64,000 bases of DNA from Nitrosophilus labii (GTDB taxonomy: Bacteria > Campylobacterota > Campylobacteria > Campylobacterales > Nitratiruptoraceae): positions 806,001-870,000 of the forward strand of contig NZ_AP022826.1 of NCBI RefSeq assembly GCF_014466985.1, written 5' to 3'. The stretch's first letter is position 1; each line of letters starts with the position of its first letter. The position numbers were made by a program, and so were the translations under genes. The notes under the pieces were generated by a model. The model was not told where the DNA came from and searched no databases. It worked only from the letters and a program-made list of their open reading frames with translations. This document shows, one piece after another, positions 1-64,000 of this stretch.

Positions 1-1
1 T

Positions 2-394
2 AAAAGCGATGAAGATATTTTTCCTTTGATGTTTGTGGATTTACCCGGGTTTGGGTATGCGAAAGCATCTAAAAGTTTAAAGAACGAATGGCAAAAAAAT
101 CTTACGCAATTTGTTAAAAATAGAGCATCTATAAGAGTTTATATACTTTTAAGAGATGCAAGACATCCTAAGCTAAAGATAGATGAAGATGCAAAAGAGT
201 TTATAAAAACGATAAGAAAACCGGATCAAAAACTAATAGAAGTTTTTACTAAAGTTGACAAACTAAAACAAAAAGAGCTTTCAAAATTAAAAAGAGATTT
301 TCCCGATGCAATTTTGGTATCAAACACAAAAAAAAGAGGTATTGAAGAACTTAAAAAAGAGATTATAAAAACTGTTTTTGGAAAAGAGGTATGA
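2..394 (+). CDS. engB: Ribosome-biogenesis GTPase EngB/YsxC, 3' part
   Basis: The reading frame is open from base 2, so the N-terminus with the Walker A (G1) motif lies outside the window; 130 residues are visible. DLPGFGYA just after the edge is the G3 motif of the YihA/EngB family, followed by a TKVDK G4 motif and a VSNTKK G5-like motif. EngB is a GTPase for late assembly of the large ribosomal subunit. The stop overlaps the next start by four bases (ATGA), so translation is probably coupled. The neighbourhood (EngB, small membrane protein, PBP2) is one I recall from Campylobacter. The identification is firm. Confidence 0.93.
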   Translation, partial: KSDEDIFPLMFVDLPGFGYAKASKSLKNEWQKNLTQFVKNRASIRVYILLRDARHPKLKIDEDAKEFIKTIRKPDQKLIEVFTKVDKLKQKELSKLKRDFPDAILVSNTKKRGIEELKKEIIKTVFGKEV

Positions 395-852
395 AGATAA
401 CCTATTGTAAACCTAAACTTTATCATATTGAAGATATGCAAAGGGTTGTTAAAAAGGCTGTTGAAGAGGGTATAATACTTCCAAGAAGCGATGATGAAAT
501 AGCAACAAATATTAGATCTTACATAATAGCTCAAAAAGATAAAAAGATTATTGGTTTTACCGCTTTGCATATTCATACAAAAACATTAGCCGAAATTAGA
601 AGTTTGATAGTTGATGAAAACTTTAGGGGTTTGGGAGTAGGTAAAAATTTGGTTTTAAAGGCTATCCAAGAGGGTAAAGAGTTAGGCGTACAAGAGATAC
701 TCTCATTAACTTACAGTAAAGAGTTTTTTGAGAAATTGGGCTTTATAGAGATCGAAAAAGAGAAAATCCCTGAGCATAAAATCTGGGCAGATTGTATAAA
801 ATGCAAACATTTTCCTATATGCAACGAAATATCGATGATAAAAAAAATATAA
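391..852 (+). CDS. GNAT N-acetyltransferase, short ArgA-like
   Basis: A 153-residue GNAT-fold protein. The acetyl-CoA pyrophosphate-binding motif RGLGVG is at residues 79-84, preceded by a strand with EIRSLIVDENF. The C-terminus has a cysteine cluster (C135, C138, C144) seen in stand-alone amino-acid N-acetyltransferases that replace ArgA in many Campylobacterota and other bacteria. The likely reaction is acetyl-CoA-dependent N-acetylation of glutamate (first arginine step), but substrate cannot be proven from sequence. It overlaps engB by 4 nt, and its 3' end lies inside the candidate starts of the next gene. Confidence 0.78.
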   Translation: MKITYCKPKLYHIEDMQRVVKKAVEEGIILPRSDDEIATNIRSYIIAQKDKKIIGFTALHIHTKTLAEIRSLIVDENFRGLGVGKNLVLKAIQEGKELGVQEILSLTYSKEFFEKLGFIEIEKEKIPEHKIWADCIKCKHFPICNEISMIKKI

Positions 853-1265
853 GAAATTTTTTTATATTTTTACTTTCAATTTTATATGAAACGTTAACTA
901 CTATATATTTATTTCTTCCGCCCCTTTTGGGTGTCGCTTTTTGGTTTTTTTTGAATAATAAAGAGAGTAAATCGTTAAATTTTTATATATTAATTTATAC
1001 TCTTTTTTTTGAAGCAGATCACTCTTTACCTTTTTTTAGTACTTTTTTATTTTTTATTTTTTTAAAAAATGTTTTTTTGAAACTGTATAAATATTTTTTA
1101 CAAATTTTTATTTTAAAAGTTTTTGCAGTGGTAACTTTTTATCTTACCTATCCTGTTTTTATATTTTTGTTGCATAAAATTTTTAAAACAGATATCATAA
1201 TTGTAAATTCAGACTATTTTGGATATATATTGATTGAGATTTTTTTAGTGTTGGTTGTTGGATAG
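819..1265 (+). CDS. Hydrophobic membrane protein, MreD-like
   Basis: About 148 residues, almost entirely hydrophobic, with four to five predicted membrane segments after a short charged N-terminus. It abuts the PBP2 gene directly (stop TAG immediately before the PBP2 ATG). In many bacteria the gene before mrdA is mreD, the membrane scaffold of the rod complex, and Campylobacter has a similar small membrane protein here (recalled gene order). No diagnostic motif is visible, so MreD is a context-based inference. The start is uncertain: an ATG at 801 and a TTG at 792 are also in frame, none has a good ribosome-binding site, and all lie inside the preceding gene. Confidence 0.6.
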   Translation: MQRNIDDKKNIRNFFIFLLSILYETLTTIYLFLPPLLGVAFWFFLNNKESKSLNFYILIYTLFFEADHSLPFFSTFLFFIFLKNVFLKLYKYFLQIFILKVFAVVTFYLTYPVFIFLLHKIFKTDIIIVNSDYFGYILIEIFLVLVVG

Positions 1266-3050
1266 ATGAGATTAAAGATTTTTTTCTACCTGTTTTTGCT
1301 TGTATGGATAGTTCTTCTGAGCAAGGTTTACTACCTTAGTATTAAATCTAATAGTTATTATGAATCTTTAGCCAAACAAAATATGATCAAAAAAGAGTGG
1401 ATTATTCCCACAAGAGGAGAGATTCTTGATAGAAATTTAAAACCTCTAGCAGTGAACAATATAGGATTTAAAATAAAGGTTAAACCGCATCTATCATATA
1501 AGAAAAAAATCAAAGAACTTAATACCACAATAGATTATATTCACTCCCTTTTTCCAAATCTTGATAAAGCGAAAATGTATAGAAAATATAAAAGAAAGGA
1601 TTCTCCTTACAATCACGATTTTATAGAAGTTGTGAGTTTTATTCCTTATGAAGAGGTTCTTCCCCATTTTGTAAAGTTAAATCTAAAAAAAGATATTTTG
1701 GTAGAACCTACGTTTAAAAGATACTATCCCAATAAAGATTTGGCTTCTCATATTATAGGTTATGTCTCAAGGACAAATAAAAAAGAGGCAAAAAGAGATC
1801 AAGTTGCAAAACTTGTTGGAATTATAGGTAAAGCGGGAGTCGAAAAATATTATAACAAATATCTTCAAGGCGAACTTGGATATAGACTTGTAAAAGTAAC
1901 CGCTTTTAACGAAGAGATAGAGACTCTTGAACAAAAAGAACCAAAAGAGAATAGAGATCTTGTTTTGACGATAGATATAAGACTTCAAAAATATATAGAA
2001 AAACTATTTGAATCAAAAGCTGGTGTTGCTATTGTTATGGGGCTTGACGGAGAGATTTTGGCTGCCGGGAGTTTTCCAGAATATGATATAAATATGTTTG
2101 TATCGGGAATTTCAAAAGATAAATGGTATGAGCTTATAAACAACTTTGACCACCCGTTTACAAACAAACTCATAAACGGACTCTATCCTCCGGCTTCTAC
2201 TATAAAGATGGGAGTTGCGCTCTCTTTTTTAGATACAAAAAAAATAAACGCATATACTCCATTTTACTGCAATGGTGCGATAGAACTAGGAAAAAGAAAG
2301 TTTAGGTGTTGGAAAAGAACGGGACACGGCGAAACAAGAATGAAAAAAGCTATAAGAGAGAGTTGTGACGTATATTTTTACGAAGGTAGTTTGAAAGTTG
2401 GTATAGATAAAATTGCAAAAACTTTAAGAGAGTTGGGTTTTGCAAGAAAAACCGGCGTTGATCTTCCAAATGAATTTATAGGAATTATTCCAGACAAAGA
2501 GTGGAAAGAGAGAAAATACGGTAGAAAATGGTATATAGGCGAAACCGTTGTAGCATCGATAGGACAGGGATATGATTTAGTAACGCCTATGCAGATGGCT
2601 AGACATACCGCTCTTTTAGCTTCAGGTAAACTTCCTACTCCTCATTTCGCAAAAAGGTTTGTAAACAAAAAGTATAAACCAAAATATGAAGATGTTTTGA
2701 CACCTCTTCAAAAAAGAAAGCTACCAGCTATAAGAAGGGCTATGTATGAAGTTTGTAATCATCCTAAAGGGACGGCTACGGCACATATAAAGACATCTAT
2801 AAAAATAGCAGGTAAAACCGGTACCGCTCAGGTTATTGGCATTCCTCAGGATGAAAAGGAGAGAATGAAAGAAGAAGAGCTAAAATATTATAGCCGTTCT
2901 CACGCTTGGCTGACAACTTACGGGCCTTATAAAAATCCAAAATATGTGGTAACCGTTTTAGTAGAACACGGAGGACATGGAGGAAGTGCGGCCGGGCCGA
3001 TAGTTTCAAAAATATATGATAAGTTAATAGAACTAGGATATATAAAATAA
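1266..3050 (+). CDS. mrdA: Penicillin-binding protein 2 (elongasome transpeptidase)
   Basis: A 594-residue class B PBP that cross-links peptidoglycan during cell elongation. An N-terminal membrane anchor (residues about 5-25) is followed by the dimerisation domain (PTRGEILDRN near residue 48) and the transpeptidase domain. All three penicillin-binding motifs are present: S311-T-I-K314 (catalytic serine), S366-C-D368 (SxN-type motif with D) and K517-T-G519. Length is typical for PBP2. It is probably co-transcribed with the MreD-like gene before it. PBP2 is preferred over PBP3 because of the MreD-like neighbour and YIGETVVASIGQG, typical of MrdA. Confidence 0.93.
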   Translation: MRLKIFFYLFLLVWIVLLSKVYYLSIKSNSYYESLAKQNMIKKEWIIPTRGEILDRNLKPLAVNNIGFKIKVKPHLSYKKKIKELNTTIDYIHSLFPNLDKAKMYRKYKRKDSPYNHDFIEVVSFIPYEEVLPHFVKLNLKKDILVEPTFKRYYPNKDLASHIIGYVSRTNKKEAKRDQVAKLVGIIGKAGVEKYYNKYLQGELGYRLVKVTAFNEEIETLEQKEPKENRDLVLTIDIRLQKYIEKLFESKAGVAIVMGLDGEILAAGSFPEYDINMFVSGISKDKWYELINNFDHPFTNKLINGLYPPASTIKMGVALSFLDTKKINAYTPFYCNGAIELGKRKFRCWKRTGHGETRMKKAIRESCDVYFYEGSLKVGIDKIAKTLRELGFARKTGVDLPNEFIGIIPDKEWKERKYGRKWYIGETVVASIGQGYDLVTPMQMARHTALLASGKLPTPHFAKRFVNKKYKPKYEDVLTPLQKRKLPAIRRAMYEVCNHPKGTATAHIKTSIKIAGKTGTAQVIGIPQDEKERMKEEELKYYSRSHAWLTTYGPYKNPKYVVTVLVEHGGHGGSAAGPIVSKIYDKLIELGYIK

Positions 3051-3060
3051 AAATATAGGC

Positions 3061-3097
3061 AAGGGTTAAAAAACTTGTTTGCTTTGTTTGTTAACCC
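3061..3097. terminator. Convergent hairpin between mrdA and caxA-like gene
   Basis: GGGTTAA (within 3061-3069) can pair with TTAACCC at 3091-3097 across a loop of about 23 nt. The right arm contains the stop codon of the minus-strand exchanger gene. Both genes converge here, so a bidirectional terminator is plausible. The stem is short and has no strong U-tract. Confidence 0.45.
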
Positions 3098-4026
3098 AAG
3101 CTTGATATGGAGTTGTAAGCAAAAAGAGTAAGTATTGTTAAAAGAGCTATACCAGCAGCCTTGTTATACATTTTGTTAGCCGTTATGAAAACTAAAACTA
3201 CTGAAACAACAAGAGCTGTTGATATATCAAACAGATATTTGTGAATATCAACATCTAACGGATTTACAATTGCGGCCGAACCTAAGACAATTGTGAAGTT
3301 TGCCGCATTAGATCCTATTATATTTCCTATGCTCATATCTGCTTTTTTGTTTATTGCGGCAACTATACTAACCATAAGTTCAGGAAGACTCGTTCCGAAA
3401 GCTATCAAGAATAGACCGATTATCCACTCGCTTATTCCAAAATTTCTAGCTACATTTGAAGCGCTCTGGATTGCAAAATCGGCTCCTCCAACTACACTTA
3501 CAAATCCAACGATTAATAGTATCGATGTTTTTAACCATGAAAAAGGCTCTTTAACAAGATCCTCATCTATCTCTTCAGAGAGCAGTGTAGCCTCTTTTGA
3601 TAAAAATATTACATATCCTACCATTAAAATCAAGAACAAAAAACCTTCAAATCTAGTAATTACGCCGTCAAAAGCCATTAAAATAAAAACGAAAACCGGA
3701 ATTAATGCCCATGTGCTATCTTTTGCAAAGATGTCTCTTTTTGGATTGATATTTTTGGAGATTAAAAAAACGAGACCTAAAACTAAAGTTATATTGAGTA
3801 TGACACTACCTAAAACGTTTGCTACCGCCATTTCGCTTTTATGGTTGTAACTTGCCGCTATGCTAGCGGCCATTTCCGGAAGACTGGTTCCTATCGCAAC
3901 TAAGGTAGCGCCTATTACAAATTCGGAAATATTGAAATGCAAAGCTATTCTTTCTGCCTCTTTTATGATTAAGTCAGCTCCTTTTATAAGAATCGTCATA
4001 GAAATTATGAAGATGATAAAATCCAA
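3091..4026 (-). CDS. CaxA/YrbG-type Na+(K+)/Ca2+ exchanger
   Basis: A 311-residue inner-membrane protein with about ten hydrophobic segments in two homologous halves. Each half holds the alpha-repeat signature of the Ca2+:cation antiporter family: GATLVAIGTSLPEM at residues 39-52, and a second GTSLPELMVS near residue 212, each followed by a G-S-(N/V)-(A/I)-x-N segment. The family exchanges calcium for sodium or protons; the true ion is unknown. The gene lies downstream of ybeY on the same strand, separated by a long imperfect hairpin, so it probably has its own promoter. Confidence 0.85.
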   Translation of the reverse strand: MDFIIFIISMTILIKGADLIIKEAERIALHFNISEFVIGATLVAIGTSLPEMAASIAASYNHKSEMAVANVLGSVILNITLVLGLVFLISKNINPKRDIFAKDSTWALIPVFVFILMAFDGVITRFEGFLFLILMVGYVIFLSKEATLLSEEIDEDLVKEPFSWLKTSILLIVGFVSVVGGADFAIQSASNVARNFGISEWIIGLFLIAFGTSLPELMVSIVAAINKKADMSIGNIIGSNAANFTIVLGSAAIVNPLDVDIHKYLFDISTALVVSVVLVFITANKMYNKAAGIALLTILTLFAYNSISSLG

Positions 4027-4075
4027 ATATGCTCCTTTATTATTAAGTTAAAATAGTTAAAAATGTTTAGTAGTA

Positions 4076-4166
4076 AAGTGGTTGAAATAGTTTAAAAAAG
4101 TTAAATTAGTTGAGTAGTTTTATAACCAATTCTTCTACTCAACTACTCATCCACTCAACAATTTAA
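4076..4166. terminator. Long imperfect hairpin with quasi-repeat arms
   Basis: Downstream of ybeY (minus strand) lies an AT-rich inverted repeat. Left-arm units such as GTTAAATTAGTTGAGTAG pair with the complement of a right arm reading GTTGAGTGGATGAGTAGTTGAGTAG on the minus strand. The arms are themselves made of diverged copies of GTTGAGTAG. The position fits a transcription terminator between ybeY and the exchanger gene. Confidence 0.5.
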
Positions 4167-4170
4167 CAAC

Positions 4171-4599
4171 TTAACCATCTAAATCTTCATTTCTTACAAT
4201 CAAACTTTTTGGCAAACCAAATTTATCTATAATCTCTTTCTCTTTTTCTCTCATCTCTCCGTTATCTTTTTCATGATCATATCCTAAAAGATGTAAAAGG
4301 CCATGTATAAAAAGAAGTGCCAATTCCTCTTTGGGTGTATGTCCAAACTTTTGTGTAGCCTCTAAAACTTTATCTACAGATATTACAATTACTCCAAGCA
4401 AAGCTCCTGGTGTTTCTTCAAGAGGAAAACTTATAACGTCTGTTGGTTTATCTACATTTCTAAATTCATGATTTATAGCTTTTATTTCCGCATCGTCGGT
4501 TAAAATAAGTTCAATATCTCTGTTTGTTAGATTTTGCGCTATCTTTTCCAAAAAATCTATATCGAAATCGTAGTCTGTTCTATTATCTAAATCTATCAT
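4171..4599 (-). CDS. ybeY: rRNA maturation endoribonuclease YbeY
   Basis: A 142-residue metalloprotein with the family signature HGxLHLxGYDH: H99, H103 and H109 in FIHGLLHLLGYDHEKD coordinate zinc. YbeY acts in 16S rRNA 3'-end maturation and 70S quality control. NVDKPTDVISFP (residues 48-59) is the other conserved block. The length is normal. It is divergent from the chemoreceptor operon that starts at 4752. Confidence 0.93.
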   Translation of the reverse strand: MIDLDNRTDYDFDIDFLEKIAQNLTNRDIELILTDDAEIKAINHEFRNVDKPTDVISFPLEETPGALLGVIVISVDKVLEATQKFGHTPKEELALLFIHGLLHLLGYDHEKDNGEMREKEKEIIDKFGLPKSLIVRNEDLDG

Positions 4600-4751
4600 A
4601 TTATCTCCCTAAAGTTTAAGTTATTTTAGCAGAAGTAGCTTTATTTAACTCTATTTAATAAAAAAAAATATAAAATTTATATAAAATATTGTAAAAACTT
4701 TGTAAAATATAAAAATAAATAAATAAAATAAAATGTGGAGAAAGGCTGTAT

Positions 4752-6749
4752 ATGAAATTTTTAAAAAATCTTACAATTAAAACAAAGCTTATTTTGCTTG
4801 TTGCAATATCTGTTTTAAGCGTAGTAATACTCTCTTATATTTTAATATATGAAAACTACAAGGATTACAAAATTAACAAAAATTTGAAAAATAGCGTTGT
4901 TTTATCAGTAAAAATTTCAAATATAGTTCATGAGTTGCAAAAAGAGCGTGGTAGAACGGCAGGTTTTCTAGGAAGCAAAGGAAAAAAGTTTGTTAATGAG
5001 ATTAAAGAGCAAAGAGAGTTAACCAATATTAAAAAAGCAGAACTTATTTCTTTTATGAAGTCTAAAAATTTTAGTGAAATCGACAGTACTATAAAAAAAG
5101 AGTATAAAAAAGCTTTTGAACTTCTAAAAAAACTTGATAGTGTTAGAAAAGAAATCGATAATTTCTCTATAGATACGAAAGAGGCATTAAAATATTATAC
5201 TACACTAAACGGATATTTTTTAGATACTATTGCCCTCATATCAAAAAAGAGTAACAATGCAGAATTGGCAAAAAAATTAATAGCGTACACTAATTTTCTT
5301 TTATCTAAAGAGAGAGCCGGGATAGAGAGGGCGGTTCTATCTAATACTTTTGCAAGAGAGAAGTTTTTAGAAGGTTTTTTTGTAAAATTTTTAACTCTTT
5401 TAAGCGAGCAGAAGGCATTTATAAAAAGTTTTGAAGTAGCAGCTCCAAAAGAGTTTATCGACTATTATAAGAGTAAAATAAAAGGAGATGTGATTCAAGA
5501 AGTTGAAAGAATGGAAAGGATTGCCATTGAAAAGGGTGATGTAGGAGGGTTTAATATAGAACCTTCGTATTGGTTCAAAAAAATTACCCAAAAAATCGAT
5601 CTTTTAAAAGATGTTGAAAATTTTATGTCAAACAAATTACTTTTATATATATCAAGAACTATAGAAGTTAAGAAAAGAGTTTTGATAACACATACATTTT
5701 TTTCAATTGTAATTGTTATTATAATATTGATATTAGGTTATGTTATTGCAAATAGATCTATCAGTTTCAAGATTGTTAAAATAAAGGATATATTAAAAGA
5801 GATAGCCGAAAAAAAAGATTTTACAAAAAAAATTGAGATAGATACAGATGATGAGATTGGAATTATAGCAAAAAGTATAAACCAAACAATGAACTCTGCA
5901 AAAGAAGTTATAAATCAAGCAAAGATTGCGGCTCAAGAAGATGCTTCTATAGCAGCAGAACTAAGCTCAACTGCTATGGAAATAGGAAAGAGAGCCGAAG
6001 AAGAATCAACCATTGTCTCTTCTACCACACAAAAAGCAAATTATATGAAAGAACCTCTTGAAAATACCGTGAAAAGGCTTGATGAATCAAAGGAAGAGGT
6101 AAAAAAAGCCAATGAAAAACTTGATATTTCTAGAAACAGTATTCTCGAGTTAGTAAAAACAGTTCAAGATAGTTCGAAAAATGAAGAAAAAATAGTGCAA
6201 GATCTGGAAAAATTAATTGAGCGAACAAATGAGACTAAAAATGTATTAAATCTTATAGAGTCAATTGCTAGTCAGACAAATCTTTTAGCGTTAAACGCAG
6301 CTATAGAAGCGGCAAGAGCTGGAGAACACGGTAAAGGTTTTGCTGTTGTTGCCGAAGAAGTTAGAAATTTGGCCGAAAAATCTAGTGAGCATGTTGAAAA
6401 TATTAGCGATACAATGAATAGGTTAATTGATAGTATAAATATAATAAGCGAAAAGATCTCATTAAATGCTAAAGAGTTTTCAAAGATGACTAAATCGGCT
6501 TCGATTGTTGAAAAAGATATTGATGAAGTATCTCATGTTATGCAAAATAGTGTAAAAAAATCTGAAGAGTCTTCTAAAAGTATAAAAGAAATAAGAATAG
6601 AAATAGAAAATATTTTAAACGAAATAGAAAGAATAAACGATATATCATCTTCAAACGCAAGAAGCGTGGAAGAGATAGCTACTGCAACGGAACATCTTTA
6701 TAAACAGATAGAAGAGTTAAGCAACCTTCTTGAACAGTTTAAAACATGA
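4752..6749 (+). CDS. Methyl-accepting chemotaxis protein with NIT sensor domain
   Basis: A 665-residue transmembrane chemoreceptor. Transmembrane segment 1 spans about residues 13-32 and segment 2 about 312-332. Between them is a helical periplasmic domain with [17 protein letters not shown] near residue 57, the hallmark of the NIT (nitrate/nitrite-sensing) domain. A HAMP linker and a long coiled-coil signalling domain follow, with the invariant hairpin tip [26 protein letters not shown] around residues 505-535. There is no C-terminal NWETF-type pentapeptide, so CheR/CheB probably work untethered. The gene overlaps cheB by four bases. Nitrate or nitrite as ligand is inferred from the domain only. 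Confidence 0.88.
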
Positions 6750-7315
6750 AAATCGTAGCTATTGGAATCTCTACCGGCGGCCCCTCTATTATAGAAAAAG
6801 TTGCAAAAAGGATTGAAAAAGCGCAAAAAGGCTCAATTGTTATCTGTTTACATATGCAACCCGATATTTTAGAAAGTTTTGTCTCAAGAATCTCGGCTAT
6901 AGCTAATTTGCCAATAGAAATTACAAAAGATAAGTTGGAGTTGCAAATAGGAAAAATATATATATGTACTGCTTTTAAAAACACTTTGTATAAAAATTAT
7001 AATGGAAAAGAGATTTTTCAGCTTTCAAACTATCAAACCTTGTTTCAACCAAATATAGATATTTTTTTCGAATCATTAGCAGATAGAAAAAATGATGTAC
7101 ATAATATTTTGGGAATTATATTGACCGGGATAGGTGATGATGGTGTAAAAGGTCTAATGTCTTTAAAAAAAAGAGGTGCAGTTACGCTGGCCTCCAATAA
7201 AGAGAGTTCCGTAATTTACGGAATGCCTAAGAGGGCCAAAGAGATTGGTGCAACTTCTAAAGTCCTGTCACTAGATGAAATCATCAAAGAGATAGAAAGA
7301 TTTTTAAATGAATAA
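6746..7315 (+). CDS. cheB: CheB methylesterase, catalytic domain only
   Basis: A 189-residue CheB lacking the usual N-terminal receiver domain; the protein begins directly with the catalytic fold. The catalytic triad is recognisable: S9 in GISTGGPS, H36 in VICLHMQ and the aspartate pair D131-D132 in [11 protein letters not shown]. The enzyme removes methyl groups from, and deamidates, chemoreceptors. Receiver-less CheB is known in Campylobacter, so this is not a truncation. Regulation by CheA phosphorylation is therefore not possible in the classical way. It overlaps cheR by eight bases. Confidence 0.9.
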
Positions 7316-8075
7316 ATGCCTTGATGATATTTTGAAATTTTTTTACAAAAAAACCGGAATTGTTTTTGAAAACAAACTATACATTTTAGAAAATAAAATT
7401 GTTAAATTTTATAAACATATAAATTACAGCGATTGTAGAGATTTTTTAATGGCATTAAAAAATTCCGAGAAGCTTTTTCAAGATTTTGTAAATTTTTTGA
7501 CCGTTTCTGAGAGTTTTTTTTTCAGAGAGAAAGGGCATTTTGATTTTGTTATTGAAGAGATTAAAAAAGATATAAAACAAAAATATAGATTTCTATCGAT
7601 TCCTTGTTCTAGCGGTGAAGAACCATATACTATCTTAATATATTTGTTTGAAAACGATTTTAGAGATTTTGAGATTATGGGCGCCGATATAAATACAAAA
7701 GTTATAGAAGAGGCAAAAATAGGTATATATACGCAAAGAAGAGTGTTGTATGTTCCAAAAGATTTGTTAGAAAAATATTTTGAAAAAGTTGGTAAAAATT
7801 ATATGTTTAAAGATATGTATAAAAAATATATCACTTTTAAATATTTAAATCTCTTTGATAAAAAAATATTCTCTCTTGGAAAATTTGATTTTATTTTTAG
7901 CAGAAATCTTTTTATCTATTTTGACGATCAAAGTAGAGAAGAAGCGCTTAAGATTTTTCACAAACTTTTACTGCCAGGTGGATATCTACTTTTAGGACAC
8001 GCGGATATAATAAAACAAATGCCAGGATTTGAAAGAGTGAAGATACCTGGTTTGCAGATTTTAAAAAAAATCTGA
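7308..8075 (+). CDS. cheR: CheR chemoreceptor glutamate methyltransferase
   Basis: A 255-residue SAM-dependent methyltransferase. It has the all-alpha N-domain, the CheR motif TVSESFFFRE (residues 65-74) and the SAM-binding loop PCSSGEEPYT (residues 99-108), followed by the FIFSRNLFIYFDD segment typical of the family. Together with the upstream MCP and CheB it forms an adaptation module encoded next to its receptor. The start overlaps the end of cheB. Confidence 0.92.
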   Translation: MNKCLDDILKFFYKKTGIVFENKLYILENKIVKFYKHINYSDCRDFLMALKNSEKLFQDFVNFLTVSESFFFREKGHFDFVIEEIKKDIKQKYRFLSIPCSSGEEPYTILIYLFENDFRDFEIMGADINTKVIEEAKIGIYTQRRVLYVPKDLLEKYFEKVGKNYMFKDMYKKYITFKYLNLFDKKIFSLGKFDFIFSRNLFIYFDDQSREEALKIFHKLLLPGGYLLLGHADIIKQMPGFERVKIPGLQILKKI

Positions 8076-8104
8076 TAAAATCTCAAAAAAAATTAAGGTA
8101 GGAT

Positions 8105-8773
8105 ATGAAAAAAGCGGTTTGTATTATTAGCGGAGGTATGGATAGTGCGGTGGTGGCATATATAGCAAAAAACAAAGGGTATGAAATAATAGGTTTGCAT
8201 TTTAACTATGGACAAAGAACCGAAAAAAAAGAGCTAGAATGTTTTGAAAAAATCTCAAAAGCCTTGAATGCAAAGATTTATGTTGTAGAATTACCGTTTT
8301 TTTCTCAAATAGGCGCTTCTGCGTTAATAGACAAAAATATTGCAGTACCTACAGATGGTTTGAAACCGGGAGTTCCGATTACATACGTTCCTTTTAGAAA
8401 CGGTATATTTTTGAGTATTGCTGCGGCTGTTGCAGAAAAAGAGGCGGCCGAAGCTATTTACATAGGTGTTGTAGAAGAGGATAGTAGCGGTTATCCAGAC
8501 TGCAGGGAAGAGTTTATAAAATCTATGGAGAGATCAATAAATCTAGGAATTAAAGAGGAAACTAAGATTAAACTAAAAACTCCTCTTGTTCATTTACGTA
8601 AAGAGGATATTGTCTCTAAGGCTATAGAGTTAGGGGTTCCTCTTGAATTTACATGGAGCTGTTATCAAGCCGAAGATGAAGCATGTGGGGTTTGTGATAG
8701 TTGTCGTTTAAGGTTAAAGGGTTTTAAAAAGGCTGGCATAAAAGATAAGATACCTTATAAAATTAGCAATTAA
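8105..8773 (+). CDS. queC: 7-cyano-7-deazaguanine synthase QueC
   Basis: A 222-residue ATP-dependent enzyme converting 7-carboxy-7-deazaguanine to preQ0 in queuosine biosynthesis. The PP-loop SGGMDS is at residues 9-14. The zinc-binding cysteine set C186, C194, C197, C200 is in [18 protein letters not shown] clear ribosome-binding site (TAAGGTAGGAT) precedes the ATG. No other que gene is in the window. Confidence 0.95.
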
Positions 8774-8780
8774 ATTTATT

Positions 8781-8806
8781 AAATGTAGATCAGAAAAGTT
8801 ACATTT
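8781..8806. terminator. Convergent hairpin queC / TRAP gene
   Basis: AAATGTA at 8781-8787 pairs with TACATTT at 8800-8806, followed by further T residues on the plus strand. It lies just after queC and before the end of the convergent TRAP gene, so it is a plausible rho-independent terminator for queC. The stem is short. Confidence 0.45.
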
Positions 8807-8844
8807 TTGGCTTTGATTCTACTTTACGATTTATAAATTTCTAA

Positions 8845-9936
8845 TCAGCCTCTCATCTGAAGATATTTTTTTAATCCAAGATTTGACCACTCTCTATTTT
8901 CTAACCAAAAAGGTTCGATTATATCCCAAACTTTTTTGAAATCATCACTCTTTTTAGATTGCTCTTTAATTACTTCAAAAAGAGCATTTTTTGCCGCATC
9001 TACAATCTCTTTTGGCCATTTTTTTAAAATTACGCCTCTACTTTTTAACTCTTTTAAAGCCTTAGCGTTTTGTGCTTGAAATTCGAAAACCATAGTGGAG
9101 TTTAGTTCATTGGCGCAAGATTCTATCAATTTTTTATGCTCATTTCCCAAGTTATCCCACACTTTTTTATTGAAAGTTAGTTCCAAAACGCTTCCGGGTT
9201 CATGAAAACCGCTATAGTAATATTTTGCAACTTTAAAAAATCCCATTTTTATATCTAAAGCAGGACCAACCCATTCGGTAGCGTCTATAGTACCTCTTTC
9301 CAGAGCGGTATAGATCTCTCCGGCAGGCAAAAGTATTGGATTAACTCCAAGTTTTGCCATAACCTCTCCGCCAAGACCCGGAATTCTCATCTTTAGACCT
9401 TTGAGGTCTGAGAGAGTTTTTATCTCTTTTCTAAACCATCCTCCCATTTGAACGTCTGTATTTCCTCCAAGCATCGGATAGAGATCATATTTTTTATATA
9501 TCTCTCTCCAGATATCCAATCCTCCTCCAAACATCATCCATGCGCCCATCTCGTTTGCCGTAAATCCAAAAGGAAATCCTCCAAAAAGACTAAAAGCGGC
9601 ATTTTTACCTTTCCAGTAGTAAGGACCTGAATGAAAAGCGTCTATCTGACCGCTGCTACATGCATCAAAAACTAGGAGTGCTGGAATGAGAATGTTTTTT
9701 GGGAAAACTTTTATCTCTATTTCTCCGTTACTTGCCTCGTTGACTCTTTTTGCAAATCTCTCTACGCCTTCTCCCATTATAGGAAAATTTGCCGGCCAGC
9801 TGGTACAGAGTTTAATCTCAATTTTTTTCTTTTTATTTATATTTATGGAAGAGTAGTTTTTCTCTTCTCTTTTACACCCCGAAATAAAAGAAGCCGTAGC
9901 TATAGCGGTAGTAGCGATAAAGGTTCTTCTTTTCAT
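8845..9936 (-). CDS. TRAP transporter solute-binding lipoprotein (DctP/TakP-like)
   Basis: A 363-residue periplasmic binding protein. The N-terminus has a twin-arginine (KRRTF) and a lipobox ending SFISGC21, suggesting Tat export and lipid anchoring. The mature domain has DctP-family blocks such as LKGLKMRIPGLGGEVMAKLG and GEIYTALERGTIDATEWVGP. The latter resembles TakP-type binding proteins for 2-oxo or organic acids. The DctQ/DctM membrane subunits are not adjacent, which is unusual for a TRAP system. The ligand is unknown. Confidence 0.85.
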   Translation of the reverse strand: MKRRTFIATTAIATASFISGCKREEKNYSSININKKKKIEIKLCTSWPANFPIMGEGVERFAKRVNEASNGEIEIKVFPKNILIPALLVFDACSSGQIDAFHSGPYYWKGKNAAFSLFGGFPFGFTANEMGAWMMFGGGLDIWREIYKKYDLYPMLGGNTDVQMGGWFRKEIKTLSDLKGLKMRIPGLGGEVMAKLGVNPILLPAGEIYTALERGTIDATEWVGPALDIKMGFFKVAKYYYSGFHEPGSVLELTFNKKVWDNLGNEHKKLIESCANELNSTMVFEFQAQNAKALKELKSRGVILKKWPKEIVDAAKNALFEVIKEQSKKSDDFKKVWDIIEPFWLENREWSNLGLKKYLQMRG

Positions 9937-9973
9937 TTCAAATCCTTTTAATTTTCCATAACCTTCTATCTAT

Positions 9974-11125
9974 TTAATACAGCGCGGCAATTACGGCAAA
10001 ACAGATAAATAGCATTAGATGTGATATTCCCTCTATATAGTTGGTTTCACCATTATCGGTTGTTTTCCAAGCAAGAATTACCGTAAAAATCAAAGCACCA
10101 ATCTGTAAAGAGTTAAAATCTAAAGTAAAATGAATACCGTTCATATAAGAAAGAGCCATCAATATAGGAACAGTCAACAAAATAGAAACCGTTGATGCTC
10201 CCATCGCTATGTTGATAACTCTTTGAATCTGATCATTTTTAGCAGCTTTTACGGCAGTGAAAATTTCTGGAGTAACGCTTATGATAGCTATGATTAAACC
10301 GGCTAAACCTGTAGATATACCAAGTTCTTTAAAAACCGGCATACCGTCGCTAGCAAAAATCTCTGCTATAAATCCAACCATCAGTATAAGAGCAAAAATA
10401 ACTATAAAATTTATAAAGTTAGAGAATTTATCGAATATATAATTTTCCTCTTCTTCCTCTTCGTTGATTTTTCTTTTCATTCTCATAATCCTGCTTCTTG
10501 CAGTAGATTTAAAAAAATGAGAATGGGTTTTTGTCTGGAATATATATATAAAAATATAATATATTGCTAACATTATCGATATTATTATACTCGCTTCTGT
10601 AAGTTTTTTTTCCGCTTCGTTGGAAAACTGTAATACACTTGGAACTAAAAGTGCTAGTGCAGAAACAAATAAAATTGTAGTATAGGTACTCGACGTATCT
10701 TCATTGTGTTCTTGCTCTTTAAAAGCCAGACCTCCTACGAATACGGCAAGTCCTAAAAGTACGTTCATATCGACTATTACAGCAGAGATTATACCGCTTT
10801 TTACTGTTTCAAGCGTTTCAGGATCAGCATGTTCACCACTGCTTAGTATCATAAAAAGTAAAAGTATCTCAACCGCAACCGCACTAAAAGTCAAAACGAA
10901 ACTACCGTAAGGCTCGCCTAATCTTTCGGCTAAGATTTCGGCAATCTCCGAAATTGTTACGGATAGTGCGCCTATTGAAATCGCTGCTAATATAGTGCTT
11001 ACTAAAGGAAGGCCGTTTTTGTGAGCCAAAAAAGCTAATATACCAAAAAAAATACCTACGAAGATATCCCAATATGCGGAGAAAAACTCCATAAAACTCG
11101 ACGAAGGTTTGTCAGAAGATTCCAA
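9974..11125 (-). CDS. ChaA/CAX-type Ca2+ (Na+)/H+ antiporter
   Basis: A 383-residue integral membrane protein with about eleven hydrophobic segments in two halves. The first half has SEIAEILAERLGEPYGSFVLTFSAVAVEI and the second ISVTPEIFTAVKAAKNDQIQRVINIAMGAS, the paired acidic-motif repeats of the CAX family. A charged cytosolic stretch (MKRKINEEEEEEN, roughly residues 212-225) separates them. The likely role is calcium or sodium efflux in exchange for protons. It is the second cation exchanger in the window, unrelated to the one at 3.1-4.0 kb. Confidence 0.82.
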   Translation of the reverse strand: MESSDKPSSSFMEFFSAYWDIFVGIFFGILAFLAHKNGLPLVSTILAAISIGALSVTISEIAEILAERLGEPYGSFVLTFSAVAVEILLLFMILSSGEHADPETLETVKSGIISAVIVDMNVLLGLAVFVGGLAFKEQEHNEDTSSTYTTILFVSALALLVPSVLQFSNEAEKKLTEASIIISIMLAIYYIFIYIFQTKTHSHFFKSTARSRIMRMKRKINEEEEEENYIFDKFSNFINFIVIFALILMVGFIAEIFASDGMPVFKELGISTGLAGLIIAIISVTPEIFTAVKAAKNDQIQRVINIAMGASTVSILLTVPILMALSYMNGIHFTLDFNSLQIGALIFTVILAWKTTDNGETNYIEGISHLMLFICFAVIAALY

Positions 11126-11138
11126 TTTATAATACTCC

Positions 11139-12104
11139 TTAAAAAAGTGATTTGTATGTTTTTTTGATCTCTAAATCTTCAAGTTTTAGATCTTTCTTTG
11201 CTATAAGAGCAAAATTAAAATGTTCATTGTACAAAATTTCCTTTATTTTATCAAATCTTTTTTCAAATATAAACCCTTTTGTTTTTTTATCGCTTATATA
11301 AATTTTTTTAGCCCATTTAGCGTCGCTTTCCAAAAAACTCCTCTCTTTTTCCAAAAGTGTATAATCATTTTCGATTATTATTACTTTATCACTCTTTCCA
11401 AACTCTTTTAAAGAGAATCTATTATCTATAAAATAAGGCTTGAAATGGTCTAATTTTTCTATATTTTTTAAGTTAAATTCAACAAAGCGCTCTTCTAAAA
11501 GATTTAAAACTCTATTGAACTCTTCTATAAAAATAGGACTTATATAAACTCTTTCATAAAAAATATTGTCGTAAATAAAAGATGTTTCGAAAATATACGT
11601 TTTTATAATATTTACTTTTTTTGAGATTTTTGGCGTATTATAATCGAGCGATAACCTTTTTAAACTATCTGTATCGCTGATCAATATCAGTTTTACATCT
11701 TTTTTAAAAAAGTCGATTAAAGCTTTTATAAAATCTTTTTTTATAAAAAGTATATCTTTATCATTACTAAGCTCTTTTGCGATATTGTATTCAACAGAAG
11801 ATAGTTTAAATATAGGTATCGATTTTTGTATGAGAAAAAATCTAAGAAGTTTTAATGCGGCAATTTCTATGTTTTCTACTTTTATCCAAGCGATTTCCGA
11901 GTCTGTTATCTGCGTCCAACCTTCAAATAAAACGGCATACGCTCCGTTTTGAACTGCTTGGTTTATATCCTTTTTATTTTTTGCGAAAAAAAGTTCCCCT
12001 CTTTTTATACTGTTTGAATCAAAAGAGAAACCTTTTATTTCCGATACGCAAGGAGAGCTTTTAAGCTCCCCGCCAATAAGATAAACAAGGTTTTCTATTC
12101 TCAT
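11139..12104 (-). CDS. Mur-ligase N-domain-like protein of unknown function
   Basis: A 321-residue protein. The first about 90 residues resemble the N-terminal UDP-binding domain of MurE/MurF: FSFDSNSIKRGELFFA (residues 27-41) matches the DSR-x3-PGxLFFA pattern, and an AVQNGAYAVLFE segment follows. No GTNGKTT ATP-binding loop is visible, so it is unlikely to be an active Mur ligase. Its start overlaps metG by four bases. I recall an uncharacterised gene at the same place beside metG in Campylobacter. The function is unknown; a regulatory or partner role in cell-wall synthesis is speculation. Confidence 0.6.
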   Translation of the reverse strand: MRIENLVYLIGGELKSSPCVSEIKGFSFDSNSIKRGELFFAKNKKDINQAVQNGAYAVLFEGWTQITDSEIAWIKVENIEIAALKLLRFFLIQKSIPIFKLSSVEYNIAKELSNDKDILFIKKDFIKALIDFFKKDVKLILISDTDSLKRLSLDYNTPKISKKVNIIKTYIFETSFIYDNIFYERVYISPIFIEEFNRVLNLLEERFVEFNLKNIEKLDHFKPYFIDNRFSLKEFGKSDKVIIIENDYTLLEKERSFLESDAKWAKKIYISDKKTKGFIFEKRFDKIKEILYNEHFNFALIAKKDLKLEDLEIKKTYKSLF

Positions 12105-14032
12105 TTAACAGGGGTGCCGGGTTTTTTTCGCTTCATAGGTGTTATTAAAGTGAGTCCATCCTCATCTTTTGCGGCCAAAATCATACCTTCGCTTAAAATA
12201 TCCATCAATTTTGCGGGTTTTAAGTTGGCAACTACACAAACCTGTTTTTCAATCAACTCGTCAGGTGTAAAGTACTCTTTTATACCTGCAACTATCTGTC
12301 TTGGCCTATCTTCACCTAGATCTACTTTGAGTTTTAAAAGTTTTTTGCTTTTTGGAACCTCTTCGACCTCTTTTATTACCCCAACTTTTATAGATACTTT
12401 AAAAAAATCCTCTATAGTAATGATGCCTTCTATTTTTTTCTCTTTGTTATCTTTTTTCTCTTCTTTCTTTTTCTGCTCCTGCGGTTTTGATTCTTGCATC
12501 AAAGGTTCTTCTATTTTAGGAAACAGAGGAAGAATTTTTTTAATAATAGTCTCTTCTAAAAGCTGACAATTTGTGATAAATTTATCAAAATTCTCTTTTG
12601 TAATTTCAAATCCCAAAGCATCCGCAAGTTTAGAAGTAGTTTTAGGCATAACAGGATGTAAAAGCAGGGCGGTTTTTGTCAATATATTGGCTACTAGCGC
12701 TATGGTGGCCATAGCTTCGTCGTTCCTACCTTCTTTCATCTTACTCCAAGGAGCGTAGGTATCGATAGATTTATTGGCGATAGATAGGATTTTCCATAGC
12801 TCTTCAAGATATTTGTTCCATTTCATCTCTTTTACATATTTCTCTAAAGAGAGCGTGATCTCTTCAACCTCTTTTAATTCTTTTTCATGAAATTTTTTAA
12901 CATTTTCGCTCTTTATTTTAAAATCGAAATATTTTCCGCTCATTCCAATAATTCTGTTTAGAAGATTGCCAAGATCGTTGCTTAAATCGCTATTTATTCT
13001 ATCTATCAGAGCTTTTTGGCTAAAATCACCATCTTGACCAAAAGGAACTTCTCTTAGAAGAAAATATCTGAAATTTTCCAGTCCATACGCATCTGCAACG
13101 GTTTTTGGATCAACTACATTTCCTTTAGATTTGCTCATCTTTTCACCGTTTCTTGTCCACCAACCGTGAGCGGCTATGTGACACGGTAGTTCTAGTCCTA
13201 AACTCATTAAAAAGGCCGGCCAATATACTGCATGAAATCTGAGTATATCTTTTCCTACAAGATGATAGTTTGCAGGCCAATAATGCATAAGTTTTTCATC
13301 TGTTCCGAATCCCAAAGCTGTTATGTAGTTTAATAGGGCGTCAAGCCATACATACATAACATGTTTTGGATCGTTGATTGAAGAGGGTAGTTTAACGCCC
13401 CAATCAAAACTGGTTCTTGTGATGGAAAGATCGTTAAGTCCATCTTCTACAAATCTAATAACCTCATTTTTTTTAGACTTAGGTAAAATAGAGTCATCTA
13501 CCTCTTTATACCATTTTAGCAGATCTTCTTGATATTTTGAGAGTCTAAAAAAGTAGCTCTCCTCTTTAACAATAGTTGTAACTTTTCCACAGTCAGGACA
13601 AAATTCACCTTCAATTAGTTGAGTTTCGGGAAAGAAGGCTTCGCAACTAATGCAGTAGTGTCCTTCATACTCCCCTTTGTATATATCACCTTTTTCGTAC
13701 ATAATTTCAAATGCTTTTTGAACACCTTTTATATGCTCTGAATCTGTCGTTCTTATAAATCTGTCGTAACTAATCTCAAATTGATCCCATAAATCTTTAA
13801 ACTTTTTACTTATCTCATCAGCGTACTCTTTTGGAGATTTTCTTTTGGATTTTGCTGATTGCTCTATCTTTTGTCCATGCTCGTCAGTACCCGTCAAAAA
13901 AAACGTATCATAACCTCTTAGTCTAAAATATCTTGCTGCACTGTCTGCAATAATGGTAGTATATGCATGTCCGATATGCGGTACGTCGTTAACATAATAA
14001 ATAGGTGTAGTTATGTACATCTTTTTACCCAT
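12101..14032 (-). CDS. metG: Methionyl-tRNA synthetase
   Basis: A 643-residue class I synthetase. The HIGH motif is H19-I-G-H22 and the KMSKS loop is in NGEKMSKSKGN near residue 296. A zinc knuckle has paired CxxC motifs at about residues 127-149. After the anticodon-binding helices there is a lysine/glutamate-rich linker and a C-terminal OB-fold tRNA-binding domain (FFKVSIKVGVI onward, about residue 540 to the end), which makes it dimeric in relatives. It charges tRNA-Met. Confidence 0.96.
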   Translation of the reverse strand: MGKKMYITTPIYYVNDVPHIGHAYTTIIADSAARYFRLRGYDTFFLTGTDEHGQKIEQSAKSKRKSPKEYADEISKKFKDLWDQFEISYDRFIRTTDSEHIKGVQKAFEIMYEKGDIYKGEYEGHYCISCEAFFPETQLIEGEFCPDCGKVTTIVKEESYFFRLSKYQEDLLKWYKEVDDSILPKSKKNEVIRFVEDGLNDLSITRTSFDWGVKLPSSINDPKHVMYVWLDALLNYITALGFGTDEKLMHYWPANYHLVGKDILRFHAVYWPAFLMSLGLELPCHIAAHGWWTRNGEKMSKSKGNVVDPKTVADAYGLENFRYFLLREVPFGQDGDFSQKALIDRINSDLSNDLGNLLNRIIGMSGKYFDFKIKSENVKKFHEKELKEVEEITLSLEKYVKEMKWNKYLEELWKILSIANKSIDTYAPWSKMKEGRNDEAMATIALVANILTKTALLLHPVMPKTTSKLADALGFEITKENFDKFITNCQLLEETIIKKILPLFPKIEEPLMQESKPQEQKKKEEKKDNKEKKIEGIITIEDFFKVSIKVGVIKEVEEVPKSKKLLKLKVDLGEDRPRQIVAGIKEYFTPDELIEKQVCVVANLKPAKLMDILSEGMILAAKDEDGLTLITPMKRKKPGTPVK

Positions 14033-14088
14033 AAAAATCCTTTCTTGCCTCTTTTAAAAATCTTCGATTAGAATATAAATATTTTAAA

Positions 14089-14289
14089 CTAAAACTCAAA
14101 CCCTCCGCCTTCACCTTTATTCATACTCTCATATACGGCGTTTACATATTCGTTTCTTGTTTTACAGCCTATTATTTCATTGCATTTTAAACAGCTATCA
14201 ATACTTTTTTCTTGCTGACATTTTTTTAAAATTTCTAGTTTTTCTAACAAGGCTTTTTTAAATTTATCTATCTGAGTCTCTTTAGTCAA
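14089..14289 (-). CDS. Small cysteine-containing protein
   Basis: A 66-residue protein with four cysteines (C24, C33, C36, C42; pattern C-x8-C-x2-C-x5-C) in a helical, lysine-rich context and a glycine-rich tail. The spacing could bind a metal ion. It lies between fbp and metG, with only three bases to fbp. A small protein at the same position is recalled from Campylobacter, which supports a real conserved gene. No function can be assigned. Confidence 0.65.
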   Translation of the reverse strand: MTKETQIDKFKKALLEKLEILKKCQQEKSIDSCLKCNEIIGCKTRNEYVNAVYESMNKGEGGGFEF

Positions 14290-14292
14290 TTT

Positions 14293-15138
14293 TTAACCTT
14301 TTATATCATAATACTCTTTTACTCTATCTATCTCATATTTTGAGCCGAAAAAACATGGAGTAGTATCGTGAACGTTATCTATTTTGAGGTTGAGAAGTCT
14401 CTCTCCTTTTTCGTTTATTGCAAATCCACCGGCTTTTTCAAATATATTTGCAAAAGGTAATACCTCAAAAACTTTTCTTAGTTTTCCATTTGGCTTATCT
14501 TTTGTTCCGGGATAACTAAAAAGTCCTCCACCCTTTACTAAAACCTGATGAAGGTCCGGTACCATTCCTCCAGAATATCTAAGCCTATAACCCTCTTTGA
14601 AAAGAGAGTCTATCATAGATTTATGATAGTCGTACCACTCTTTTTGAGTACCTCCGGGTGCATTTATTTTACCTTTGTTAGCTAGCCTAATCTCTTCCAT
14701 AAAATGAAACTCTCCATCTCTTAGAATAAATCTTTCAACTTTTACTGTGGCTATGACAAGCTCTACTCTCGGACCGTAAACAATATATGCAGAAGCTACC
14801 AAATCTTTTCCGTTAAAACCGTTTTCATAAATACCAAATATGGAACCAACACTTAGATTTACGTCAATAAGACTACTTCCATCTAAAGGATCATAGCCTA
14901 TAAGATATTTTCCGTTTTCATTTATAAGAAGTGGCTCGGTTTTCTCTTCACTTGCCAAAATTTTAACGGAGTTAATTTTTGATAACTCTTCTTCTATTAC
15001 TTCGTCACTTTTAACATCTAGTTTTAGTTGTTTTTCACCAGAACAATTTTCACCTTCACAGTAACCGAGTTCTTCAAAATTTATCGCTTCGTGAACTCTT
15101 TTTGCACCTCTTTTTATCGCTTCAAAAATCTCATGCAT
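14293..15138 (-). CDS. fbp: Fructose-1,6-bisphosphatase class I
   Basis: A 281-residue enzyme hydrolysing fructose-1,6-bisphosphate in gluconeogenesis. The metal-binding signature is D83-P-L-D86-G-S-S with upstream SEE at about residues 63-65; Y-S-G-G-M-V-P-D is the substrate loop. It is shorter than the E. coli enzyme (about 330), as recalled for Campylobacter homologues. It lies between mobB (two bases upstream) and the small cysteine protein, on the same strand. Confidence 0.93.
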
Positions 15139-15140
15139 AG

Positions 15141-15626
15141 CTACACCTCTTTTGCGTTTTTAAATATCCAATCTATAATCGAATCAATATCGTTAAGATC
15201 CAAAATATCTATATTTTTAGGAATACTCTTTTTATCAATGTTATTGTCTATTGCAACCGCTTTTATGAAACCAAAATAGCTTTCGTCTATTTTTTCTCTA
15301 AATATAGCAATTCTAGGCAAAGGGAGAGTTTTTAACCCCTCTACTATCATTATTTCAAAATCATTTACCATATTTATAATATCTTCCAACTCTTTTTTTC
15401 TATGGGAAAAATAGGTAGTTCTTGTAGGTGAAGTTACTACAACTTCCGCCCCGGTTTTATAAAACTTGTAACTATCTTTCCCTTCTATATCAAATTTGGC
15501 TTTATCTTTTGGGTCATTTTTTACTATAACGATTTTATACTTGTTTATGAGTTTTTTCGCTATCTTTTCAATAGCTGTTGTTTTACCACTGTTAGAAGGG
15601 CCGGTAAAAGCTACGGCGATTCTCAT
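15141..15626 (-). CDS. mobB: Molybdopterin-guanine dinucleotide biosynthesis adaptor MobB
   Basis: A 161-residue P-loop GTPase-like protein: GPSNSGKTT at residues 9-17 and a Walker B-like [14 protein letters not shown] segment. MobB assists MobA in making the bis-MGD cofactor of nitrate reductase, formate dehydrogenase and similar enzymes. It begins the mobB-fbp-small protein-metG-Mur-like gene run on the minus strand. Confidence 0.88.
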
Positions 15627-15762
15627 CGATTACCTTTGATAATATAATTTGTTTATAGATTAATATTAAGTTAAAACTTTTAAGTGGTTAAGCAGCCACT
15701 CAACCAAAATCTGTTGTGATTTTACCAAAATATAGATAAAAGGCAGTTAAGGTGGGTTTTTG

Positions 15763-15768
15763 TATAAT
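15763..15768 (+). promoter_or_regulatory. Promoter -10 box for lipoprotein gene
   Basis: TATAAT in the context TTGTATAATTGGA, about 40 bases before the lipoprotein ATG. The same 13-mer occurs at the ftsK promoter (about 50844). The upstream 15,650-15,740 stretch also contains a small AGTGG/CCACT hairpin. Confidence 0.6.
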
Positions 15769-15805
15769 TGGATGAAAAGAATTTAAATATTTTTAAAGGC
15801 TGTAT

Positions 15806-16288
15806 ATGAGAAAAATTTTTTTGATAGTAACTTTAACGGCTCTATTTTTATTTAATGGATGCGGATATAAAAACGGTTTTGCGTTTTTTAGCAAAGACAA
15901 ACCCTACGAAAAGGCTATTTCATATACAAAAAAAGGTGAAATTGTAGTTTCTATGGAAAATAAAGCTTTTATTATCGCAACTTATCTAAATCCAATATAT
16001 AAAAGATATGAGGATGGAGACTATTTTTTTGTTAGAGTTTATATATCCAACGATTTTGAGGACGATAAAAAAAACGGTCTTCTCAATCCAAAGTACCATC
16101 TGCTTTTAAACGATCAAGAACCAACCATGATAAAAGAGTTGTCAAGAGAGGATATTTTGACAAAAGAGATGCCTATGGTAAAACCTTGGTATAAAATCTA
16201 TCTCGTCAAATTTCCAAAAGATAGCGGGGTTAAAAAGCTCCACTTTAAAAGCGATGATTACGGTCAAACGGTACTAATTTTTCAATAA
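15806..16288 (+). CDS. Conserved lipoprotein of unknown function
   Basis: A 160-residue protein with a signal peptide and lipobox LFNGC19, so probably a lipid-anchored envelope protein. The mature part is beta-rich and has no motif I recognise. The gene is convergent with the transglycosylase gene and overlaps its 3' end by 44 bases. A lipoprotein at the same place is recalled from Campylobacter. The start is preceded by the sequence AAAGGCTGTATATGA, also found at the chemoreceptor start. Confidence 0.75.
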   Translation: MRKIFLIVTLTALFLFNGCGYKNGFAFFSKDKPYEKAISYTKKGEIVVSMENKAFIIATYLNPIYKRYEDGDYFFVRVYISNDFEDDKKNGLLNPKYHLLLNDQEPTMIKELSREDILTKEMPMVKPWYKIYLVKFPKDSGVKKLHFKSDDYGQTVLIFQ

Positions 16289-17849
16289 GAGAGTGTAGAT
16301 TCTCTTTAACACCCAAAATCTTACAATAGATCACATAATTTGCCAAAACTTTTTTGCCGTACTTTCTTGATTCAGGATATGGAACAAGTTCCATTCCCAA
16401 AAAAGGTTCAAACTTATTTTCATCGAAAATATCAGTTTTTACAATTTTTCTTTTTGTAAAACCGATCCCACCATTATAAGCGTAAGCAATCAAAAGAGGA
16501 TGTTTTAGTTTTCTTTTTAAAAATTTTATATGATGCAAGGCAAAATCGAGGTTTATTTTAGGTTCAAACATAAGATCTAGATCAAAACCATCTATATTTT
16601 TTTCTTTTGCTATGGCTTTTGCTAAAAAAGGCATTATCTGCATTGTACCTAATGCAAATGAAGTAGAGATACTTGAAGGTATAAATCTGCTTTCTTGTCT
16701 AGCTAAAGCGTATATCAAAGCTCTATCTTTTTTATCTACCCCTTTTAAATAACTCTCGAATGGAGTTATGTAAGGATGAATTTTGTATTTATAATATCTC
16801 TCCATTAAAAAAGCATACACCGGAAGAAGATTTTTGCTTCTAAAATTAAAAGCGAATCTTTTTAGCTCCTCCTCTTTTAAACTCTTTGTTTTATTTAAAA
16901 TTTCTAGCCAAACGAAGGGATCTTTTATATTGATATCGTTGCTATTATTTTCAAAATCAAAAGTGACAAAATTATCGATTTTTTTGTGAAGTCTCTCTTT
17001 AGCGTAAATAGAGTAGATATTAATATCTTTTGATTCGGTAAGTTTTTCTAAAATTTTTGGATTTTTTGTTATAAGGTATAACCAAAAAAGAGCTTTATCT
17101 TTATCGAAAGTATAGTATGCTTTATTATAAGAGTATATTAAAAACCTTTTAGCTATCTCGTATTTTGAATATCTAATGGCATTAATCGCTATCAAAAAAG
17201 ATGAATAAGCACTTAAATCTTGAGTAGAGATATCAAAAAAGGAAAAATGAATTTTTTTTAATTTAGGATTGGTTATTGCGATATTTACAAAAGTGTCAAA
17301 ACCTTTTTTATTTTTGATTTTTTCCAAAAAATATGTCGGTATTGTGTAGTTAAGGTGTTTTTCACGAAATTTATCTCCTACTTGGTTAAAAATGTTAAAA
17401 AATATATATTCATTATTTAAAAGTATAAAAAAAGGGTATTTGGAAGACAAAACAGTGAAAATTTTATAAGTTTTTTCGAACTTTTTTACTTTTTTTGCTA
17501 TTTTTTTTCTCTCTTCCAAGTCTAAAGATACAAATTTATAGGGACTCATCCCCGCAGCAATACACTCCGCGTTTTCTTTTATATACTCTTTAGGTTTTAG
17601 TTTCATACATCTAGCGATCTCTTTTATATATTTATCATCGCTTTTTTTTGCAAATCTAAGAAAGATTTTTCTATTTACGTTTTTTGTTTGATAGAAGGCT
17701 TTATTGGCTTCATTGGAAGTGATATTTTGATCTAAAAAACGCCATATATAGTAATCTTTGGCAACAGATGTGGGCTTTTGCGTTATAAAATCTAATGTTA
17801 CCTCTTTTGAAAATAGCAAAAGAGGTAACATTAAAATCAGTTTTTTCAT
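16245..17849 (-). CDS. slt: Soluble lytic murein transglycosylase (Slt family)
   Basis: A 534-residue periplasmic enzyme with a short signal peptide (MKKLILMLPLLLF). A long helical repeat region (superhelical linker) precedes the C-terminal SLT domain. The catalytic glutamate is in ALARQESRF near residue 386, followed by FALGTMQIMP and AYAYNGGIGF, all diagnostic. It cleaves glycan strands with formation of 1,6-anhydromuramic ends. It starts four bases inside yggT, in an operon gltX-yggT-slt. Confidence 0.92.
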   Translation of the reverse strand: MKKLILMLPLLLFSKEVTLDFITQKPTSVAKDYYIWRFLDQNITSNEANKAFYQTKNVNRKIFLRFAKKSDDKYIKEIARCMKLKPKEYIKENAECIAAGMSPYKFVSLDLEERKKIAKKVKKFEKTYKIFTVLSSKYPFFILLNNEYIFFNIFNQVGDKFREKHLNYTIPTYFLEKIKNKKGFDTFVNIAITNPKLKKIHFSFFDISTQDLSAYSSFLIAINAIRYSKYEIAKRFLIYSYNKAYYTFDKDKALFWLYLITKNPKILEKLTESKDINIYSIYAKERLHKKIDNFVTFDFENNSNDINIKDPFVWLEILNKTKSLKEEELKRFAFNFRSKNLLPVYAFLMERYYKYKIHPYITPFESYLKGVDKKDRALIYALARQESRFIPSSISTSFALGTMQIMPFLAKAIAKEKNIDGFDLDLMFEPKINLDFALHHIKFLKRKLKHPLLIAYAYNGGIGFTKRKIVKTDIFDENKFEPFLGMELVPYPESRKYGKKVLANYVIYCKILGVKENLHSLIEKLVPFDRNHRF

Positions 17850-18145
17850 TGCAATGAGTATGCTAGCTGAAAAAGAAGTTTAACCAAAAAGAGATCTATA
17901 AACTGCAATACGATAATAACGATTAGAGGTGCAAGATCGATACCCCCGATAACTGTAGGTATATATTTTCTTATAAAATAGTAAACTGGTTCGGTGAGTC
18001 TATAGAGTGTTTGAACTATAGGATTGTAAGGATCCGGTCGTACCCAGCTTATAAGCGCGGCTATAATAACAACCCATATATAGATATTGATTACCATATG
18101 TAAAATGTTAGCGACAGCTTCTAAAAGTGTGGAAATAACTATCAT
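17846..18145 (-). CDS. YggT family membrane protein
   Basis: A 99-residue protein with two YggT-type hydrophobic segments separated by SWVRPDPYNPIVQTLYRLTEPVYYFIR, the conserved family block. The biochemical role is unknown; relatives have been linked to osmotic protection and division. It overlaps both neighbours (gltX and slt) by four bases, implying translational coupling. Confidence 0.88.
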   Translation of the reverse strand: MIVISTLLEAVANILHMVINIYIWVVIIAALISWVRPDPYNPIVQTLYRLTEPVYYFIRKYIPTVIGGIDLAPLIVIIVLQFIDLFLVKLLFQLAYSLQ

Positions 18146-19440
18146 CTTACTACCTCATTTATGAATTTTCTTAAAATCGGATACAAAAGCGAAATTTCCG
18201 GTCCGTGCTCCTGGCCGGTTAAGAGTAGTCTTAATGGTTTGAAAAACTTTTTACCTTTCAATCCGCTTTCTTGCATCAACATTTTTTTGAACTCATCAAA
18301 CTTTTTTATATTACTATAATCTTTTATCAACTTTTTTAAAACTTCAACCTCTTTTTCATACTCGGATGGAATCTCTTTTTTAGAAAAAATCTTTTCTATC
18401 TTAGGCTTTAGCTCTTTTAAAGTACTTGCCTCTTCAATATATATTTTAGCAAGTTTTCCTATATTTTCATCATCATAACCCAAAAGTTTGGCTAAGATTT
18501 TATCATCTAATATTTTAATATGCGCTCTATTTATAAATCTTAGTTTATCTAAATCAAATTTGGCGCTGTTTTTTGATAGATTTTTAAGATCGAACCAATC
18601 TATAGCCTCTTGCATAGTAAATATCTCTTTTGGAGTTTTGTTACCCAGAAGTATGAGATAGTTTGCGATCGCTTGTGGCAAAAAACCTTCTTCCAAAAGC
18701 CATTTTACACTTGAGGCCTTATCCCGTTTGCTCATCTTTTTGCCCTCTTCATTTAAAATTATTGGAAGATGGCAATAATCTATATCTTTCGTGTATCCTA
18801 AAAGCTCTCTTATGTGTATCTGCTTTGGAGTATTTGATAGATGATCTTCTCCTCTTATGATTAAAGATACATCATGAAGCATATCATCTATCGAACATGC
18901 AAAATTGTAAGTCGGTCTTTCATCTGCTCTTAAAATAACAAAAGAGTCCACTTCATTTGGCTCAAAAGCCATTTTTCCTTTTAAAATATCATTAAACTCA
19001 ATCCTTTTTTGGGGTTTTTTGATTCTGACTACAAAAGGTTCTGCTTTTTTAGATGCTTCTTCAATAGTGATCTCTTCACATTTTCCGCTATATCTATAGG
19101 CAATTTTTGTTTTTTTTGCCTTTTCTCTCTCTTTTTCAAGTTCCTCTTTGGTACAAAAACATGCAAAGGCTTTTTTGTCCTGCAAAAGTTTATATGCAAA
19201 ATTTTGATGAAAGGTGATGTTTTTACTTTGATATAGAAGTTCGTCATACTCAATATCGAATTTTTTCAAGATTTCTAGTATCTCTTTATCTTTTCCATCT
19301 ATATTTCTTTCAATATCGGTATCTTCGATTCTAACCAAAAATCTCTCTTGTTTTTGTTTCGCAACTATATAGTTGAAAATAGCGACTCTTAAATTTCCTA
19401 TATGCATATCGCCTGTCGGGCTTGGAGCAAATCTAAGCAT
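18142..19440 (-). CDS. gltX: Glutamyl-tRNA synthetase
   Basis: A 432-residue class I synthetase. FAPSPTGDMHIGN at residues 4-16 holds the HIGH-equivalent motif (H13-I-G-N) and GKKMSKRDK near residue 235 the KMSKS-equivalent loop. Campylobacterota usually have two GltX paralogues, one specialised for tRNA-Gln; only one is in this window and its tRNA preference cannot be read from sequence. It is the first gene of gltX-yggT-slt. Confidence 0.92.
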   Translation of the reverse strand: MLRFAPSPTGDMHIGNLRVAIFNYIVAKQKQERFLVRIEDTDIERNIDGKDKEILEILKKFDIEYDELLYQSKNITFHQNFAYKLLQDKKAFACFCTKEELEKEREKAKKTKIAYRYSGKCEEITIEEASKKAEPFVVRIKKPQKRIEFNDILKGKMAFEPNEVDSFVILRADERPTYNFACSIDDMLHDVSLIIRGEDHLSNTPKQIHIRELLGYTKDIDYCHLPIILNEEGKKMSKRDKASSVKWLLEEGFLPQAIANYLILLGNKTPKEIFTMQEAIDWFDLKNLSKNSAKFDLDKLRFINRAHIKILDDKILAKLLGYDDENIGKLAKIYIEEASTLKELKPKIEKIFSKKEIPSEYEKEVEVLKKLIKDYSNIKKFDEFKKMLMQESGLKGKKFFKPLRLLLTGQEHGPEISLLYPILRKFINEVVR

Positions 19441-19484
19441 AATTCTCCTTGTTTAAATTTATAGAGTATTTCATAACTCCACAC

Positions 19485-19782
19485 TAATTGAGTGTTCTGA
19501 ATAAATAGCAAATTTCGCTCAAGCAAGTTATCATTTTTGCTTTCGGCAACGCTTGAAAATTTTATTAAAAAGTGCGAACGGGAGGAGCGTTAAGCCAGCA
19601 CAAACTGCTTTGCGTTGGTAGCTCCGCACGGCGAGGCGTTTATGCAAACTTGCATAGCCTACGCCAGGGGAGCGCCCCTTCGGGGTTGAGCGCACTTTTT
19701 TGCTCTTATGACCAACATAAAATTTTCAAGCTAAAATGATAAAGCTTTCGCTTAATTTCTATTTATTCAGAGGGTTCAATTA
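19485..19782. repeat. Palindromic, GC-rich structured element (MITE-like or ncRNA)
   Basis: About 298 bp between divergent gltX and psd. Outer ends are inverted repeats: TAATTGA-N4-TCTGAATAAATAG at 19485-19508 and its complement at 19759-19782. Inner arms also match with indels (TTATCATTTT, GCTTGAAAATTTTAT, AAAAAGTGCG). The core (19572-19695) is GC-rich, unlike its surroundings, and folds into clear hairpins: CCAGCACAAA/TTTGCGTTGG (19595-19618), GGCGT..ATGCAA/TTGCAT..ACGCC (19635-19665) and AGGGG/CCCCT (19666-19679). No ORF is present. It could be a miniature transposable element or a structured RNA. Confidence 0.7.
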
Positions 19783-19852
19783 ACAAATAAGTTTTGGGAT
19801 TTTATCCAATTTTTGGTATATTTATCATAAAAATAATAAGGAGTGGCTTTTT

Positions 19853-20677
19853 TTGAGAAGAGTAAGAAAAAGAGTAATAAGCAACATCATCTCAAAGAGT
19901 TTCGGAAAATTTGCTAGTCACAGATTTCATCCTGCTCTTCAAAAATTTATTAACAGATCGTATGTTAAATTTTTAAAATTGGATATGAAAGAGTTTAAAA
20001 AAGCTGAAGAGTATAAAACTCTTAATGAGCTTTTTACTAGAGAGCTTATTAACCAAAGAGACATAGATATAGATCAAAAATCGGTTGTATCTCCTACAGA
20101 TTCGCTTATAACAGAATGCGGAAAACTCCAAAAAGATAGACTTTTTCAGATAAAAGGTATGGAGTATTGTGTTGACTCTTTGTTATTGGAGTGTGACGAA
20201 AAGAGTAAAAAAAGAGTTTATAACGGTGAATTTATAAATTTTTATCTCTCTCCAAGAGATTATCATAGGTACCACATGCCTTATGATCTTCAGATAAAAA
20301 AAGTGATTCATATTCCAGGTAAGCTCTATCCGGTTAACCTTAGATATCTTAGAAAAAAGATAAATCTTTTCATAGAAAACGAAAGGGTTATTTTAGAGTG
20401 CTATACAAAAGATTCTAAATTGCTTTATATCGTTTTGGTAGGCGCTTTGAATGTAGGACAGATGACTTTGGTTTTTGAAAGTAGGATAGAGACAAACAAA
20501 AATAGAGAAATTTCTGTTTATGAGTATGAAAATCTTTGGATGAATAAAGGCGAACTTCTAGGATATTTCAAGATGGGTTCGACGGTAGTGATGCTTTTTG
20601 AAAAAGATAGTGTAAAATTAGAAATAGTTGCAGGCCAAAAAGTAAAGTTCGGCGATAAAGTGGCCGAATTTTACTAA
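19853..20677 (+). CDS. psd: Phosphatidylserine decarboxylase proenzyme
   Basis: A 274-residue pyruvoyl enzyme making phosphatidylethanolamine. The self-cleavage/pyruvoyl site is G242-S243-T244 in FKMGSTVVMLFEKD near the C-terminus; YLSPRDYHRYHMP and VGALNVGQM are the other family blocks. The start is TTG with a good Shine-Dalgarno (AAGGAGTGG); the first in-frame ATG would delete over 40 conserved residues, so TTG is chosen. Confidence 0.92.
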   Translation: MRRVRKRVISNIISKSFGKFASHRFHPALQKFINRSYVKFLKLDMKEFKKAEEYKTLNELFTRELINQRDIDIDQKSVVSPTDSLITECGKLQKDRLFQIKGMEYCVDSLLLECDEKSKKRVYNGEFINFYLSPRDYHRYHMPYDLQIKKVIHIPGKLYPVNLRYLRKKINLFIENERVILECYTKDSKLLYIVLVGALNVGQMTLVFESRIETNKNREISVYEYENLWMNKGELLGYFKMGSTVVMLFEKDSVKLEIVAGQKVKFGDKVAEFY

Positions 20678-20708
20678 GCAGATATCAAAATTTAATAAAA
20701 GGATTATT

Positions 20709-20987
20709 ATGGAAAAAGAGGATATTTTAGTAGTTGAAGCTGAGATTTTACCGGATGGACTTGGGAGCTGGGTTATAAAGGCTATAAATAAAGAGACGGG
20801 AGAAGAGAGATTTTGTAAAACGATAGAAGATTATAACGCATTTTTAAACGAATGTGTATATTCTACCCAAAAAGATAATTTTCAAGCCGTATGGAACGAA
20901 TCTCCAAAAGCAACTCCGGAAATGATAGCAGATGTTAGGCAGAAGTTGATGAAGTTTTATGATCAAATAAATCAAGTTGAACAATAA
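20709..20987 (+). CDS. Small acidic protein of unknown function
   Basis: A 92-residue soluble, acidic protein with a good ribosome-binding site (AAAAGGATT) 31 bases after psd. No domain is recognised; LPDGLGSWVIKAINKETGEERFCKTI suggests a small beta-sheet followed by helices. It is probably in the psd transcript and ends just before a terminator-like hairpin. The coding call rests on length, start site and base composition. Confidence 0.65.
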   Translation: MEKEDILVVEAEILPDGLGSWVIKAINKETGEERFCKTIEDYNAFLNECVYSTQKDNFQAVWNESPKATPEMIADVRQKLMKFYDQINQVEQ

Positions 20988-20989
20988 TT

Positions 20990-21056
20990 AGTATATTAGT
21001 GTATTGGTGTATTTGATGTAAACAAACATTAACGATACATCAATATACTATTTGTT
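20990..21056 (+). terminator. Terminator-like hairpin after psd operon
   Basis: AGTATATTAGTGTATTGGTG (left arm) pairs imperfectly with a right arm whose complement reads AGTATATTGATGTATCG, followed by TTTGTTTT. The left arm consists of diverged GTGTATTG-type units, as in other operon-end hairpins of this window. The remaining bases to 21275 hold no gene and only weak promoter-like TATGAT/TATAAAAT. Confidence 0.6.
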
Positions 21057-21275
21057 TTCCACCTAAAAATTAAACAAACTTTCGTTTTACTGAGTTAACT
21101 ATTTCATAGCTTTGCAATAGAAATTGAAATTGCAAGACACTTTAGTAAAACTTATAACTCCAAACATTAAAAAAATCATGAAAATACCGAAATTATCACA
21201 ATAAGGAGTTTTTCTTTTTTTTAATGCTTATAAAAAATCATATACTTTTAAGAATCTATATGATATAAAATTTGT

Positions 21276-23138
21276 ATGAAGATAAATCGCGCATTTTTAG
21301 TAAAGAATATAAAAGAAATCAGTACAGAGATAGATAAAGAGTATAGCGACGTACTTCTTTCAAATAAGAGTATAGAGCTATTAGAAAAGTTTTTTCAAAA
21401 AAATGGTGCTGAGGAGTTACGGGAGTTTGGAAAATATTGTGCGATACAAGAGATCCCTTATTTGGAGCTTAATTTTATCATCGAAGATCTTTTTAAGCGG
21501 GTATATATAGAATATAACGAGTATATTGATCACATCGCATATGGTTATTTACATATAAAACTGCAAAATGACGCCAAATATTTTGAGATAAAAGTTCAAA
21601 AGATATTCGTCGCGACGATAAATAAAGTACGTGATACCATTAATTTGCATATATACTGGATACTTGAGTTTATCTCTTCCGTTACTAACAATACCAAACC
21701 GCCGCAGATGGATGAAACCCAGTGCCATCTTGGATGCTGGATTGAAAAAATGAGCGAAGAGTTTGATACAAAAGAGATTCGAGAGCAGCATCACAACCTA
21801 CATACTTTAGCGAAACATGCTTATATATCTTACCAAAAAGGGGCTTTTCACAGATTTTTGTTACTCTATATAGATATGATCTACTATAGTGCGATTATAC
21901 GCCAAAATATTTTACAATACTTTACGGAAGAGGAGCTTATATCTATCACTATAGATGTTCTAACACACCTTCCTAACCGTTTTACCCTACAAAGCGACGT
22001 AAAAAATCTTGATGCGAGTATGAGCATTTTTTTGTTCAATATTAAAGATTTTTCAAAAATTAATCTAATGTTTGGTCAAAGAACGGGCGATAAAGTTATA
22101 AAAAGTGTTGCTCAAGTATTGTTGCAATGTAAAGAGTGTCAAAAAGTTTATCGTATATACGGAGACGAGTTTGGCGTATTGCTAAAAAATGAGAACGTAT
22201 ATGAATCTATTCAAAAACTTGTCAATATTCTCGAGAGCCAACCTTATCCGAAAGATACGAAACTCGTAAACATCACTATTTATGGATCATACGCAAAAGT
22301 AGGCGAACATCTGCTTGAGAAAGCGGAGTTCGGTATCATATACGGCAAACAAAACTCAAACAAAATTACAAACGTTGATAGATTCACACGTGAAGAGATG
22401 CTTGAATACGCAAAGAACCTTCAGCTCTCGCAACGCTTGCAACTTGCTTTTGCTAGTAATAAGATCTATCCATATTATCAACCAATTTTTAATATCGATA
22501 CGGGTAGGATTGAAAAATATGAAGTGCTTTTGCGGGTTGAAGACTTAAGCGGTAGAATTATGTCTCCATCGGAATTTTTGGATGTGCTTAAAAATATGTT
22601 TATCTATCCTGAAGTTACAAAAATGGTATTAATCAAAGCGTTTGACAAATTCAAAGATAAACCATACGAGTTTAGCGTCAACTTGTCCTTTCGTGACATT
22701 ATCAATGAAGAGACTAGCCATATGATAGAAAATATCATACAAAACAATCCTCAAACCACCAAACGGCTTACTATCGAGTTGCTTGAGTACGAAGCGATCC
22801 TCAACTTTTCTAAAGTTTCACAGTTTATTGAAAAAGTAAGGAGTTATGGTGTTAAGATAGCGCTGGATGATTTTGGTGCCGGGTATTCAAACTTTATCAA
22901 TATTTTTAAACTCAATATCGACTTTATCAAGATAGACGGTTCAATTATTCAAAACATTTTAATCGATAAAAAATCGAAAGTACTTGTAATATCGATACAA
23001 AATATTGCGGAAGAGATAGGCGCAAAAACCATAGCGGAATTTGTTTCAAGCGAACGGATATTTGAGGCCGTCAAACTATTTGGAGTGAACTATGCACAAG
23101 GTTATTTCATAGGAGAGCCTAAGGCAGATTTGCAATAG
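21276..23138 (+). CDS. Diguanylate cyclase/phosphodiesterase (GGDEF-EAL) with CZB-like N-domain
   Basis: A 620-residue cytosolic protein. The N-terminal helical part has C150-H-L-G-C-W and H-H-N-L-H about 22 residues later, resembling the zinc-binding CZB domain (CxLGxW...HxxxH). The GGDEF domain has a degenerate YGDEF near residue 296. The EAL domain reads E416-V-L but keeps NLS, ELLEYE, D531-D532-F-G-A-G-Y-S, FIKIDG and AEF, so c-di-GMP hydrolysis is likely and synthesis doubtful. Arginine is mainly coded by CGN, unlike neighbours that use AGA, suggesting transfer. No clear Shine-Dalgarno precedes the ATG. Confidence 0.88.
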   Translation: MKINRAFLVKNIKEISTEIDKEYSDVLLSNKSIELLEKFFQKNGAEELREFGKYCAIQEIPYLELNFIIEDLFKRVYIEYNEYIDHIAYGYLHIKLQNDAKYFEIKVQKIFVATINKVRDTINLHIYWILEFISSVTNNTKPPQMDETQCHLGCWIEKMSEEFDTKEIREQHHNLHTLAKHAYISYQKGAFHRFLLLYIDMIYYSAIIRQNILQYFTEEELISITIDVLTHLPNRFTLQSDVKNLDASMSIFLFNIKDFSKINLMFGQRTGDKVIKSVAQVLLQCKECQKVYRIYGDEFGVLLKNENVYESIQKLVNILESQPYPKDTKLVNITIYGSYAKVGEHLLEKAEFGIIYGKQNSNKITNVDRFTREEMLEYAKNLQLSQRLQLAFASNKIYPYYQPIFNIDTGRIEKYEVLLRVEDLSGRIMSPSEFLDVLKNMFIYPEVTKMVLIKAFDKFKDKPYEFSVNLSFRDIINEETSHMIENIIQNNPQTTKRLTIELLEYEAILNFSKVSQFIEKVRSYGVKIALDDFGAGYSNFINIFKLNIDFIKIDGSIIQNILIDKKSKVLVISIQNIAEEIGAKTIAEFVSSERIFEAVKLFGVNYAQGYFIGEPKADLQ

Positions 23139-23376
23139 ATATATTAAGTTTTAGTTTGGAACTTTGTTTTGGTCTAAATAAGTATGTGACGAGGTATAGC
23201 TATAACTACTTCATTATGATATTAAAAATCGCAAATTGCTAAAGATGTCCAAATTTTAATACAACAAATTTCTTGATATTCCCTAATCAAGCTACATTAA
23301 ATCCGGATTTCCAATAAGTAAAAGCACTACTATAATAAATTCTATTACAAAACCCGGTTTTAAACTATTTTCAAAA

Positions 23377-23394
23377 GATAATGAAATGATTATC
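23377..23394 (+). promoter_or_regulatory. Fur box upstream of porin-feoAB operon
   Basis: GATAATGAAATGATTATC is a near-palindrome (GATAAT...ATTATC) close to the Fur consensus. It lies about 30 bases before a TGTATTAT -10 candidate (23424-23431) and 65 before the porin ATG, so iron-loaded Fur would block this promoter. The rest of the 320-bp gene-free stretch 23139-23458 shows nothing else recognisable. Confidence 0.72.
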
Positions 23395-23458
23395 AAGATT
23401 AAGAAAAAGGTAAGTTTTCTTTTTGTATTATTTCAAAAATTGATTTATAGGATTTGTT

Positions 23459-24658
23459 ATGAAAAGGGTATTTGTAGCTGTCGCTCTTTTTGCGGCTGTA
23501 AATATTGTTGCAGAGACATCTTTAAGAACAAAGTTGGGTGAAAATACGCCTCTAGAACATACAAAAAGTGAAATTAGATTTGGATACATTTATCAAGATA
23601 ATAGAGACAAATATGATACAAAAGCTTTAGGATTTGGCGGTCATTTACATATTTATACAAAAGAGTTTTACGGCTTTAGCGCAGTTTCAAGTTTTTATGC
23701 GGTAGGAGATTTTGGACTAAATCCTTCTTTGGATGAAACAAACGAAAATCTATTGGGTTCAAAAAAGAGAGGAGCGGCTTTTGTAAGTGAAGCCTATGTG
23801 AAGTATCATTTTGGAAAATCAGTTTTAAAGGCTGGAAGAATGATGGTGGATACTCCACATGCTGATAGTGACGATATTATGATGATTCCAAATTTTTTTC
23901 AAGGTGTTTGTTTTAAGAGTTACTTTTATAAAGATATTGAAATAACATTTGCAAAACTTGACAAAATGGCTGGATGGGAGAACGGTATTGATGCTTCAAA
24001 ATTTGTTAATATCAGTGAAGTTATTGGAGTAGAAAAAAGAACTGACGGTATGGCTTTAGCTTCGATAGAGTATGAAAAGGGATATAAAAATATATCTATT
24101 TGGTTTTATAAAATTTATGATATTGCTGATGATTATTTTATAACTGCCGGCAACTCTTTTTTGTACAAAGATTTAGAGTTTTATCTTGCTTTTCAGCTAG
24201 ATAGGGCAATAAACAGTGGAGACTCATTACTTGGTAAAATAGATACGAAAACTTTTGGAGTTCTAACTGAACTTTTTGTAAAAGATGTTAAAATTCAATG
24301 GGCATATAATGAAGAGCTTGGTTCAACAAAAAGTTTTTTTAGTTTAGGTGGAGGTCCTTTTTTTACCTCGCTGGAAGAACAAACAATAGACTCTATTCAA
24401 GCTAAAAACGCAAAGAGCTATACTTTGGGCGTAGAATACTATTTTAACGAAGATATAACGATAGGAGTTGCGAGAGGCGTTTTTAAAGCCGGCAATGAAG
24501 AAGAGTTTTATACTATAGAGAATGACATTTATGTGGAAGCTACGCTCAAGGATGATATAAATTTACAATTTGTTTGCGCTTTTATCGATGATCAAATAGA
24601 TTCAAGAAATGATCACAATATTTTTAGAGTAGTTTTGAAAAAGAGTTTCAGGAGATGA
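23459..24658 (+). CDS. Outer-membrane porin (OprD-like) of the iron operon
   Basis: A 399-residue protein with a signal peptide cleaved after about A18, then alternating amphipathic beta-strand character and a C-terminal strand typical of outer-membrane barrels. SEIRFGYIYQDNRD, AFVSEAYVKYHFGKSVLKAGRMMVDTP and TFGVLTELFVKDVKIQWAYNEE are characteristic of the Campylobacterota OprD/Opr porin family. It is followed one base later by feoA and preceded by a Fur box, so a role in ferrous iron passage across the outer membrane is likely but inferred. Confidence 0.78.
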   Translation: MKRVFVAVALFAAVNIVAETSLRTKLGENTPLEHTKSEIRFGYIYQDNRDKYDTKALGFGGHLHIYTKEFYGFSAVSSFYAVGDFGLNPSLDETNENLLGSKKRGAAFVSEAYVKYHFGKSVLKAGRMMVDTPHADSDDIMMIPNFFQGVCFKSYFYKDIEITFAKLDKMAGWENGIDASKFVNISEVIGVEKRTDGMALASIEYEKGYKNISIWFYKIYDIADDYFITAGNSFLYKDLEFYLAFQLDRAINSGDSLLGKIDTKTFGVLTELFVKDVKIQWAYNEELGSTKSFFSLGGGPFFTSLEEQTIDSIQAKNAKSYTLGVEYYFNEDITIGVARGVFKAGNEEEFYTIENDIYVEATLKDDINLQFVCAFIDDQIDSRNDHNIFRVVLKKSFRR

Positions 24659-24659
24659 G

Positions 24660-24881
24660 ATGAAGAGTATTGTAGAGATGAAAATAGACGAAGAAGCAGT
24701 TATAAAAAAGATCAAAGCAAAAGAACCGGTCAAAAGTAGATTGACCGCTATGGGAGTAGCCAAAGGAAACAGACTAAAACTGCTCGATTATACTCTTAAA
24801 AAACAGACTTGGGAAGTAGATGTTGAGGGAACAAGAGTAGCGTTAAGAAAAGAGGAAGCAGAAAGTATATTGGTTGATTAG
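24660..24881 (+). CDS. feoA: Ferrous iron transport protein FeoA
   Basis: A 73-residue SH3-like protein; VKSRLTAMGVAKGNRLKLLDY matches the FeoA core. It is thought to modulate FeoB at the membrane. It lies between the porin (1-base gap) and feoB (57-base gap), in the Fur-box operon. Confidence 0.88.
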   Translation: MKSIVEMKIDEEAVIKKIKAKEPVKSRLTAMGVAKGNRLKLLDYTLKKQTWEVDVEGTRVALRKEEAESILVD

Positions 24882-24938
24882 ACTCAATTATGCAAATTAT
24901 TATATAATTTTATATTTTAAAGAAATAAGAGGCGAGAT

Positions 24939-27035
24939 ATGAAAAAAATCAAAGTGGCGTTGGTAGGTCAGCCTAATGTAGGAAAATCATCTATTATAAA
25001 CTCGATAACAGATGCTAAACTGCACGTGGGAAATTTCGCCGGGGTTACTGTAGAGAAGAAAGAGGTTTTGGTTAAAAAAGAGGATTATGAGATTGATATA
25101 GTCGATCTTCCCGGAATTTACTCTCTTAATGCATATACTCCGGAAGAGCACGTAGCGAAAAAGTATCTTTTAGAGGAGGATTATGATCTTATCATCAACG
25201 TGGTAGATGCCAATGTTTTACAAAGAAATCTTATATTTACCATGCAACTTCTCGATATGAATAAAAAGATGATTTTAGTAGTGAATATGATAGATGAGGT
25301 AGAAAAAAACGGTGGAAAAATTGATGCTCACAAGCTCTCTTCTTTGTTAGGAATTCCAGTTATTTTGACATCTGCAAAAGAGAATAGGGGAGTTGATGAG
25401 ATAATCGACAAAGTTATCGAAGTTTACAATTTGCCACAACCAAAAAGAAAGATTTTTTACAATGAAAAAATAGAGGAAGAGATTGTTAAGCTTTCAAATA
25501 TTCTTATGAAATCTCCACATTTTAATGATAAAGAGGAGTCTCGTTTTTTTATCATTAGACTTTTAGAAAAAGATGAAGATATATATAAAATAGTCCATGA
25601 TCTTCCTATATTTTTAGAACTTCACGAAGAGCTTGGAGAGAGTATTAAAAAGCTTAAATTGGAGTTCGATGAAGAGAGTGTGACCGACATCTTTACCGAT
25701 GAGAGAAACTCTTTGGCAAAAAGTATCGTAATGCAGGTTATGATACTCCCTCAAAAAGAGAGTTTGACGGATAAAATAGATAAGATATTAATACATCCTA
25801 TTTTTGGTTTGCCAATATTTCTTTTTTTTATGTGGCTACTTTTTCAGCTTACATTTCAAGTCGGTTCTATTCCTATGGAGTATATAGACCAAACGGTAAC
25901 CAATTTTGCTCAGTGGCTTAAAATGATACTACCCAAAGGGGATTTAAACTCCGTTATAACCGATGGTGTGATTCCAGCAGTTGGCGCTATCATAATGTTT
26001 TTGCCAAATATCCTAATACTCTTTTTAGGTATCAATCTTCTGGAACAGACCGGATATATGGCAAGGGCTGCCTTTTTGCTAGATGGTTTTTTAAAAAAGT
26101 TCGGGCTTCAAGGGAAAGCTTTCATTCCTTTGGTAAGTGGTTTTGGTTGTACTGTTCCTGCATATATGGCAGCTAGAACGCTTAAAAATCCAAAAGACAG
26201 ACTAATAACTATGCTGGTTTTGGGATTTATGAACTGTAGTGCTAGACTTCCGGTTTATGTTCTTTTTATAGCCGCTTTTTTTCCTGCTCATAATGCAGGT
26301 AACGTACTTTTTGTCATCTATATAAGCGGTGCTATTCTTGGTCTTGTAGTAGCCAAAATATTACGTACCGTACTTTTTAAAGGGGAACCTGAACCTTTTG
26401 TTATGGAGATGCCTCCATATAGGTTTCCTTCGGTTAAGGCTCTTTTGATGGAGCTGTGGATAAAAGCTAAAATATTTATAAAAAAAGCAGGTACTTTTAT
26501 TGCCGGTACCGCTATGATAGTCTGGTTTTTGAGTTCTTATCCAGTAGATGAGACTCTAAAAACGGAGTATTTAAAAAAGATAGAGTTTGCCACAAGTAAA
26601 GAAGAAAAAAGAGTGTTGCAAAATGAACTTGCTGCTAAAGAGCTTGAAAGTAGCTATCTTGGAATGGTTGGAAAGGCAATTGAGCCAATTTTTTCTCCGA
26701 TAGGGTTTGATTGGAGACTTAGTGTAGCCACTATTAGTGGTTTGGCTGCAAAAGAGGTGATTGTATCTACTTTGGCTACTTTATATGCGGTTGGAGAAGC
26801 TGACGAACACAGTACTACACTTATTAACAAATTAAGAGAAAATATCGATTTTAAAACGGCTATTGCGCTAATTATAATAATAATGATCTATTCTCCGTGT
26901 ATTGCGGCTATGAGTACTTTTTACGCTGAAGTACCTCAGTGGGCTTGGAGAGCGTTTTATACCATATATCCAAATGTTTTAGCGTGGACTTTAGCTTTTA
27001 TTGTTTATAGAGTTTTATTGCTTTTTGGTCTGTGA
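24939..27035 (+). CDS. feoB: Ferrous iron transporter FeoB
   Basis: A 698-residue membrane protein importing Fe2+. The N-terminal G-domain has GQPNVGKSS at residues 10-18, a DLPGIYSL G3 motif and NMID G4 motif; a helical GDI-like region follows. The membrane part has the two Gate motifs, with GFGCTVPAYMAART (first) and SGLAAKEVIVSTLATLYAVGE/YSPCIAAMSTFYAE (second). FeoC is not seen. Length is slightly below the E. coli protein (about 770). Confidence 0.95.
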   Translation: MKKIKVALVGQPNVGKSSIINSITDAKLHVGNFAGVTVEKKEVLVKKEDYEIDIVDLPGIYSLNAYTPEEHVAKKYLLEEDYDLIINVVDANVLQRNLIFTMQLLDMNKKMILVVNMIDEVEKNGGKIDAHKLSSLLGIPVILTSAKENRGVDEIIDKVIEVYNLPQPKRKIFYNEKIEEEIVKLSNILMKSPHFNDKEESRFFIIRLLEKDEDIYKIVHDLPIFLELHEELGESIKKLKLEFDEESVTDIFTDERNSLAKSIVMQVMILPQKESLTDKIDKILIHPIFGLPIFLFFMWLLFQLTFQVGSIPMEYIDQTVTNFAQWLKMILPKGDLNSVITDGVIPAVGAIIMFLPNILILFLGINLLEQTGYMARAAFLLDGFLKKFGLQGKAFIPLVSGFGCTVPAYMAARTLKNPKDRLITMLVLGFMNCSARLPVYVLFIAAFFPAHNAGNVLFVIYISGAILGLVVAKILRTVLFKGEPEPFVMEMPPYRFPSVKALLMELWIKAKIFIKKAGTFIAGTAMIVWFLSSYPVDETLKTEYLKKIEFATSKEEKRVLQNELAAKELESSYLGMVGKAIEPIFSPIGFDWRLSVATISGLAAKEVIVSTLATLYAVGEADEHSTTLINKLRENIDFKTAIALIIIIMIYSPCIAAMSTFYAEVPQWAWRAFYTIYPNVLAWTLAFIVYRVLLLFGL

Positions 27036-27057
27036 TAGAGTATTTTTTGATTTTAAA

Positions 27058-27129
27058 GATGAATGTTGGATGATCTATTTTAAGTCTAGATAAAATCTAA
27101 AACTAAAAAGCAGACATTCAACATTCATC
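27058..27129 (+). terminator. Hairpin after feoB
   Basis: GATGAATGTTGGATG at 27058-27072 pairs with CATTCAACATTCATC at 27115-27129 (14 of 15 positions) around an AT-rich loop. It lies just after feoB and before the next gene's promoter, so it is a likely terminator. The arms repeat an ATGTTGRATG-type unit. Confidence 0.6.
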
Positions 27130-27234
27130 TTGATTTTCTAACTATAAAACCTTTTTACTACTTTATTACAAAATTAAATAAGATATTAACCTTCATTTTG
27201 GTAATATTCATCAAATTTTCTTAAAAGGTAAGAG

Positions 27235-27666
27235 ATGGATTGTGGATTTCCAACAATTAACGAAAATAAAGAATCGATTAAATCCATTTTTAAAAGTGTC
27301 AAAACTATAGCGATTGTAGGTCTTTCTCCAGATCCTTCAAAAGATAGTCATAAAGTTGCGGCTTACTTGCAAAGTGCCGGATACAAAATAATCCCAATAT
27401 ACCCTAAAGGCGAAGAGATTTTAGGTGAAAAGGTTTATAAAAGTTTGGAACTTGTACCGGATAAAATTGATATGATTGATATTTTTAGAAAGCCCGCCGC
27501 TGTTTTGCCTATTGTTGAAATAGCTATAAGTAGAGGGGATATAAAAGTTGTTTGGATGCAAAAGGGTATCGTTAATAACGAAGCCGCTGAACTAGCTCAT
27601 AAGTCTGGAATAAAAGTGGTACAAAACATGTGTACTATGATTGAACATAAAAATCTATTTGTTTAA
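27235..27666 (+). CDS. YccU-type CoA-binding protein
   Basis: A 143-residue Rossmann-fold protein of the CoA-binding domain family: TIAIVGLSPDPSKDSHKVAAYLQSAGYKIIPIYPKG near the start and VPDKIDMIDIFRKP in the middle. KVVWMQKGIVNNEAA is the conserved third block. The physiological role is unknown. A homologue next to ilvA is recalled in Campylobacter, which fits the gene after it here. Confidence 0.85.
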   Translation: MDCGFPTINENKESIKSIFKSVKTIAIVGLSPDPSKDSHKVAAYLQSAGYKIIPIYPKGEEILGEKVYKSLELVPDKIDMIDIFRKPAAVLPIVEIAISRGDIKVVWMQKGIVNNEAAELAHKSGIKVVQNMCTMIEHKNLFV

Positions 27667-27739
27667 CGAAAATTTTGTATGTTTCAAACTGCAAAATTTC
27701 TATTTCTTCCGTTATAGTTCTAAAAGTTAAGGAAGTTTG

Positions 27740-28948
27740 ATGATAGATCTTCTAAAGATAAAAGAGGCGCAAAAAAGGGTTGAACAAGTAGCGGTAAAAA
27801 CTCCTTTTGCCTATGCTCCGATTTTAAGTAAAAGATATTCTAGTGATGTTTATCTAAAAAAAGAGAATCTACAAGTAACAGGAGCTTTTAAAATAAGAGG
27901 AGCTTTTAACAAAATAGCCCAACTAGATGAGAGTGAGAAAAAGATGGGAGTGGTTGCCGCAAGCGCGGGAAATCACGCTCAAGGAGTAGCTTTTAGTTCT
28001 AACTATTTTAAAATTCCTGCAACGATTGTTATGCCTGAAAATACACCACTTACAAAAATTAACGGTGTAAAAGCTTACGGTGCTGAAGTTTTGCTGTACG
28101 GTTCCAATTATGACGAAGCATATTTATATGCGATTGAGTATGCACAAAAGCAAAATAGGGTTTTTGTGCATCCTTTTGCGGATGAAGAGGTAATGGCTGG
28201 CCAGGGGACGATATCTTTAGAGATTTTAGAAGCTTGTAAAGATATAGATGTGGTTGTTGTTCCTATAGGCGGTGGAGGGTTGATTGCAGGAATGGCAAGT
28301 GCTATAAAACAGATAAATCCCGCTATTAAAGTTATAGGAGTCACGGCTGCGGGTGCCCCGGCTATGAGAAACTCTTTTTATCTTGGACGTCCGATAGATT
28401 CAACTGATGTAAAAACTATAGCCGACGGAATAGCTGTTAGAGACACCTCTAAGATAACGTTGGATATCATTTTAGAGTGTGTGGATGAGATAGTTGAAGT
28501 TGACGATGAAGAGATAGCAGATGCCATACTTTTTTTGCTTGAAAATCAAAAGCTTGTTGTAGAAGGAGCCGGTGCGGTAGGAGTTGCCGCCCTTATGTAT
28601 AATAAACTAAATGTAGAAAATCAAAAAGTAGCTATTGTTTTAAGCGGTGGAAATATCGATGTTACTATGTTATCTGTTATCATAGAAAAAGGTTTGATAA
28701 AATCTTATAGGAAAATGAAACTTGTTGTTACTTTGATAGATAAACCCGGCTCATTGATGAAACTTACTGAAATTTTGGCTAGCGTCGGCGCTAATATTGT
28801 TCAGATAGGTTACGATAGGACCTCAGCCTCTTTAGCTTATGGAGACGCAAACGTATCTATAGGCCTTGAGACGAAGGGAAAAGAGCATCAAGAACGCATA
28901 AGAGAGCTTTTGACGAAAAACGGATATAGATTTTACGAGGAATCTTGA
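27740..28948 (+). CDS. ilvA: Threonine ammonia-lyase (threonine dehydratase)
   Basis: A 402-residue PLP enzyme converting threonine to 2-oxobutanoate, the first step of isoleucine synthesis. The PLP lysine is K51 in TGAFKIRGAFN, and the glycine loop is VVVPIGGGGLIAG. A C-terminal ACT-like domain (KLVVTLIDKPGSLMKL onward) suggests ligand control. ATG 27740 is preferred to the TTG at 27737 because AAGGAAG is well placed for it. The stop overlaps the next start (TGATG). Confidence 0.92.
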   Translation: MIDLLKIKEAQKRVEQVAVKTPFAYAPILSKRYSSDVYLKKENLQVTGAFKIRGAFNKIAQLDESEKKMGVVAASAGNHAQGVAFSSNYFKIPATIVMPENTPLTKINGVKAYGAEVLLYGSNYDEAYLYAIEYAQKQNRVFVHPFADEEVMAGQGTISLEILEACKDIDVVVVPIGGGGLIAGMASAIKQINPAIKVIGVTAAGAPAMRNSFYLGRPIDSTDVKTIADGIAVRDTSKITLDIILECVDEIVEVDDEEIADAILFLLENQKLVVEGAGAVGVAALMYNKLNVENQKVAIVLSGGNIDVTMLSVIIEKGLIKSYRKMKLVVTLIDKPGSLMKLTEILASVGANIVQIGYDRTSASLAYGDANVSIGLETKGKEHQERIRELLTKNGYRFYEES

Positions 28949-29868
28949 TGATTGCGATAGATATCGGTTCTAACTCTTTGAGAGTTTTGAAGTTAGATTG
29001 CGATACATTGCAAAAAGTGTTTGAATATGAAAAGATAGTAAGAACCGCGGATAATATAAATAAAACGGGAATTATCTTCGATGAAGCAGTAGATAGAATC
29101 ATTGAAGCGTTGACAGAAGTCAAAAAAAGTATCGATTTTTCAAATCAAGAGATAAGAGCCGTAGCGACTGCAGCTTTTAGAAAAGCTTCTAATGCCGAAA
29201 ATGTAATAAAAACCATACTGGAAAAAACAGGAATAAAAGTAGATATAATCGATGCCGATTTGGAAGGGTTTTATAGCGCTACCGCTGTAGAGTATAGGTT
29301 AAAAAGACTCGGTATTGAGAGTGAAAAGTTTTTGTTAGCTGATATAGGAGGAGGCTCTACGGAGCTAATACTAAAATATAGAAATGAGATTGTTTCCCAA
29401 AGTTTTGATTTTGGTATTGTAACTGTTGCACAAAAATATAAAACAAAAGAAAACATTGTAAAAGGTATTAGAAAAAATTTAGAAGCGGTAAAAATCTATT
29501 TACAAGATATTTATGAACTTTTCGGCAAGCCAAAAAGATTTATATCAACCGGCGGAACGCCGACTACTTTAGCGGCTATGAAACTTGGGATGAATTATAA
29601 AAACTATGATAGTGAAAAGATAAATGGAACGGTTTTGTTTCCTTTTGATTTAAATAGGGCATTAAAAAAACTTGTCTCAATGAGTGAGAAAGAACGGGCT
29701 AAAATTGTTGGAACAGGTAGAGAAGATCTAATAATCGCAGGCGTTTTGATTTTAAAAGAGCTTATGAGTGTAGCCGGATATGACGAAGTTTTAGTTAGCG
29801 ATGATGGAGTAAGGGAAGGAGTGGCGATACTTGGCTGTAAGAAACTTTTAAATAATTTAAGTAAATAG
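28948..29868 (+). CDS. Ppx/GppA-family phosphatase
   Basis: A 306-residue protein with the actin-like ATPase fold of exopolyphosphatase/guanosine pentaphosphatase. DIGSNSLRVL is the phosphate-1 motif (residues 5-14) and LADIGGGSTELI the phosphate-2 motif. It lacks the long C-terminal HD-like domain of E. coli Ppx, a common short form. It acts on polyphosphate and/or pppGpp. The start overlaps the ilvA stop by one base. Confidence 0.88.
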   Translation: MIAIDIGSNSLRVLKLDCDTLQKVFEYEKIVRTADNINKTGIIFDEAVDRIIEALTEVKKSIDFSNQEIRAVATAAFRKASNAENVIKTILEKTGIKVDIIDADLEGFYSATAVEYRLKRLGIESEKFLLADIGGGSTELILKYRNEIVSQSFDFGIVTVAQKYKTKENIVKGIRKNLEAVKIYLQDIYELFGKPKRFISTGGTPTTLAAMKLGMNYKNYDSEKINGTVLFPFDLNRALKKLVSMSEKERAKIVGTGREDLIIAGVLILKELMSVAGYDEVLVSDDGVREGVAILGCKKLLNNLSK

Positions 29869-29948
29869 ATAATAAAGTTTTAAAAAGCAAATATTTAGAT
29901 AAAATAAGATAAAAATTATCTGATTTGAATTTTAAAGTAGGAGATAAG

Positions 29949-31649
29949 ATGCAACAAATGACCGGTGCCAGAATGGTTGTTGAAGCTATGAAAAGAGAAA
30001 ACGTTGAGGTTGTTTTTGGATATCCCGGCGGCGCTATTATGAATGTTTATGACGAGGTCTATAAGCATAGATATTTTCAGCATATTTTAACAAGACACGA
30101 GCAAGCGGCAGTACATGCAGCTGATGGTTATGCAAGGGCTACCGGAAAAGTAGGTGTGGCTTTTGTTACTTCTGGTCCTGGATTTACTAACGCAGTAACA
30201 GGACTTGCTACTGCTTATATGGACTCTATTCCTTTGGTAGTGATAAGCGGTCAGGTACCAATGAGTATGATAGGAACGGATGCTTTTCAAGAGATTGATG
30301 CGGTAGGTATCAGTAGACCCTGTACTAAACACAACTTTTTAGTAAAAGATGTAAAAGAGCTCCCTTTTATACTTAAAGAGGCTTTTTATCTTGCAAGAAG
30401 CGGAAGACCGGGACCGGTTCACGTGGATATTCCAAAAGATGTAACCGCTCAGATAGGTGAGTTTGATTATCCCGAAGAGATAAAGCTTGAAACATATAAA
30501 CCTACCTATAAGGGCAATATGAGACAGATCAAAAAAGCTGTTGAAGCTATAGCGGAGGCTAAAAAGCCGGTTTTTTATCTTGGAGGCGGAATTGTAAGAA
30601 GTGGTGCTCACGAACTTGTTAGAGAATTGGTCTCCTTTACCGGTATTCCCGCTGTTGAAACCTTAATGGCAAGAGGTGTTTTAAGATATGATGATCCTAT
30701 GCTTTTAGGCATGGTAGGAATGCATGGGACGTATGCTGCCAATATGGCGATGAGTGAAGCTGATCTTTTAATAGCACTAGGGCCTAGGTTTGATGATAGG
30801 GTTACCGGAAAGTTGTCTGAATTTGCCAAGTATGCAAAAATCATACATGTTGATATAGACCCTAGTAGTATAGGTAAATTGGTTCACGTAGATTATCCTA
30901 TAGTTGGTGATTTGAAAAACGTATTAAAAGAGATGTTGCCATTGGCAAAAGAGAAAGTAAAAAGTGATAGATATGAGAGTTGGAGAGAGATACTAAAAAG
31001 ATATCAAGAGTTGCATCCACTTACTTACGAAGATAGTGACAAAGTTTTAAAACCCCAATGGATTATTCAAAGAGTTGGTGAAAAGCTAAAAGGTAAAGCC
31101 AGAATTTCTACAGATGTTGGGCAACACCAGATGTGGGCGGCTCAGTTTTATCCTTTTACAAGACCTAACGAATTTATAACAAGTGGTGGTCTTGGAACAA
31201 TGGGTTTTGGCTTCCCTGCGGCAATTGGCGTTAAAAGGGGAGTTACGGATGAGATTTCTATAAATATTAGCGGGGATGGCTCTATTTTGATGAATATTCA
31301 AGAACTTATTACTGCTATTGAGTATAGATTGCCTGTTATTAATATAGTTTTAAATAACCATTATTTAGGAATGGTTAGGCAGTGGCAAACCTTTTTTTAT
31401 GATAAAAGATATTCCCAAACCGATCTCTCTTTACAGCCCGATTTTGTAAAAGTAGCTGAGAGCTTTGGAGGTATAGGATATAGGGTGGAGACAAAAGAGG
31501 AGTTTGATGAGGCCTTAGAAGATGCAATAAGCAAAAATGTTGTAGCAATAATAGACGTTATAGTTGATAGATATGAAAATGTTCTTCCAATGGTTCCTGC
31601 TGGTGGATCATTATATAACATGCTTTTAGAATACAAAGATGAGGGATAA
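29949..31649 (+). CDS. ilvB: Acetolactate synthase large subunit
   Basis: A 566-residue ThDP enzyme, the first common step of branched-chain amino acid synthesis. The ThDP glutamate lies in ILTRHEQAAVHAADGYARATG; the Mg/ThDP motif is ISGDGSILMN through LNNHYLGMVRQWQ. The start is ATG 29949 with GTAGGAGATAAG upstream; an in-frame TTG at 29925 would put the ribosome-binding site inside the gene. ilvN follows three bases later. Confidence 0.95.
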   Translation: MQQMTGARMVVEAMKRENVEVVFGYPGGAIMNVYDEVYKHRYFQHILTRHEQAAVHAADGYARATGKVGVAFVTSGPGFTNAVTGLATAYMDSIPLVVISGQVPMSMIGTDAFQEIDAVGISRPCTKHNFLVKDVKELPFILKEAFYLARSGRPGPVHVDIPKDVTAQIGEFDYPEEIKLETYKPTYKGNMRQIKKAVEAIAEAKKPVFYLGGGIVRSGAHELVRELVSFTGIPAVETLMARGVLRYDDPMLLGMVGMHGTYAANMAMSEADLLIALGPRFDDRVTGKLSEFAKYAKIIHVDIDPSSIGKLVHVDYPIVGDLKNVLKEMLPLAKEKVKSDRYESWREILKRYQELHPLTYEDSDKVLKPQWIIQRVGEKLKGKARISTDVGQHQMWAAQFYPFTRPNEFITSGGLGTMGFGFPAAIGVKRGVTDEISINISGDGSILMNIQELITAIEYRLPVINIVLNNHYLGMVRQWQTFFYDKRYSQTDLSLQPDFVKVAESFGGIGYRVETKEEFDEALEDAISKNVVAIIDVIVDRYENVLPMVPAGGSLYNMLLEYKDEG

Positions 31650-31652
31650 AAG

Positions 31653-32117
31653 ATGGAAAGAAGAGTTATTTCGGTTTTAGTTCAGAATGAGCATGGAGTA
31701 TTGTCGAGGATTTCTGGACTTTTTGCAGGAAGAGGGTACAATATCGAGACTTTGACGGTCGCTCCTATTCCAAATTCGGACTTTTCGAGACTTACCATAG
31801 TAACATCAGGTAGTCCAAGAGTAATTGAGCAGATAATAAAGCAGCTTCATAAACTTATACCTGTCTATAAAGTTATAGAACATGAAGAACTGATAGAAAA
31901 AGAGATGGTTTTGGCAAAAATTCCTCTTGGAGAGAGATTAGCGGATGTTGAAGCTTTATGCAAAGCATATAACGGAAGTATAGTAAATGTTGGTAAGGAC
32001 GGTATTATCGTAATGGCCGCGGATGAACCCGGAAGAGTTAAAAACTTTATACATGCTCTTGGCAATTTTAATCCAAAAGAGATAATAAGAGGCGGCGTAG
32101 TAGCTATTGAGAGATAG
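31653..32117 (+). CDS. ilvN: Acetolactate synthase small (regulatory) subunit
   Basis: A 154-residue ACT-domain protein: RRVISVLVQNEHGVLSRISGLFAGRGYNIETLTV at the start is the valine-binding ACT domain, and the C-terminal half (ALCKAYNGSIVNVGKDGIIV) matches the ALS small-subunit C-domain. It activates IlvB and confers valine feedback inhibition. Confidence 0.95.
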   Translation: MERRVISVLVQNEHGVLSRISGLFAGRGYNIETLTVAPIPNSDFSRLTIVTSGSPRVIEQIIKQLHKLIPVYKVIEHEELIEKEMVLAKIPLGERLADVEALCKAYNGSIVNVGKDGIIVMAADEPGRVKNFIHALGNFNPKEIIRGGVVAIER

Positions 32118-32141
32118 TTTTTTTGAGGAGTGGGTAAGTAA

Positions 32142-32206
32142 TTAGTGTATTAGATATAGTTTATTGGAGATTAGTGAATTGAGTAATAAACTAACACTAA
32201 CACTAA
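32142..32206 (+). terminator. Hairpin after ilvBN
   Basis: The left arm TTAGTGTATTAGATATAGTTTATT (32142-32165) pairs with AATAAACTAACACTAACACTAA (32185-32206); AGTTTATT/AATAAACT is perfect. Arms are built from TTAGTGT-like units. It separates ilvN from lpxD and may attenuate rather than fully stop transcription. Confidence 0.55.
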
Positions 32207-32223
32207 ACAAGATAGGATAATAG

Positions 32224-33183
32224 ATGAAACTAAGTTTTTTGGCAAAAGAGTTAAGCTTAAAGTTAGTTGGTGAAGATAAAGAGATCACAAAGATTCAAAG
32301 TCTTAAAAAGGCAGGTTTTAACGATCTGTCGTTTTTAGAAAACCAAAAATATTTAAAAGATTTAAAAGCTACAAAAGCTGCAGCGGTAATTTTGCAAGAA
32401 AAATATATACAAGAGCTTCCAAAAGGGGTATCGGCTCTAATAAGCGATGAGCCATATCTCTCTTTAGCGCATGCGACAAAATATTTTGCAAAGCCTCCCA
32501 TTGAAGATAAGGGAGATGACCCAATCATCGAAGAGGGTGTGAAAATATATCCACATGTATATATTGGGAAAAATTCCAAAATTTCGAAAAATGTTGTATT
32601 AATGCCCGGTGTTTTTGTAGGTGACAATGTAGAGATTGGTGAAAACACTCTAATTTATCCCAACGTAACTATATATAAAGATTGTAAAATAGGTAAAAAT
32701 TGCATCATACACGCAGGAACGGTAATAGGTAGCGACGGGTATGGATTTGCTCATACAAAAGATGGAAAACATATAAAAATCTATCAAAATGGGAATGTGA
32801 TCATAGAAGATGAGGTGGAAATAGGAGCTAACTGTTGTATAGATAGAGCCGTATTTGACTCTACTATTATTAAAAAAGGAACAAAATTAGATAATCTTAT
32901 TCAGGTTGCTCACAATTGTGAAGTTGGTGAAAACGTTCTTATGGCGGCTCAATCTGGACTATCAGGTTCTACTGTTCTTGGAAGAAATGTTGTTATGGGC
33001 GGACAAAGCGCGACTGCCGGACATTTAAAGATAGGAGATTTTGCAGTAATAGCCGCTAGAGGCGGTGTTACAAAATCTATAGAGGGCGGAAAGATATATG
33101 CTGGGTTTCCTTTAATGCTTCATAAAGAGTGGCTGAAGTTACAAGCAAAACTATCACAATTTTTGAAAAAGAGAGGCTCTTAA
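32224..33183 (+). CDS. lpxD: UDP-3-O-(3-hydroxyacyl)glucosamine N-acyltransferase
   Basis: A 319-residue lipid A biosynthesis enzyme. An N-terminal uridine-binding domain ([16 protein letters not shown]) is followed by many left-handed beta-helix hexapeptide repeats from about residue 100 to 270. H230 in [12 protein letters not shown] is the catalytic histidine, and GSDGYGFAH is family-specific. The order ilvB-ilvN-lpxD is recalled from Campylobacter. Confidence 0.94.
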
Positions 33184-33238
33184 ATAAAAATTGAAATTTA
33201 CTATATAATATATAAGAGATTAATTTTTAGGGAAAAAT

Positions 33239-33793
33239 ATGCCAGCAATAAAAATAGATAAGATTTATTATACTTATGACGATTATAAAAACTGGGAGGG
33301 GGATTGGGAGTTAATAAATGGTATACCGTATGCTATGGCGCCGGCACCGGTAAAAAAACATCAAAGTATTGCAAGCGCTATTATTTCAAATTTTTATGAA
33401 CAATTAGATAGTTGTTTAAAATGTGAAGTTTTAGGGGAAATTGATTATAAAATTTCAGAAGATACTGTAGTTAGACCAGATGTTGTATTAACTTGCGATG
33501 AGGAAAATGAGGCATATCTTACAAAAACTCCGGAAATAATAGTAGAAATAGTCAGTAAAAATAGCGTAAAAAAAGATGAGATTTATAAATTTAGCCTATA
33601 TGAAGCTGAAAAAGTAAAATATTATGTCATTGTCTATCCGGAAGATTTAAGGGCAAAAATTTTTAAACATAATGGAAAAAGATATGAAAAAGTTGGAGAT
33701 TTTTTTAAAGAGAGCTATTTTTTTGAAGATACCTCTTGTAAAGTCAGTTTAGATTTTGATAAAGTTTTTAAAAGATTAAGAAAACAGATATGA
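33239..33793 (+). CDS. Uma2-family putative nuclease (DUF820)
   Basis: A 184-residue protein of the Uma2 family, a PD-(D/E)XK-like nuclease fold. D81 in VRPDVVL and E103 in PEIIVEIVSKNS are the likely metal-binding residues, and the D113...K117 region follows the family pattern. WELINGIPYAMAPAP is the typical N-terminal block. The family is abundant in cyanobacteria and often mobile. Here it flanks an IS graveyard and has its own start with an AGGGAAAA ribosome-binding site. The biological role is unknown. Confidence 0.85.
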   Translation: MPAIKIDKIYYTYDDYKNWEGDWELINGIPYAMAPAPVKKHQSIASAIISNFYEQLDSCLKCEVLGEIDYKISEDTVVRPDVVLTCDEENEAYLTKTPEIIVEIVSKNSVKKDEIYKFSLYEAEKVKYYVIVYPEDLRAKIFKHNGKRYEKVGDFFKESYFFEDTSCKVSLDFDKVFKRLRKQI

Positions 33794-33817
33794 AATGAGG
33801 CAAAAAATAGTACTAAA

Positions 33818-33936
33818 ATGAGATTTTTTTTATCTTGTTTTTGTTTGTACAAGTAGTTTTTGCAAATAGCGTTAAAGATGAGCCACTATTTTCTAAAATA
33901 GTATGTAGATATAAAAAAATAAAGGGTCAAGACTAG
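33818..33936 (+). pseudogene. Broken short secreted peptide gene
   Basis: An ATG at 33818 starts MRFFLSCF and then stops early. If the run of eight T (33824-33831) had nine, the frame would continue as a signal-peptide-like LFLFVQVVFANS followed by about 20 residues to the TAG at 33934. It may be a small gene inactivated or switched at a homopolymer, or the 5' stub of a gene cut by the adjacent IS remnants. Confidence 0.35.
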
Positions 33937-33954
33937 TTTAGAGGTTCGGCAATG

Positions 33955-34225
33955 TAAAAATGCACCATCTGTTACATTGAGAAACTAACTGTTTAACCCT
34001 GTAAAAATACCTGCTTTTCTTTTTTGCTTAAGCCTATAGCTTTCACCCTGAATGTTTAAGATATGACTGTGATGAATAAGTCTATCAAGTATTGCGGTAG
34101 TCAATGCTTCATCATTGTTAAGTACCTCCTTGAATTTGGTAAAGTTAAGGTTGGATGTGATTATGATCGAGCCGCTCTCGTATCTTTTGTTGATTATCTG
34201 GAAAAAGAGGTCGGCCTGATTTTCA
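33955..34225 (-). pseudogene. IS21-family IstB helper ATPase, 3' remnant
   Basis: On the minus strand from about 34225 to the stop at 33985 the frame reads NENQADLFFQIINKRYESG, then IIITSNLNFTKF and ILDRLIHHSHILNIQGESYRLK, the C-terminal part of IstB (helper of IS21 transposition). The N-terminal part with Walker A is missing, and upstream residues of the ORF are unrelated. CAATGTAA/TTACATTG near 33951-33980 may belong to the IS end. It is inactive. Confidence 0.75.
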
Positions 34226-34300
34226 TTTAGACAGTGTACACTAAAGTTCGCAATTTTACTTGAAGACTCTTTTTGAGATTTTGAAATCTTCAAAAGAGTT

Positions 34301-34348
34301 GGATAGACTTCCCAGTGAGGAATAAAGCAAACAGGAGGAAGCCTATCC
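34301..34348 (+). promoter_or_regulatory. Hairpin sequestering the transposase ribosome-binding site
   Basis: GGATAGACTTCC at 34301-34312 pairs with GGAAGCCTATCC at 34337-34348 (11 of 12). The right arm ends directly at the transposase ATG and contains part of the AGGAGGAA Shine-Dalgarno. Transcripts entering from outside would fold and hide it, a known way IS elements limit transposase translation. A second stem (34264-34301) lies just upstream. Confidence 0.5.
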
Positions 34349-35038
34349 ATGAGGAATAATAGCAAAAAAATAGATGAAACAAAAATATTCAAAGAGATAA
34401 TGACACAGTTTGTAGTTGATGAAGATCCACTTTTATCAATGATGAAATGGATGATGGAACAGTTGATGAAGATAGAGTCCGAGATGAAAGTTGGAGCTAA
34501 AAAAGGTGAGCATAATAGTGAGAGAAAAAGCTATTTCAGTGGTTATAGACCAAGAAGGTTCGATACAAGGTTAGGTATGGAAGAGCTTTTTCGATAAACT
34601 CAAACAAAGAGGAGTGCAAAAGATTGCTCTTTTAATCAGTGATGTACATCAAGGGATTCAAAAAGCTTTTAAAGCAAGTTTCGTCTATGCATCGCGGCAA
34701 CAACGGTGCAAAGTATGCTTTATGCGTAATATATTGGCCATATACCTCATAGAGCAAAAGAATCCTTTGCAGCAAAACTAAAACGGTTCTGGCTGCAAAA
34801 TAACAAAAAGGAAGCTTGTCTTATGGCTGAAGCTATTATTGAAGAATTTAGCAAAAAATTCCCTGAAGCAATTGAAGTGCTTCAAGAAGGACTAGAAGAT
34901 TCACTGCAATTTTATCACTTCCCACAAATCGATAATATGGAATATACTAAAGATTGGAAAATTGAAAGAAGCTATATCAAACCAGACAAGCTTCATGAGG
35001 TTATGAAAATCTATGAGGCGCAGCTTAAAGTTGCTTGA
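34349..35038 (+). pseudogene. IS256-family transposase, deleted and frameshifted
   Basis: The N-terminal part is intact (residues to about 75, ending YSGYRPRRFDTRLG-type sequence) and then jumps, through an internal deletion near 34575, to the catalytic region read in another frame: FFDKLKQRGVQKIALLISDVHQGIQ and CKVCFMRNILA. A further frame change leads to LKRFWLQNNKKEACLMAEAIIEEF and EGLEDSLQFYHFPQ. The conserved core before the C-terminus (NxxERxNxEIRRRT) is deleted. The first catalytic aspartate region is also lost. It is dead. Confidence 0.82.
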
Positions 35039-35041
35039 TAT

Positions 35042-35809
35042 GCAATGAAATATAACTTGCTGGGAAGGAAAATTGCGAACAATACTTGACAGTATTAGAA
35101 TATCTTGAGCCCCTCGATTGTTTAAATCTGTTAAAACTTGTAGCCAGAAATTGGCTCCTTCGGATTCTGAGAGGTATAAACCAAGTATCTCTTTACGCTC
35201 ATCAAGCCGAACGCCTAAAATGGTGTAGATGGCTTTAGAGATATATTTTTCATTCTTTTTGATTTTATAGTGTATTGCATCAAGCCAAATGAATGGATAT
35301 ACTGCCTCTAATGGCCTTTATTGCCACTCTTTGACTTTGGAGATAATTTTATCCGTAATTGTATTGATTGTAGCAGTTGAAAGGGATATGCGATAAATCT
35401 CTTCGATATGATTCGCTATGTCGTTGTAGCTCATCCCAAGAGCATACATCGATAGAATCTTCTCTTCGATTTCGTCACTAATTGTGGTTTTTCGTTTCGA
35501 TTACACTCACATCACTGCAAACAGAAGGTGTTTTTTAACTATTTGTGGTTCGAATGAGCCTTCTCTATCTCTTGGAGTAGCTAACTCAAATTTACCGTCA
35601 CTACTTTTTATCTTTTTCCTGTTATAACCGTTCCTACGATTCTTTTTACCCTTTAAAACTTCATCGGCTATATGGGATTCAATCTCGGCTTCTAATGCAG
35701 CTTCTACTAACTGCTTCACCAATGAAGCTAAAACCTCATCTTTGTCACTTATCCTCTTACCTGCAAGCAGTTCTTTTACTGCTTTGTTAAAATCAAATTT
35801 CTCCTCCAT
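35042..35809 (-). pseudogene. Second IS256-family transposase remnant
   Basis: On the minus strand from 35809 the N-terminus is intact for about 93 residues (EEKFDFNKAVKELLAGKRIS through EPQIVKK), then a short insertion of about 35 bases (35485-35525) shifts the frame. The continuation reads TTISDEIEEKILSMYALGMSYNDI, then an in-frame stop replaces one residue in VKEWQ-stop-RPLEAVYPFIWLDAIHYKI. It ends truncated near 35042. It is a different IS256 subtype from the neighbouring remnant. Confidence 0.82.
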
Positions 35810-35840
35810 GTCAGTCCTTTCTTTCTCTTTATTCTATCTA

Positions 35841-35870
35841 ACTGACACGAAATTTCTAACGCTCCCTTTT
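35841..35870. mobile_element. Terminal inverted repeat of IS256-type element
   Basis: ACTGACACGAAATTTCTAAC then GCTCCC, about 30-60 bases upstream of the second IS256 transposase ATG, resembles IS256-family ends (minus-strand GGGAGCGTTAGAAATTTCGT). The opposite end was not found, consistent with truncation. Confidence 0.5.
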
Positions 35871-35904
35871 AATACTATATCTTGCTCACACTATATATTT
35901 TCTG

Positions 35905-36615
35905 TTATTCTTTCATCGATTTGATAAATGCTTCGTAAATATGTTCAAGCTCTTCTTCTTCTTTTAAAATATCTTTGTTTCCGGTCAATAATGCATGTTC
36001 CAAAAGTGCAACCCGTTTTATGAGATACTCAAACATCTCTTTATCGATGTCTGGAAGTTTGTTGTGACTTAACATTGATTTGTCAAAGCCTTTTTTAATA
36101 ACACGTGCCGGTATTCCAACTGCTGTAGAATCGTCAGGTACGTCTTTTACAACTACGGAGTTTGCACCTATTTTAACATTTTTACCTAAAGTTATATTTC
36201 CTAAAACTTTTGCTCCTGCTCCTATTACAGTCCCACTTTTTATAGTAGGGTGTCTTTTACCTTTATGAAGACTTACTCCTCCTAAAGTTACTTGTTGATA
36301 GATTAAAACATCATCTCCAATCTCGGCTGTCTCTCCTATAACGACTCCTATACCGTGATCTATAAAAACTCTTCTTCCAATTGTTGCAGCTGGGTGAATA
36401 TCGATACCAGTAAAAATCTGATTTATACCCATTATAATTCTAGCAATTACGTGAAAGCCTTTTTTATAGAATCTGTTTGCTATTCTATACCAAAAAAGCG
36501 CCCAAACTCCTGGATAGTTTGTAAAAAGCTCAAATTTAGATTTTATAGCGGGATCTCTTTCGAAAGCTATAGCAAAATCCTCTTTAATTATCTCCCATAG
36601 TGAGATATTTTTCAT
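35905..36615 (-). CDS. cysE: Serine O-acetyltransferase
   Basis: A 236-residue acetyl-CoA-dependent enzyme making O-acetylserine for cysteine synthesis. The N-terminal helical domain is followed by hexapeptide repeats: [32 protein letters not shown] and [23 protein letters not shown]. The H in FIDHGIG is catalytic in relatives. It overlaps speA by four bases and ends the tmk-hisS-speA-cysE run; IS remnants begin right after it. Confidence 0.94.
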
Positions 36616-38456
36616 TCACTTTCCTTTTTTGGTGACATTTTTAAATAACTATTTTCGTTTAGTATAAGTGCCAAAAGTTCAAATATCTTCTCTTTCTCTT
36701 CTTCATCAATTAGCTCGGAATTAGCAAGATTTGTTTTAAGATTGCTTTGGAGTTCGTTTAGATCATAATCTAAATCGTACAGTATATCCAAAATACTTTG
36801 AGCTTCCACAATCCTTTCAAGAGTGTATCTCTCTTCGTTAAACTCTACCGTAACTTCCGTAGGGTGGGTAAAAAGATTATGTTTCATTCCTAAGATTTCT
36901 TGATAAGCTCCTACTAGGAAAAAGGCTAAAAAATACTCCTCTTTTTTAAGATCAATATCGTGAAGATATAAAGGGTAGTCGATATTAAAATCGATTTCTC
37001 CATCACTGTCACATGTTATGTCCCATAAAGATGCACTTCTTGTAGGTTGAACGTCAAGATTGTTTAGAGGCATAACCGGAAATCTCTGTTTTAGTCCCCA
37101 AAAGTCAGGAAGACTCTGAAACAAAGAGAAATTTAAAAGATATCTTTCCTGTACTCTATCTTGTATCTTTTTAAGTTCTTGATATTTTGAGTTTTTCATA
37201 AGCTCTATAGCTTTTTTTATGATTAGGTGTACCAAAATTTCCGTATTGCTTCTATCTTGCAAATCTATATAACCAAGATCAAAAAGTGTTAGAAGCGATT
37301 CCATATGATCTAAACTGTCGTGAAGATACTCAATAGCGTTTTTTTTGTTAATACTTTTGTATAGATCATAAAGTTCTTGAACCAAAGGGGGGTTATTTTT
37401 TTTGAGTTTTAGACCTTTTTCCGTATATTCTTGGCTAAAGAGCTCTAACACCGGAGTTATCAATACGGCGTGATTGGCAGCTATGAATCTTCCGGATTCC
37501 GTATAGATATCCGGCTGAATAACCCCTTTTTGTTCCGCTATTTCTTTTAGTAAAAAAACCACATCATTTGTAAACTCTGTAATAGTATAGTTTATTGTAT
37601 GAAAGTTTTCATGTTGCGAATACTCGATGGCTAAGCCACCTCCAAGATTAATGGCTTTTAAGTTTTTTGCTCCCATTTTTCTTAATTCCGCATACATATT
37701 ACCCGCTTCTCTCAAAGCTCTTTTTACGGGAGCTATTTCACTTATCTGACTTCCTATGTGAAAATGAATCATTTTAAATCTATCTAAAAGATCATTTTCT
37801 TTTAAAAGTTCAACGGCTTCTAAGAGTTCGGTCGAAGTAAGACCGAATTTTGAGTTGATTCCGCCGCTTTTTGCCCAAATGCCTATTCCTGAGCTATGTA
37901 GTCTTATACGAAGTCCTATATTGGGTATGGGTTCGCTAAGTTCTTGTGCCACTTCTAAAATAGTTTCAAGTTCATTTAACCCCTCTATCGTTAAAGTTAT
38001 ATCAAATCCCATTTTGGCCGCTATAAAGCCAAGATTTATCATACCTTTGTCTTTAAAGCCGTTTACCGTAATAGGGGCGTTTTTGTTGTTATAAGCCATT
38101 GCAATTATCAGTTCGGCTTTACTGCCGGCTTCTAAACCGTAGTTGTACTCTTTTGCGATTGATACTAAAGAGGTTACAAAGTTTGGAAACTGATTTACTT
38201 TTAAAGGAAAAACTGCGTTAAATTTTCCTTGGTATTTGAAAACTTTCATCGCTCTGTGGAACTCTTTGTAAAGAGTGTCTATCTGTTTTTTTATAAGGTG
38301 CGGAAATCTTAAAAGAAGCGGTCCCCTGATACCTGTTTGACGTATTTTTTTGGTGATCTCAAGTAGTGACGGTTTTGTTTTGTAATTGACTTTTACAAGT
38401 CCATCTTCAATGACAAAGTTGTTGTTTGACCATATTTTTATTCCATAATCGAACAT
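36612..38456 (-). CDS. speA: Biosynthetic arginine decarboxylase
   Basis: A 614-residue PLP enzyme of the alanine-racemase fold producing agmatine for polyamines. The PLP lysine is K87 in [20 protein letters not shown] and [13 protein letters not shown] are PLP-phosphate and substrate blocks. It is specific to SpeA rather than DapA/LysA types by length and the C-terminal region. It sits three bases after hisS and overlaps cysE. Confidence 0.94.
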
Positions 38457-38459
38457 ATA

Positions 38460-39692
38460 TCAGTCTCCAAATCTTTTTAGAAATTCTTCGATATTTATTA
38501 TCTCCTCTTTTTTCTCTTCCAGGTCTTTCAGCCAGATACTTTTTTGTTTAAACTCATCTTCACCAATTATTGCTGCATATCTGGTATTTGTTTTATCGGC
38601 TCCTTTTAAGTGGGCTTTTAGAGACTTTTTCTTGTAAGGAAACTCTACAAATATCTTTTTTCTAAGATTAGATGCAATTTCAAAGGCTAGCGGTAAAGCT
38701 TCTTCTATCATAACTCCAAGATATACTCCTTCTCTTTGTTTTTGGGGAAGCTCTATCAGATCCAAAATCCTTTCCACTCCTATGGCAAACCCAATAGCCG
38801 GAGTAGGTTTACCGCCTAAAAACTCCACGAGTCTATCAAATCTTCCTCCGCCTGCTATGGCATTTTGTGCTCCCAGATGGCCGCTTACAAATTCAAACGC
38901 TGTTTTTGTATAGTAGTCAAGCCCGCGAACCAAGAAAATATCTACCTCAAAATCGATTCTATTTGCTTTTAAAAGCTCTTGTAAAGTTGAGAAGTCGCTT
39001 TTGCACTCATCACAAAGATTTTCTAGAAGTTTTGGAGCATCTACATATACATCTTTACATGCATCAATTTTGCAATCTAGTACCCTTATAGGATTAGTTG
39101 CTTTTCTTCTTGCACAATCTTCACAGATTTTAGCTTCCACTTTTTCTAAAAACTCTATCAGTTTTGTTTTATATTTAGGCATACATTTAGGGCATCCCAA
39201 TGAGTTTATTTTAAGAGTATAATCTATATTGAAAAATTCCAAAATCTCTTTAACTAACATTATCATGTTTGCGTCTTCAAATACGCTTTGCTCACCGAAA
39301 CTTTCGCATCCAAACTGATGAAACTCTCTAAATCTTCCTTTTTGAGGTCTTTCGTATCTGAACATAGGACCGTAGTAAAAATATCTAAAATTTCCCTCTT
39401 GGCGATCGAGTTTATGTTCTATGAAACTTCTTACTACTCCGGCAGTACCTTCGGGTCTAAGACAGACGTCGTTGCCGCCTTTATCGATAAACTGATACAT
39501 CTCTTTACCTACTATATCGCTTGACTCGCCCACACTTCTTTTAAACAATGCCGTCTCTTCTAAAATAGGCGTTTCGATATATTTAAATCCGAAATTTTCC
39601 GCAAGGCGGCTCGCGTTTTGTAGAAAATATAGATATTTTTCACTAAGCGGAGGGAGTATATCTTTCATTCCTCTTAAAGCTTTTATTGCCAT
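38460..39692 (-). CDS. hisS: Histidyl-tRNA synthetase
   Basis: A 410-residue class II synthetase. Motif 2 is FRYERPQKGRFREFHQFG; the histidine-A block is VRGLDYYTKTAFEF and motif 3 is AIGFAIGVERILDL. A cysteine-rich insertion (LGCPKCMPKY, ICEDCARRK, LCDEC) looks like a zinc-binding segment, as in some HisRS. It follows tmk by one base. Confidence 0.95.
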   Translation of the reverse strand: MAIKALRGMKDILPPLSEKYLYFLQNASRLAENFGFKYIETPILEETALFKRSVGESSDIVGKEMYQFIDKGGNDVCLRPEGTAGVVRSFIEHKLDRQEGNFRYFYYGPMFRYERPQKGRFREFHQFGCESFGEQSVFEDANMIMLVKEILEFFNIDYTLKINSLGCPKCMPKYKTKLIEFLEKVEAKICEDCARRKATNPIRVLDCKIDACKDVYVDAPKLLENLCDECKSDFSTLQELLKANRIDFEVDIFLVRGLDYYTKTAFEFVSGHLGAQNAIAGGGRFDRLVEFLGGKPTPAIGFAIGVERILDLIELPQKQREGVYLGVMIEEALPLAFEIASNLRKKIFVEFPYKKKSLKAHLKGADKTNTRYAAIIGEDEFKQKSIWLKDLEEKKEEIINIEEFLKRFGD

Positions 39693-39693
39693 A

Positions 39694-40272
39694 TCAAACC
39701 TTTTTAATGAAATCTACGATTTTTTCGTTTATTTCCTCTATAGTCAATTTAGCATCGATAAGAAGATATTGAATAGAAAGTTTTTTTATAGTCTCTTCCA
39801 TAATTTTTTGTACTTCTAAAAGATATTCAATTCCTCTTTTTTCTATAGAATCCAATTCTTGGATATGCATTCTTTTTTTTAATTCAGACTCATCTATTTT
39901 GATTAGTATGATTTTATCTGGTACTATATCTTCCATCGCCGTAAGATTGAGTTTTAAAAGTTTTTCAATACTTAGATTTGATTTTACTTTTGCGTATGCA
40001 ATACCGGAGACAAAACCTCTGTCGCTAATAATTAGTCTGTCAATATTTGGTTTTATAACTTTTTGTATATGCTCGTTTCTATCAGCCAAAAAGAGAAAAA
40101 TCTCAGCAATTGGACTTATCTCTTTTTCATATAGTACAATTTCTCTTATCTTTTTACCAAATTCGGTTCCGCCTGGTTCTTTTGTAAAGATTGCATCTTT
40201 AAACTCTTTTTTTAAAAGTTCAATTTGCGTGCTTTTTCCGACTCTGTCTATTCCTTCTAAAATGACATACAT
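39694..40272 (-). CDS. tmk: Thymidylate kinase
   Basis: A 192-residue P-loop kinase phosphorylating dTMP. The P-loop is EGIDRVGKST at residues 6-15, with FTKEPGGTEFG and FLFLADRNEH as the DRX/substrate blocks. It heads tmk-hisS-speA-cysE. A long hairpin lies between it and coaD. Confidence 0.93.
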   Translation of the reverse strand: MYVILEGIDRVGKSTQIELLKKEFKDAIFTKEPGGTEFGKKIREIVLYEKEISPIAEIFLFLADRNEHIQKVIKPNIDRLIISDRGFVSGIAYAKVKSNLSIEKLLKLNLTAMEDIVPDKIILIKIDESELKKRMHIQELDSIEKRGIEYLLEVQKIMEETIKKLSIQYLLIDAKLTIEEINEKIVDFIKKV

Positions 40273-40290
40273 TATCTCTCCAATAATTTA

Positions 40291-40365
40291 GTATAGAGTA
40301 GGGAGTAAGGAGTATGGAGTTTAATTTTTTTATATTATTTATCATACTCCTAATTCCCAATTCCC
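40291..40365 (-). terminator. Hairpin after coaD with quasi-tandem arms
   Basis: Minus-strand sequence after the coaD stop reads GGGAATTGGGAATTAGGAG then TATG and pairs with the complement of GAGTAGGGAGTAAGGAGTATG. The arms are tandem-like (GGGAATT units). It probably terminates ubiX-coaD ahead of tmk. Confidence 0.55.
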
Positions 40366-40370
40366 AATGC

Positions 40371-40844
40371 CTAATTCCCAATAACTAAATCTTCCAAAAT
40401 CTCTTTAGGCACTAGATGGCTAACGTCTCCTCCAAATTGTAAGATTGTTCTAACAACTGATGAACTTACAAACGCATTTTTAAGATTTGGCATAAGGTAT
40501 ATGGTTTCTAAGTCTTCTTTTAGAGACTGATTGGCATACCCCATTTGCAGTTCGTACTCAAAATCGCTTACGGCTCTTAATCCTCTGATTATTACGTTTG
40601 CACCTTCTTTTTCACAAAGATCTACTAAAAGGGAGTCAAAAAAAATAACTTTTACATTTTTTAGATTCTGTACAGCTTTTTTAGCCATCTTAACTCTTTT
40701 TTGAAGATCAAACATAGGTTTTTTCTCTTTTGATTCAGCTACAGCTACAATAACCTCGTCAAAAAGTTTTGCCGCTCTTTTTATAATATCAAGATGACCG
40801 TTGGTTAAGGGATCAAAAGTACCAGGATATATCACTTTATTCAT
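40371..40844 (-). CDS. coaD: Phosphopantetheine adenylyltransferase
   Basis: A 157-residue nucleotidyltransferase of CoA biosynthesis. YPGTFDPLTNGHLDI at residues 6-20 has the T/HxGH-type motif and FVSSSVVRTI near residue 126 is the second conserved block. It starts inside ubiX with an 8-base overlap. Confidence 0.94.
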   Translation of the reverse strand: MNKVIYPGTFDPLTNGHLDIIKRAAKLFDEVIVAVAESKEKKPMFDLQKRVKMAKKAVQNLKNVKVIFFDSLLVDLCEKEGANVIIRGLRAVSDFEYELQMGYANQSLKEDLETIYLMPNLKNAFVSSSVVRTILQFGGDVSHLVPKEILEDLVIGN

Positions 40845-41364
40845 TTTTTCCCCATCGTTTGTAAAGTGAATTTTCTATGCCTAAGAGATCGAACCATTTT
40901 CCTATTATAAAATCTTCCATCTCTTCAAGACTTTTTTGTTGACTATAATATCCCAAAACTGGAGGTGCAATTATAACATTTAAAAGAGACAGTTTATGCA
41001 TATTTTCAAGAGCGATTGGGCTAAAAGGGAGTTCTCTTGGGGATAGAAGCAGTTTTTTTTTCTCTTTTATGATAACGCTAGCTGCTCTTGTGGTTAGATT
41101 GTCCGATATACCTACGGCTATTTTTGCCAATGTATTCATAGAACATGGAACTACCATCATAGCGTCTACTCCAAAACTACCGCTTGCAGGTCCTTCCCAG
41201 ATCTCTTTATTTTCAAAGATATTGTATCCTCTCTCTTTTAATGATACGATATCGGCATTTTCATTTACTATTAGATATTTTTCGTGATTTTTAGGAATCT
41301 TATCGTATGTTTTTAATCCGAGATTTACTCCACTTGCACCTGAAATAGCGACTACTATTTTCAT
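40837..41364 (-). CDS. ubiX: Flavin prenyltransferase UbiX
   Basis: A 175-residue flavoprotein that makes prenylated FMN for UbiD-type decarboxylases. ISGASGVNLG (residues 7-16) is the phosphate-binding start; VPCSMNTLAKIAVGISDNLTTRAA and SPRELPFSPIALENM are diagnostic. UbiD is not in the window. The divergent two-component gene begins 80 bases away. In Campylobacter I recall flgA next to ubiX here; it is absent. Confidence 0.9.
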   Translation of the reverse strand: MKIVVAISGASGVNLGLKTYDKIPKNHEKYLIVNENADIVSLKERGYNIFENKEIWEGPASGSFGVDAMMVVPCSMNTLAKIAVGISDNLTTRAASVIIKEKKKLLLSPRELPFSPIALENMHKLSLLNVIIAPPVLGYYSQQKSLEEMEDFIIGKWFDLLGIENSLYKRWGKNE

Positions 41365-41444
41365 TTTTAACCTTTTTAAGCAGATAATTGTAAATAAGAT
41401 GAAATAATATAGAAAATGATATCATAAAACGAACTGGAGCTTTT

Positions 41445-42096
41445 ATGAAAATTTTGCTTGTTGAAGATGATGTTACTTTAGGGGAAACGCTAAAAGAGCT
41501 TCTAGAGAAAAATGGATTTGAAGTAGTTTGGGTTAGTGACGGTCAAAGCGCTTTGGATACTACGTACTATCAAAAATTTGATCTTTGGCTTTTTGACGTA
41601 AAGGTCTTTTTTAGACGGATTTGAACTTTTAAAAAGTCTTAGAGATGCTGGATATGAGACTCCGACAATTTTTATAACCGCATTGACAGATATAAACTCT
41701 CTTTCAACAGGTTTTGAGATAGGCGCTGACGATTATATAAAAAAGCCTTTCGATTTTGATGAATTACTTGTAAGAATAAAAGCTCTACTAAAAAAGAGAT
41801 TCTCCAATAAAAAAAAGTATATAAAATACAAAAATCTTTCATACAATATTGAAAAAGAGGAGATAAGCTTAGATGGAGAGAAGATACATCTTCCTCCGGT
41901 TCAGATGAGGCTTTTAAAACTATTTTTAAAAAATATAGGCAAAACTTTGCCAAAAGATGAAATAATCTGGGAGATATCCGAAGATGAAGAGGTTAGTGAA
42001 CTTGCACTGAGAGTTCATATAAACAAACTAAGAAAACTTGGACTTAATATAAAAAATATTAGAAAAATAGGTTATATATTGGAGGAAGAGAGTTGA
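41445..42096 (+). pseudogene. OmpR-family response regulator, frameshifted
   Basis: ATG 41445 (after CTGGAGC) starts MKILLVEDD, a receiver domain with D8, D9 and the acceptor aspartate in LFDVKV (about residue 52). The frame then breaks at the T-run 41607-41612 and continues in the +1 frame as LDGFELLKSLRDAGYETP, TIFITAL, GADDYIKKPFDFDE and a winged-helix C-domain ending at 42096. A +1 or -2 change is needed to join them. Rejoined, it would be an ordinary 216-217-residue DNA-binding regulator. It overlaps the kinase gene by four bases. Confidence 0.85.
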
Positions 42097-43161
42097 AAAG
42101 ATATGAAAAAAGAGTTTTTTGGAAATTTTTTGTGATCTATTTTGCTTCCGTATCCCTCTTAATACTTAGTGCGGGATATTTTTATTATAAAGAGCAAAAA
42201 CAGGTTCTTTTATCAAAAGAGCAGTTTTCCCTTATTTTATATGCGAGAATGCTTAAAATGAGTGATTTTAGATATAAAAAAGATGGATATTTTTATGAAA
42301 TATTGGATAAAAAGATAGAGAAGTTTGAACCTAGAAATCTAAAAATTACGGATTGTTGTATAGAAAAGATAGTTCCAAATAGATATCAACAGGGATTTAT
42401 AGTCGTAAAAAAAAGCAAAGAAGAGTTTTTAAATCATAAAAGAAAATTGATAATCAAGGTTTTGATTATTCAAGTTTTACTACTTCTATTTTTTGGAGTA
42501 ATAAGTTTTTTTCTAGCCAAACTAGCCATAAAACCTTTACAAGAAACGATAAATAGGCTGAGCTTGTTTATAAAAGATTTGATTCATGATTTGAATACAC
42601 CGGTAACTTTTATACTTTTAAATCTAAAACTGTTGAATAGTTATAATGAGTGTAAAGATAAAAAAGAGCTTGTCAGAATTGAAAACAGTGCTAAAGAGAT
42701 AGCTGATCTTTACAAAAATCTAAATATTTTATTGGAGGAGAGAACTTTCAAGAAGGAGGAGTTAAATCTTTATGAAATAGTTAAAGACGTGGTAGAAATT
42801 ATAAAGACAAAATATTACGATATAAGAGTTGGAAATCGAGTGTAAAAATTTTGTCGTTAAAAGTCATGAAGGAGCATTAAGGCAGATTCTTGTAAACGTT
42901 TTAGATAATGCGTGCAAATATAACAAAAAAGGCGGATATGTTAAGATTTGGACAAAAAAAGATACTCTCTTTATCAAAGATAGCGGTATAGGGATAGAAA
43001 ATATAGAAAAAATATTTGATAGATACTATAAAGAGCATCAAGAGGGGAAGGGCATAGGACTTCACATCGTAAAAACTCTTTGTGAAGCTATGGATATAGA
43101 TATAGATGTAGAATCTAAAAAAAATTTTGGGACTGTTTTTATGTTTAGATTTTATAAATAA
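42093..43161 (+). pseudogene. Sensor histidine kinase, frameshifted
   Basis: The first frame (to 42845) has two transmembrane segments (about residues 12-30 and 120-145) and the dimerisation box with H in LIHDLNTPVTFI. It stops in IRVGNRV. In the +1 frame from about 42829 the ATPase domain follows: RQILVNVLDNACKYN (N box), IKDSGIGIENIEKIF (G1) and GKGIGLHIVK (G2). Removing one G from GTTGGAAATC (about 42831) would restore VEIECKNF. If expressed only in the first frame, it lacks ATP binding. Confidence 0.85.
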
Positions 43162-43199
43162 TTAACGTTTTATTAACTCTATATTGTTAATATTAACAA
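43162..43199 (+). promoter_or_regulatory. Candidate operator/promoter region before PqqD-like gene
   Basis: TTAACGTTTTATTAA at 43162-43176, followed by the perfect palindrome TTGTTAATATTAACAA at 43184-43199, in the 51-base gap between the kinase and the PqqD-like gene. Nearly the same 15-mer occurs at 49433-49447 before the cytochrome c gene. TTAA...TTAA spacing of 11 bases suits an OmpR-type regulator such as the one encoded upstream. Confidence 0.5.
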
Positions 43200-43212
43200 A
43201 AAGGAGTAAAGA

Positions 43213-43449
43213 ATGAGGATAGAAAATTTGGCTATTAACAAAAACGGTTTTGCGTTCGATCCGACAACCGGAGAGACGTTTACACTCAATGACACAGCTA
43301 AAGAGATTATAGAAGATTTAGCAAAAGGAATAGAAGAAAAAGAGATAGCAAAAAAACTCTCTAAAGAGTATGATGTAACAGAGGAGGAGGCCTTAAACGA
43401 TGTTTTGGATTTTAAAGAGAAACTAAAACTTTATGGACTGTTGTCATGA
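43213..43449 (+). CDS. PqqD-like peptide-binding (RRE) protein
   Basis: A 78-residue protein with the PqqD/RiPP-recognition-element fold: FDPTTGETFTLNDTAKEIIEDLAKG then EEKEIAKKLSKEYDVTEEEALNDVLDF. Family members bind leader peptides and present them to modifying enzymes. A good ribosome-binding site (AAAGGAG) lies upstream. It overlaps the ATP-grasp gene by four bases. Its frame is intact although neighbours are broken. Confidence 0.8.
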   Translation: MRIENLAINKNGFAFDPTTGETFTLNDTAKEIIEDLAKGIEEKEIAKKLSKEYDVTEEEALNDVLDFKEKLKLYGLLS

Positions 43450-44477
43450 TTGTAGCGATTAGCGGAGTAAACGATACCGACAATCCAGGACCCGGTATTG
43501 GCGTGGCGAGAAGTTTAAAGGAAGCTGACTCTTCCATTAAAACTGTAGGACTTAGCTACGATGTTCAAGATCCTGGAAACTATATGGATTTCGTTATAGA
43601 TAAGAGTTATATTTTAACTTATCCATCTCAAGGTTGGGAGCCTATATTTGATAGGCTTTTATATATCAAAGAGAGTTACGGTCTTGATGCCGTTATTCCT
43701 ACATTAGATGCAGAATTACCATTATATATCAAATATCAAGAGGAGTTAAATAGAGTAGGTATAAAAACTTTCTTGCCAAATCTTGAACAATTTGAATTAA
43801 GAAGTAAAGAGAATCTAGGTAAAGTTAGTGAAATATTAGAAATTTTATATCCAAAAACTAAAAAAGTGTTTAATATTGACCAGCTAAAAGAGGCAGTAAA
43901 CGAGATAGGATTTCCGTGTGTCGTTAAAGGAAACTATTATAAGGCTTATAAAGTCAAATCTTTATCGGAAGCCGTTTACTATTTTACGGAAATCTCAAAT
44001 GAGTGGGGTTTTCCTATACTAGTTCAAGAGGTTATAAAAGGGGAGGAGCTTAACGTCGTAGGCGCAGGTGACGGTAAAGGCAACTCTTTAGGACTTGTCG
44101 TAATAAAAAAGATGACAACTACGCATCTTGGAAAAATATGGAACGGTGTGACCATAAAACACAATAAGCTACTAAAAGTTGCTGAGGATTTTGTTAACAA
44201 ATATAAATGGAAAGGACCTTTTGAACTTGAGTGTATAGTTGATGAAGAGAATATTATTTTAATAGAGATAAACCCAAGATTCCCGGCCTGGGTATATTTT
44301 GCTACGGGTGTGGGAGTAAATCTTCCAAAAAGAGTTTTAGACGTTATGTTTGGTAAAAATGTTGATACATCAAGCAGTTATGAGAGCGGAAAGATGATGG
44401 TTAGATATACATACGAACTTATTACGGATATTGATAATCTTAGTGAATTAGCCACAAAAGGAGAGAGTGATGGCTAA
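43446..44477 (+). CDS. ATP-grasp family ligase
   Basis: A 343-residue ATP-grasp protein resembling the carbamoyl-phosphate-synthase/amino-acid ligase type. An N-terminal pre-ATP-grasp domain (ISGVNDTDNPGPGIGVARSL) is followed by nucleotide-binding FPCVVKGNYYKAYKV, PILVQEVIKGEELNVVG and the metal-binding ELECIVDEENIILIEINPRFPAW. It would activate a carboxylate as acyl-phosphate and join it to an amine; substrates are unknown. The frame is intact. It overlaps the decarboxylase start by eight bases. Confidence 0.85.
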   Translation: MIVAISGVNDTDNPGPGIGVARSLKEADSSIKTVGLSYDVQDPGNYMDFVIDKSYILTYPSQGWEPIFDRLLYIKESYGLDAVIPTLDAELPLYIKYQEELNRVGIKTFLPNLEQFELRSKENLGKVSEILEILYPKTKKVFNIDQLKEAVNEIGFPCVVKGNYYKAYKVKSLSEAVYYFTEISNEWGFPILVQEVIKGEELNVVGAGDGKGNSLGLVVIKKMTTTHLGKIWNGVTIKHNKLLKVAEDFVNKYKWKGPFELECIVDEENIILIEINPRFPAWVYFATGVGVNLPKRVLDVMFGKNVDTSSSYESGKMMVRYTYELITDIDNLSELATKGESDG

Positions 44478-45818
44478 AAAAACTTACGAAAAGCCTACCA
44501 TAATAAAAGTAGAGAGCAGTCACTCAAAAGCCGGCGTTCCTATGCCAAAACAGAAAATTAGGAAAACGATAGGGGGAGTAAACATCGATGAAATGGTAGA
44601 TAAATTTGGCTCTCCCCTGTTTATTTTTGACGAGAAGGCGATAAGAGAGAAGTATAAAAGAGCTTATGAGGCATTTTCTAGTAGATATCCCAATTTCAAT
44701 TTGGATGGAGCTATAAAACCAATTATCTAAAGGCCGTATGTGCCGTTTTTCACCAAGAAGGAGCTATTGCTGAAGTTGTAAGCGAATTTGAGTATGAAAA
44801 AGCAAGAGAGTTAGGTATCGATGGTAAAGATATTATATACAACGGTCCATATAAACCGTATGAGTCTTTAGTAACAGCGGCAAAAGAGGGAGCTAAGATC
44901 CATATAGATACTTTTGATGAGATAAACGATCTTGAAAAGGTTGCAGATGAACTTGGATTAGAGATACCAGTAGCCATAAGACTCAATATGGATACGGGAA
45001 TCTATCCGCAATGGAGTCGCTTTGGATTCAATATCGAAAGCGGTCAAGCGATGGATGCGGTCAAGCGTATAAAAGCCGGAGGAAAACTTAGACTTACTGG
45101 TCTTCACGCTCACATAGGTACTTTTATGTTAGATGCGAACGCTTACAAGATAGAGACTGCTAAAATGGTTCGGTTTATGAATGAAGTTGAAGAGAAGGTT
45201 GGATTTACAATAGAGTATATAGATGTGGGCGGAGGTTTTGCCTCAAAAAATCATCTAAGGGGCATTTATCAGCCGCCGGAAGTAGTTGTCCCGACAATCG
45301 ATGATTATGCAGAAGCTATAACTAGTGCACTGTATGAAAATCTGAAAGGAAACAGCTATCCTAAACTCTATCTTGAAACCGGAAGGCATCTTATAGACGA
45401 AGCTGGATATTTGGTAACTTCGGTAGTTGCTAGCAAAACTTTGCCAGATTCAAGAAGAAGCTACATTGTAGATGCGGGCGTAAATCTTTTATATACCTAT
45501 TTTTGGTATAAATTTAACATTGAGTTGACTAGAGAAGTAAGTGGTATAAGTGAACCTGCTATGATAAACGGGCCTCTTTGTATGAATATTGACGTTATAG
45601 ACGAATCAATTTTGCTTCCGAGATTAAGAAGAGGTGATAAGTTGGTTATTTCTCCTGTAGGAGCCTATAACGTTACCCAATGGATGCAGTTTATCAGATA
45701 TAGACCTAGAGTTTTAATGGTCACAGAAGATGGAAATGTGGAGTTAATAAGAGAAAAAGAGGATTTAAGCGATATTGAAAAAAGAGAGATATTACCGGAA
45801 AAACTAAAACTTAAATGA
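44470..45818 (+). pseudogene. PLP decarboxylase (alanine-racemase fold) with leader-like N-terminus, frameshifted
   Basis: ATG 44470 (AAAGGAGAGAG upstream). Residues 1-35 (MAKKTYEKPTIIKVESSHSK...) resemble lasso/RiPP leaders (YxxPxI). Then a type III decarboxylase domain: FGSPLFIFDEKAIREKY. The frame breaks at about 44703-44710 (AATTTGG); with one extra T it continues FGWSYKTNYLKAVCAV, where K is the PLP lysine, then GLHAHIGTF, DVGGGFASKNH, YLETGRHLID and MNGPLCMN-like blocks. The product would be about 449 residues, of the DAP/ornithine-type decarboxylase family. As it stands, only an inactive stub is made. Confidence 0.83.
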
Positions 45819-47911
45819 GGAAATCTTTGATTGATATGGCGGGTTTTAAAAGTTTTAAATCTTATATCAACTCTATTTTAGCCGCATATGCAGAAGTCCT
45901 GTTTATAGAAAATAAAAAAATAGGTATTTTGCTTTTAATCGTAACGTTTATAAATCCTAACATAGCTATAAGCGGTCTTTTGGGAGTGATTTTTGTTCTT
46001 ATTTTTGCAGCTTATATCAGAATGGACCCTGAATTTTTAGAAAGTGGAATTTTATATCTATAATCCTTTGCTTGTAGGAATGAGCATAGGTTTTTTGTTT
46101 AAGCTTTCATTGGTAACCGTTTTTTTAATAGCTGTGGCTTCTGTTTTAACCTTTTTGGTTACCATAGTTTTGCATACTCTTTTTTCGACCTATCTCATTC
46201 CTATATTATCACTTCCTTTTGCAATAGTTAGTTCTATTGTCTATCTGGCGTTGCTTAATTACTCCAACCTTTTTTTAGAGACTCTTTATAATCATCCTGA
46301 ACTTTTAAGCGTCTATTTTTATATACCAGTTTGGATAGACTCTTTTTTTAAATCTATAGGGACTATTCTTTTTTTGCCGAACTTTTGGGTTGGAGTACTC
46401 TTTTTTGTTTTCATTCTTTTTCATTCTAGAATAATGGCAATTTTAGCGGTTGCGGGATACTATTTTGGAGTTTATATCCATTCGTTGCTAAGCGGTTCGT
46501 TTATAGCTTCTTTGTTAAATCCCTACGGATTTAACTATGTTTTGGTTGCCATTGCTTTAGGCTCTATATTTTTGGTACCTGGCATTAGAAGTTATTTGAT
46601 GGCAATGCTTGGTGTGGGGATTTCAGTATTATTAGTGGACTCAACTGCAATTTTTTGGACGCTTTATAAAATACCAGTTTTTACTTTGCCTTTTAATTTT
46701 ACAGTTATAAGTTTTTTGTTCGTATTGCGTCTTGTTAAATATAAAGAGTTTGCATATATCATAAAAAGAACCCCCGAAAACAGTTTAAGTTACTATCTTA
46801 TGAGTCTTTTTAGATTCAGATCAAACGAAGTTAGTATATTTTTGCCGTTTTCCGGGACATGGAGCGTGTATCAAGCTTTTGACGATATATGGACTCATCA
46901 GGGTAGATGGAGATACGCTTACGATTTTGTTATAAGAGACGATGAAGGTAAAAGCTACAAAAATAGTGGAAACTATCTTGAGGATTATTACGCATTCAAA
47001 AAACCTGTTTTGTCTCCTGTTAGTGGATATGTAGTTGAAGCCGTATCGTATCATAAAGATAATCCGATAGGAGAAGTGGATAATATCAATAACTGGGGAA
47101 ACTATATAATTTTATCGACGAGTAATGGTGTTTATGTAGAGATATCTCACCTAGCCCAAAACTCATTACGTATTAAAAAAGGCGATTTTGTCGAAGCAGG
47201 ACAGATTATTGCACTATGTGGTAACAGCGGTTATTCACCTGAACCTCATATTCATATTCAAGTTCAAGAGAGTTCTTATCTGGGGTCGAAAACCGTTCCT
47301 TTTAATTTTGTTGCATATAGTAAAAATGATAGACTCTTTTTTTACGAAAGACCGAAAAAGATGAAAAAATATCCAGTTTAAGTGCAGATAAATCTTTAGA
47401 TAATAGATTTAGTTTTGTTTTAGATTCACTCTATTATTATGAAGTTTTAAAAAATGATAAAAAAATCGATAAATTTAGTATTAAAGTAGGAATGGATAGA
47501 TTTAGCGGGAAGTTTTTCTTTGAAGATGAGAAGAAAAACCGACTCTTTTTTGCTAAAGATTATGGAGTATTCTACTTTTATGATTATATAGGAAGCGATA
47601 AAAGTTATCTAAAAAAGTTTTTTATGGCTGTTCCAAAAGTTCCTCTTATCGATAATAAAAAAGTCAACTGGAAAGATACGTTAACTCCAAGAGTTGTTTT
47701 TGGAGGATTTAAAAAGGAACTTTTGATGTTTTTATCCTCTTTTTGTTATAAACCGTTTTTATATATAGGTATCTGGGAGAAAGAGGGAGATATTATTAGT
47801 GGAAAAATTAATTTAAACGGAAAAAATATACTCTGTTTTGGAAAAATCGACGAAGTACAAGGTCTAAGCTGGATTAAGGTTGAAAATATAACAATCAGAA
47901 GAATAAAATGA
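45815..47911 (+). pseudogene. Urea-transporter-like membrane protein fused to M23-like domain, two frameshifts
   Basis: It starts at ATG 45815 (overlapping the decarboxylase stop). Residues to about 310 are hydrophobic and match the urea transporter family (FKSYINSILAAYAEVLF; ESG-[F]YIYNPLLVGMSIGFLF; WIDSFFKSIGTILF). Next is an M23 peptidase-like domain with WRYAYDFVI, NNWGNYIIL and GNSGYSPEPHIHIQV; the first zinc histidine appears replaced. A C-terminal domain of about 170 residues is unrecognised. Frames break near 46044 (one extra A in GGAATTTT) and near 47350 (one A missing in CCGAAAAAG). Confidence 0.78.
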
Positions 47912-48815
47912 AAAAAATTATATTTTGTCAATCTTAACAACTCTATCTTTAGTAGCTGCAGAAGTAAAAGAAGTAAATATGGTAATGCCTTTTGCCGGTT
48001 ATATCAGTTATGGAGATAAAAGTGTAAAGGATAAAGGTTTTTACGGCGGAATACATCTAAACGGAAAAACTTTAGAGCAACAAGTAGATATTCAGTATAG
48101 TTATATAAAACTAGACTATCAAGATAATACTCCGGCTTTTGGTCAAAACGATTTTTCGCTTGTATATTCAAATTACGGAATAGAAAATTATATATTAAAA
48201 GGAGGTGTTCACTATATAGACTCGGATGATTACCTAACCGATGAAGGAATGATCTTTTTTGGAGGGGTAAAATATTATCAAACTTACAATTTCGACTTAG
48301 GAGTAGAGGGGTACTACTCTACATATAAAAACTTTTCTCCAAAGTTAAACGTTTGGCAATTGACTCCATCGGTTGGTAAATATTTTCATACTCAAAGATT
48401 AGGAGATTTTTATATAAATCTTCAATACTTTTATATTACGTTTAAAGAGAATAAAATAGTTGAAACGGTAAACAATAGCAATGTTGGACATAATACTCAT
48501 ACTATTAAGCGGGTTGAAGATTATGAAAACAACAACCATTCTGTTCAGTTTTCAGTTACAAACTATTATGGGAAATTTACTACTACTGGATACGTTTGGG
48601 GAGGTAAACAGGCGTACGCCGTTAGAAACGGAGGATTTACGGTATATAATCTTGCCGAGATCCATAAAGGAGGAGGCGGATTCATAATAAATTATAAACT
48701 AAAAAATAGTTTAGGAATAAGTTTTAATGTGGCATATGAAAAATTTACCGACACTGAAACATCTGAAGATACAAATGTGTTAGCTACGGGCATATCTTTA
48801 AACTATATCTTTTAG
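47908..48815 (+). pseudogene. Outer-membrane beta-barrel protein (YaiO-like), frameshifted in signal peptide
   Basis: ATG 47908 gives MKKIIFCQS-stop. One extra T in ATATTTTG (about 47922-47925) would give MKKIIFLSILTTLSLVAAEV, a normal signal peptide joined to an intact barrel frame to 48815. The mature 275 residues alternate strands (FAGYISYGDK, FYGGIHLNGK, YNFDLGVEGYYSTYK) and end in a typical ISLNYIF. A TTG at 47925 could start translation but would lack the charged signal-peptide n-region. It may form the outer-membrane part of the system. Confidence 0.72.
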
Positions 48816-48823
48816 GGGGATTT

Positions 48824-49432
48824 ATGAAAAAAATTATCTTATTTGCAATTTTGGCTATATTTTCATATAGTTATGATGATATTATAAAAAAATCTTATTA
48901 CGACTCCTATAATTATGAAAAGATGGGAGATTATGAAGATGCTATAAAATCGTTAATGCCGGTAATACAAAAATATCCGGATGCTTATACGCCAAATCTT
49001 AGATTGGGATGGCTCTATTATCTCGATAAAAAGTACAAAAATGCACTCTATCATTACAAAAAAGCCGCTATAGCCGCAAAAAGTGCGATATCTCCAAGAC
49101 TTGGAATAATCAATATATATATACTTCAGCAAAAATATGATGATGCCCTTAAAATATGTAACGATATTTTAAAAGTTGATTATTATAACTATTATGCCAA
49201 TTTATATCTAGTAAAAATTCTTATAGGAAAGAGTGATTTTATAAACGCCAAAGCAATAGCTTATAAAATGCTCTCTTTATATCCTACTGATATCTCTTTT
49301 TTAGAGCTTTTAGCTAAAATTTATCAAAAAACAGATAATTTAGAAAATGCTAAAAAGATTTATGAGGATATACTGATTTTAGATCCAAAAAATTTTGCGG
49401 CGTATAACTTTTTTCAATCTTTGATTAGATAG
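48824..49432 (+). CDS. Secreted TPR-repeat protein
   Basis: A 202-residue protein with a signal peptide (MKKIILFAILAIFSYS) and four to five tetratricopeptide repeats (YEKMGDYEDAIKSLMPVIQKYPD, GWLYYLDKKYKNALYHYKKAA, YDDALKICNDILKVDYYNYYA, KTDNLENAKKIYEDILILDPK). It is probably a periplasmic scaffold. It lies 8 bases after the barrel gene, with GGGGG ribosome-binding site, and is the last gene of the train. Confidence 0.82.
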   Translation: MKKIILFAILAIFSYSYDDIIKKSYYDSYNYEKMGDYEDAIKSLMPVIQKYPDAYTPNLRLGWLYYLDKKYKNALYHYKKAAIAAKSAISPRLGIINIYILQQKYDDALKICNDILKVDYYNYYANLYLVKILIGKSDFINAKAIAYKMLSLYPTDISFLELLAKIYQKTDNLENAKKIYEDILILDPKNFAAYNFFQSLIR

Positions 49433-49447
49433 TTAACGTTTTGTTAA
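49433..49447 (+). promoter_or_regulatory. Candidate operator before cytochrome c gene
   Basis: TTAACGTTTTGTTAA begins immediately after the TPR stop codon and differs at one position from the 15-mer at 43162-43176. A TATTATTTT -10-like sequence follows at about 49458. The motif suggests shared control by the response regulator at 41.4 kb. Confidence 0.45.
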
Positions 49448-49499
49448 TAGTGTAAATGTATTATTTTAGATAGCCAAAATTTAGAAAAAGGATGTGATA

Positions 49500-49964
49500 A
49501 TGAAAAAAACTTTTGTTTGTGTTGCATTAATGAGTTCTGCTTTACTGTTTGCTTCACAAAATTATGATGGGAAGAAGTTATTTGAAGAGAAGTGTATGTC
49601 ATGTCATATAGCTACGATACCAACTATAAAACAGAAAAGGAGTATGGTTGCTCCTCCAATAATGGGCGTAATGTTTCATGTTAAAGAGAATTACAGCAAT
49701 AAAGAGGATGCGGTTAACTTTATTATAGATTATGTAATGAATCCCTCACTAAAAAAAGCTGTTTGTATGCCGGGTAGTATAAGAAGATTTGGTTTGATGC
49801 CTTCTATGAAAGATACAGTTACTAAAGATGAGTTAAAGGCTATAGCAAAATATATTTATGATAATTATCCTCCTAAAGGGTTTATGCATCCTAATATGAA
49901 TAAACAGGCTACAAAAAATTCTTCAAACAACAATTGTAATGTAAAAAGTAACACAAATCAGTAG
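49500..49964 (+). CDS. Periplasmic class I c-type cytochrome
   Basis: A 154-residue protein with a signal peptide (about residues 1-20, ending LLFAS) and a single haem site CMSCH. A distal ligand candidate is M in RFGLMPSMKD. A conserved-looking VCMPGS adds a third cysteine. The C-terminus is asparagine-rich. ATG 49500 with AAAAGGATG upstream is preferred to the GTG at 49494. It is likely an electron carrier; its partner is unknown. Confidence 0.85.
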   Translation: MKKTFVCVALMSSALLFASQNYDGKKLFEEKCMSCHIATIPTIKQKRSMVAPPIMGVMFHVKENYSNKEDAVNFIIDYVMNPSLKKAVCMPGSIRRFGLMPSMKDTVTKDELKAIAKYIYDNYPPKGFMHPNMNKQATKNSSNNNCNVKSNTNQ

Positions 49965-49986
49965 AAAAAAATAGAGGAAATTTTTA

Positions 49987-50061
49987 TGGAGCGGGAGACG
50001 GGATTCGAACCCGCGACCCCAACCTTGGCAAGGTTGTGCTCTACCCCTGAGCTACTCCCGC
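49987..50061 (-). tRNA. tRNA-Gly (anticodon GCC)
   Basis: The minus strand reads GCGGGAGTAGCTCAGGGGTA and continues with an anticodon stem-loop ACCTTGCCAAGGT (anticodon GCC), a GGTTCGAATCC T-arm and a CTCCCGC acceptor strand pairing with the 5' GCGGGAG. The discriminator base is T and CCA is encoded. All arms pair. Confidence 0.97.
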
Positions 50062-50072
50062 AAGGAGTATAG

Positions 50073-50159
50073 TGGTACCGAGGGAGGGACTCGAACCCTC
50101 ACGGGCAAAAGCCCACGAGATTTTGAGTCTCGCGTGTCTACCAGTTTCACCACCTCGGC
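50073..50159 (-). tRNA. tRNA-Leu (anticodon CAA)
   Basis: An 87-nt class II tRNA on the minus strand: acceptor GCCGAGG/CCTCGGT, anticodon loop CTCAAAA (anticodon CAA), a long variable arm (GGGCTTTTGCCC) and GGTTCGAGTCC T-arm, with encoded CCA. It is 11 bases upstream of tRNA-Gly, probably in one transcript. Confidence 0.97.
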
Positions 50160-50218
50160 TAAAACGAGTGAAATTATATACTCTTTACACTTAAATAAGT
50201 TTTAATAGAGAGTTTTAT

Positions 50219-50234
50219 CCAGCCCGAAGGCTGG
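50219..50234 (-). terminator. Hairpin downstream of hup
   Basis: CCAGCC-CGAA-GGCTGG, a perfect 6-bp GC stem; on the minus strand the loop is UUCG. It lies 17 bases after the HU stop. The following minus-strand bases (ATAAAACTC) are not a U-tract, so termination is likely but not certain. Confidence 0.6.
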
Positions 50235-50250
50235 AAAGAGGAGGGTGTTA

Positions 50251-50529
50251 TTAAGCGTTTGCAACTGCTTCTTTTAATTTTTTACCTACTTTAAATTTAA
50301 CTACTCTTGTTGCAGGGACTTTTACGACTTTGTTTGTTCCAGGAACTTTAGCTTCTCTTGCTGCTCTTTGAGCCGTTGTAAATGTACCAAAGCCTATAAA
50401 TGCAACTTCATCACCTTTTGCTAGTGCTTCAGTGATTGTCTCTAAAGCTGCATCTATTACATTTTGAGTGTCTTTTTTAGACAACCCTGTCTTCTCTGCA
50501 ACAGCATTGATAAAGTCCGCTTTTTTCAT
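50251..50529 (-). CDS. hup: HU-family DNA-binding protein
   Basis: A 92-residue histone-like protein: MKKADFINAVAEKTGLSKKDTQNVIDAALE, GFGTFTTAQRAAREAKVPGTNKVVKVPATRVVKFKVGKKLKEAV. The beta-arm keeps the RxxxxPxT pattern. ATG 50529 is chosen because AAGGATGTGC lies just upstream and HU proteins begin there; an upstream in-frame start would extend into the promoter. Confidence 0.95.
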   Translation of the reverse strand: MKKADFINAVAEKTGLSKKDTQNVIDAALETITEALAKGDEVAFIGFGTFTTAQRAAREAKVPGTNKVVKVPATRVVKFKVGKKLKEAVANA

Positions 50530-50562
50530 TGCACATCCTTTATAGAAATTTATTACGTTTCT

Positions 50563-50591
50563 ATTGTACAGATTTTTTTTAAAAAATTCAA
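50563..50591 (-). promoter_or_regulatory. Sigma-70-type promoter of hup
   Basis: On the minus strand TTGAAT (50586-50591) and TACAAT (50563-50568) are separated by exactly 17 bases of A/T-rich sequence. The distance from the -10 to the ATG is about 33 bases. The remaining gene-free stretch to about 50840 is very AT-rich, with A/T tracts and no ORF. Confidence 0.65.
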
Positions 50592-50846
50592 GCATTTTTT
50601 TTGAAAAAATTGCTAAAATGTGTGAAAAATAGGCAAAAAAACTAATAAAAGCTTTTAAAAAAACAAAAAATCACTAAAAATTATAAATCGGTAATAATGG
50701 GATTTTGTTTTTTGAATAGTGTGAGTTTTTTTTTTAAAATCTGAAATAAGATTAAAAAAAATATATAAAAAAATCAAAATTAATATCTTTGGATATATTT
50801 TATAAATAAAAATGCATATTTAGAATTTTGTTTATATTAATTGTTG

Positions 50847-50852
50847 TATAAT
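50847..50852 (+). promoter_or_regulatory. ftsK promoter -10 box
   Basis: TATAAT in TTGTATAATTGGA, the same 13-mer as upstream of the lipoprotein at 15.8 kb. The AAAGGAG Shine-Dalgarno follows at 50871-50877. In-frame TTG codons at 50841 and 50844 lie in or before this box. Confidence 0.6.
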
Positions 50853-50882
50853 TGGACTCTTAAATCGGTTAAAGGAGAGAAC

Positions 50883-53021
50883 ATTTTAAAAGATATTATT
50901 TTAATAATTACAGCTGTTATATTTTTATATCTCGGATTTTCCACTATTATTGATGATCCTAAATATGTTGGTAAATTTGGACACGCTTTTTCTTTGTCCA
51001 ATAAAGAGTATTTCGGCTATATCGCTTTTGTATATCTTTTTTTACTTCTTTATCCTTTATATAAGATATACAAAAAACCTATTTTTAATAAAAAAAGTTT
51101 CGAGACTCTTGTAGCATATTTGCTCTTACTTTTCTCTTTTTTGATTTTTCAAGCCTTAGTTGTTGATGATCTCTACAAAGGCAAAATAGGTAACTTGATA
51201 GTTTCATCAATAAAACCGTATATAGGGATTGCTGGTGCTTGGCTTTTTTGGTTTGTAACATTTTCCATATCTTTGATTTTGCTGTTTGATAAAAGAGTAG
51301 AGGAGTTTTTTGCAAAATATAAAAAAACTACCTCTAGGTTCGAAAGAGAGCTTCCAAAAACAGTAAAAACTAAGAGTGTAGAAAAAGTTTCATCCAAAGA
51401 TAAAAAAGTAAATAAAAATGAAAAAATAGTTATACCCAATAATCCTATAGAGGCAGATAATAGTGAAACTATAGAGACTAAGAGTGATGAAGAGGAACGT
51501 AAAACTGATACGTTTAAAGAGCCCTCTTTAATAACCGATATCGTAAAAACTGAGATAGTTGACGAGCTTGAAGAAAATAAAAAACTTCTGGAAACGGTAG
51601 AAAAAGGGAGTCTTGAAAAACCTAAAAATTTCAAACTACCGACACTTGATTTTTTAGAAAAGCCTCAAAAAAAGAGAAGTAGTATCAATGAAGCGGAGAT
51701 CGATAAAAAAATAAAAGAACTTATTGAAAAGCTTGCTAAATTTAAAATAGAAGGGGATGTAGTTAGAACATATACTGGTCCTGTTGTTACAACATTTGAA
51801 TTTAAACCTGCTCCCCATATAAAAGTATCTAAGATACTAAATCTTCAAGATGATTTAGCAATGGCTTTGAAAGCTAAAACCATAAGGATTCAAGCCCCAG
51901 TTCCTGGAAAAGACGTGGTTGGTATAGAGATCCCTAATAAAGAGATTGAGACGATATACCTTAGAGAAATTCTCGAGAGCGACATTTTTAAAAACGCGGC
52001 TTCTCCTTTGACCATAGCCCTTGGAAAAGATATTGTGGGAAAATCTTTTGTAACCGATCTAAAAAAACTTCCACATCTGCTTATTGCGGGAACGACTGGT
52101 AGCGGGAAAAGTGTAGGTATAAACTCTATAATAGTAAGTCTTTTATATAGAAATTCTCCGGATAACTTAAAACTTATGTTGATAGATCCTAAAATGCTCG
52201 AATTTTCTATTTATAACGATATTCCTCACCTATTGACACCTGTGATAACAAAATCAAAACAGGCCATAACTGCTTTAAACAATATGGTTGCAGAGATGGA
52301 GAGACGCTATCAGTTGATGAGTAAAACCAAAACAAAAAATATTGAAAGTTACAATAAAAAGGCAAAAAAAGAGGGTTTTGAACCTTTGCCTTATATTGTG
52401 GTAACTATTGATGAACTTGCAGATTTGATGATGACAAGCGGCAAAGAGGTAGAATACTCCATAGCAAGACTTGCACAGATGGCAAGAGCTTCGGGAATAC
52501 ATCTAATAGTAGCAACACAAAGACCAAGTGTAGATGTTGTAACAGGACTTATCAAAGCAAATCTTCCATCACGTATAAGTTTTAAAGTTGGACAAAAAAT
52601 AGATTCTAAAGTTATATTAGATACTTTTGGTGCCGAATCTCTTCTTGGCAGAGGGGATATGTTGTTTACTCCTCCAGGAATTACAGGCCTTATTAGACTT
52701 CATGCACCTTGGATCAGTGAAAATGAGATAGAAAATATTGTAGAATTTTTAAAAGTACAAAGAGAACCTGAGTATGATGAAAAATTTCTAAAAGAAGAGA
52801 TAGGAAGTAATGGAAATACTAATGAAATAGATGAGGAGCTGGATGAACTTTATGAAGAGGCAAAAGAGATTGTTTTAAAAGAAAGGAAAACTTCTATAAG
52901 CTACCTTCAAAGAAGATTGCAAATTGGATATAACCGGGCAGCAAGAATAGTTGAACAGTTAGAAAACACTGGTGTTTTGTCTCCTCCAAATTCAAAAGGG
53001 AACAGAGAAATTATAATATAA
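50883..53021 (+). CDS. ftsK: DNA translocase FtsK
   Basis: About 712 residues from 50883. Four membrane segments lie in the first about 140 residues, then a charged linker (to about residue 260), then the RecA-like motor: Walker A GTTGSGKS near residue 403, Walker B VTIDELADLM, and a C-terminal gamma winged-helix domain (SYLQRRLQIGYNRAARIVEQLE). It couples chromosome dimer resolution and septation. The start is odd: after AAAGGAG only ATT at 50883 is suitably placed; TTG at 50841/50844 overlap the promoter. The linker is short, as in other small FtsK. Confidence 0.92.
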   Translation: MLKDIILIITAVIFLYLGFSTIIDDPKYVGKFGHAFSLSNKEYFGYIAFVYLFLLLYPLYKIYKKPIFNKKSFETLVAYLLLLFSFLIFQALVVDDLYKGKIGNLIVSSIKPYIGIAGAWLFWFVTFSISLILLFDKRVEEFFAKYKKTTSRFERELPKTVKTKSVEKVSSKDKKVNKNEKIVIPNNPIEADNSETIETKSDEEERKTDTFKEPSLITDIVKTEIVDELEENKKLLETVEKGSLEKPKNFKLPTLDFLEKPQKKRSSINEAEIDKKIKELIEKLAKFKIEGDVVRTYTGPVVTTFEFKPAPHIKVSKILNLQDDLAMALKAKTIRIQAPVPGKDVVGIEIPNKEIETIYLREILESDIFKNAASPLTIALGKDIVGKSFVTDLKKLPHLLIAGTTGSGKSVGINSIIVSLLYRNSPDNLKLMLIDPKMLEFSIYNDIPHLLTPVITKSKQAITALNNMVAEMERRYQLMSKTKTKNIESYNKKAKKEGFEPLPYIVVTIDELADLMMTSGKEVEYSIARLAQMARASGIHLIVATQRPSVDVVTGLIKANLPSRISFKVGQKIDSKVILDTFGAESLLGRGDMLFTPPGITGLIRLHAPWISENEIENIVEFLKVQREPEYDEKFLKEEIGSNGNTNEIDEELDELYEEAKEIVLKERKTSISYLQRRLQIGYNRAARIVEQLENTGVLSPPNSKGNREIII

Positions 53022-53029
53022 GGTTATTT

Positions 53030-54283
53030 ATGGATTTAGATTTTGCTGGCGGTCTTGCCATAGCTATAATTTTGGGTTTTATGATAGGACTGCAAAGAGA
53101 GATTCAAGTCTATTTTGAAAAGTCTCAAGAGTTTGGAGGGGCTAGAACTTTTGCAATTATTTCACTTATCGGTTATCTTTGTGCATATCTAACGACCTAC
53201 ACAGAGTGGATTTTGCCTTCAGTAATTTTGGGTTTAATTATATTTTTGACTTATGTCCATTCAAAAACGGTGGTTTTAACAAAAGATATTGGTACTACAA
53301 CGGAGTTTGCCGCTATTGCTACTTTTTTAGTGGGAGCTTTACTCTTTTTTAAAGATAAACAGAGTGCGATTTACAGTGCTATTTTAATACTTTTTTTGCT
53401 TGGATTAAAAAGTAAAATTAAAGAAGTAGAGGGGAAAATCACTAGAAAAGATCTCTCTTTGGCAATTTTGTTTTTTTTGATGACTTTTGTTATTTTACCG
53501 GTTTTACCAAAAAAAGCAGTTGATCCTTTTGGAATATTTAATCCTTATCAAATCTGGTTAATGGTTGTGTTGATATCAGGACTCTCTTTTTTAGGATATA
53601 TCAGTGTAAAATTTATAGGTGTTAAAAAAGGGCTTTTGGCTACAGGTTTTTTTGGAGGATTGGTTTCATCAACTGCTGTTGCTCTCTCTTTATCAAAAAA
53701 AGCTGTTGCAAATAAAGATCTTTCTTTGTATTTGGCAGTTACTATAGGTGTGGCTTCAAGTACTATGTTTTTTAGAGTAATAATTGAGGTAGCTATAGTC
53801 GACAAAAATCTATTAAAGTTTGTCTTTTATCCTTTTTTAGCTGCAACACTCTCTGGTTATATCTATCTCTATTTATTATATAAAAAATCATCTTTTAAAC
53901 TTTCATCTGCCGAAGTTGAGTTTAAAAATCCGCTTGAATTAAAAGAGGCTATCAAGGTTGGTTTGGCATTTGGAATAATTTTTGGTTCTATATCGATTGT
54001 TGAGAAATATTTTGGAAATGCAGGAGTTTATGTTATTTCGATTTTATCCGGTCTTACTGATGTTGACGCTATAACACTTTCGATTGCAAATATGAGTGCA
54101 AAAGGAGAATTTTCTTTAAAATCTGCTTCAATAGCTATTGTCTTAGCATCTGTGTCAAACTCTTTATCAAAAATGCTTATTGTAATATATCTTGGAGGAA
54201 AAGTTATAGGAAAATATATTGCTGGTTTTTTTACGGTTTCCCTACTTTCAATGGCTGCAGTTCTTTTCTTGCTCATTTTGTAA
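53030..54283 (+). CDS. MgtC/SapB family DUF4010 membrane protein
   Basis: A 417-residue polytopic membrane protein. The N-terminal MgtC-like domain has GFMIGLQREIQVYF and GGARTFAIISLIGYL; the C-terminal DUF4010 domain has GFFGGLVSSTAVALSLSKKA and SGLTDVDAITLSIANMS. The function is unknown; transport or magnesium/acid-stress roles are suggested for relatives. It lies eight bases after ftsK, likely the same transcript. Confidence 0.85.
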   Translation: MDLDFAGGLAIAIILGFMIGLQREIQVYFEKSQEFGGARTFAIISLIGYLCAYLTTYTEWILPSVILGLIIFLTYVHSKTVVLTKDIGTTTEFAAIATFLVGALLFFKDKQSAIYSAILILFLLGLKSKIKEVEGKITRKDLSLAILFFLMTFVILPVLPKKAVDPFGIFNPYQIWLMVVLISGLSFLGYISVKFIGVKKGLLATGFFGGLVSSTAVALSLSKKAVANKDLSLYLAVTIGVASSTMFFRVIIEVAIVDKNLLKFVFYPFLAATLSGYIYLYLLYKKSSFKLSSAEVEFKNPLELKEAIKVGLAFGIIFGSISIVEKYFGNAGVYVISILSGLTDVDAITLSIANMSAKGEFSLKSASIAIVLASVSNSLSKMLIVIYLGGKVIGKYIAGFFTVSLLSMAAVLFLLIL

Positions 54284-54306
54284 CCATTTTACACATAAAC
54301 AATTTT

Positions 54307-54329
54307 ATATGTTACGTTGTGAAACATAT
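54307..54329 (+). terminator. Small hairpin between DUF4010 gene and acnB
   Basis: ATATGTT at 54307-54313 and AACATAT at 54323-54329 form a 7-bp stem. It may end the ftsK transcript or be an operator, since a TATTATACT -10 candidate for acnB follows at 54331. The rest of this 134-base gap holds only the AAAAGGAG ribosome-binding site of acnB. Confidence 0.4.
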
Positions 54330-54417
54330 ATATTATACTTATGGTTTTAATTAGGTAGAATTTTAAATCATAACAGGGTATTTTTAGAAAATTTACTTAA
54401 ATTTAAAAGGAGATTGT

Positions 54418-57000
54418 ATGAGCTTTATCGAAGAGTATAAAAAAGAAGCAGCTGAGAGAGCGAAACTTGGAATACCTCCAAAACCTTTGACAGCTAAGCA
54501 AGTTGCGGAGGTTATTGAGCTATTGAAACAAGTTCCTATTGTTGAAGAAGAGTTTTTGATGGATCTTCTAGTAAACAGAGTTCCACCTGGCGTTGATGAT
54601 GCGGCTTATGTTAAAGCAGCATTTTTAAGAGATATTGTTAGAGGACATGCTAAGACCGCTGCAATAAGTCCAAAACATGCGGTAGAAATTTTGGGAACTA
54701 TGCTAGGTGGTTACAATGTAAATCCGTTAGTTGAAGCGTTGAGCCATGAAGATGAAGAGGTAGCTAGTGCTGCGGCGGAAGCCTTGAAAAAGACATTGCT
54801 TGTTTATGATGCCTTTAATGATGTTGTTGAACTTTCAAAAACAAATAGATTTGCCAAAGAGGTTCTTGAGTCTTGGGCGAATGCAGAGTGGTTCCTAAAT
54901 AGACCTGAACTTTCCGAATCTATAAAAGTAGTTGTTTTTAAAGTTCCGGGTGAAACAAATACAGACGATCTATCTCCTGCAAGTGAAGCATGGAGTAGAA
55001 GTGATATTCCTCTACATGCTTTATCAATGCTTAAAGCAAAAATGCCAGATGCTCAAGATACTATAAAAAAATTAAAAGAAGAGACTGGACTTCCTGTTGC
55101 TTTTGTAGGGGACGTTGTTGGAACGGGAAGTTCTAGAAAATCTGGAATCAACTCAGTTCAATGGTGGATAGGTGATGATATACCACATGTGCCAAACAAA
55201 AGAACAGGTGGCGTAATAATTGGTGGAATAATTGCTCCAATTTTCTTTAATACCGCAGAAGACTCAGGCGCACTTCCTATTGAAGCTCCGGTAGACAATC
55301 TCGAAACTGGCGATGTAATAGAGATTAGACCATATGAAGGAAAAATACTAAAAAATGGTGAAGTAGTTAGTGAATTTAAACTAAAACCAAATACCCTTCC
55401 TGATGAATTTAGAGCCGGAGGTAGAATCCCACTTATCATAGGAAGAGGACTAACAAGAAAAGCTAGAACTGCCCTTGGAATGGAAGAGGAAAATATCTTT
55501 GCTAGACCTGAACAGCCAGAAGGTAAAGAGGGCGTTGGATATACGTTGGCTCAAAAGATGGTAGGACGTGCTTGTGGTATGGAAGGTGTAAGACCTGGAA
55601 TGTATATAGAGCCTGAGACAAAAACTGTGGGTTCTCAAGATACAACTGGAGCTATGACAAGAGATGAGATTAAAGAGTTGGCAGCTTTAAGTTTCGGTGC
55701 TGATTTTGTTCTTCAAAGTTTTTGTCATACAGCGGCTTATCCAAAACCTGCCGATATAGAACTTCAACATACATTACCTGAATTTATCACATCAAGAGGG
55801 GGAGTTAGTTTAAGACCGGGCGATGGCGTTATCCACTCTTGGTTAAATAGAATGGTTCTTCCTGACACAGTTGGAACAGGTGGTGACTCTCATACAAGAT
55901 TTCCTATAGGTATCTCTTTCCCAGCAGGTTCCGGACTTGTTGCTTTTGCAGCTGTTACAGGAAGTATGCCTTTAAATATGCCTGAGTCTGTTTTGGTTAG
56001 ATTTTCAGGTGAATTACAGCCAGGAATTACTTTAAGAGATCTTGTTAATGCTATTCCATATTTTGCAATCAAACAAGGACTTTTGACTGTTGAGAAGAAG
56101 GGTAAGAAAAATATATTTGCGGGACGCGTTTTAGAGATAGAGGGTCTTCCTTTCTTAAAAGTAGAGCAAGCTTTCGAGCTTAGTGATGCTAGTGCTGAAA
56201 GAAGTGCTGCGGCTTGTACGGTTGAATTAGATGAAGAGCCTGTAATAGAGTATCTTCAATCAAATATCAAATTGATTGAAAAGATGATAGAGGCAGGATA
56301 TGAGGATAAAAGAACTTTAGAGAGAAGAATGAACGCTATGAAAGAGTGGCTAAAAGAGCCAAAACTTATGAAAGCCGATAAAAATGCAGAGTATGCTGCT
56401 GTTATCGAGATAGATCTAAATGAGATTAAAGAGCCAATCGTAGCTTGTCCTAATGATCCGGATGATGTTGCTACACTTAGTGAAGTATTGGCAGATCCAA
56501 ATAGACCTCACAATATTGACGAGGTGTTTGTTGGAAGCTGTATGACAAACATAGGACACTATAGAGCGCTTGGAGAGATATTGAAAGGAGAAGGACAAGT
56601 TCCTGTTAGACTTTGGGTTGTTCCTCCGACAAAAATGGATGAAGAAGAACTTATAGAAGAGGGATATTACTCAATTTTCGGTGCGGCAGGAGCTAGAACA
56701 GAGATTCCTGGATGTAGTTTATGTATGGGTAACCAGGCAAGAGTTAGAGATAACGCGATAGTGTTCTCAACTTCTACAAGAAACTTTGATAACAGAATGG
56801 GTAAAGGCGCTCAAGTATATCTTGGAAGTGCTGAACTTGCAGCGGTTACTGCTCTTCTCGGAAGAATTCCTACAAAAGAAGAGTATGTTGAAATTGTTAC
56901 TAAAAAACTTGCAGGAAAAGAGGATAAAGTTTACACTTACCTCAATTTCCACCAGATGAACGAACAGCTTCTAGAGGAGATGGTACACAAGTATGTTTAA
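54418..57000 (+). CDS. acnB: Aconitate hydratase B
   Basis: An 860-residue TCA-cycle enzyme interconverting citrate and isocitrate. The AcnB architecture is visible: N-terminal helical HEAT-like domain (to about 160), swivel domain ([33 protein letters not shown]), then the 4Fe-4S catalytic domains with [29 protein letters not shown] and [10 protein letters not shown] supplying cluster cysteines. The length equals E. coli AcnB. In Campylobacterota it serves either the oxidative or reductive TCA cycle. Confidence 0.97.
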
Positions 57001-57002
57001 GC

Positions 57003-57026
57003 TACTGCGGGTATTTACCCGCAGTA
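57003..57026. terminator. Bidirectional terminator acnB / lolA
   Basis: TACTGCGGGTA-TT-TACCCGCAGTA is a perfect 11-bp inverted repeat placed exactly between the convergent acnB and lolA stop codons. It is the clearest terminator of the window. Confidence 0.85.
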
Positions 57027-57542
57027 TTAGTTATATATGATATCAAAGGATGGATCAATAACAATTTCAAAAATATTATCCTCTATATCGATATTTTGCT
57101 TCGGGTTTAAAAAAAGTATCTCCACATCCTTTTCAAACCTGTCTTTGAATTTTATCTTTTTAAGATTCCCTTCATTATCTAAGTATATTAAAAATTTTTG
57201 ATCGTTATATTTTGCTTTATAAAGATTTTTTGTGATTTTTTGGGCGCCTTTTAATATGTTTATGATATTGTTAACATCTGAATATTTCGATATTGTGACT
57301 TGTTCTAGTTCCGGTTCTACTATAACAACTTTTTCTCCTATTATATAAATATCTTTTTTTATGGGTTTTTCGTATCTCCAAAGAATTTTTAAAGGCTTTC
57401 TAAAATAGATTTTTCCGTAGTAGCTTATATTTTTTTTTGAGCTATCTTTTATCGTTTGGATAAATTCGCTTTTGAAAGAGTTTATCTCTATCTGAGCGAA
57501 AAGTTGCGTAAAAATAAAAAAAAGTGTTATATAAATCTTCAT
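57027..57542 (-). CDS. lolA: Outer-membrane lipoprotein carrier LolA
   Basis: A 171-residue periplasmic protein with a signal peptide (MKIYITLFFIFTQLFA). The mature part matches LolA: FIQTIKDSSKKNISYYGKIYFRKPLKILWRYEKP and FKDRFEKDVEILFLNPK. It ferries lipoproteins from the inner-membrane LolCDE complex to the outer membrane. The LolC/E-like permease gene lies just beyond secA on the other strand. Confidence 0.85.
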   Translation of the reverse strand: MKIYITLFFIFTQLFAQIEINSFKSEFIQTIKDSSKKNISYYGKIYFRKPLKILWRYEKPIKKDIYIIGEKVVIVEPELEQVTISKYSDVNNIINILKGAQKITKNLYKAKYNDQKFLIYLDNEGNLKKIKFKDRFEKDVEILFLNPKQNIDIEDNIFEIVIDPSFDIIYN

Positions 57543-57650
57543 TTATTTCCCTTTTTTCTTTGATTTTTGATCTAATTTTATCGAAAATAAAAAAAAGTTA
57601 AAATTATGATAAAATTTCATACAAAAACGGTAAAATGTCAAAGGAAACAG

Positions 57651-60254
57651 ATGTTAAAAAATTTAGTTCAAAAAGTTATAGGAACAAAAAACGATAGAGA
57701 GCTTAAAAGATACAAAAAACGCGTAAAAAAAATCAACGATTTAGAACCTAAATATGAAAAATATAGCGATGAAGAGCTAAAAGAGGCGTTTAACGCCATC
57801 AAAGAGAAGGTTAAAAAAGGCGAAGCCACTATGGATGAAGTGTTGGAGGACTCTTTTGCCATTACAAGAGAGGCAAGTAAGAGAGTCTTAGGTATGAGAC
57901 ACTATGATGTGCAGCTTATAGGTGGTATGGTTTTGCATGATGGTAAAATTGCCGAGATGAAAACGGGTGAGGGCAAAACACTTGTCGCTACTTTAGCAGT
58001 TGCACTAAATGCAATGACAGGAGAAGGTGTTCATGTAGTGACTGTAAATGACTATTTGGCAAAACGTGACGCTACCGAGATGGGGAAACTCTATAATTTT
58101 TTGGGCTACAACGTAGGATGTATAACAAGCGAGATCGATGATGACCAAGAGAGAAAAAAGCAGTATCTTGCCGACATTACATACGGAACTAACAACGAAT
58201 TTGGATTTGACTATCTAAGAGACAACATGAAATACTCTTTGGATGAGATGGTTCAAAGAGGACACAACTACGCTATAGTAGATGAAGTTGACTCTATATT
58301 GATAGATGAGGCAAGAACCCCTCTTATTATCTCAGGTCCTACAAATAGAAAACTAGATAACTATGTAAGAGCTGATAAAATCGCAAAGCAGATGATAAAA
58401 GATGAAGATTTTACCGTAGATGAAAAGAATAGGGTTATTTTGATAACTGAAAAAGGTATTGAAAAGGCTGAAAAGCTTTTTGGAGTAAATAATCTATACG
58501 ATCTGGAAAATGCGATACTCGCACATCATCTTGATCAAGCATTGAAAGCAAATTTTCTTTTTGAAAAAAATGTTGATTATGTTGTAAAAGATGGGGAGGT
58601 TGTAATTGTTGATGAGTTTACAGGAAGATTAAGTGAAGGTAGAAGATTTAGTGAAGGGCTTCATCAAGCCTTGGAAGCTAAAGAGGGTGTAGAGATAAAA
58701 GAGGAGTCCCAAACTCTTGCAGATATAACTTTCCAAAACTATTTTAGGATGTATAAAAAGTTAGCTGGTATGACTGGTACGGCTCAAACGGAAGCTACTG
58801 AATTTTCTCAAATTTACGGTTTGGAAGTTATATCTATTCCTACTAATAAACCGGTTATTAGAAAAGATTTGGATGATCTTATTTATAAAACAGAAAAAGA
58901 GAAGTATGAAGCCGTTGTTAAAAAGATAAAAGAGCTTCATAAAAAAGGGCAGCCTGTTTTGGTAGGAACTACCTCTATTGAGAAAAACGAACTTTTACAT
59001 GAACTTTTAAAAAAAGAGAAGATTCCTCACGCCGTTTTAAATGCAAAACATCACGAACAAGAAGCTGAAATAATTGCGCAAGCCGGTAAAAAAGGAGCTG
59101 TTACAGTTGCAACCAATATGGCAGGACGTGGTGTAGATATAAAAATAGATGATGAAGTTAGATCTCTAGGCGGTCTTTTTATACTTGGTACTGAAAGACA
59201 TGAGAGTAGAAGGATAGATAATCAGCTAAGAGGACGTGCGGGACGTCAGGGTGATCCGGGTGCTAGCCAATTTTTCTTGAGTCTAGAAGATAATCTATTG
59301 AGGATTTTCGGTGGTGATAGAATCAAAAATATTATGGAGAGACTCGGAATAGAAGAGGGTGAGCATATAGAGTCCAAAATGGTTACAAGAGCTGTCGAGA
59401 AAGCTCAGAAAAAAGTTGAGGCTCTACATTTTGAGTCTAGAAAACATATCTTAGAGTATGATGATGTGGCAAATGAACAAAGAAAAACTATATATAAATT
59501 TAGACATGAATTATTGAATCCAAAATTCGATATAGATAGCAAAATAAAAGAAAACAGGCGTGAGTATATAGATGAACTGCTAAGTGAATGCGAAATTTTC
59601 CCAGAGTCACCCAAAGAGGATTTTAATCTGGAAAAACTTGTTTTAAAACTAAAAGAGGAACTTCGAAGTGAATTTAGTGAAGATGAACTTAAAGATAAAG
59701 ACTATGAAGAGTTAAAAGAGTATATTATCGAAAAATTGGAAGAAGAATATGAAAAGAAGATGAGTGTAGTAGATGAGGAACAAAGAAGAGAGATAGAGAG
59801 AATTTTATATCTACAGATACTCGATAATGGTTGGAGAGATCATCTTTATCAGATGGATATTTTAAAAACCGGTATAGGGCTTAGAGGCTACAATCAAAAA
59901 GATCCTTTAGTAGAGTATAAAAAAGAGAGTTTCAACCTATTTATGGAGCTTGTTAGAAATATTAAAAACGAAGTTATAAAAACTTTACATACAATCGAAC
60001 TTAGAGATGAAAAAGAGGAAGAAGAGATAAAAAGATTGGAAGCCGAACTTAAAAGAATGGAAGAGGAGCTCAAGGCCGGTGCCGTAATGCAGCATGGAAA
60101 TGAGGTAAAAAACGAATCTGCAAAACCTAATACAGGAGCTAAAAAACCTAAAAGAAACGAGCCTTGTCCGTGTGGGAGCGGTAAAAAATATAAGCACTGT
60201 TGCGGTAAAAGCGGACCTAAAAAGGGAGTTTTAGCAAGTTCGGTTAACGGCTGA
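57651..60254 (+). CDS. secA: Preprotein translocase ATPase SecA
   Basis: An 867-residue motor for Sec export. Walker A is [16 protein letters not shown] motif [12 protein letters not shown], and [23 protein letters not shown] are helicase motifs V and VI. The C-terminus has the zinc/SecB-binding [17 protein letters not shown] 57651 (AAAGGAAACAG upstream; [21 protein letters not shown] matches SecA N-termini) is preferred to the ATG at 57606, which would add an unrelated 15 residues. Confidence 0.96.
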
Positions 60255-60284
60255 TTACATTAGTTTGTAGTTATTGTAACTAAG

Positions 60285-60321
60285 AATGAGTAGAGGAAAT
60301 ATTATCATACATCTACTCATT
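60285..60321 (+). terminator. Hairpin after secA
   Basis: AATGAGTAGA at 60285-60294 pairs perfectly with TCTACTCATT at 60312-60321, extended outside by AGTTAT/ATAACT with an internal loop. ATTTTG follows. It lies between secA and the permease gene, so is a probable (partial) terminator. Confidence 0.6.
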
Positions 60322-60379
60322 ATAACTATTTTGACTCTCTTATTTAATATTCGCTATTTTGGAATCGTTTAGGAATATT

Positions 60380-61582
60380 ATGGATAAAAAGTTTGTCTTT
60401 TATATTGTAAAAAGGTATTTAAGATTTGATAAGGAACAACCTTTTATCTTTCTTTCTGCACTTCTTGCTTTTTTGGGCATAGCCGTTGGAGTTATGGTTC
60501 TAATCATAGCTATGGCTATTATGAATGGTTTTGATAAAGAGTTTGAGAAAAAACTTTTTACTATGAATTATCCTTTGACTATCTATCCTAAATTGTTAGG
60601 TTCGGTTAATGAAAATCTTTTACAAAAACTTGAAACAAAATTTCCAAATCTGCTTTTTAGTCCCTACATAACTACTCAAGCTATAGTTAAAAAAGATGAT
60701 ATTATGGAGGGAAGCATACTTTTTGGAGTAGATTTCGAAAAAGAGAAGAAGATAAATGAGGTTTTAAGAGATGCTATAAAAGATAAAAAAATAGGAAGAT
60801 TTGAAGTTATCGTTGGTAAAGAGATGTTTGATAGGCTCTATTTAAGTAAAGGCGAAAAGGTGATGTTTATCTTTACAAAAACAGATCCTAGTGGATTTGC
60901 TTTAACTCCTTTAATAAAAAGATTTACTTTAAAGGGGTATTTTAAATCAGGACTTATAGCATACGATAAAACTTATGTATATACTACTATTGAATCTCTA
61001 AGAAAAATATTGCGTGTTAAAAAAGGAGAGTTTAGCGGGATTCATATTTACTCAAAAGAGCCCCAAAAAGATTTAATCAAAATAAAAGAGAGTTTGCCTT
61101 CAGATGTTGGAATAGTAGGTTGGTGGCAGCAAAATAGAAACTTTTTTGCTGCACTTGCTATGGAAAAAAGGGCTCTTTTTATAGTTTTGATGCTTATAAT
61201 TATGATAGCTTCTTTAAACATTGTGAGTTCTTTGTTGATGACTGTTATGAATAGAAGAAAAGAGATTGCGCTACTGTTATCTTTAGGAGCAACGAAAAAA
61301 GAGATAAAGTCGATATTTTTTTATCTTGGTTCTATTATTGGAGGAGTAGGAATTGTAAGCGGTATTGCTTTAGGGTTTTTAGGTATATATATTTTAGGTA
61401 GTTTTGATATAGTTAAACTTCCCGCCGATGTATATGGAACTAGTAAACTTCCTTTAGAACTCTCTTTTATTGATTTTTACTCTATTGTTTTAGGGGCTGT
61501 TTTTATCATTATTTTATCATCATACTACCCGGCAAAAAAAGCGACTGAAGTTAATATTATAAATGTATTGAGAAATGAATAA
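60380..61582 (+). CDS. LolC/LolE-type lipoprotein-releasing permease
   Basis: A 400-residue FtsX-like permease. There is one N-terminal membrane segment (LSALLAFLGIAVGVMVLIIAMAIMNGFDKEF), a periplasmic domain (about 60-260), then three membrane segments ending in SYYPAKKATEVNIINVLRNE, typical of LolC/E. It releases lipoproteins from the inner membrane with the LolD ATPase, which is not in the window. ATG 60380 with TTAGGAAT upstream is chosen over TTG 60359. Confidence 0.88.
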   Translation: MDKKFVFYIVKRYLRFDKEQPFIFLSALLAFLGIAVGVMVLIIAMAIMNGFDKEFEKKLFTMNYPLTIYPKLLGSVNENLLQKLETKFPNLLFSPYITTQAIVKKDDIMEGSILFGVDFEKEKKINEVLRDAIKDKKIGRFEVIVGKEMFDRLYLSKGEKVMFIFTKTDPSGFALTPLIKRFTLKGYFKSGLIAYDKTYVYTTIESLRKILRVKKGEFSGIHIYSKEPQKDLIKIKESLPSDVGIVGWWQQNRNFFAALAMEKRALFIVLMLIIMIASLNIVSSLLMTVMNRRKEIALLLSLGATKKEIKSIFFYLGSIIGGVGIVSGIALGFLGIYILGSFDIVKLPADVYGTSKLPLELSFIDFYSIVLGAVFIIILSSYYPAKKATEVNIINVLRNE

Positions 61583-61587
61583 AGTAT

Positions 61588-64000
61588 TTATTCAAAAAGT
61601 TTAAAAGGTGATTGTAACGTTCTTTTGATAATATTTATGGGTGCTTTTATAACCTCTTCGGGGAGTTTTGTTGAGATTCTCGGTTTATTTATATCTCCTT
61701 TAACTTTAAGTTGTGTAGATACACAATTGTCTTTGCCAAAGAGTATATATCCTGCAAGAGGGATTTTACTTAATAGTGTAGAAATTTTTTTAAATGTTTT
61801 CAAAGTTAAGATCATATCGATAGTTTTTGAATTTAAATTTAGTAATCCTTTACCTTCTATATTTAAACTTTTTCCTATAAAGTTTAAATTATTAATATAA
61901 AAGACTCCTTTTTCAAATTTAAAATCAATTTTTCCTTCTTTAATTTTATATCCTTTTTTACTATAACCTGGATCTGAAAATGTTACTAGTGATGGGATGG
62001 TATTTAAAAAAGCCATAATATTATTTAAAAGTGCCATGTCTTTTAAAATTGAATTGTATATAGTTATTTTTCCTTTTAGATAGTTCATATTTCCTACGGC
62101 AATAAGGTTATATTCTCCTCCATATATATTTTTGATATTGAGAAATTTCTTTACAAACGTATCATTTAGCTTTGTCGCTTTAATATAAAATTTTTCTGGA
62201 GTTCCCTCAATATTAATTTTAGAATCGCGATAGATATTTTCAAAATCGAAAAGGCCGTTTTTATGAGTAATGATATATTGATCACTTAGTATTAAATGTT
62301 TCATAAACTCTATTGAAGAGGATTTTGCGTGTAATTGAAAATCTGGAAGTTTATAAGATATTTTTTCTTTATTATTTTTCTCTTTTAATTTTATATCATA
62401 ATCATTTAAATAGATCTTGATAATCTCATCATAAATTACTTTGATCTTTCCTTCATTGATTATAAAACTACTTTCATCTGTTTTAATTTCTCCTTCTATA
62501 TTAAAATCAGTGACGGGACAATTATTAAAGTATAAAATTTCGTTAGGTTTAATAATATGCGATTTTATTTGGAAATTTTTATAATCTTTAGTGGTTACAA
62601 AAAGAGTCCCTTCTTTTATATTTAATTCTTTAAGGGGTTTTGAAAATGCTGAAATGTGTTTTAAATCTTTGATATGGAATTTGGTTAGATTTTTTTCTAT
62701 AAAAATATCGGTATAAAATCTGTTTATTGAGATATAAACACTATCTTGTTTTGAAAAATCTATTATTAATGTATCTTCAAAATTATTAATATCTAAAATT
62801 TCTACATTGTTGGCCAATATTTTTATTTTAGAGTTATTAATTTTTATATTTGCTATTTTTTTATTTAGATCAATTTTTCCACTAGCAGTAGACTTTATAA
62901 TATTTTTTATCTCTATATCGGAAGGTTCTATATAAATAGTGTTATTTTTTAGTCTTACTGTAGTATTTTTTATGTGAAGATCTATATCTTTTAGAGATAA
63001 AATTGAGTTTTTTGCAACAAAAGTGCCTTCTAAATCAACTTTACCATTTTTAAATGTAACTATAATTCGTAAAACTCCATTTGTAATACCTTTTTTTTGG
63101 TATATCGGTAGTTCTATGTTATATGCTTTTACAAGTTGTATTATCTCATTATCAATAGGTGATGCAGTTTTTATGACTATATCAATATATGAATTTTTGC
63201 TAGTTAGATTTTTGATAACAACAAAACTATCTTTTAGATTTTTATTAAGATAGACAGGATTCTTTAATTGAAAATATAGAGAATCATTCTTAAAAGTTAG
63301 AGTTATTTTTTCACTCTTTACAGGAGGAAGTTTTTCATTAAATTTAATCTTTGAATTATATGCATAAGCGATTCCGGAAAAATTTTTTGGAACATATAGA
63401 TTTTTTGATTTTAAATCGATTTCACCATTTAAATACTCCAATCTATATTTGTTTGCTACTATTTTTTTATATATCCAATTTTTTATAGTCTTATGTAGAG
63501 TAAAGAGTTCTGTGATTTTTTTTAATGATTCGTTATTGAAATATTGCGAATCAATATTAAACTTAAGTATGTTATTTTCAAGGGAAGCTTTTATTTTTCC
63601 TTTAATATCTTGAATAAGGTAATCACCATTAAATGAGATATTTTTGTTTATCAGGTTTATAACAGAACTCCCTTTTAAAAAGAGTCCATATTTTTTATAG
63701 TAAAAATCTTGAACCTTTACAAAAAGAGTTTTATTATGTAAATGTAGTTTTGCGGCAAACTTGTATTTGTCCGTATCTATAAAATAGATCCCTTTATTGT
63801 ATAAAAACGTAACATGATAGTTTAAGAAATTAAGATTTTTTATCTTGATTTTCTGAAAAAATTGTGGAATATATCTGAAACTTTTTAAAAAATTTTCTAT
63901 ATCATTACTTCTATTTACCTTTTTCTCTTTTTTTATATATAAAGTATCCACTTTTAAAATTAGTTTTTTATCGAGTTTTAGATACAATTTTTCTACTTTG
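61588..64000 (-). CDS. Large AsmA/YhdP-like envelope protein, C-terminal part
   Basis: At least 803 residues; the frame stays open to the window edge, so the N-terminus is missing. The sequence is repetitive beta-strand, rich in K, I, N and F, typical of AsmA/TamB/YhdP bridge-like lipid transport proteins. The C-terminal block GKSLNIEGKGLLNLNSKTIDMILTLKTFKKISTLLSKIPLAGYILFGKDN matches the AsmA-like C-domain pattern of YhdP. It converges with the LolC/E-like gene, five bases apart. A role in phospholipid movement to the outer membrane is inferred from the family. Confidence 0.75.
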   Translation of the reverse strand, partial: KVEKLYLKLDKKLILKVDTLYIKKEKKVNRSNDIENFLKSFRYIPQFFQKIKIKNLNFLNYHVTFLYNKGIYFIDTDKYKFAAKLHLHNKTLFVKVQDFYYKKYGLFLKGSSVINLINKNISFNGDYLIQDIKGKIKASLENNILKFNIDSQYFNNESLKKITELFTLHKTIKNWIYKKIVANKYRLEYLNGEIDLKSKNLYVPKNFSGIAYAYNSKIKFNEKLPPVKSEKITLTFKNDSLYFQLKNPVYLNKNLKDSFVVIKNLTSKNSYIDIVIKTASPIDNEIIQLVKAYNIELPIYQKKGITNGVLRIIVTFKNGKVDLEGTFVAKNSILSLKDIDLHIKNTTVRLKNNTIYIEPSDIEIKNIIKSTASGKIDLNKKIANIKINNSKIKILANNVEILDINNFEDTLIIDFSKQDSVYISINRFYTDIFIEKNLTKFHIKDLKHISAFSKPLKELNIKEGTLFVTTKDYKNFQIKSHIIKPNEILYFNNCPVTDFNIEGEIKTDESSFIINEGKIKVIYDEIIKIYLNDYDIKLKEKNNKEKISYKLPDFQLHAKSSSIEFMKHLILSDQYIITHKNGLFDFENIYRDSKINIEGTPEKFYIKATKLNDTFVKKFLNIKNIYGGEYNLIAVGNMNYLKGKITIYNSILKDMALLNNIMAFLNTIPSLVTFSDPGYSKKGYKIKEGKIDFKFEKGVFYINNLNFIGKSLNIEGKGLLNLNSKTIDMILTLKTFKKISTLLSKIPLAGYILFGKDNCVSTQLKVKGDINKPRISTKLPEEVIKAPINIIKRTLQSPFKLFE

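Follow-up and report, generated by a model that had tools for sequence, protein, structure and literature searches.

A probable IS5-type MITE carrying a REP-like, covarying two-hairpin module between gltX and psd of Nitrosophilus labii

The window, which is the whole stretch of 64,000 nucleotides that was analysed, comes from the 2.09-Mb genome of Nitrosophilus labii (G000; order Campylobacterales). It contains a repeat element in the gap between gltX (18142-19440, minus strand; PF00749) and psd (19853-20677, plus strand; PF02666), and the two genes diverge from this gap, as the initial annotation had described. The element is 288 bp long (19490-19777) and was recognised from its BLAST copies in the same genome and from empty sites in two related genomes (G002 and G003); its exact limits were set from the empty sites together with the direct repeats. 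The span first given for it, 19485 to 19782, does cover a real element but also takes in the AATT target duplications on its left (19486-19489) and right (19778-19781), both of which were assigned from the empty site at another copy and the same flank here. Within 19490-19777, every ORF is shorter than 80 aa.

The element begins with a 19-bp terminal inverted repeat, GAGTGTTCTGAATAAATAG (19490-19508, plus strand; consensus GARNNCTCTGAAAAA), and ends with its counterpart, which reads GAACCCTCTGAATAAATAG as the reverse complement (19759-19777, minus strand) and was assigned from the sequence and the arm alignment. Between them, all on the plus strand, lie a left inner arm, CTTGAAAATTTTAT (19552-19565), paired in the fold with a right inner arm, ATAAAATTTTCAAG (19717-19730), and a central hairpin whose 5' arm, AAAAAGTGCG (19567-19576), has its partner at 19691-19700. 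Across genomes, 98.4% of the cells of this 5' arm are paired and two of its pairs have changed on both sides. The 3' arm of the central hairpin, CGCACTTTTTT (19691-19701), was placed by the composite alignment described below and contains a T-run that may be terminator-like. A small hairpin, CCCCTTCGGGG (19675-19685), separates this arm from the core module, and nearly all aligned copies retain its three G-C pairs. The near-palindromic design with inverted ends, which had been noticed by eye, is far beyond chance: local alignment of the outer arms scores 32.5, compared with a mean of 10.6 and a maximum of 18.0 for composition-shuffled sequences, and the 288-nt fold of the plus strand has a predicted energy of -112 kcal/mol, whereas dinucleotide-shuffled sequences give -74 ± 5 (z = -7.3; z = -8.0 for the minus strand).

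A BLAST search of the same genome with a 298-bp query gave 42 matches, which amount to some 20 full copies, reported in forms of 188, 209, and 298 bp, plus a few fragments. Twelve of the full copies are about 188 to 191 bp long, six are of a 209-bp kind that has an extra CGCCCCTTCGGGG hairpin (one of the six is shorter at its ends), and two, the window copy and one at G000:C1:646906, carry the core. Two versions of the arms occur, AAAAATTAC and ATAAATAGC, each of them self-consistent. When the joined flanks of 18 copies were searched in G002 and G003, continuous element-free matches were found for four. The clearest of these, at a copy other than that in the window, reads CTAATTAATTATATTAATCC in G003, whereas G000 has CTAATTAATT, then the element, and then AATTATATTAATCC; at the edges of the element, the filled form is CTAATTAATT on the left and AATTATATT on the right. 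This comparison indicates that AATT was duplicated on insertion, and two further empty sites are compatible with such a duplication. At the window locus itself, five of six relatives (G001, G003, G004, G005, and G016) have no element in the gap between gltX and psd, and this gap is occupied in G002. A repeat on contig C80 of G002 was considered as a core-less orthologue and rejected, as it is a different, degraded repeat. The 288-bp element had no match in plasmid or phage collections.

Searching the same genome for the end pattern recovered the MITE copies along with two further elements that have GARNNCTCTGAAAAA ends. One (L069) is a degenerate 1.2-kb insertion sequence with both ends present and AATT on each side, and the other (L077) is a second degenerate insertion sequence in which the left end is recognised. 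Their broken frames match PF01609 (DDE_Tnp_1) above the cut-off. The IS5_4 model NF033581 matches a broken copy with an E value of 2.2e-32, and its score stays below the curated cut-off because the transposase copies are fragments. A third degenerate IS5_4 transposase fragment is found elsewhere in this genome (G000:C1:1557913-1558380). The MITE and the insertion sequences have only the terminal sequence in common. In the eight genomes tested, the cognate transposase was found in broken copies only and never intact; therefore, the mobility of the MITE is either past or dependent on another enzyme. The initial annotation had raised the possibility of a MITE, to be checked by looking for copies and empty sites in this genome and its relatives. 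The copy number, the terminal inverted repeats, the AATT duplication, the four empty sites, and the insertion sequences with the same ends together make identification of the outer 288 bp as an IS5-type MITE well supported.

The interior is of a different kind. The core module (19580-19667, plus strand) is an 88-nt repeat of two hairpins, recognised with a covariance model (R1) that was built from an alignment of 14 core copies. Hairpin 1 (19584-19625) consists of stems P1 (19584-19588/19621-19625) and P2 (19595-19604/19609-19618), a constant CTGC loop (19605-19608), and a constant asymmetric bulge, GTTAAG/TA; hairpin 2 (P3; 19630-19665) has a conserved bulged A at 19661. The stems vary almost freely with pairing kept, and both bulges are retained in nearly all copies. 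In the 14-copy alignment, 97.2% of cells are paired and 41 cells have changed on both sides, compared with 11.9 in shuffled alignments, and almost no double-sided changes are seen when the partner columns are slid. A covariance analysis of this sort had been proposed at the outset for the suspected structured core, which is thus borne out and proves to be a separate, order-wide repeat. The least biased test of covariation is provided by a pattern of constant bases, CGTTAAG-N8-AACTGCTT-N8-TAG, because selection by this pattern ignores pairing; in the copies that it selects, 96% of positions in the N8 stretches pair, compared with 62% after reshuffling (71 distinct stems). It had also been suggested that CCCC could pair with either of two GGGG runs to give alternative folds. 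Such pairings are literally possible in the window copy but are not conserved: the two alternatives pair in 47.5% and 70.5% of cells, which is no better than shuffles, whereas the main structure pairs in 96.9%.

The last figure refers to a composite frame of 41 pairs, in which the core and the small GC hairpin are enclosed by AAAAAGTGCGAAC and GCGCACTTTTTT. This frame was found in 13 sequences from 11 genomes, several of them of other families, and has 71 double-sided cells, compared with 25.7 in shuffled alignments; the small hairpin is missing in one of the 13 sequences. The terminal repeats outside the frame differ between genomes. Four loci (L095, L032, L038, and L043) have the MITE interior within other terminal inverted repeats, for instance GGAAAGWTTCTAAATT in L095. 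It looks as though transposons of several types had taken up a single payload. A second MITE-like frame, with GGCAGTCGCAAAC before the core and GTGCTCCTTTGTCGCC at its far end, occurs in other families of the order (L114, L115, L123, L223, and L271). Since the same frame is present in other genomes with differing outer terminal repeats, the core-bearing frame is probably older than the spread of the MITE family in the window genome. We also think that the core was more likely lost from the short MITE copies than acquired by the two that have it.

The core is not restricted to the MITE. Model R1 matches 112 of 299 genomes of Campylobacterales, belonging to 42 of 81 genera, with up to 14 copies in a genome. 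Six genomes (G005, G006, G008, G012, G027, and G003) contain the core outside the MITE, at sites that include the rRNA spacer of three operons, the neighbourhood of rho and of CRISPR repeats, and intergenic regions; cores outside the MITE also stand beside tRNAs. Copies at or inside CRISPR-like arrays (repeat containing CCCCTTCAGATCGGGTC and relatives) were seen at L080 (L054) and L101. A scan with the constant-base pattern of one genome per species across all prokaryotes found at least 120 stretches, nearly all in Campylobacterota (Helicobacter, Sulfurovum, Sulfurimonas, Sulfurospirillum, Arcobacter, and Hydrogenimonas) and three in Patescibacteria. Two viral contigs, IMGVR_UViG_2791355308_000003 (two copies) and IMGVR_UViG_3300036546_000386, hold genuine core hairpins, and the other exact-pattern matches in viral contigs are mostly without pairing.

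Core copies are concentrated at the ends of genes. The gene on the left (5') side of the core points at it in 73 of 95 copies, and divergent gaps account for only 5 of these 95, compared with 19% of gaps in general at the same loci. Copies that lie mostly inside ORFs number 22 of 213. Among 209 copies, from a search that itself demanded pairing, 48 have a same-strand stop codon near the start of P1; the stop codon abuts P1 exactly (position -3) in 20, and the TAA inside the GTTAAG bulge serves as the stop codon (position +7) in 13. The counts in shifted controls are 1 to 11. The stop codons of the same conserved genes are abutted in several genomes (L128, L135, and L204; L140, L241, and L266; L129, L136, and L280), and the C-terminal residues suggest that these genes are probably fabG, groEL, and a gene whose product ends in IPRxPGM. 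Overall, these results show that the core has a structure, that its dispersal is independent of the MITE, and that it is found preferentially at gene ends.

These positions invite the reading that the core is a functional cis-acting RNA, a hairpin of an intrinsic-terminator-like or processing kind at the 3' ends of transcripts, that most of its apparent mobility is due to horizontal transfer and recruitment, and that the MITE took it up as a terminator. The exact placement at stop codons, the cores that abut tRNA 3' ends in Patescibacteria, the conservation of unpaired bases, and the T5 or T6 runs at the 3' arm in 74 of the 209 copies are in line with it. However, 93 of the 209 copies have only T3, the presence of the core is patchy among the 299 genomes, cores form tandem arrays, and the window copy is near neutral in sequence. 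We regard this reading as a serious one that nevertheless probably does not hold as it stands.

Some cores are associated with tRNA genes. In several genomes, units made of a spacer plus a core have an intact tRNA gene on one side and, on the other, a 25- to 35-nt copy of the 3' end of that tRNA (L116, L117, L118, L144, L107, L125, L145, L104, and L037; tRNAs Asp, Thr, Pro, Lys, and Ala), and a second such unit follows the first at L117 and L118. The arrangement resembles what a very small element would leave by integrating site-specifically at the 3' ends of tRNAs. The hairpin is directly 3' of a tRNA in the three Patescibacteria from the pattern scan; in a 286-genome sample of one Patescibacteria class, four genomes match, three of which (G300, G401, and G465) have a tRNA at the hairpin edge. 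Five Patescibacteria loci (L246, L258, L287, L348, and L349), with about one copy per genome, have the hairpin abutting the 3' end of a tRNA (Ala, Glu, or Lys), and the tRNA genes of L348 and L349 are at the same place. GAAC or a similar sequence directly precedes many cores, in fragments of tRNA T-loops and in the loops of MITEs.

The core could accordingly be a mobile DNA hairpin that is recognised as a single-stranded fold by an HUH or tyrosine recombinase and prefers GAAC, hairpin loops, and the 3' ends of genes and tRNAs. REPs and attC sites are recognised in single-stranded folded form, and the variable stems, the constant unpaired bases, the GAAC junctions, and the tRNA-bounded units would all suit such an element. 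However, of the 20 core-bearing genomes tested, 10 have no Y1 transposase, and the window genome is one of these; within the window's family, most genomes that have a core are without one, and elsewhere none lies beside a core, except for one 19-bit match. Furthermore, no empty site was obtained for the core alone. We consider this reading possible but rather doubtful.

Covariation could also arise by template switching within palindromes (quasipalindrome correction) without selection on structure. The two self-consistent versions of the MITE arms and P2, which is an almost perfect palindrome, would be natural products of this process, but the process would erase the bulged A and the GTTAAG/TA bulge, both of which are kept, and the bases of the loop and flanks do not vary across an order, so that we think this explanation improbable. 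The idea that all 288 bp make up one non-coding RNA gene specific to this locus has the strong fold in its favour and is very improbable, given a dispersed multicopy family with target duplication in which most copies lack the core, and given the empty sites that contradict it.

The account that we prefer, with a probability of roughly 80%, is a nested composite in which an IS5-type MITE carries a member of a separate, REP-like, covarying core family. An IS5-type transposase, whose action is inferred, would have bound the GARNNCTCTGAAAAA termini, excised the MITE, and inserted it at AATT with a duplication of four bases. Insertion between gltX and psd would have taken place in an ancestor of the window genome and G002, which is its closest relative among those compared. 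The central hairpin, possibly terminator-like, carries the 88-nt core, a member of the family spread across Campylobacterales. One IS5-type transposase does not explain the occurrence of the interior within other terminal repeats, which counts against this account.

The core at the window locus is 95% identical to its G002 orthologue and the flanks are 96 to 98% identical. The window copy thus evolves about as fast as its flanks and has no sign of strong constraint. Since it lies in a divergent gap, a setting that cores otherwise avoid, and diverges as its flanks do, it is best read as cargo, and here it would be mainly a passenger multiplied by the MITE. For the family as a whole, the combination of constant unpaired bases and free stems points to recognition of a folded strand, as either RNA or single-stranded DNA. 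A role at transcript ends is favoured by the gene-end position of the cores, and a history of recombination by the units at tRNA 3' ends and the GAAC junctions; the two are not exclusive. The core is most likely a transcript 3'-end hairpin that may act in ending, processing, or protection, and this role may be combined with mobility through recognition of the folded form. It is conceivable, although we hold this to be somewhat unlikely, that the core is an undescribed structure-recognised mobile hairpin whose insertions target the 3' ends of genes and tRNAs and the inside of other palindromes, and that serves as a portable transcript-end element, carried by unrelated transposons, in Campylobacterota and a few Patescibacteria.

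The locus shows a repeat within a repeat: its covarying module of two hairpins is dispersed both alone and as MITE cargo. This explains a GC-rich patch that an annotator might otherwise take for a local non-coding RNA gene. If cores do act at stop codons and at the ends of tRNAs, a large bacterial order would have in them a portable 3'-end signal, and an enzyme that recognises folded DNA would be worth seeking.

Against Rfam, the window yields only tRNAs and the best match to the element has an E value of 4.5, with no curated threshold reached; a known RNA family was accordingly rejected for both core and element. The only literature found on such repeats in Campylobacterales is a survey of REPs (Di Nocera et al. 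2013; PMC3733652). It reports the REP superfamilies GTAG and CGTC, both for a Sulfurovum strain, and describes CGTC REPs as likewise without a RAYT gene. Like the REPs described there, the core is short, palindromic, and intergenic, lies mainly downstream of genes, is sometimes clustered, and in some cases is found within palindromes. Unlike them, it has no GTAG or CGTC foot (the commonest flanks among the 209 copies are AGGA, GTGA, ATGA, and GGGA), is a two-stem hairpin with a constant CTGC loop, an internal bulge, and a second hairpin, and has no adjoining RAYT. Mobilisation of the core by a RAYT was rejected, given the distribution of Y1 transposases reported above and the lack of flanking cores where one is present. 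We place the core among REPs in the broad sense; since both the tag test and the RAYT test failed, it falls outside the GTAG and CGTC superfamilies as described in the survey. The Sulfurovum families are excluded by the tag test alone.

Other known systems resemble parts of the composite. In integron attC sites, the stem sequence is free and the structure and extrahelical bases are constant. The core is similar in all of these respects; however, its aligned copies lack the RYYYAAC/GTTRRRY end boxes, and no cassette array was seen. The outer element resembles IS5-family MITEs in being short, non-coding, and intergenic, with terminal inverted repeats that match an insertion sequence, a short duplication, and tens of copies, but differs from them in that its central hairpin contains a structured module that is unrelated and order-wide, and in that the same interior is found within other terminal repeats in other genomes. 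The same comparison holds for further bacterial MITEs, for example the Correia/NEMIS elements. Pneumococcal BOX elements are intergenic repeats built of modules, the middle one being optional, and are structured as RNA. By description, the present element is likewise modular with a middle module, which in this case is also found alone.
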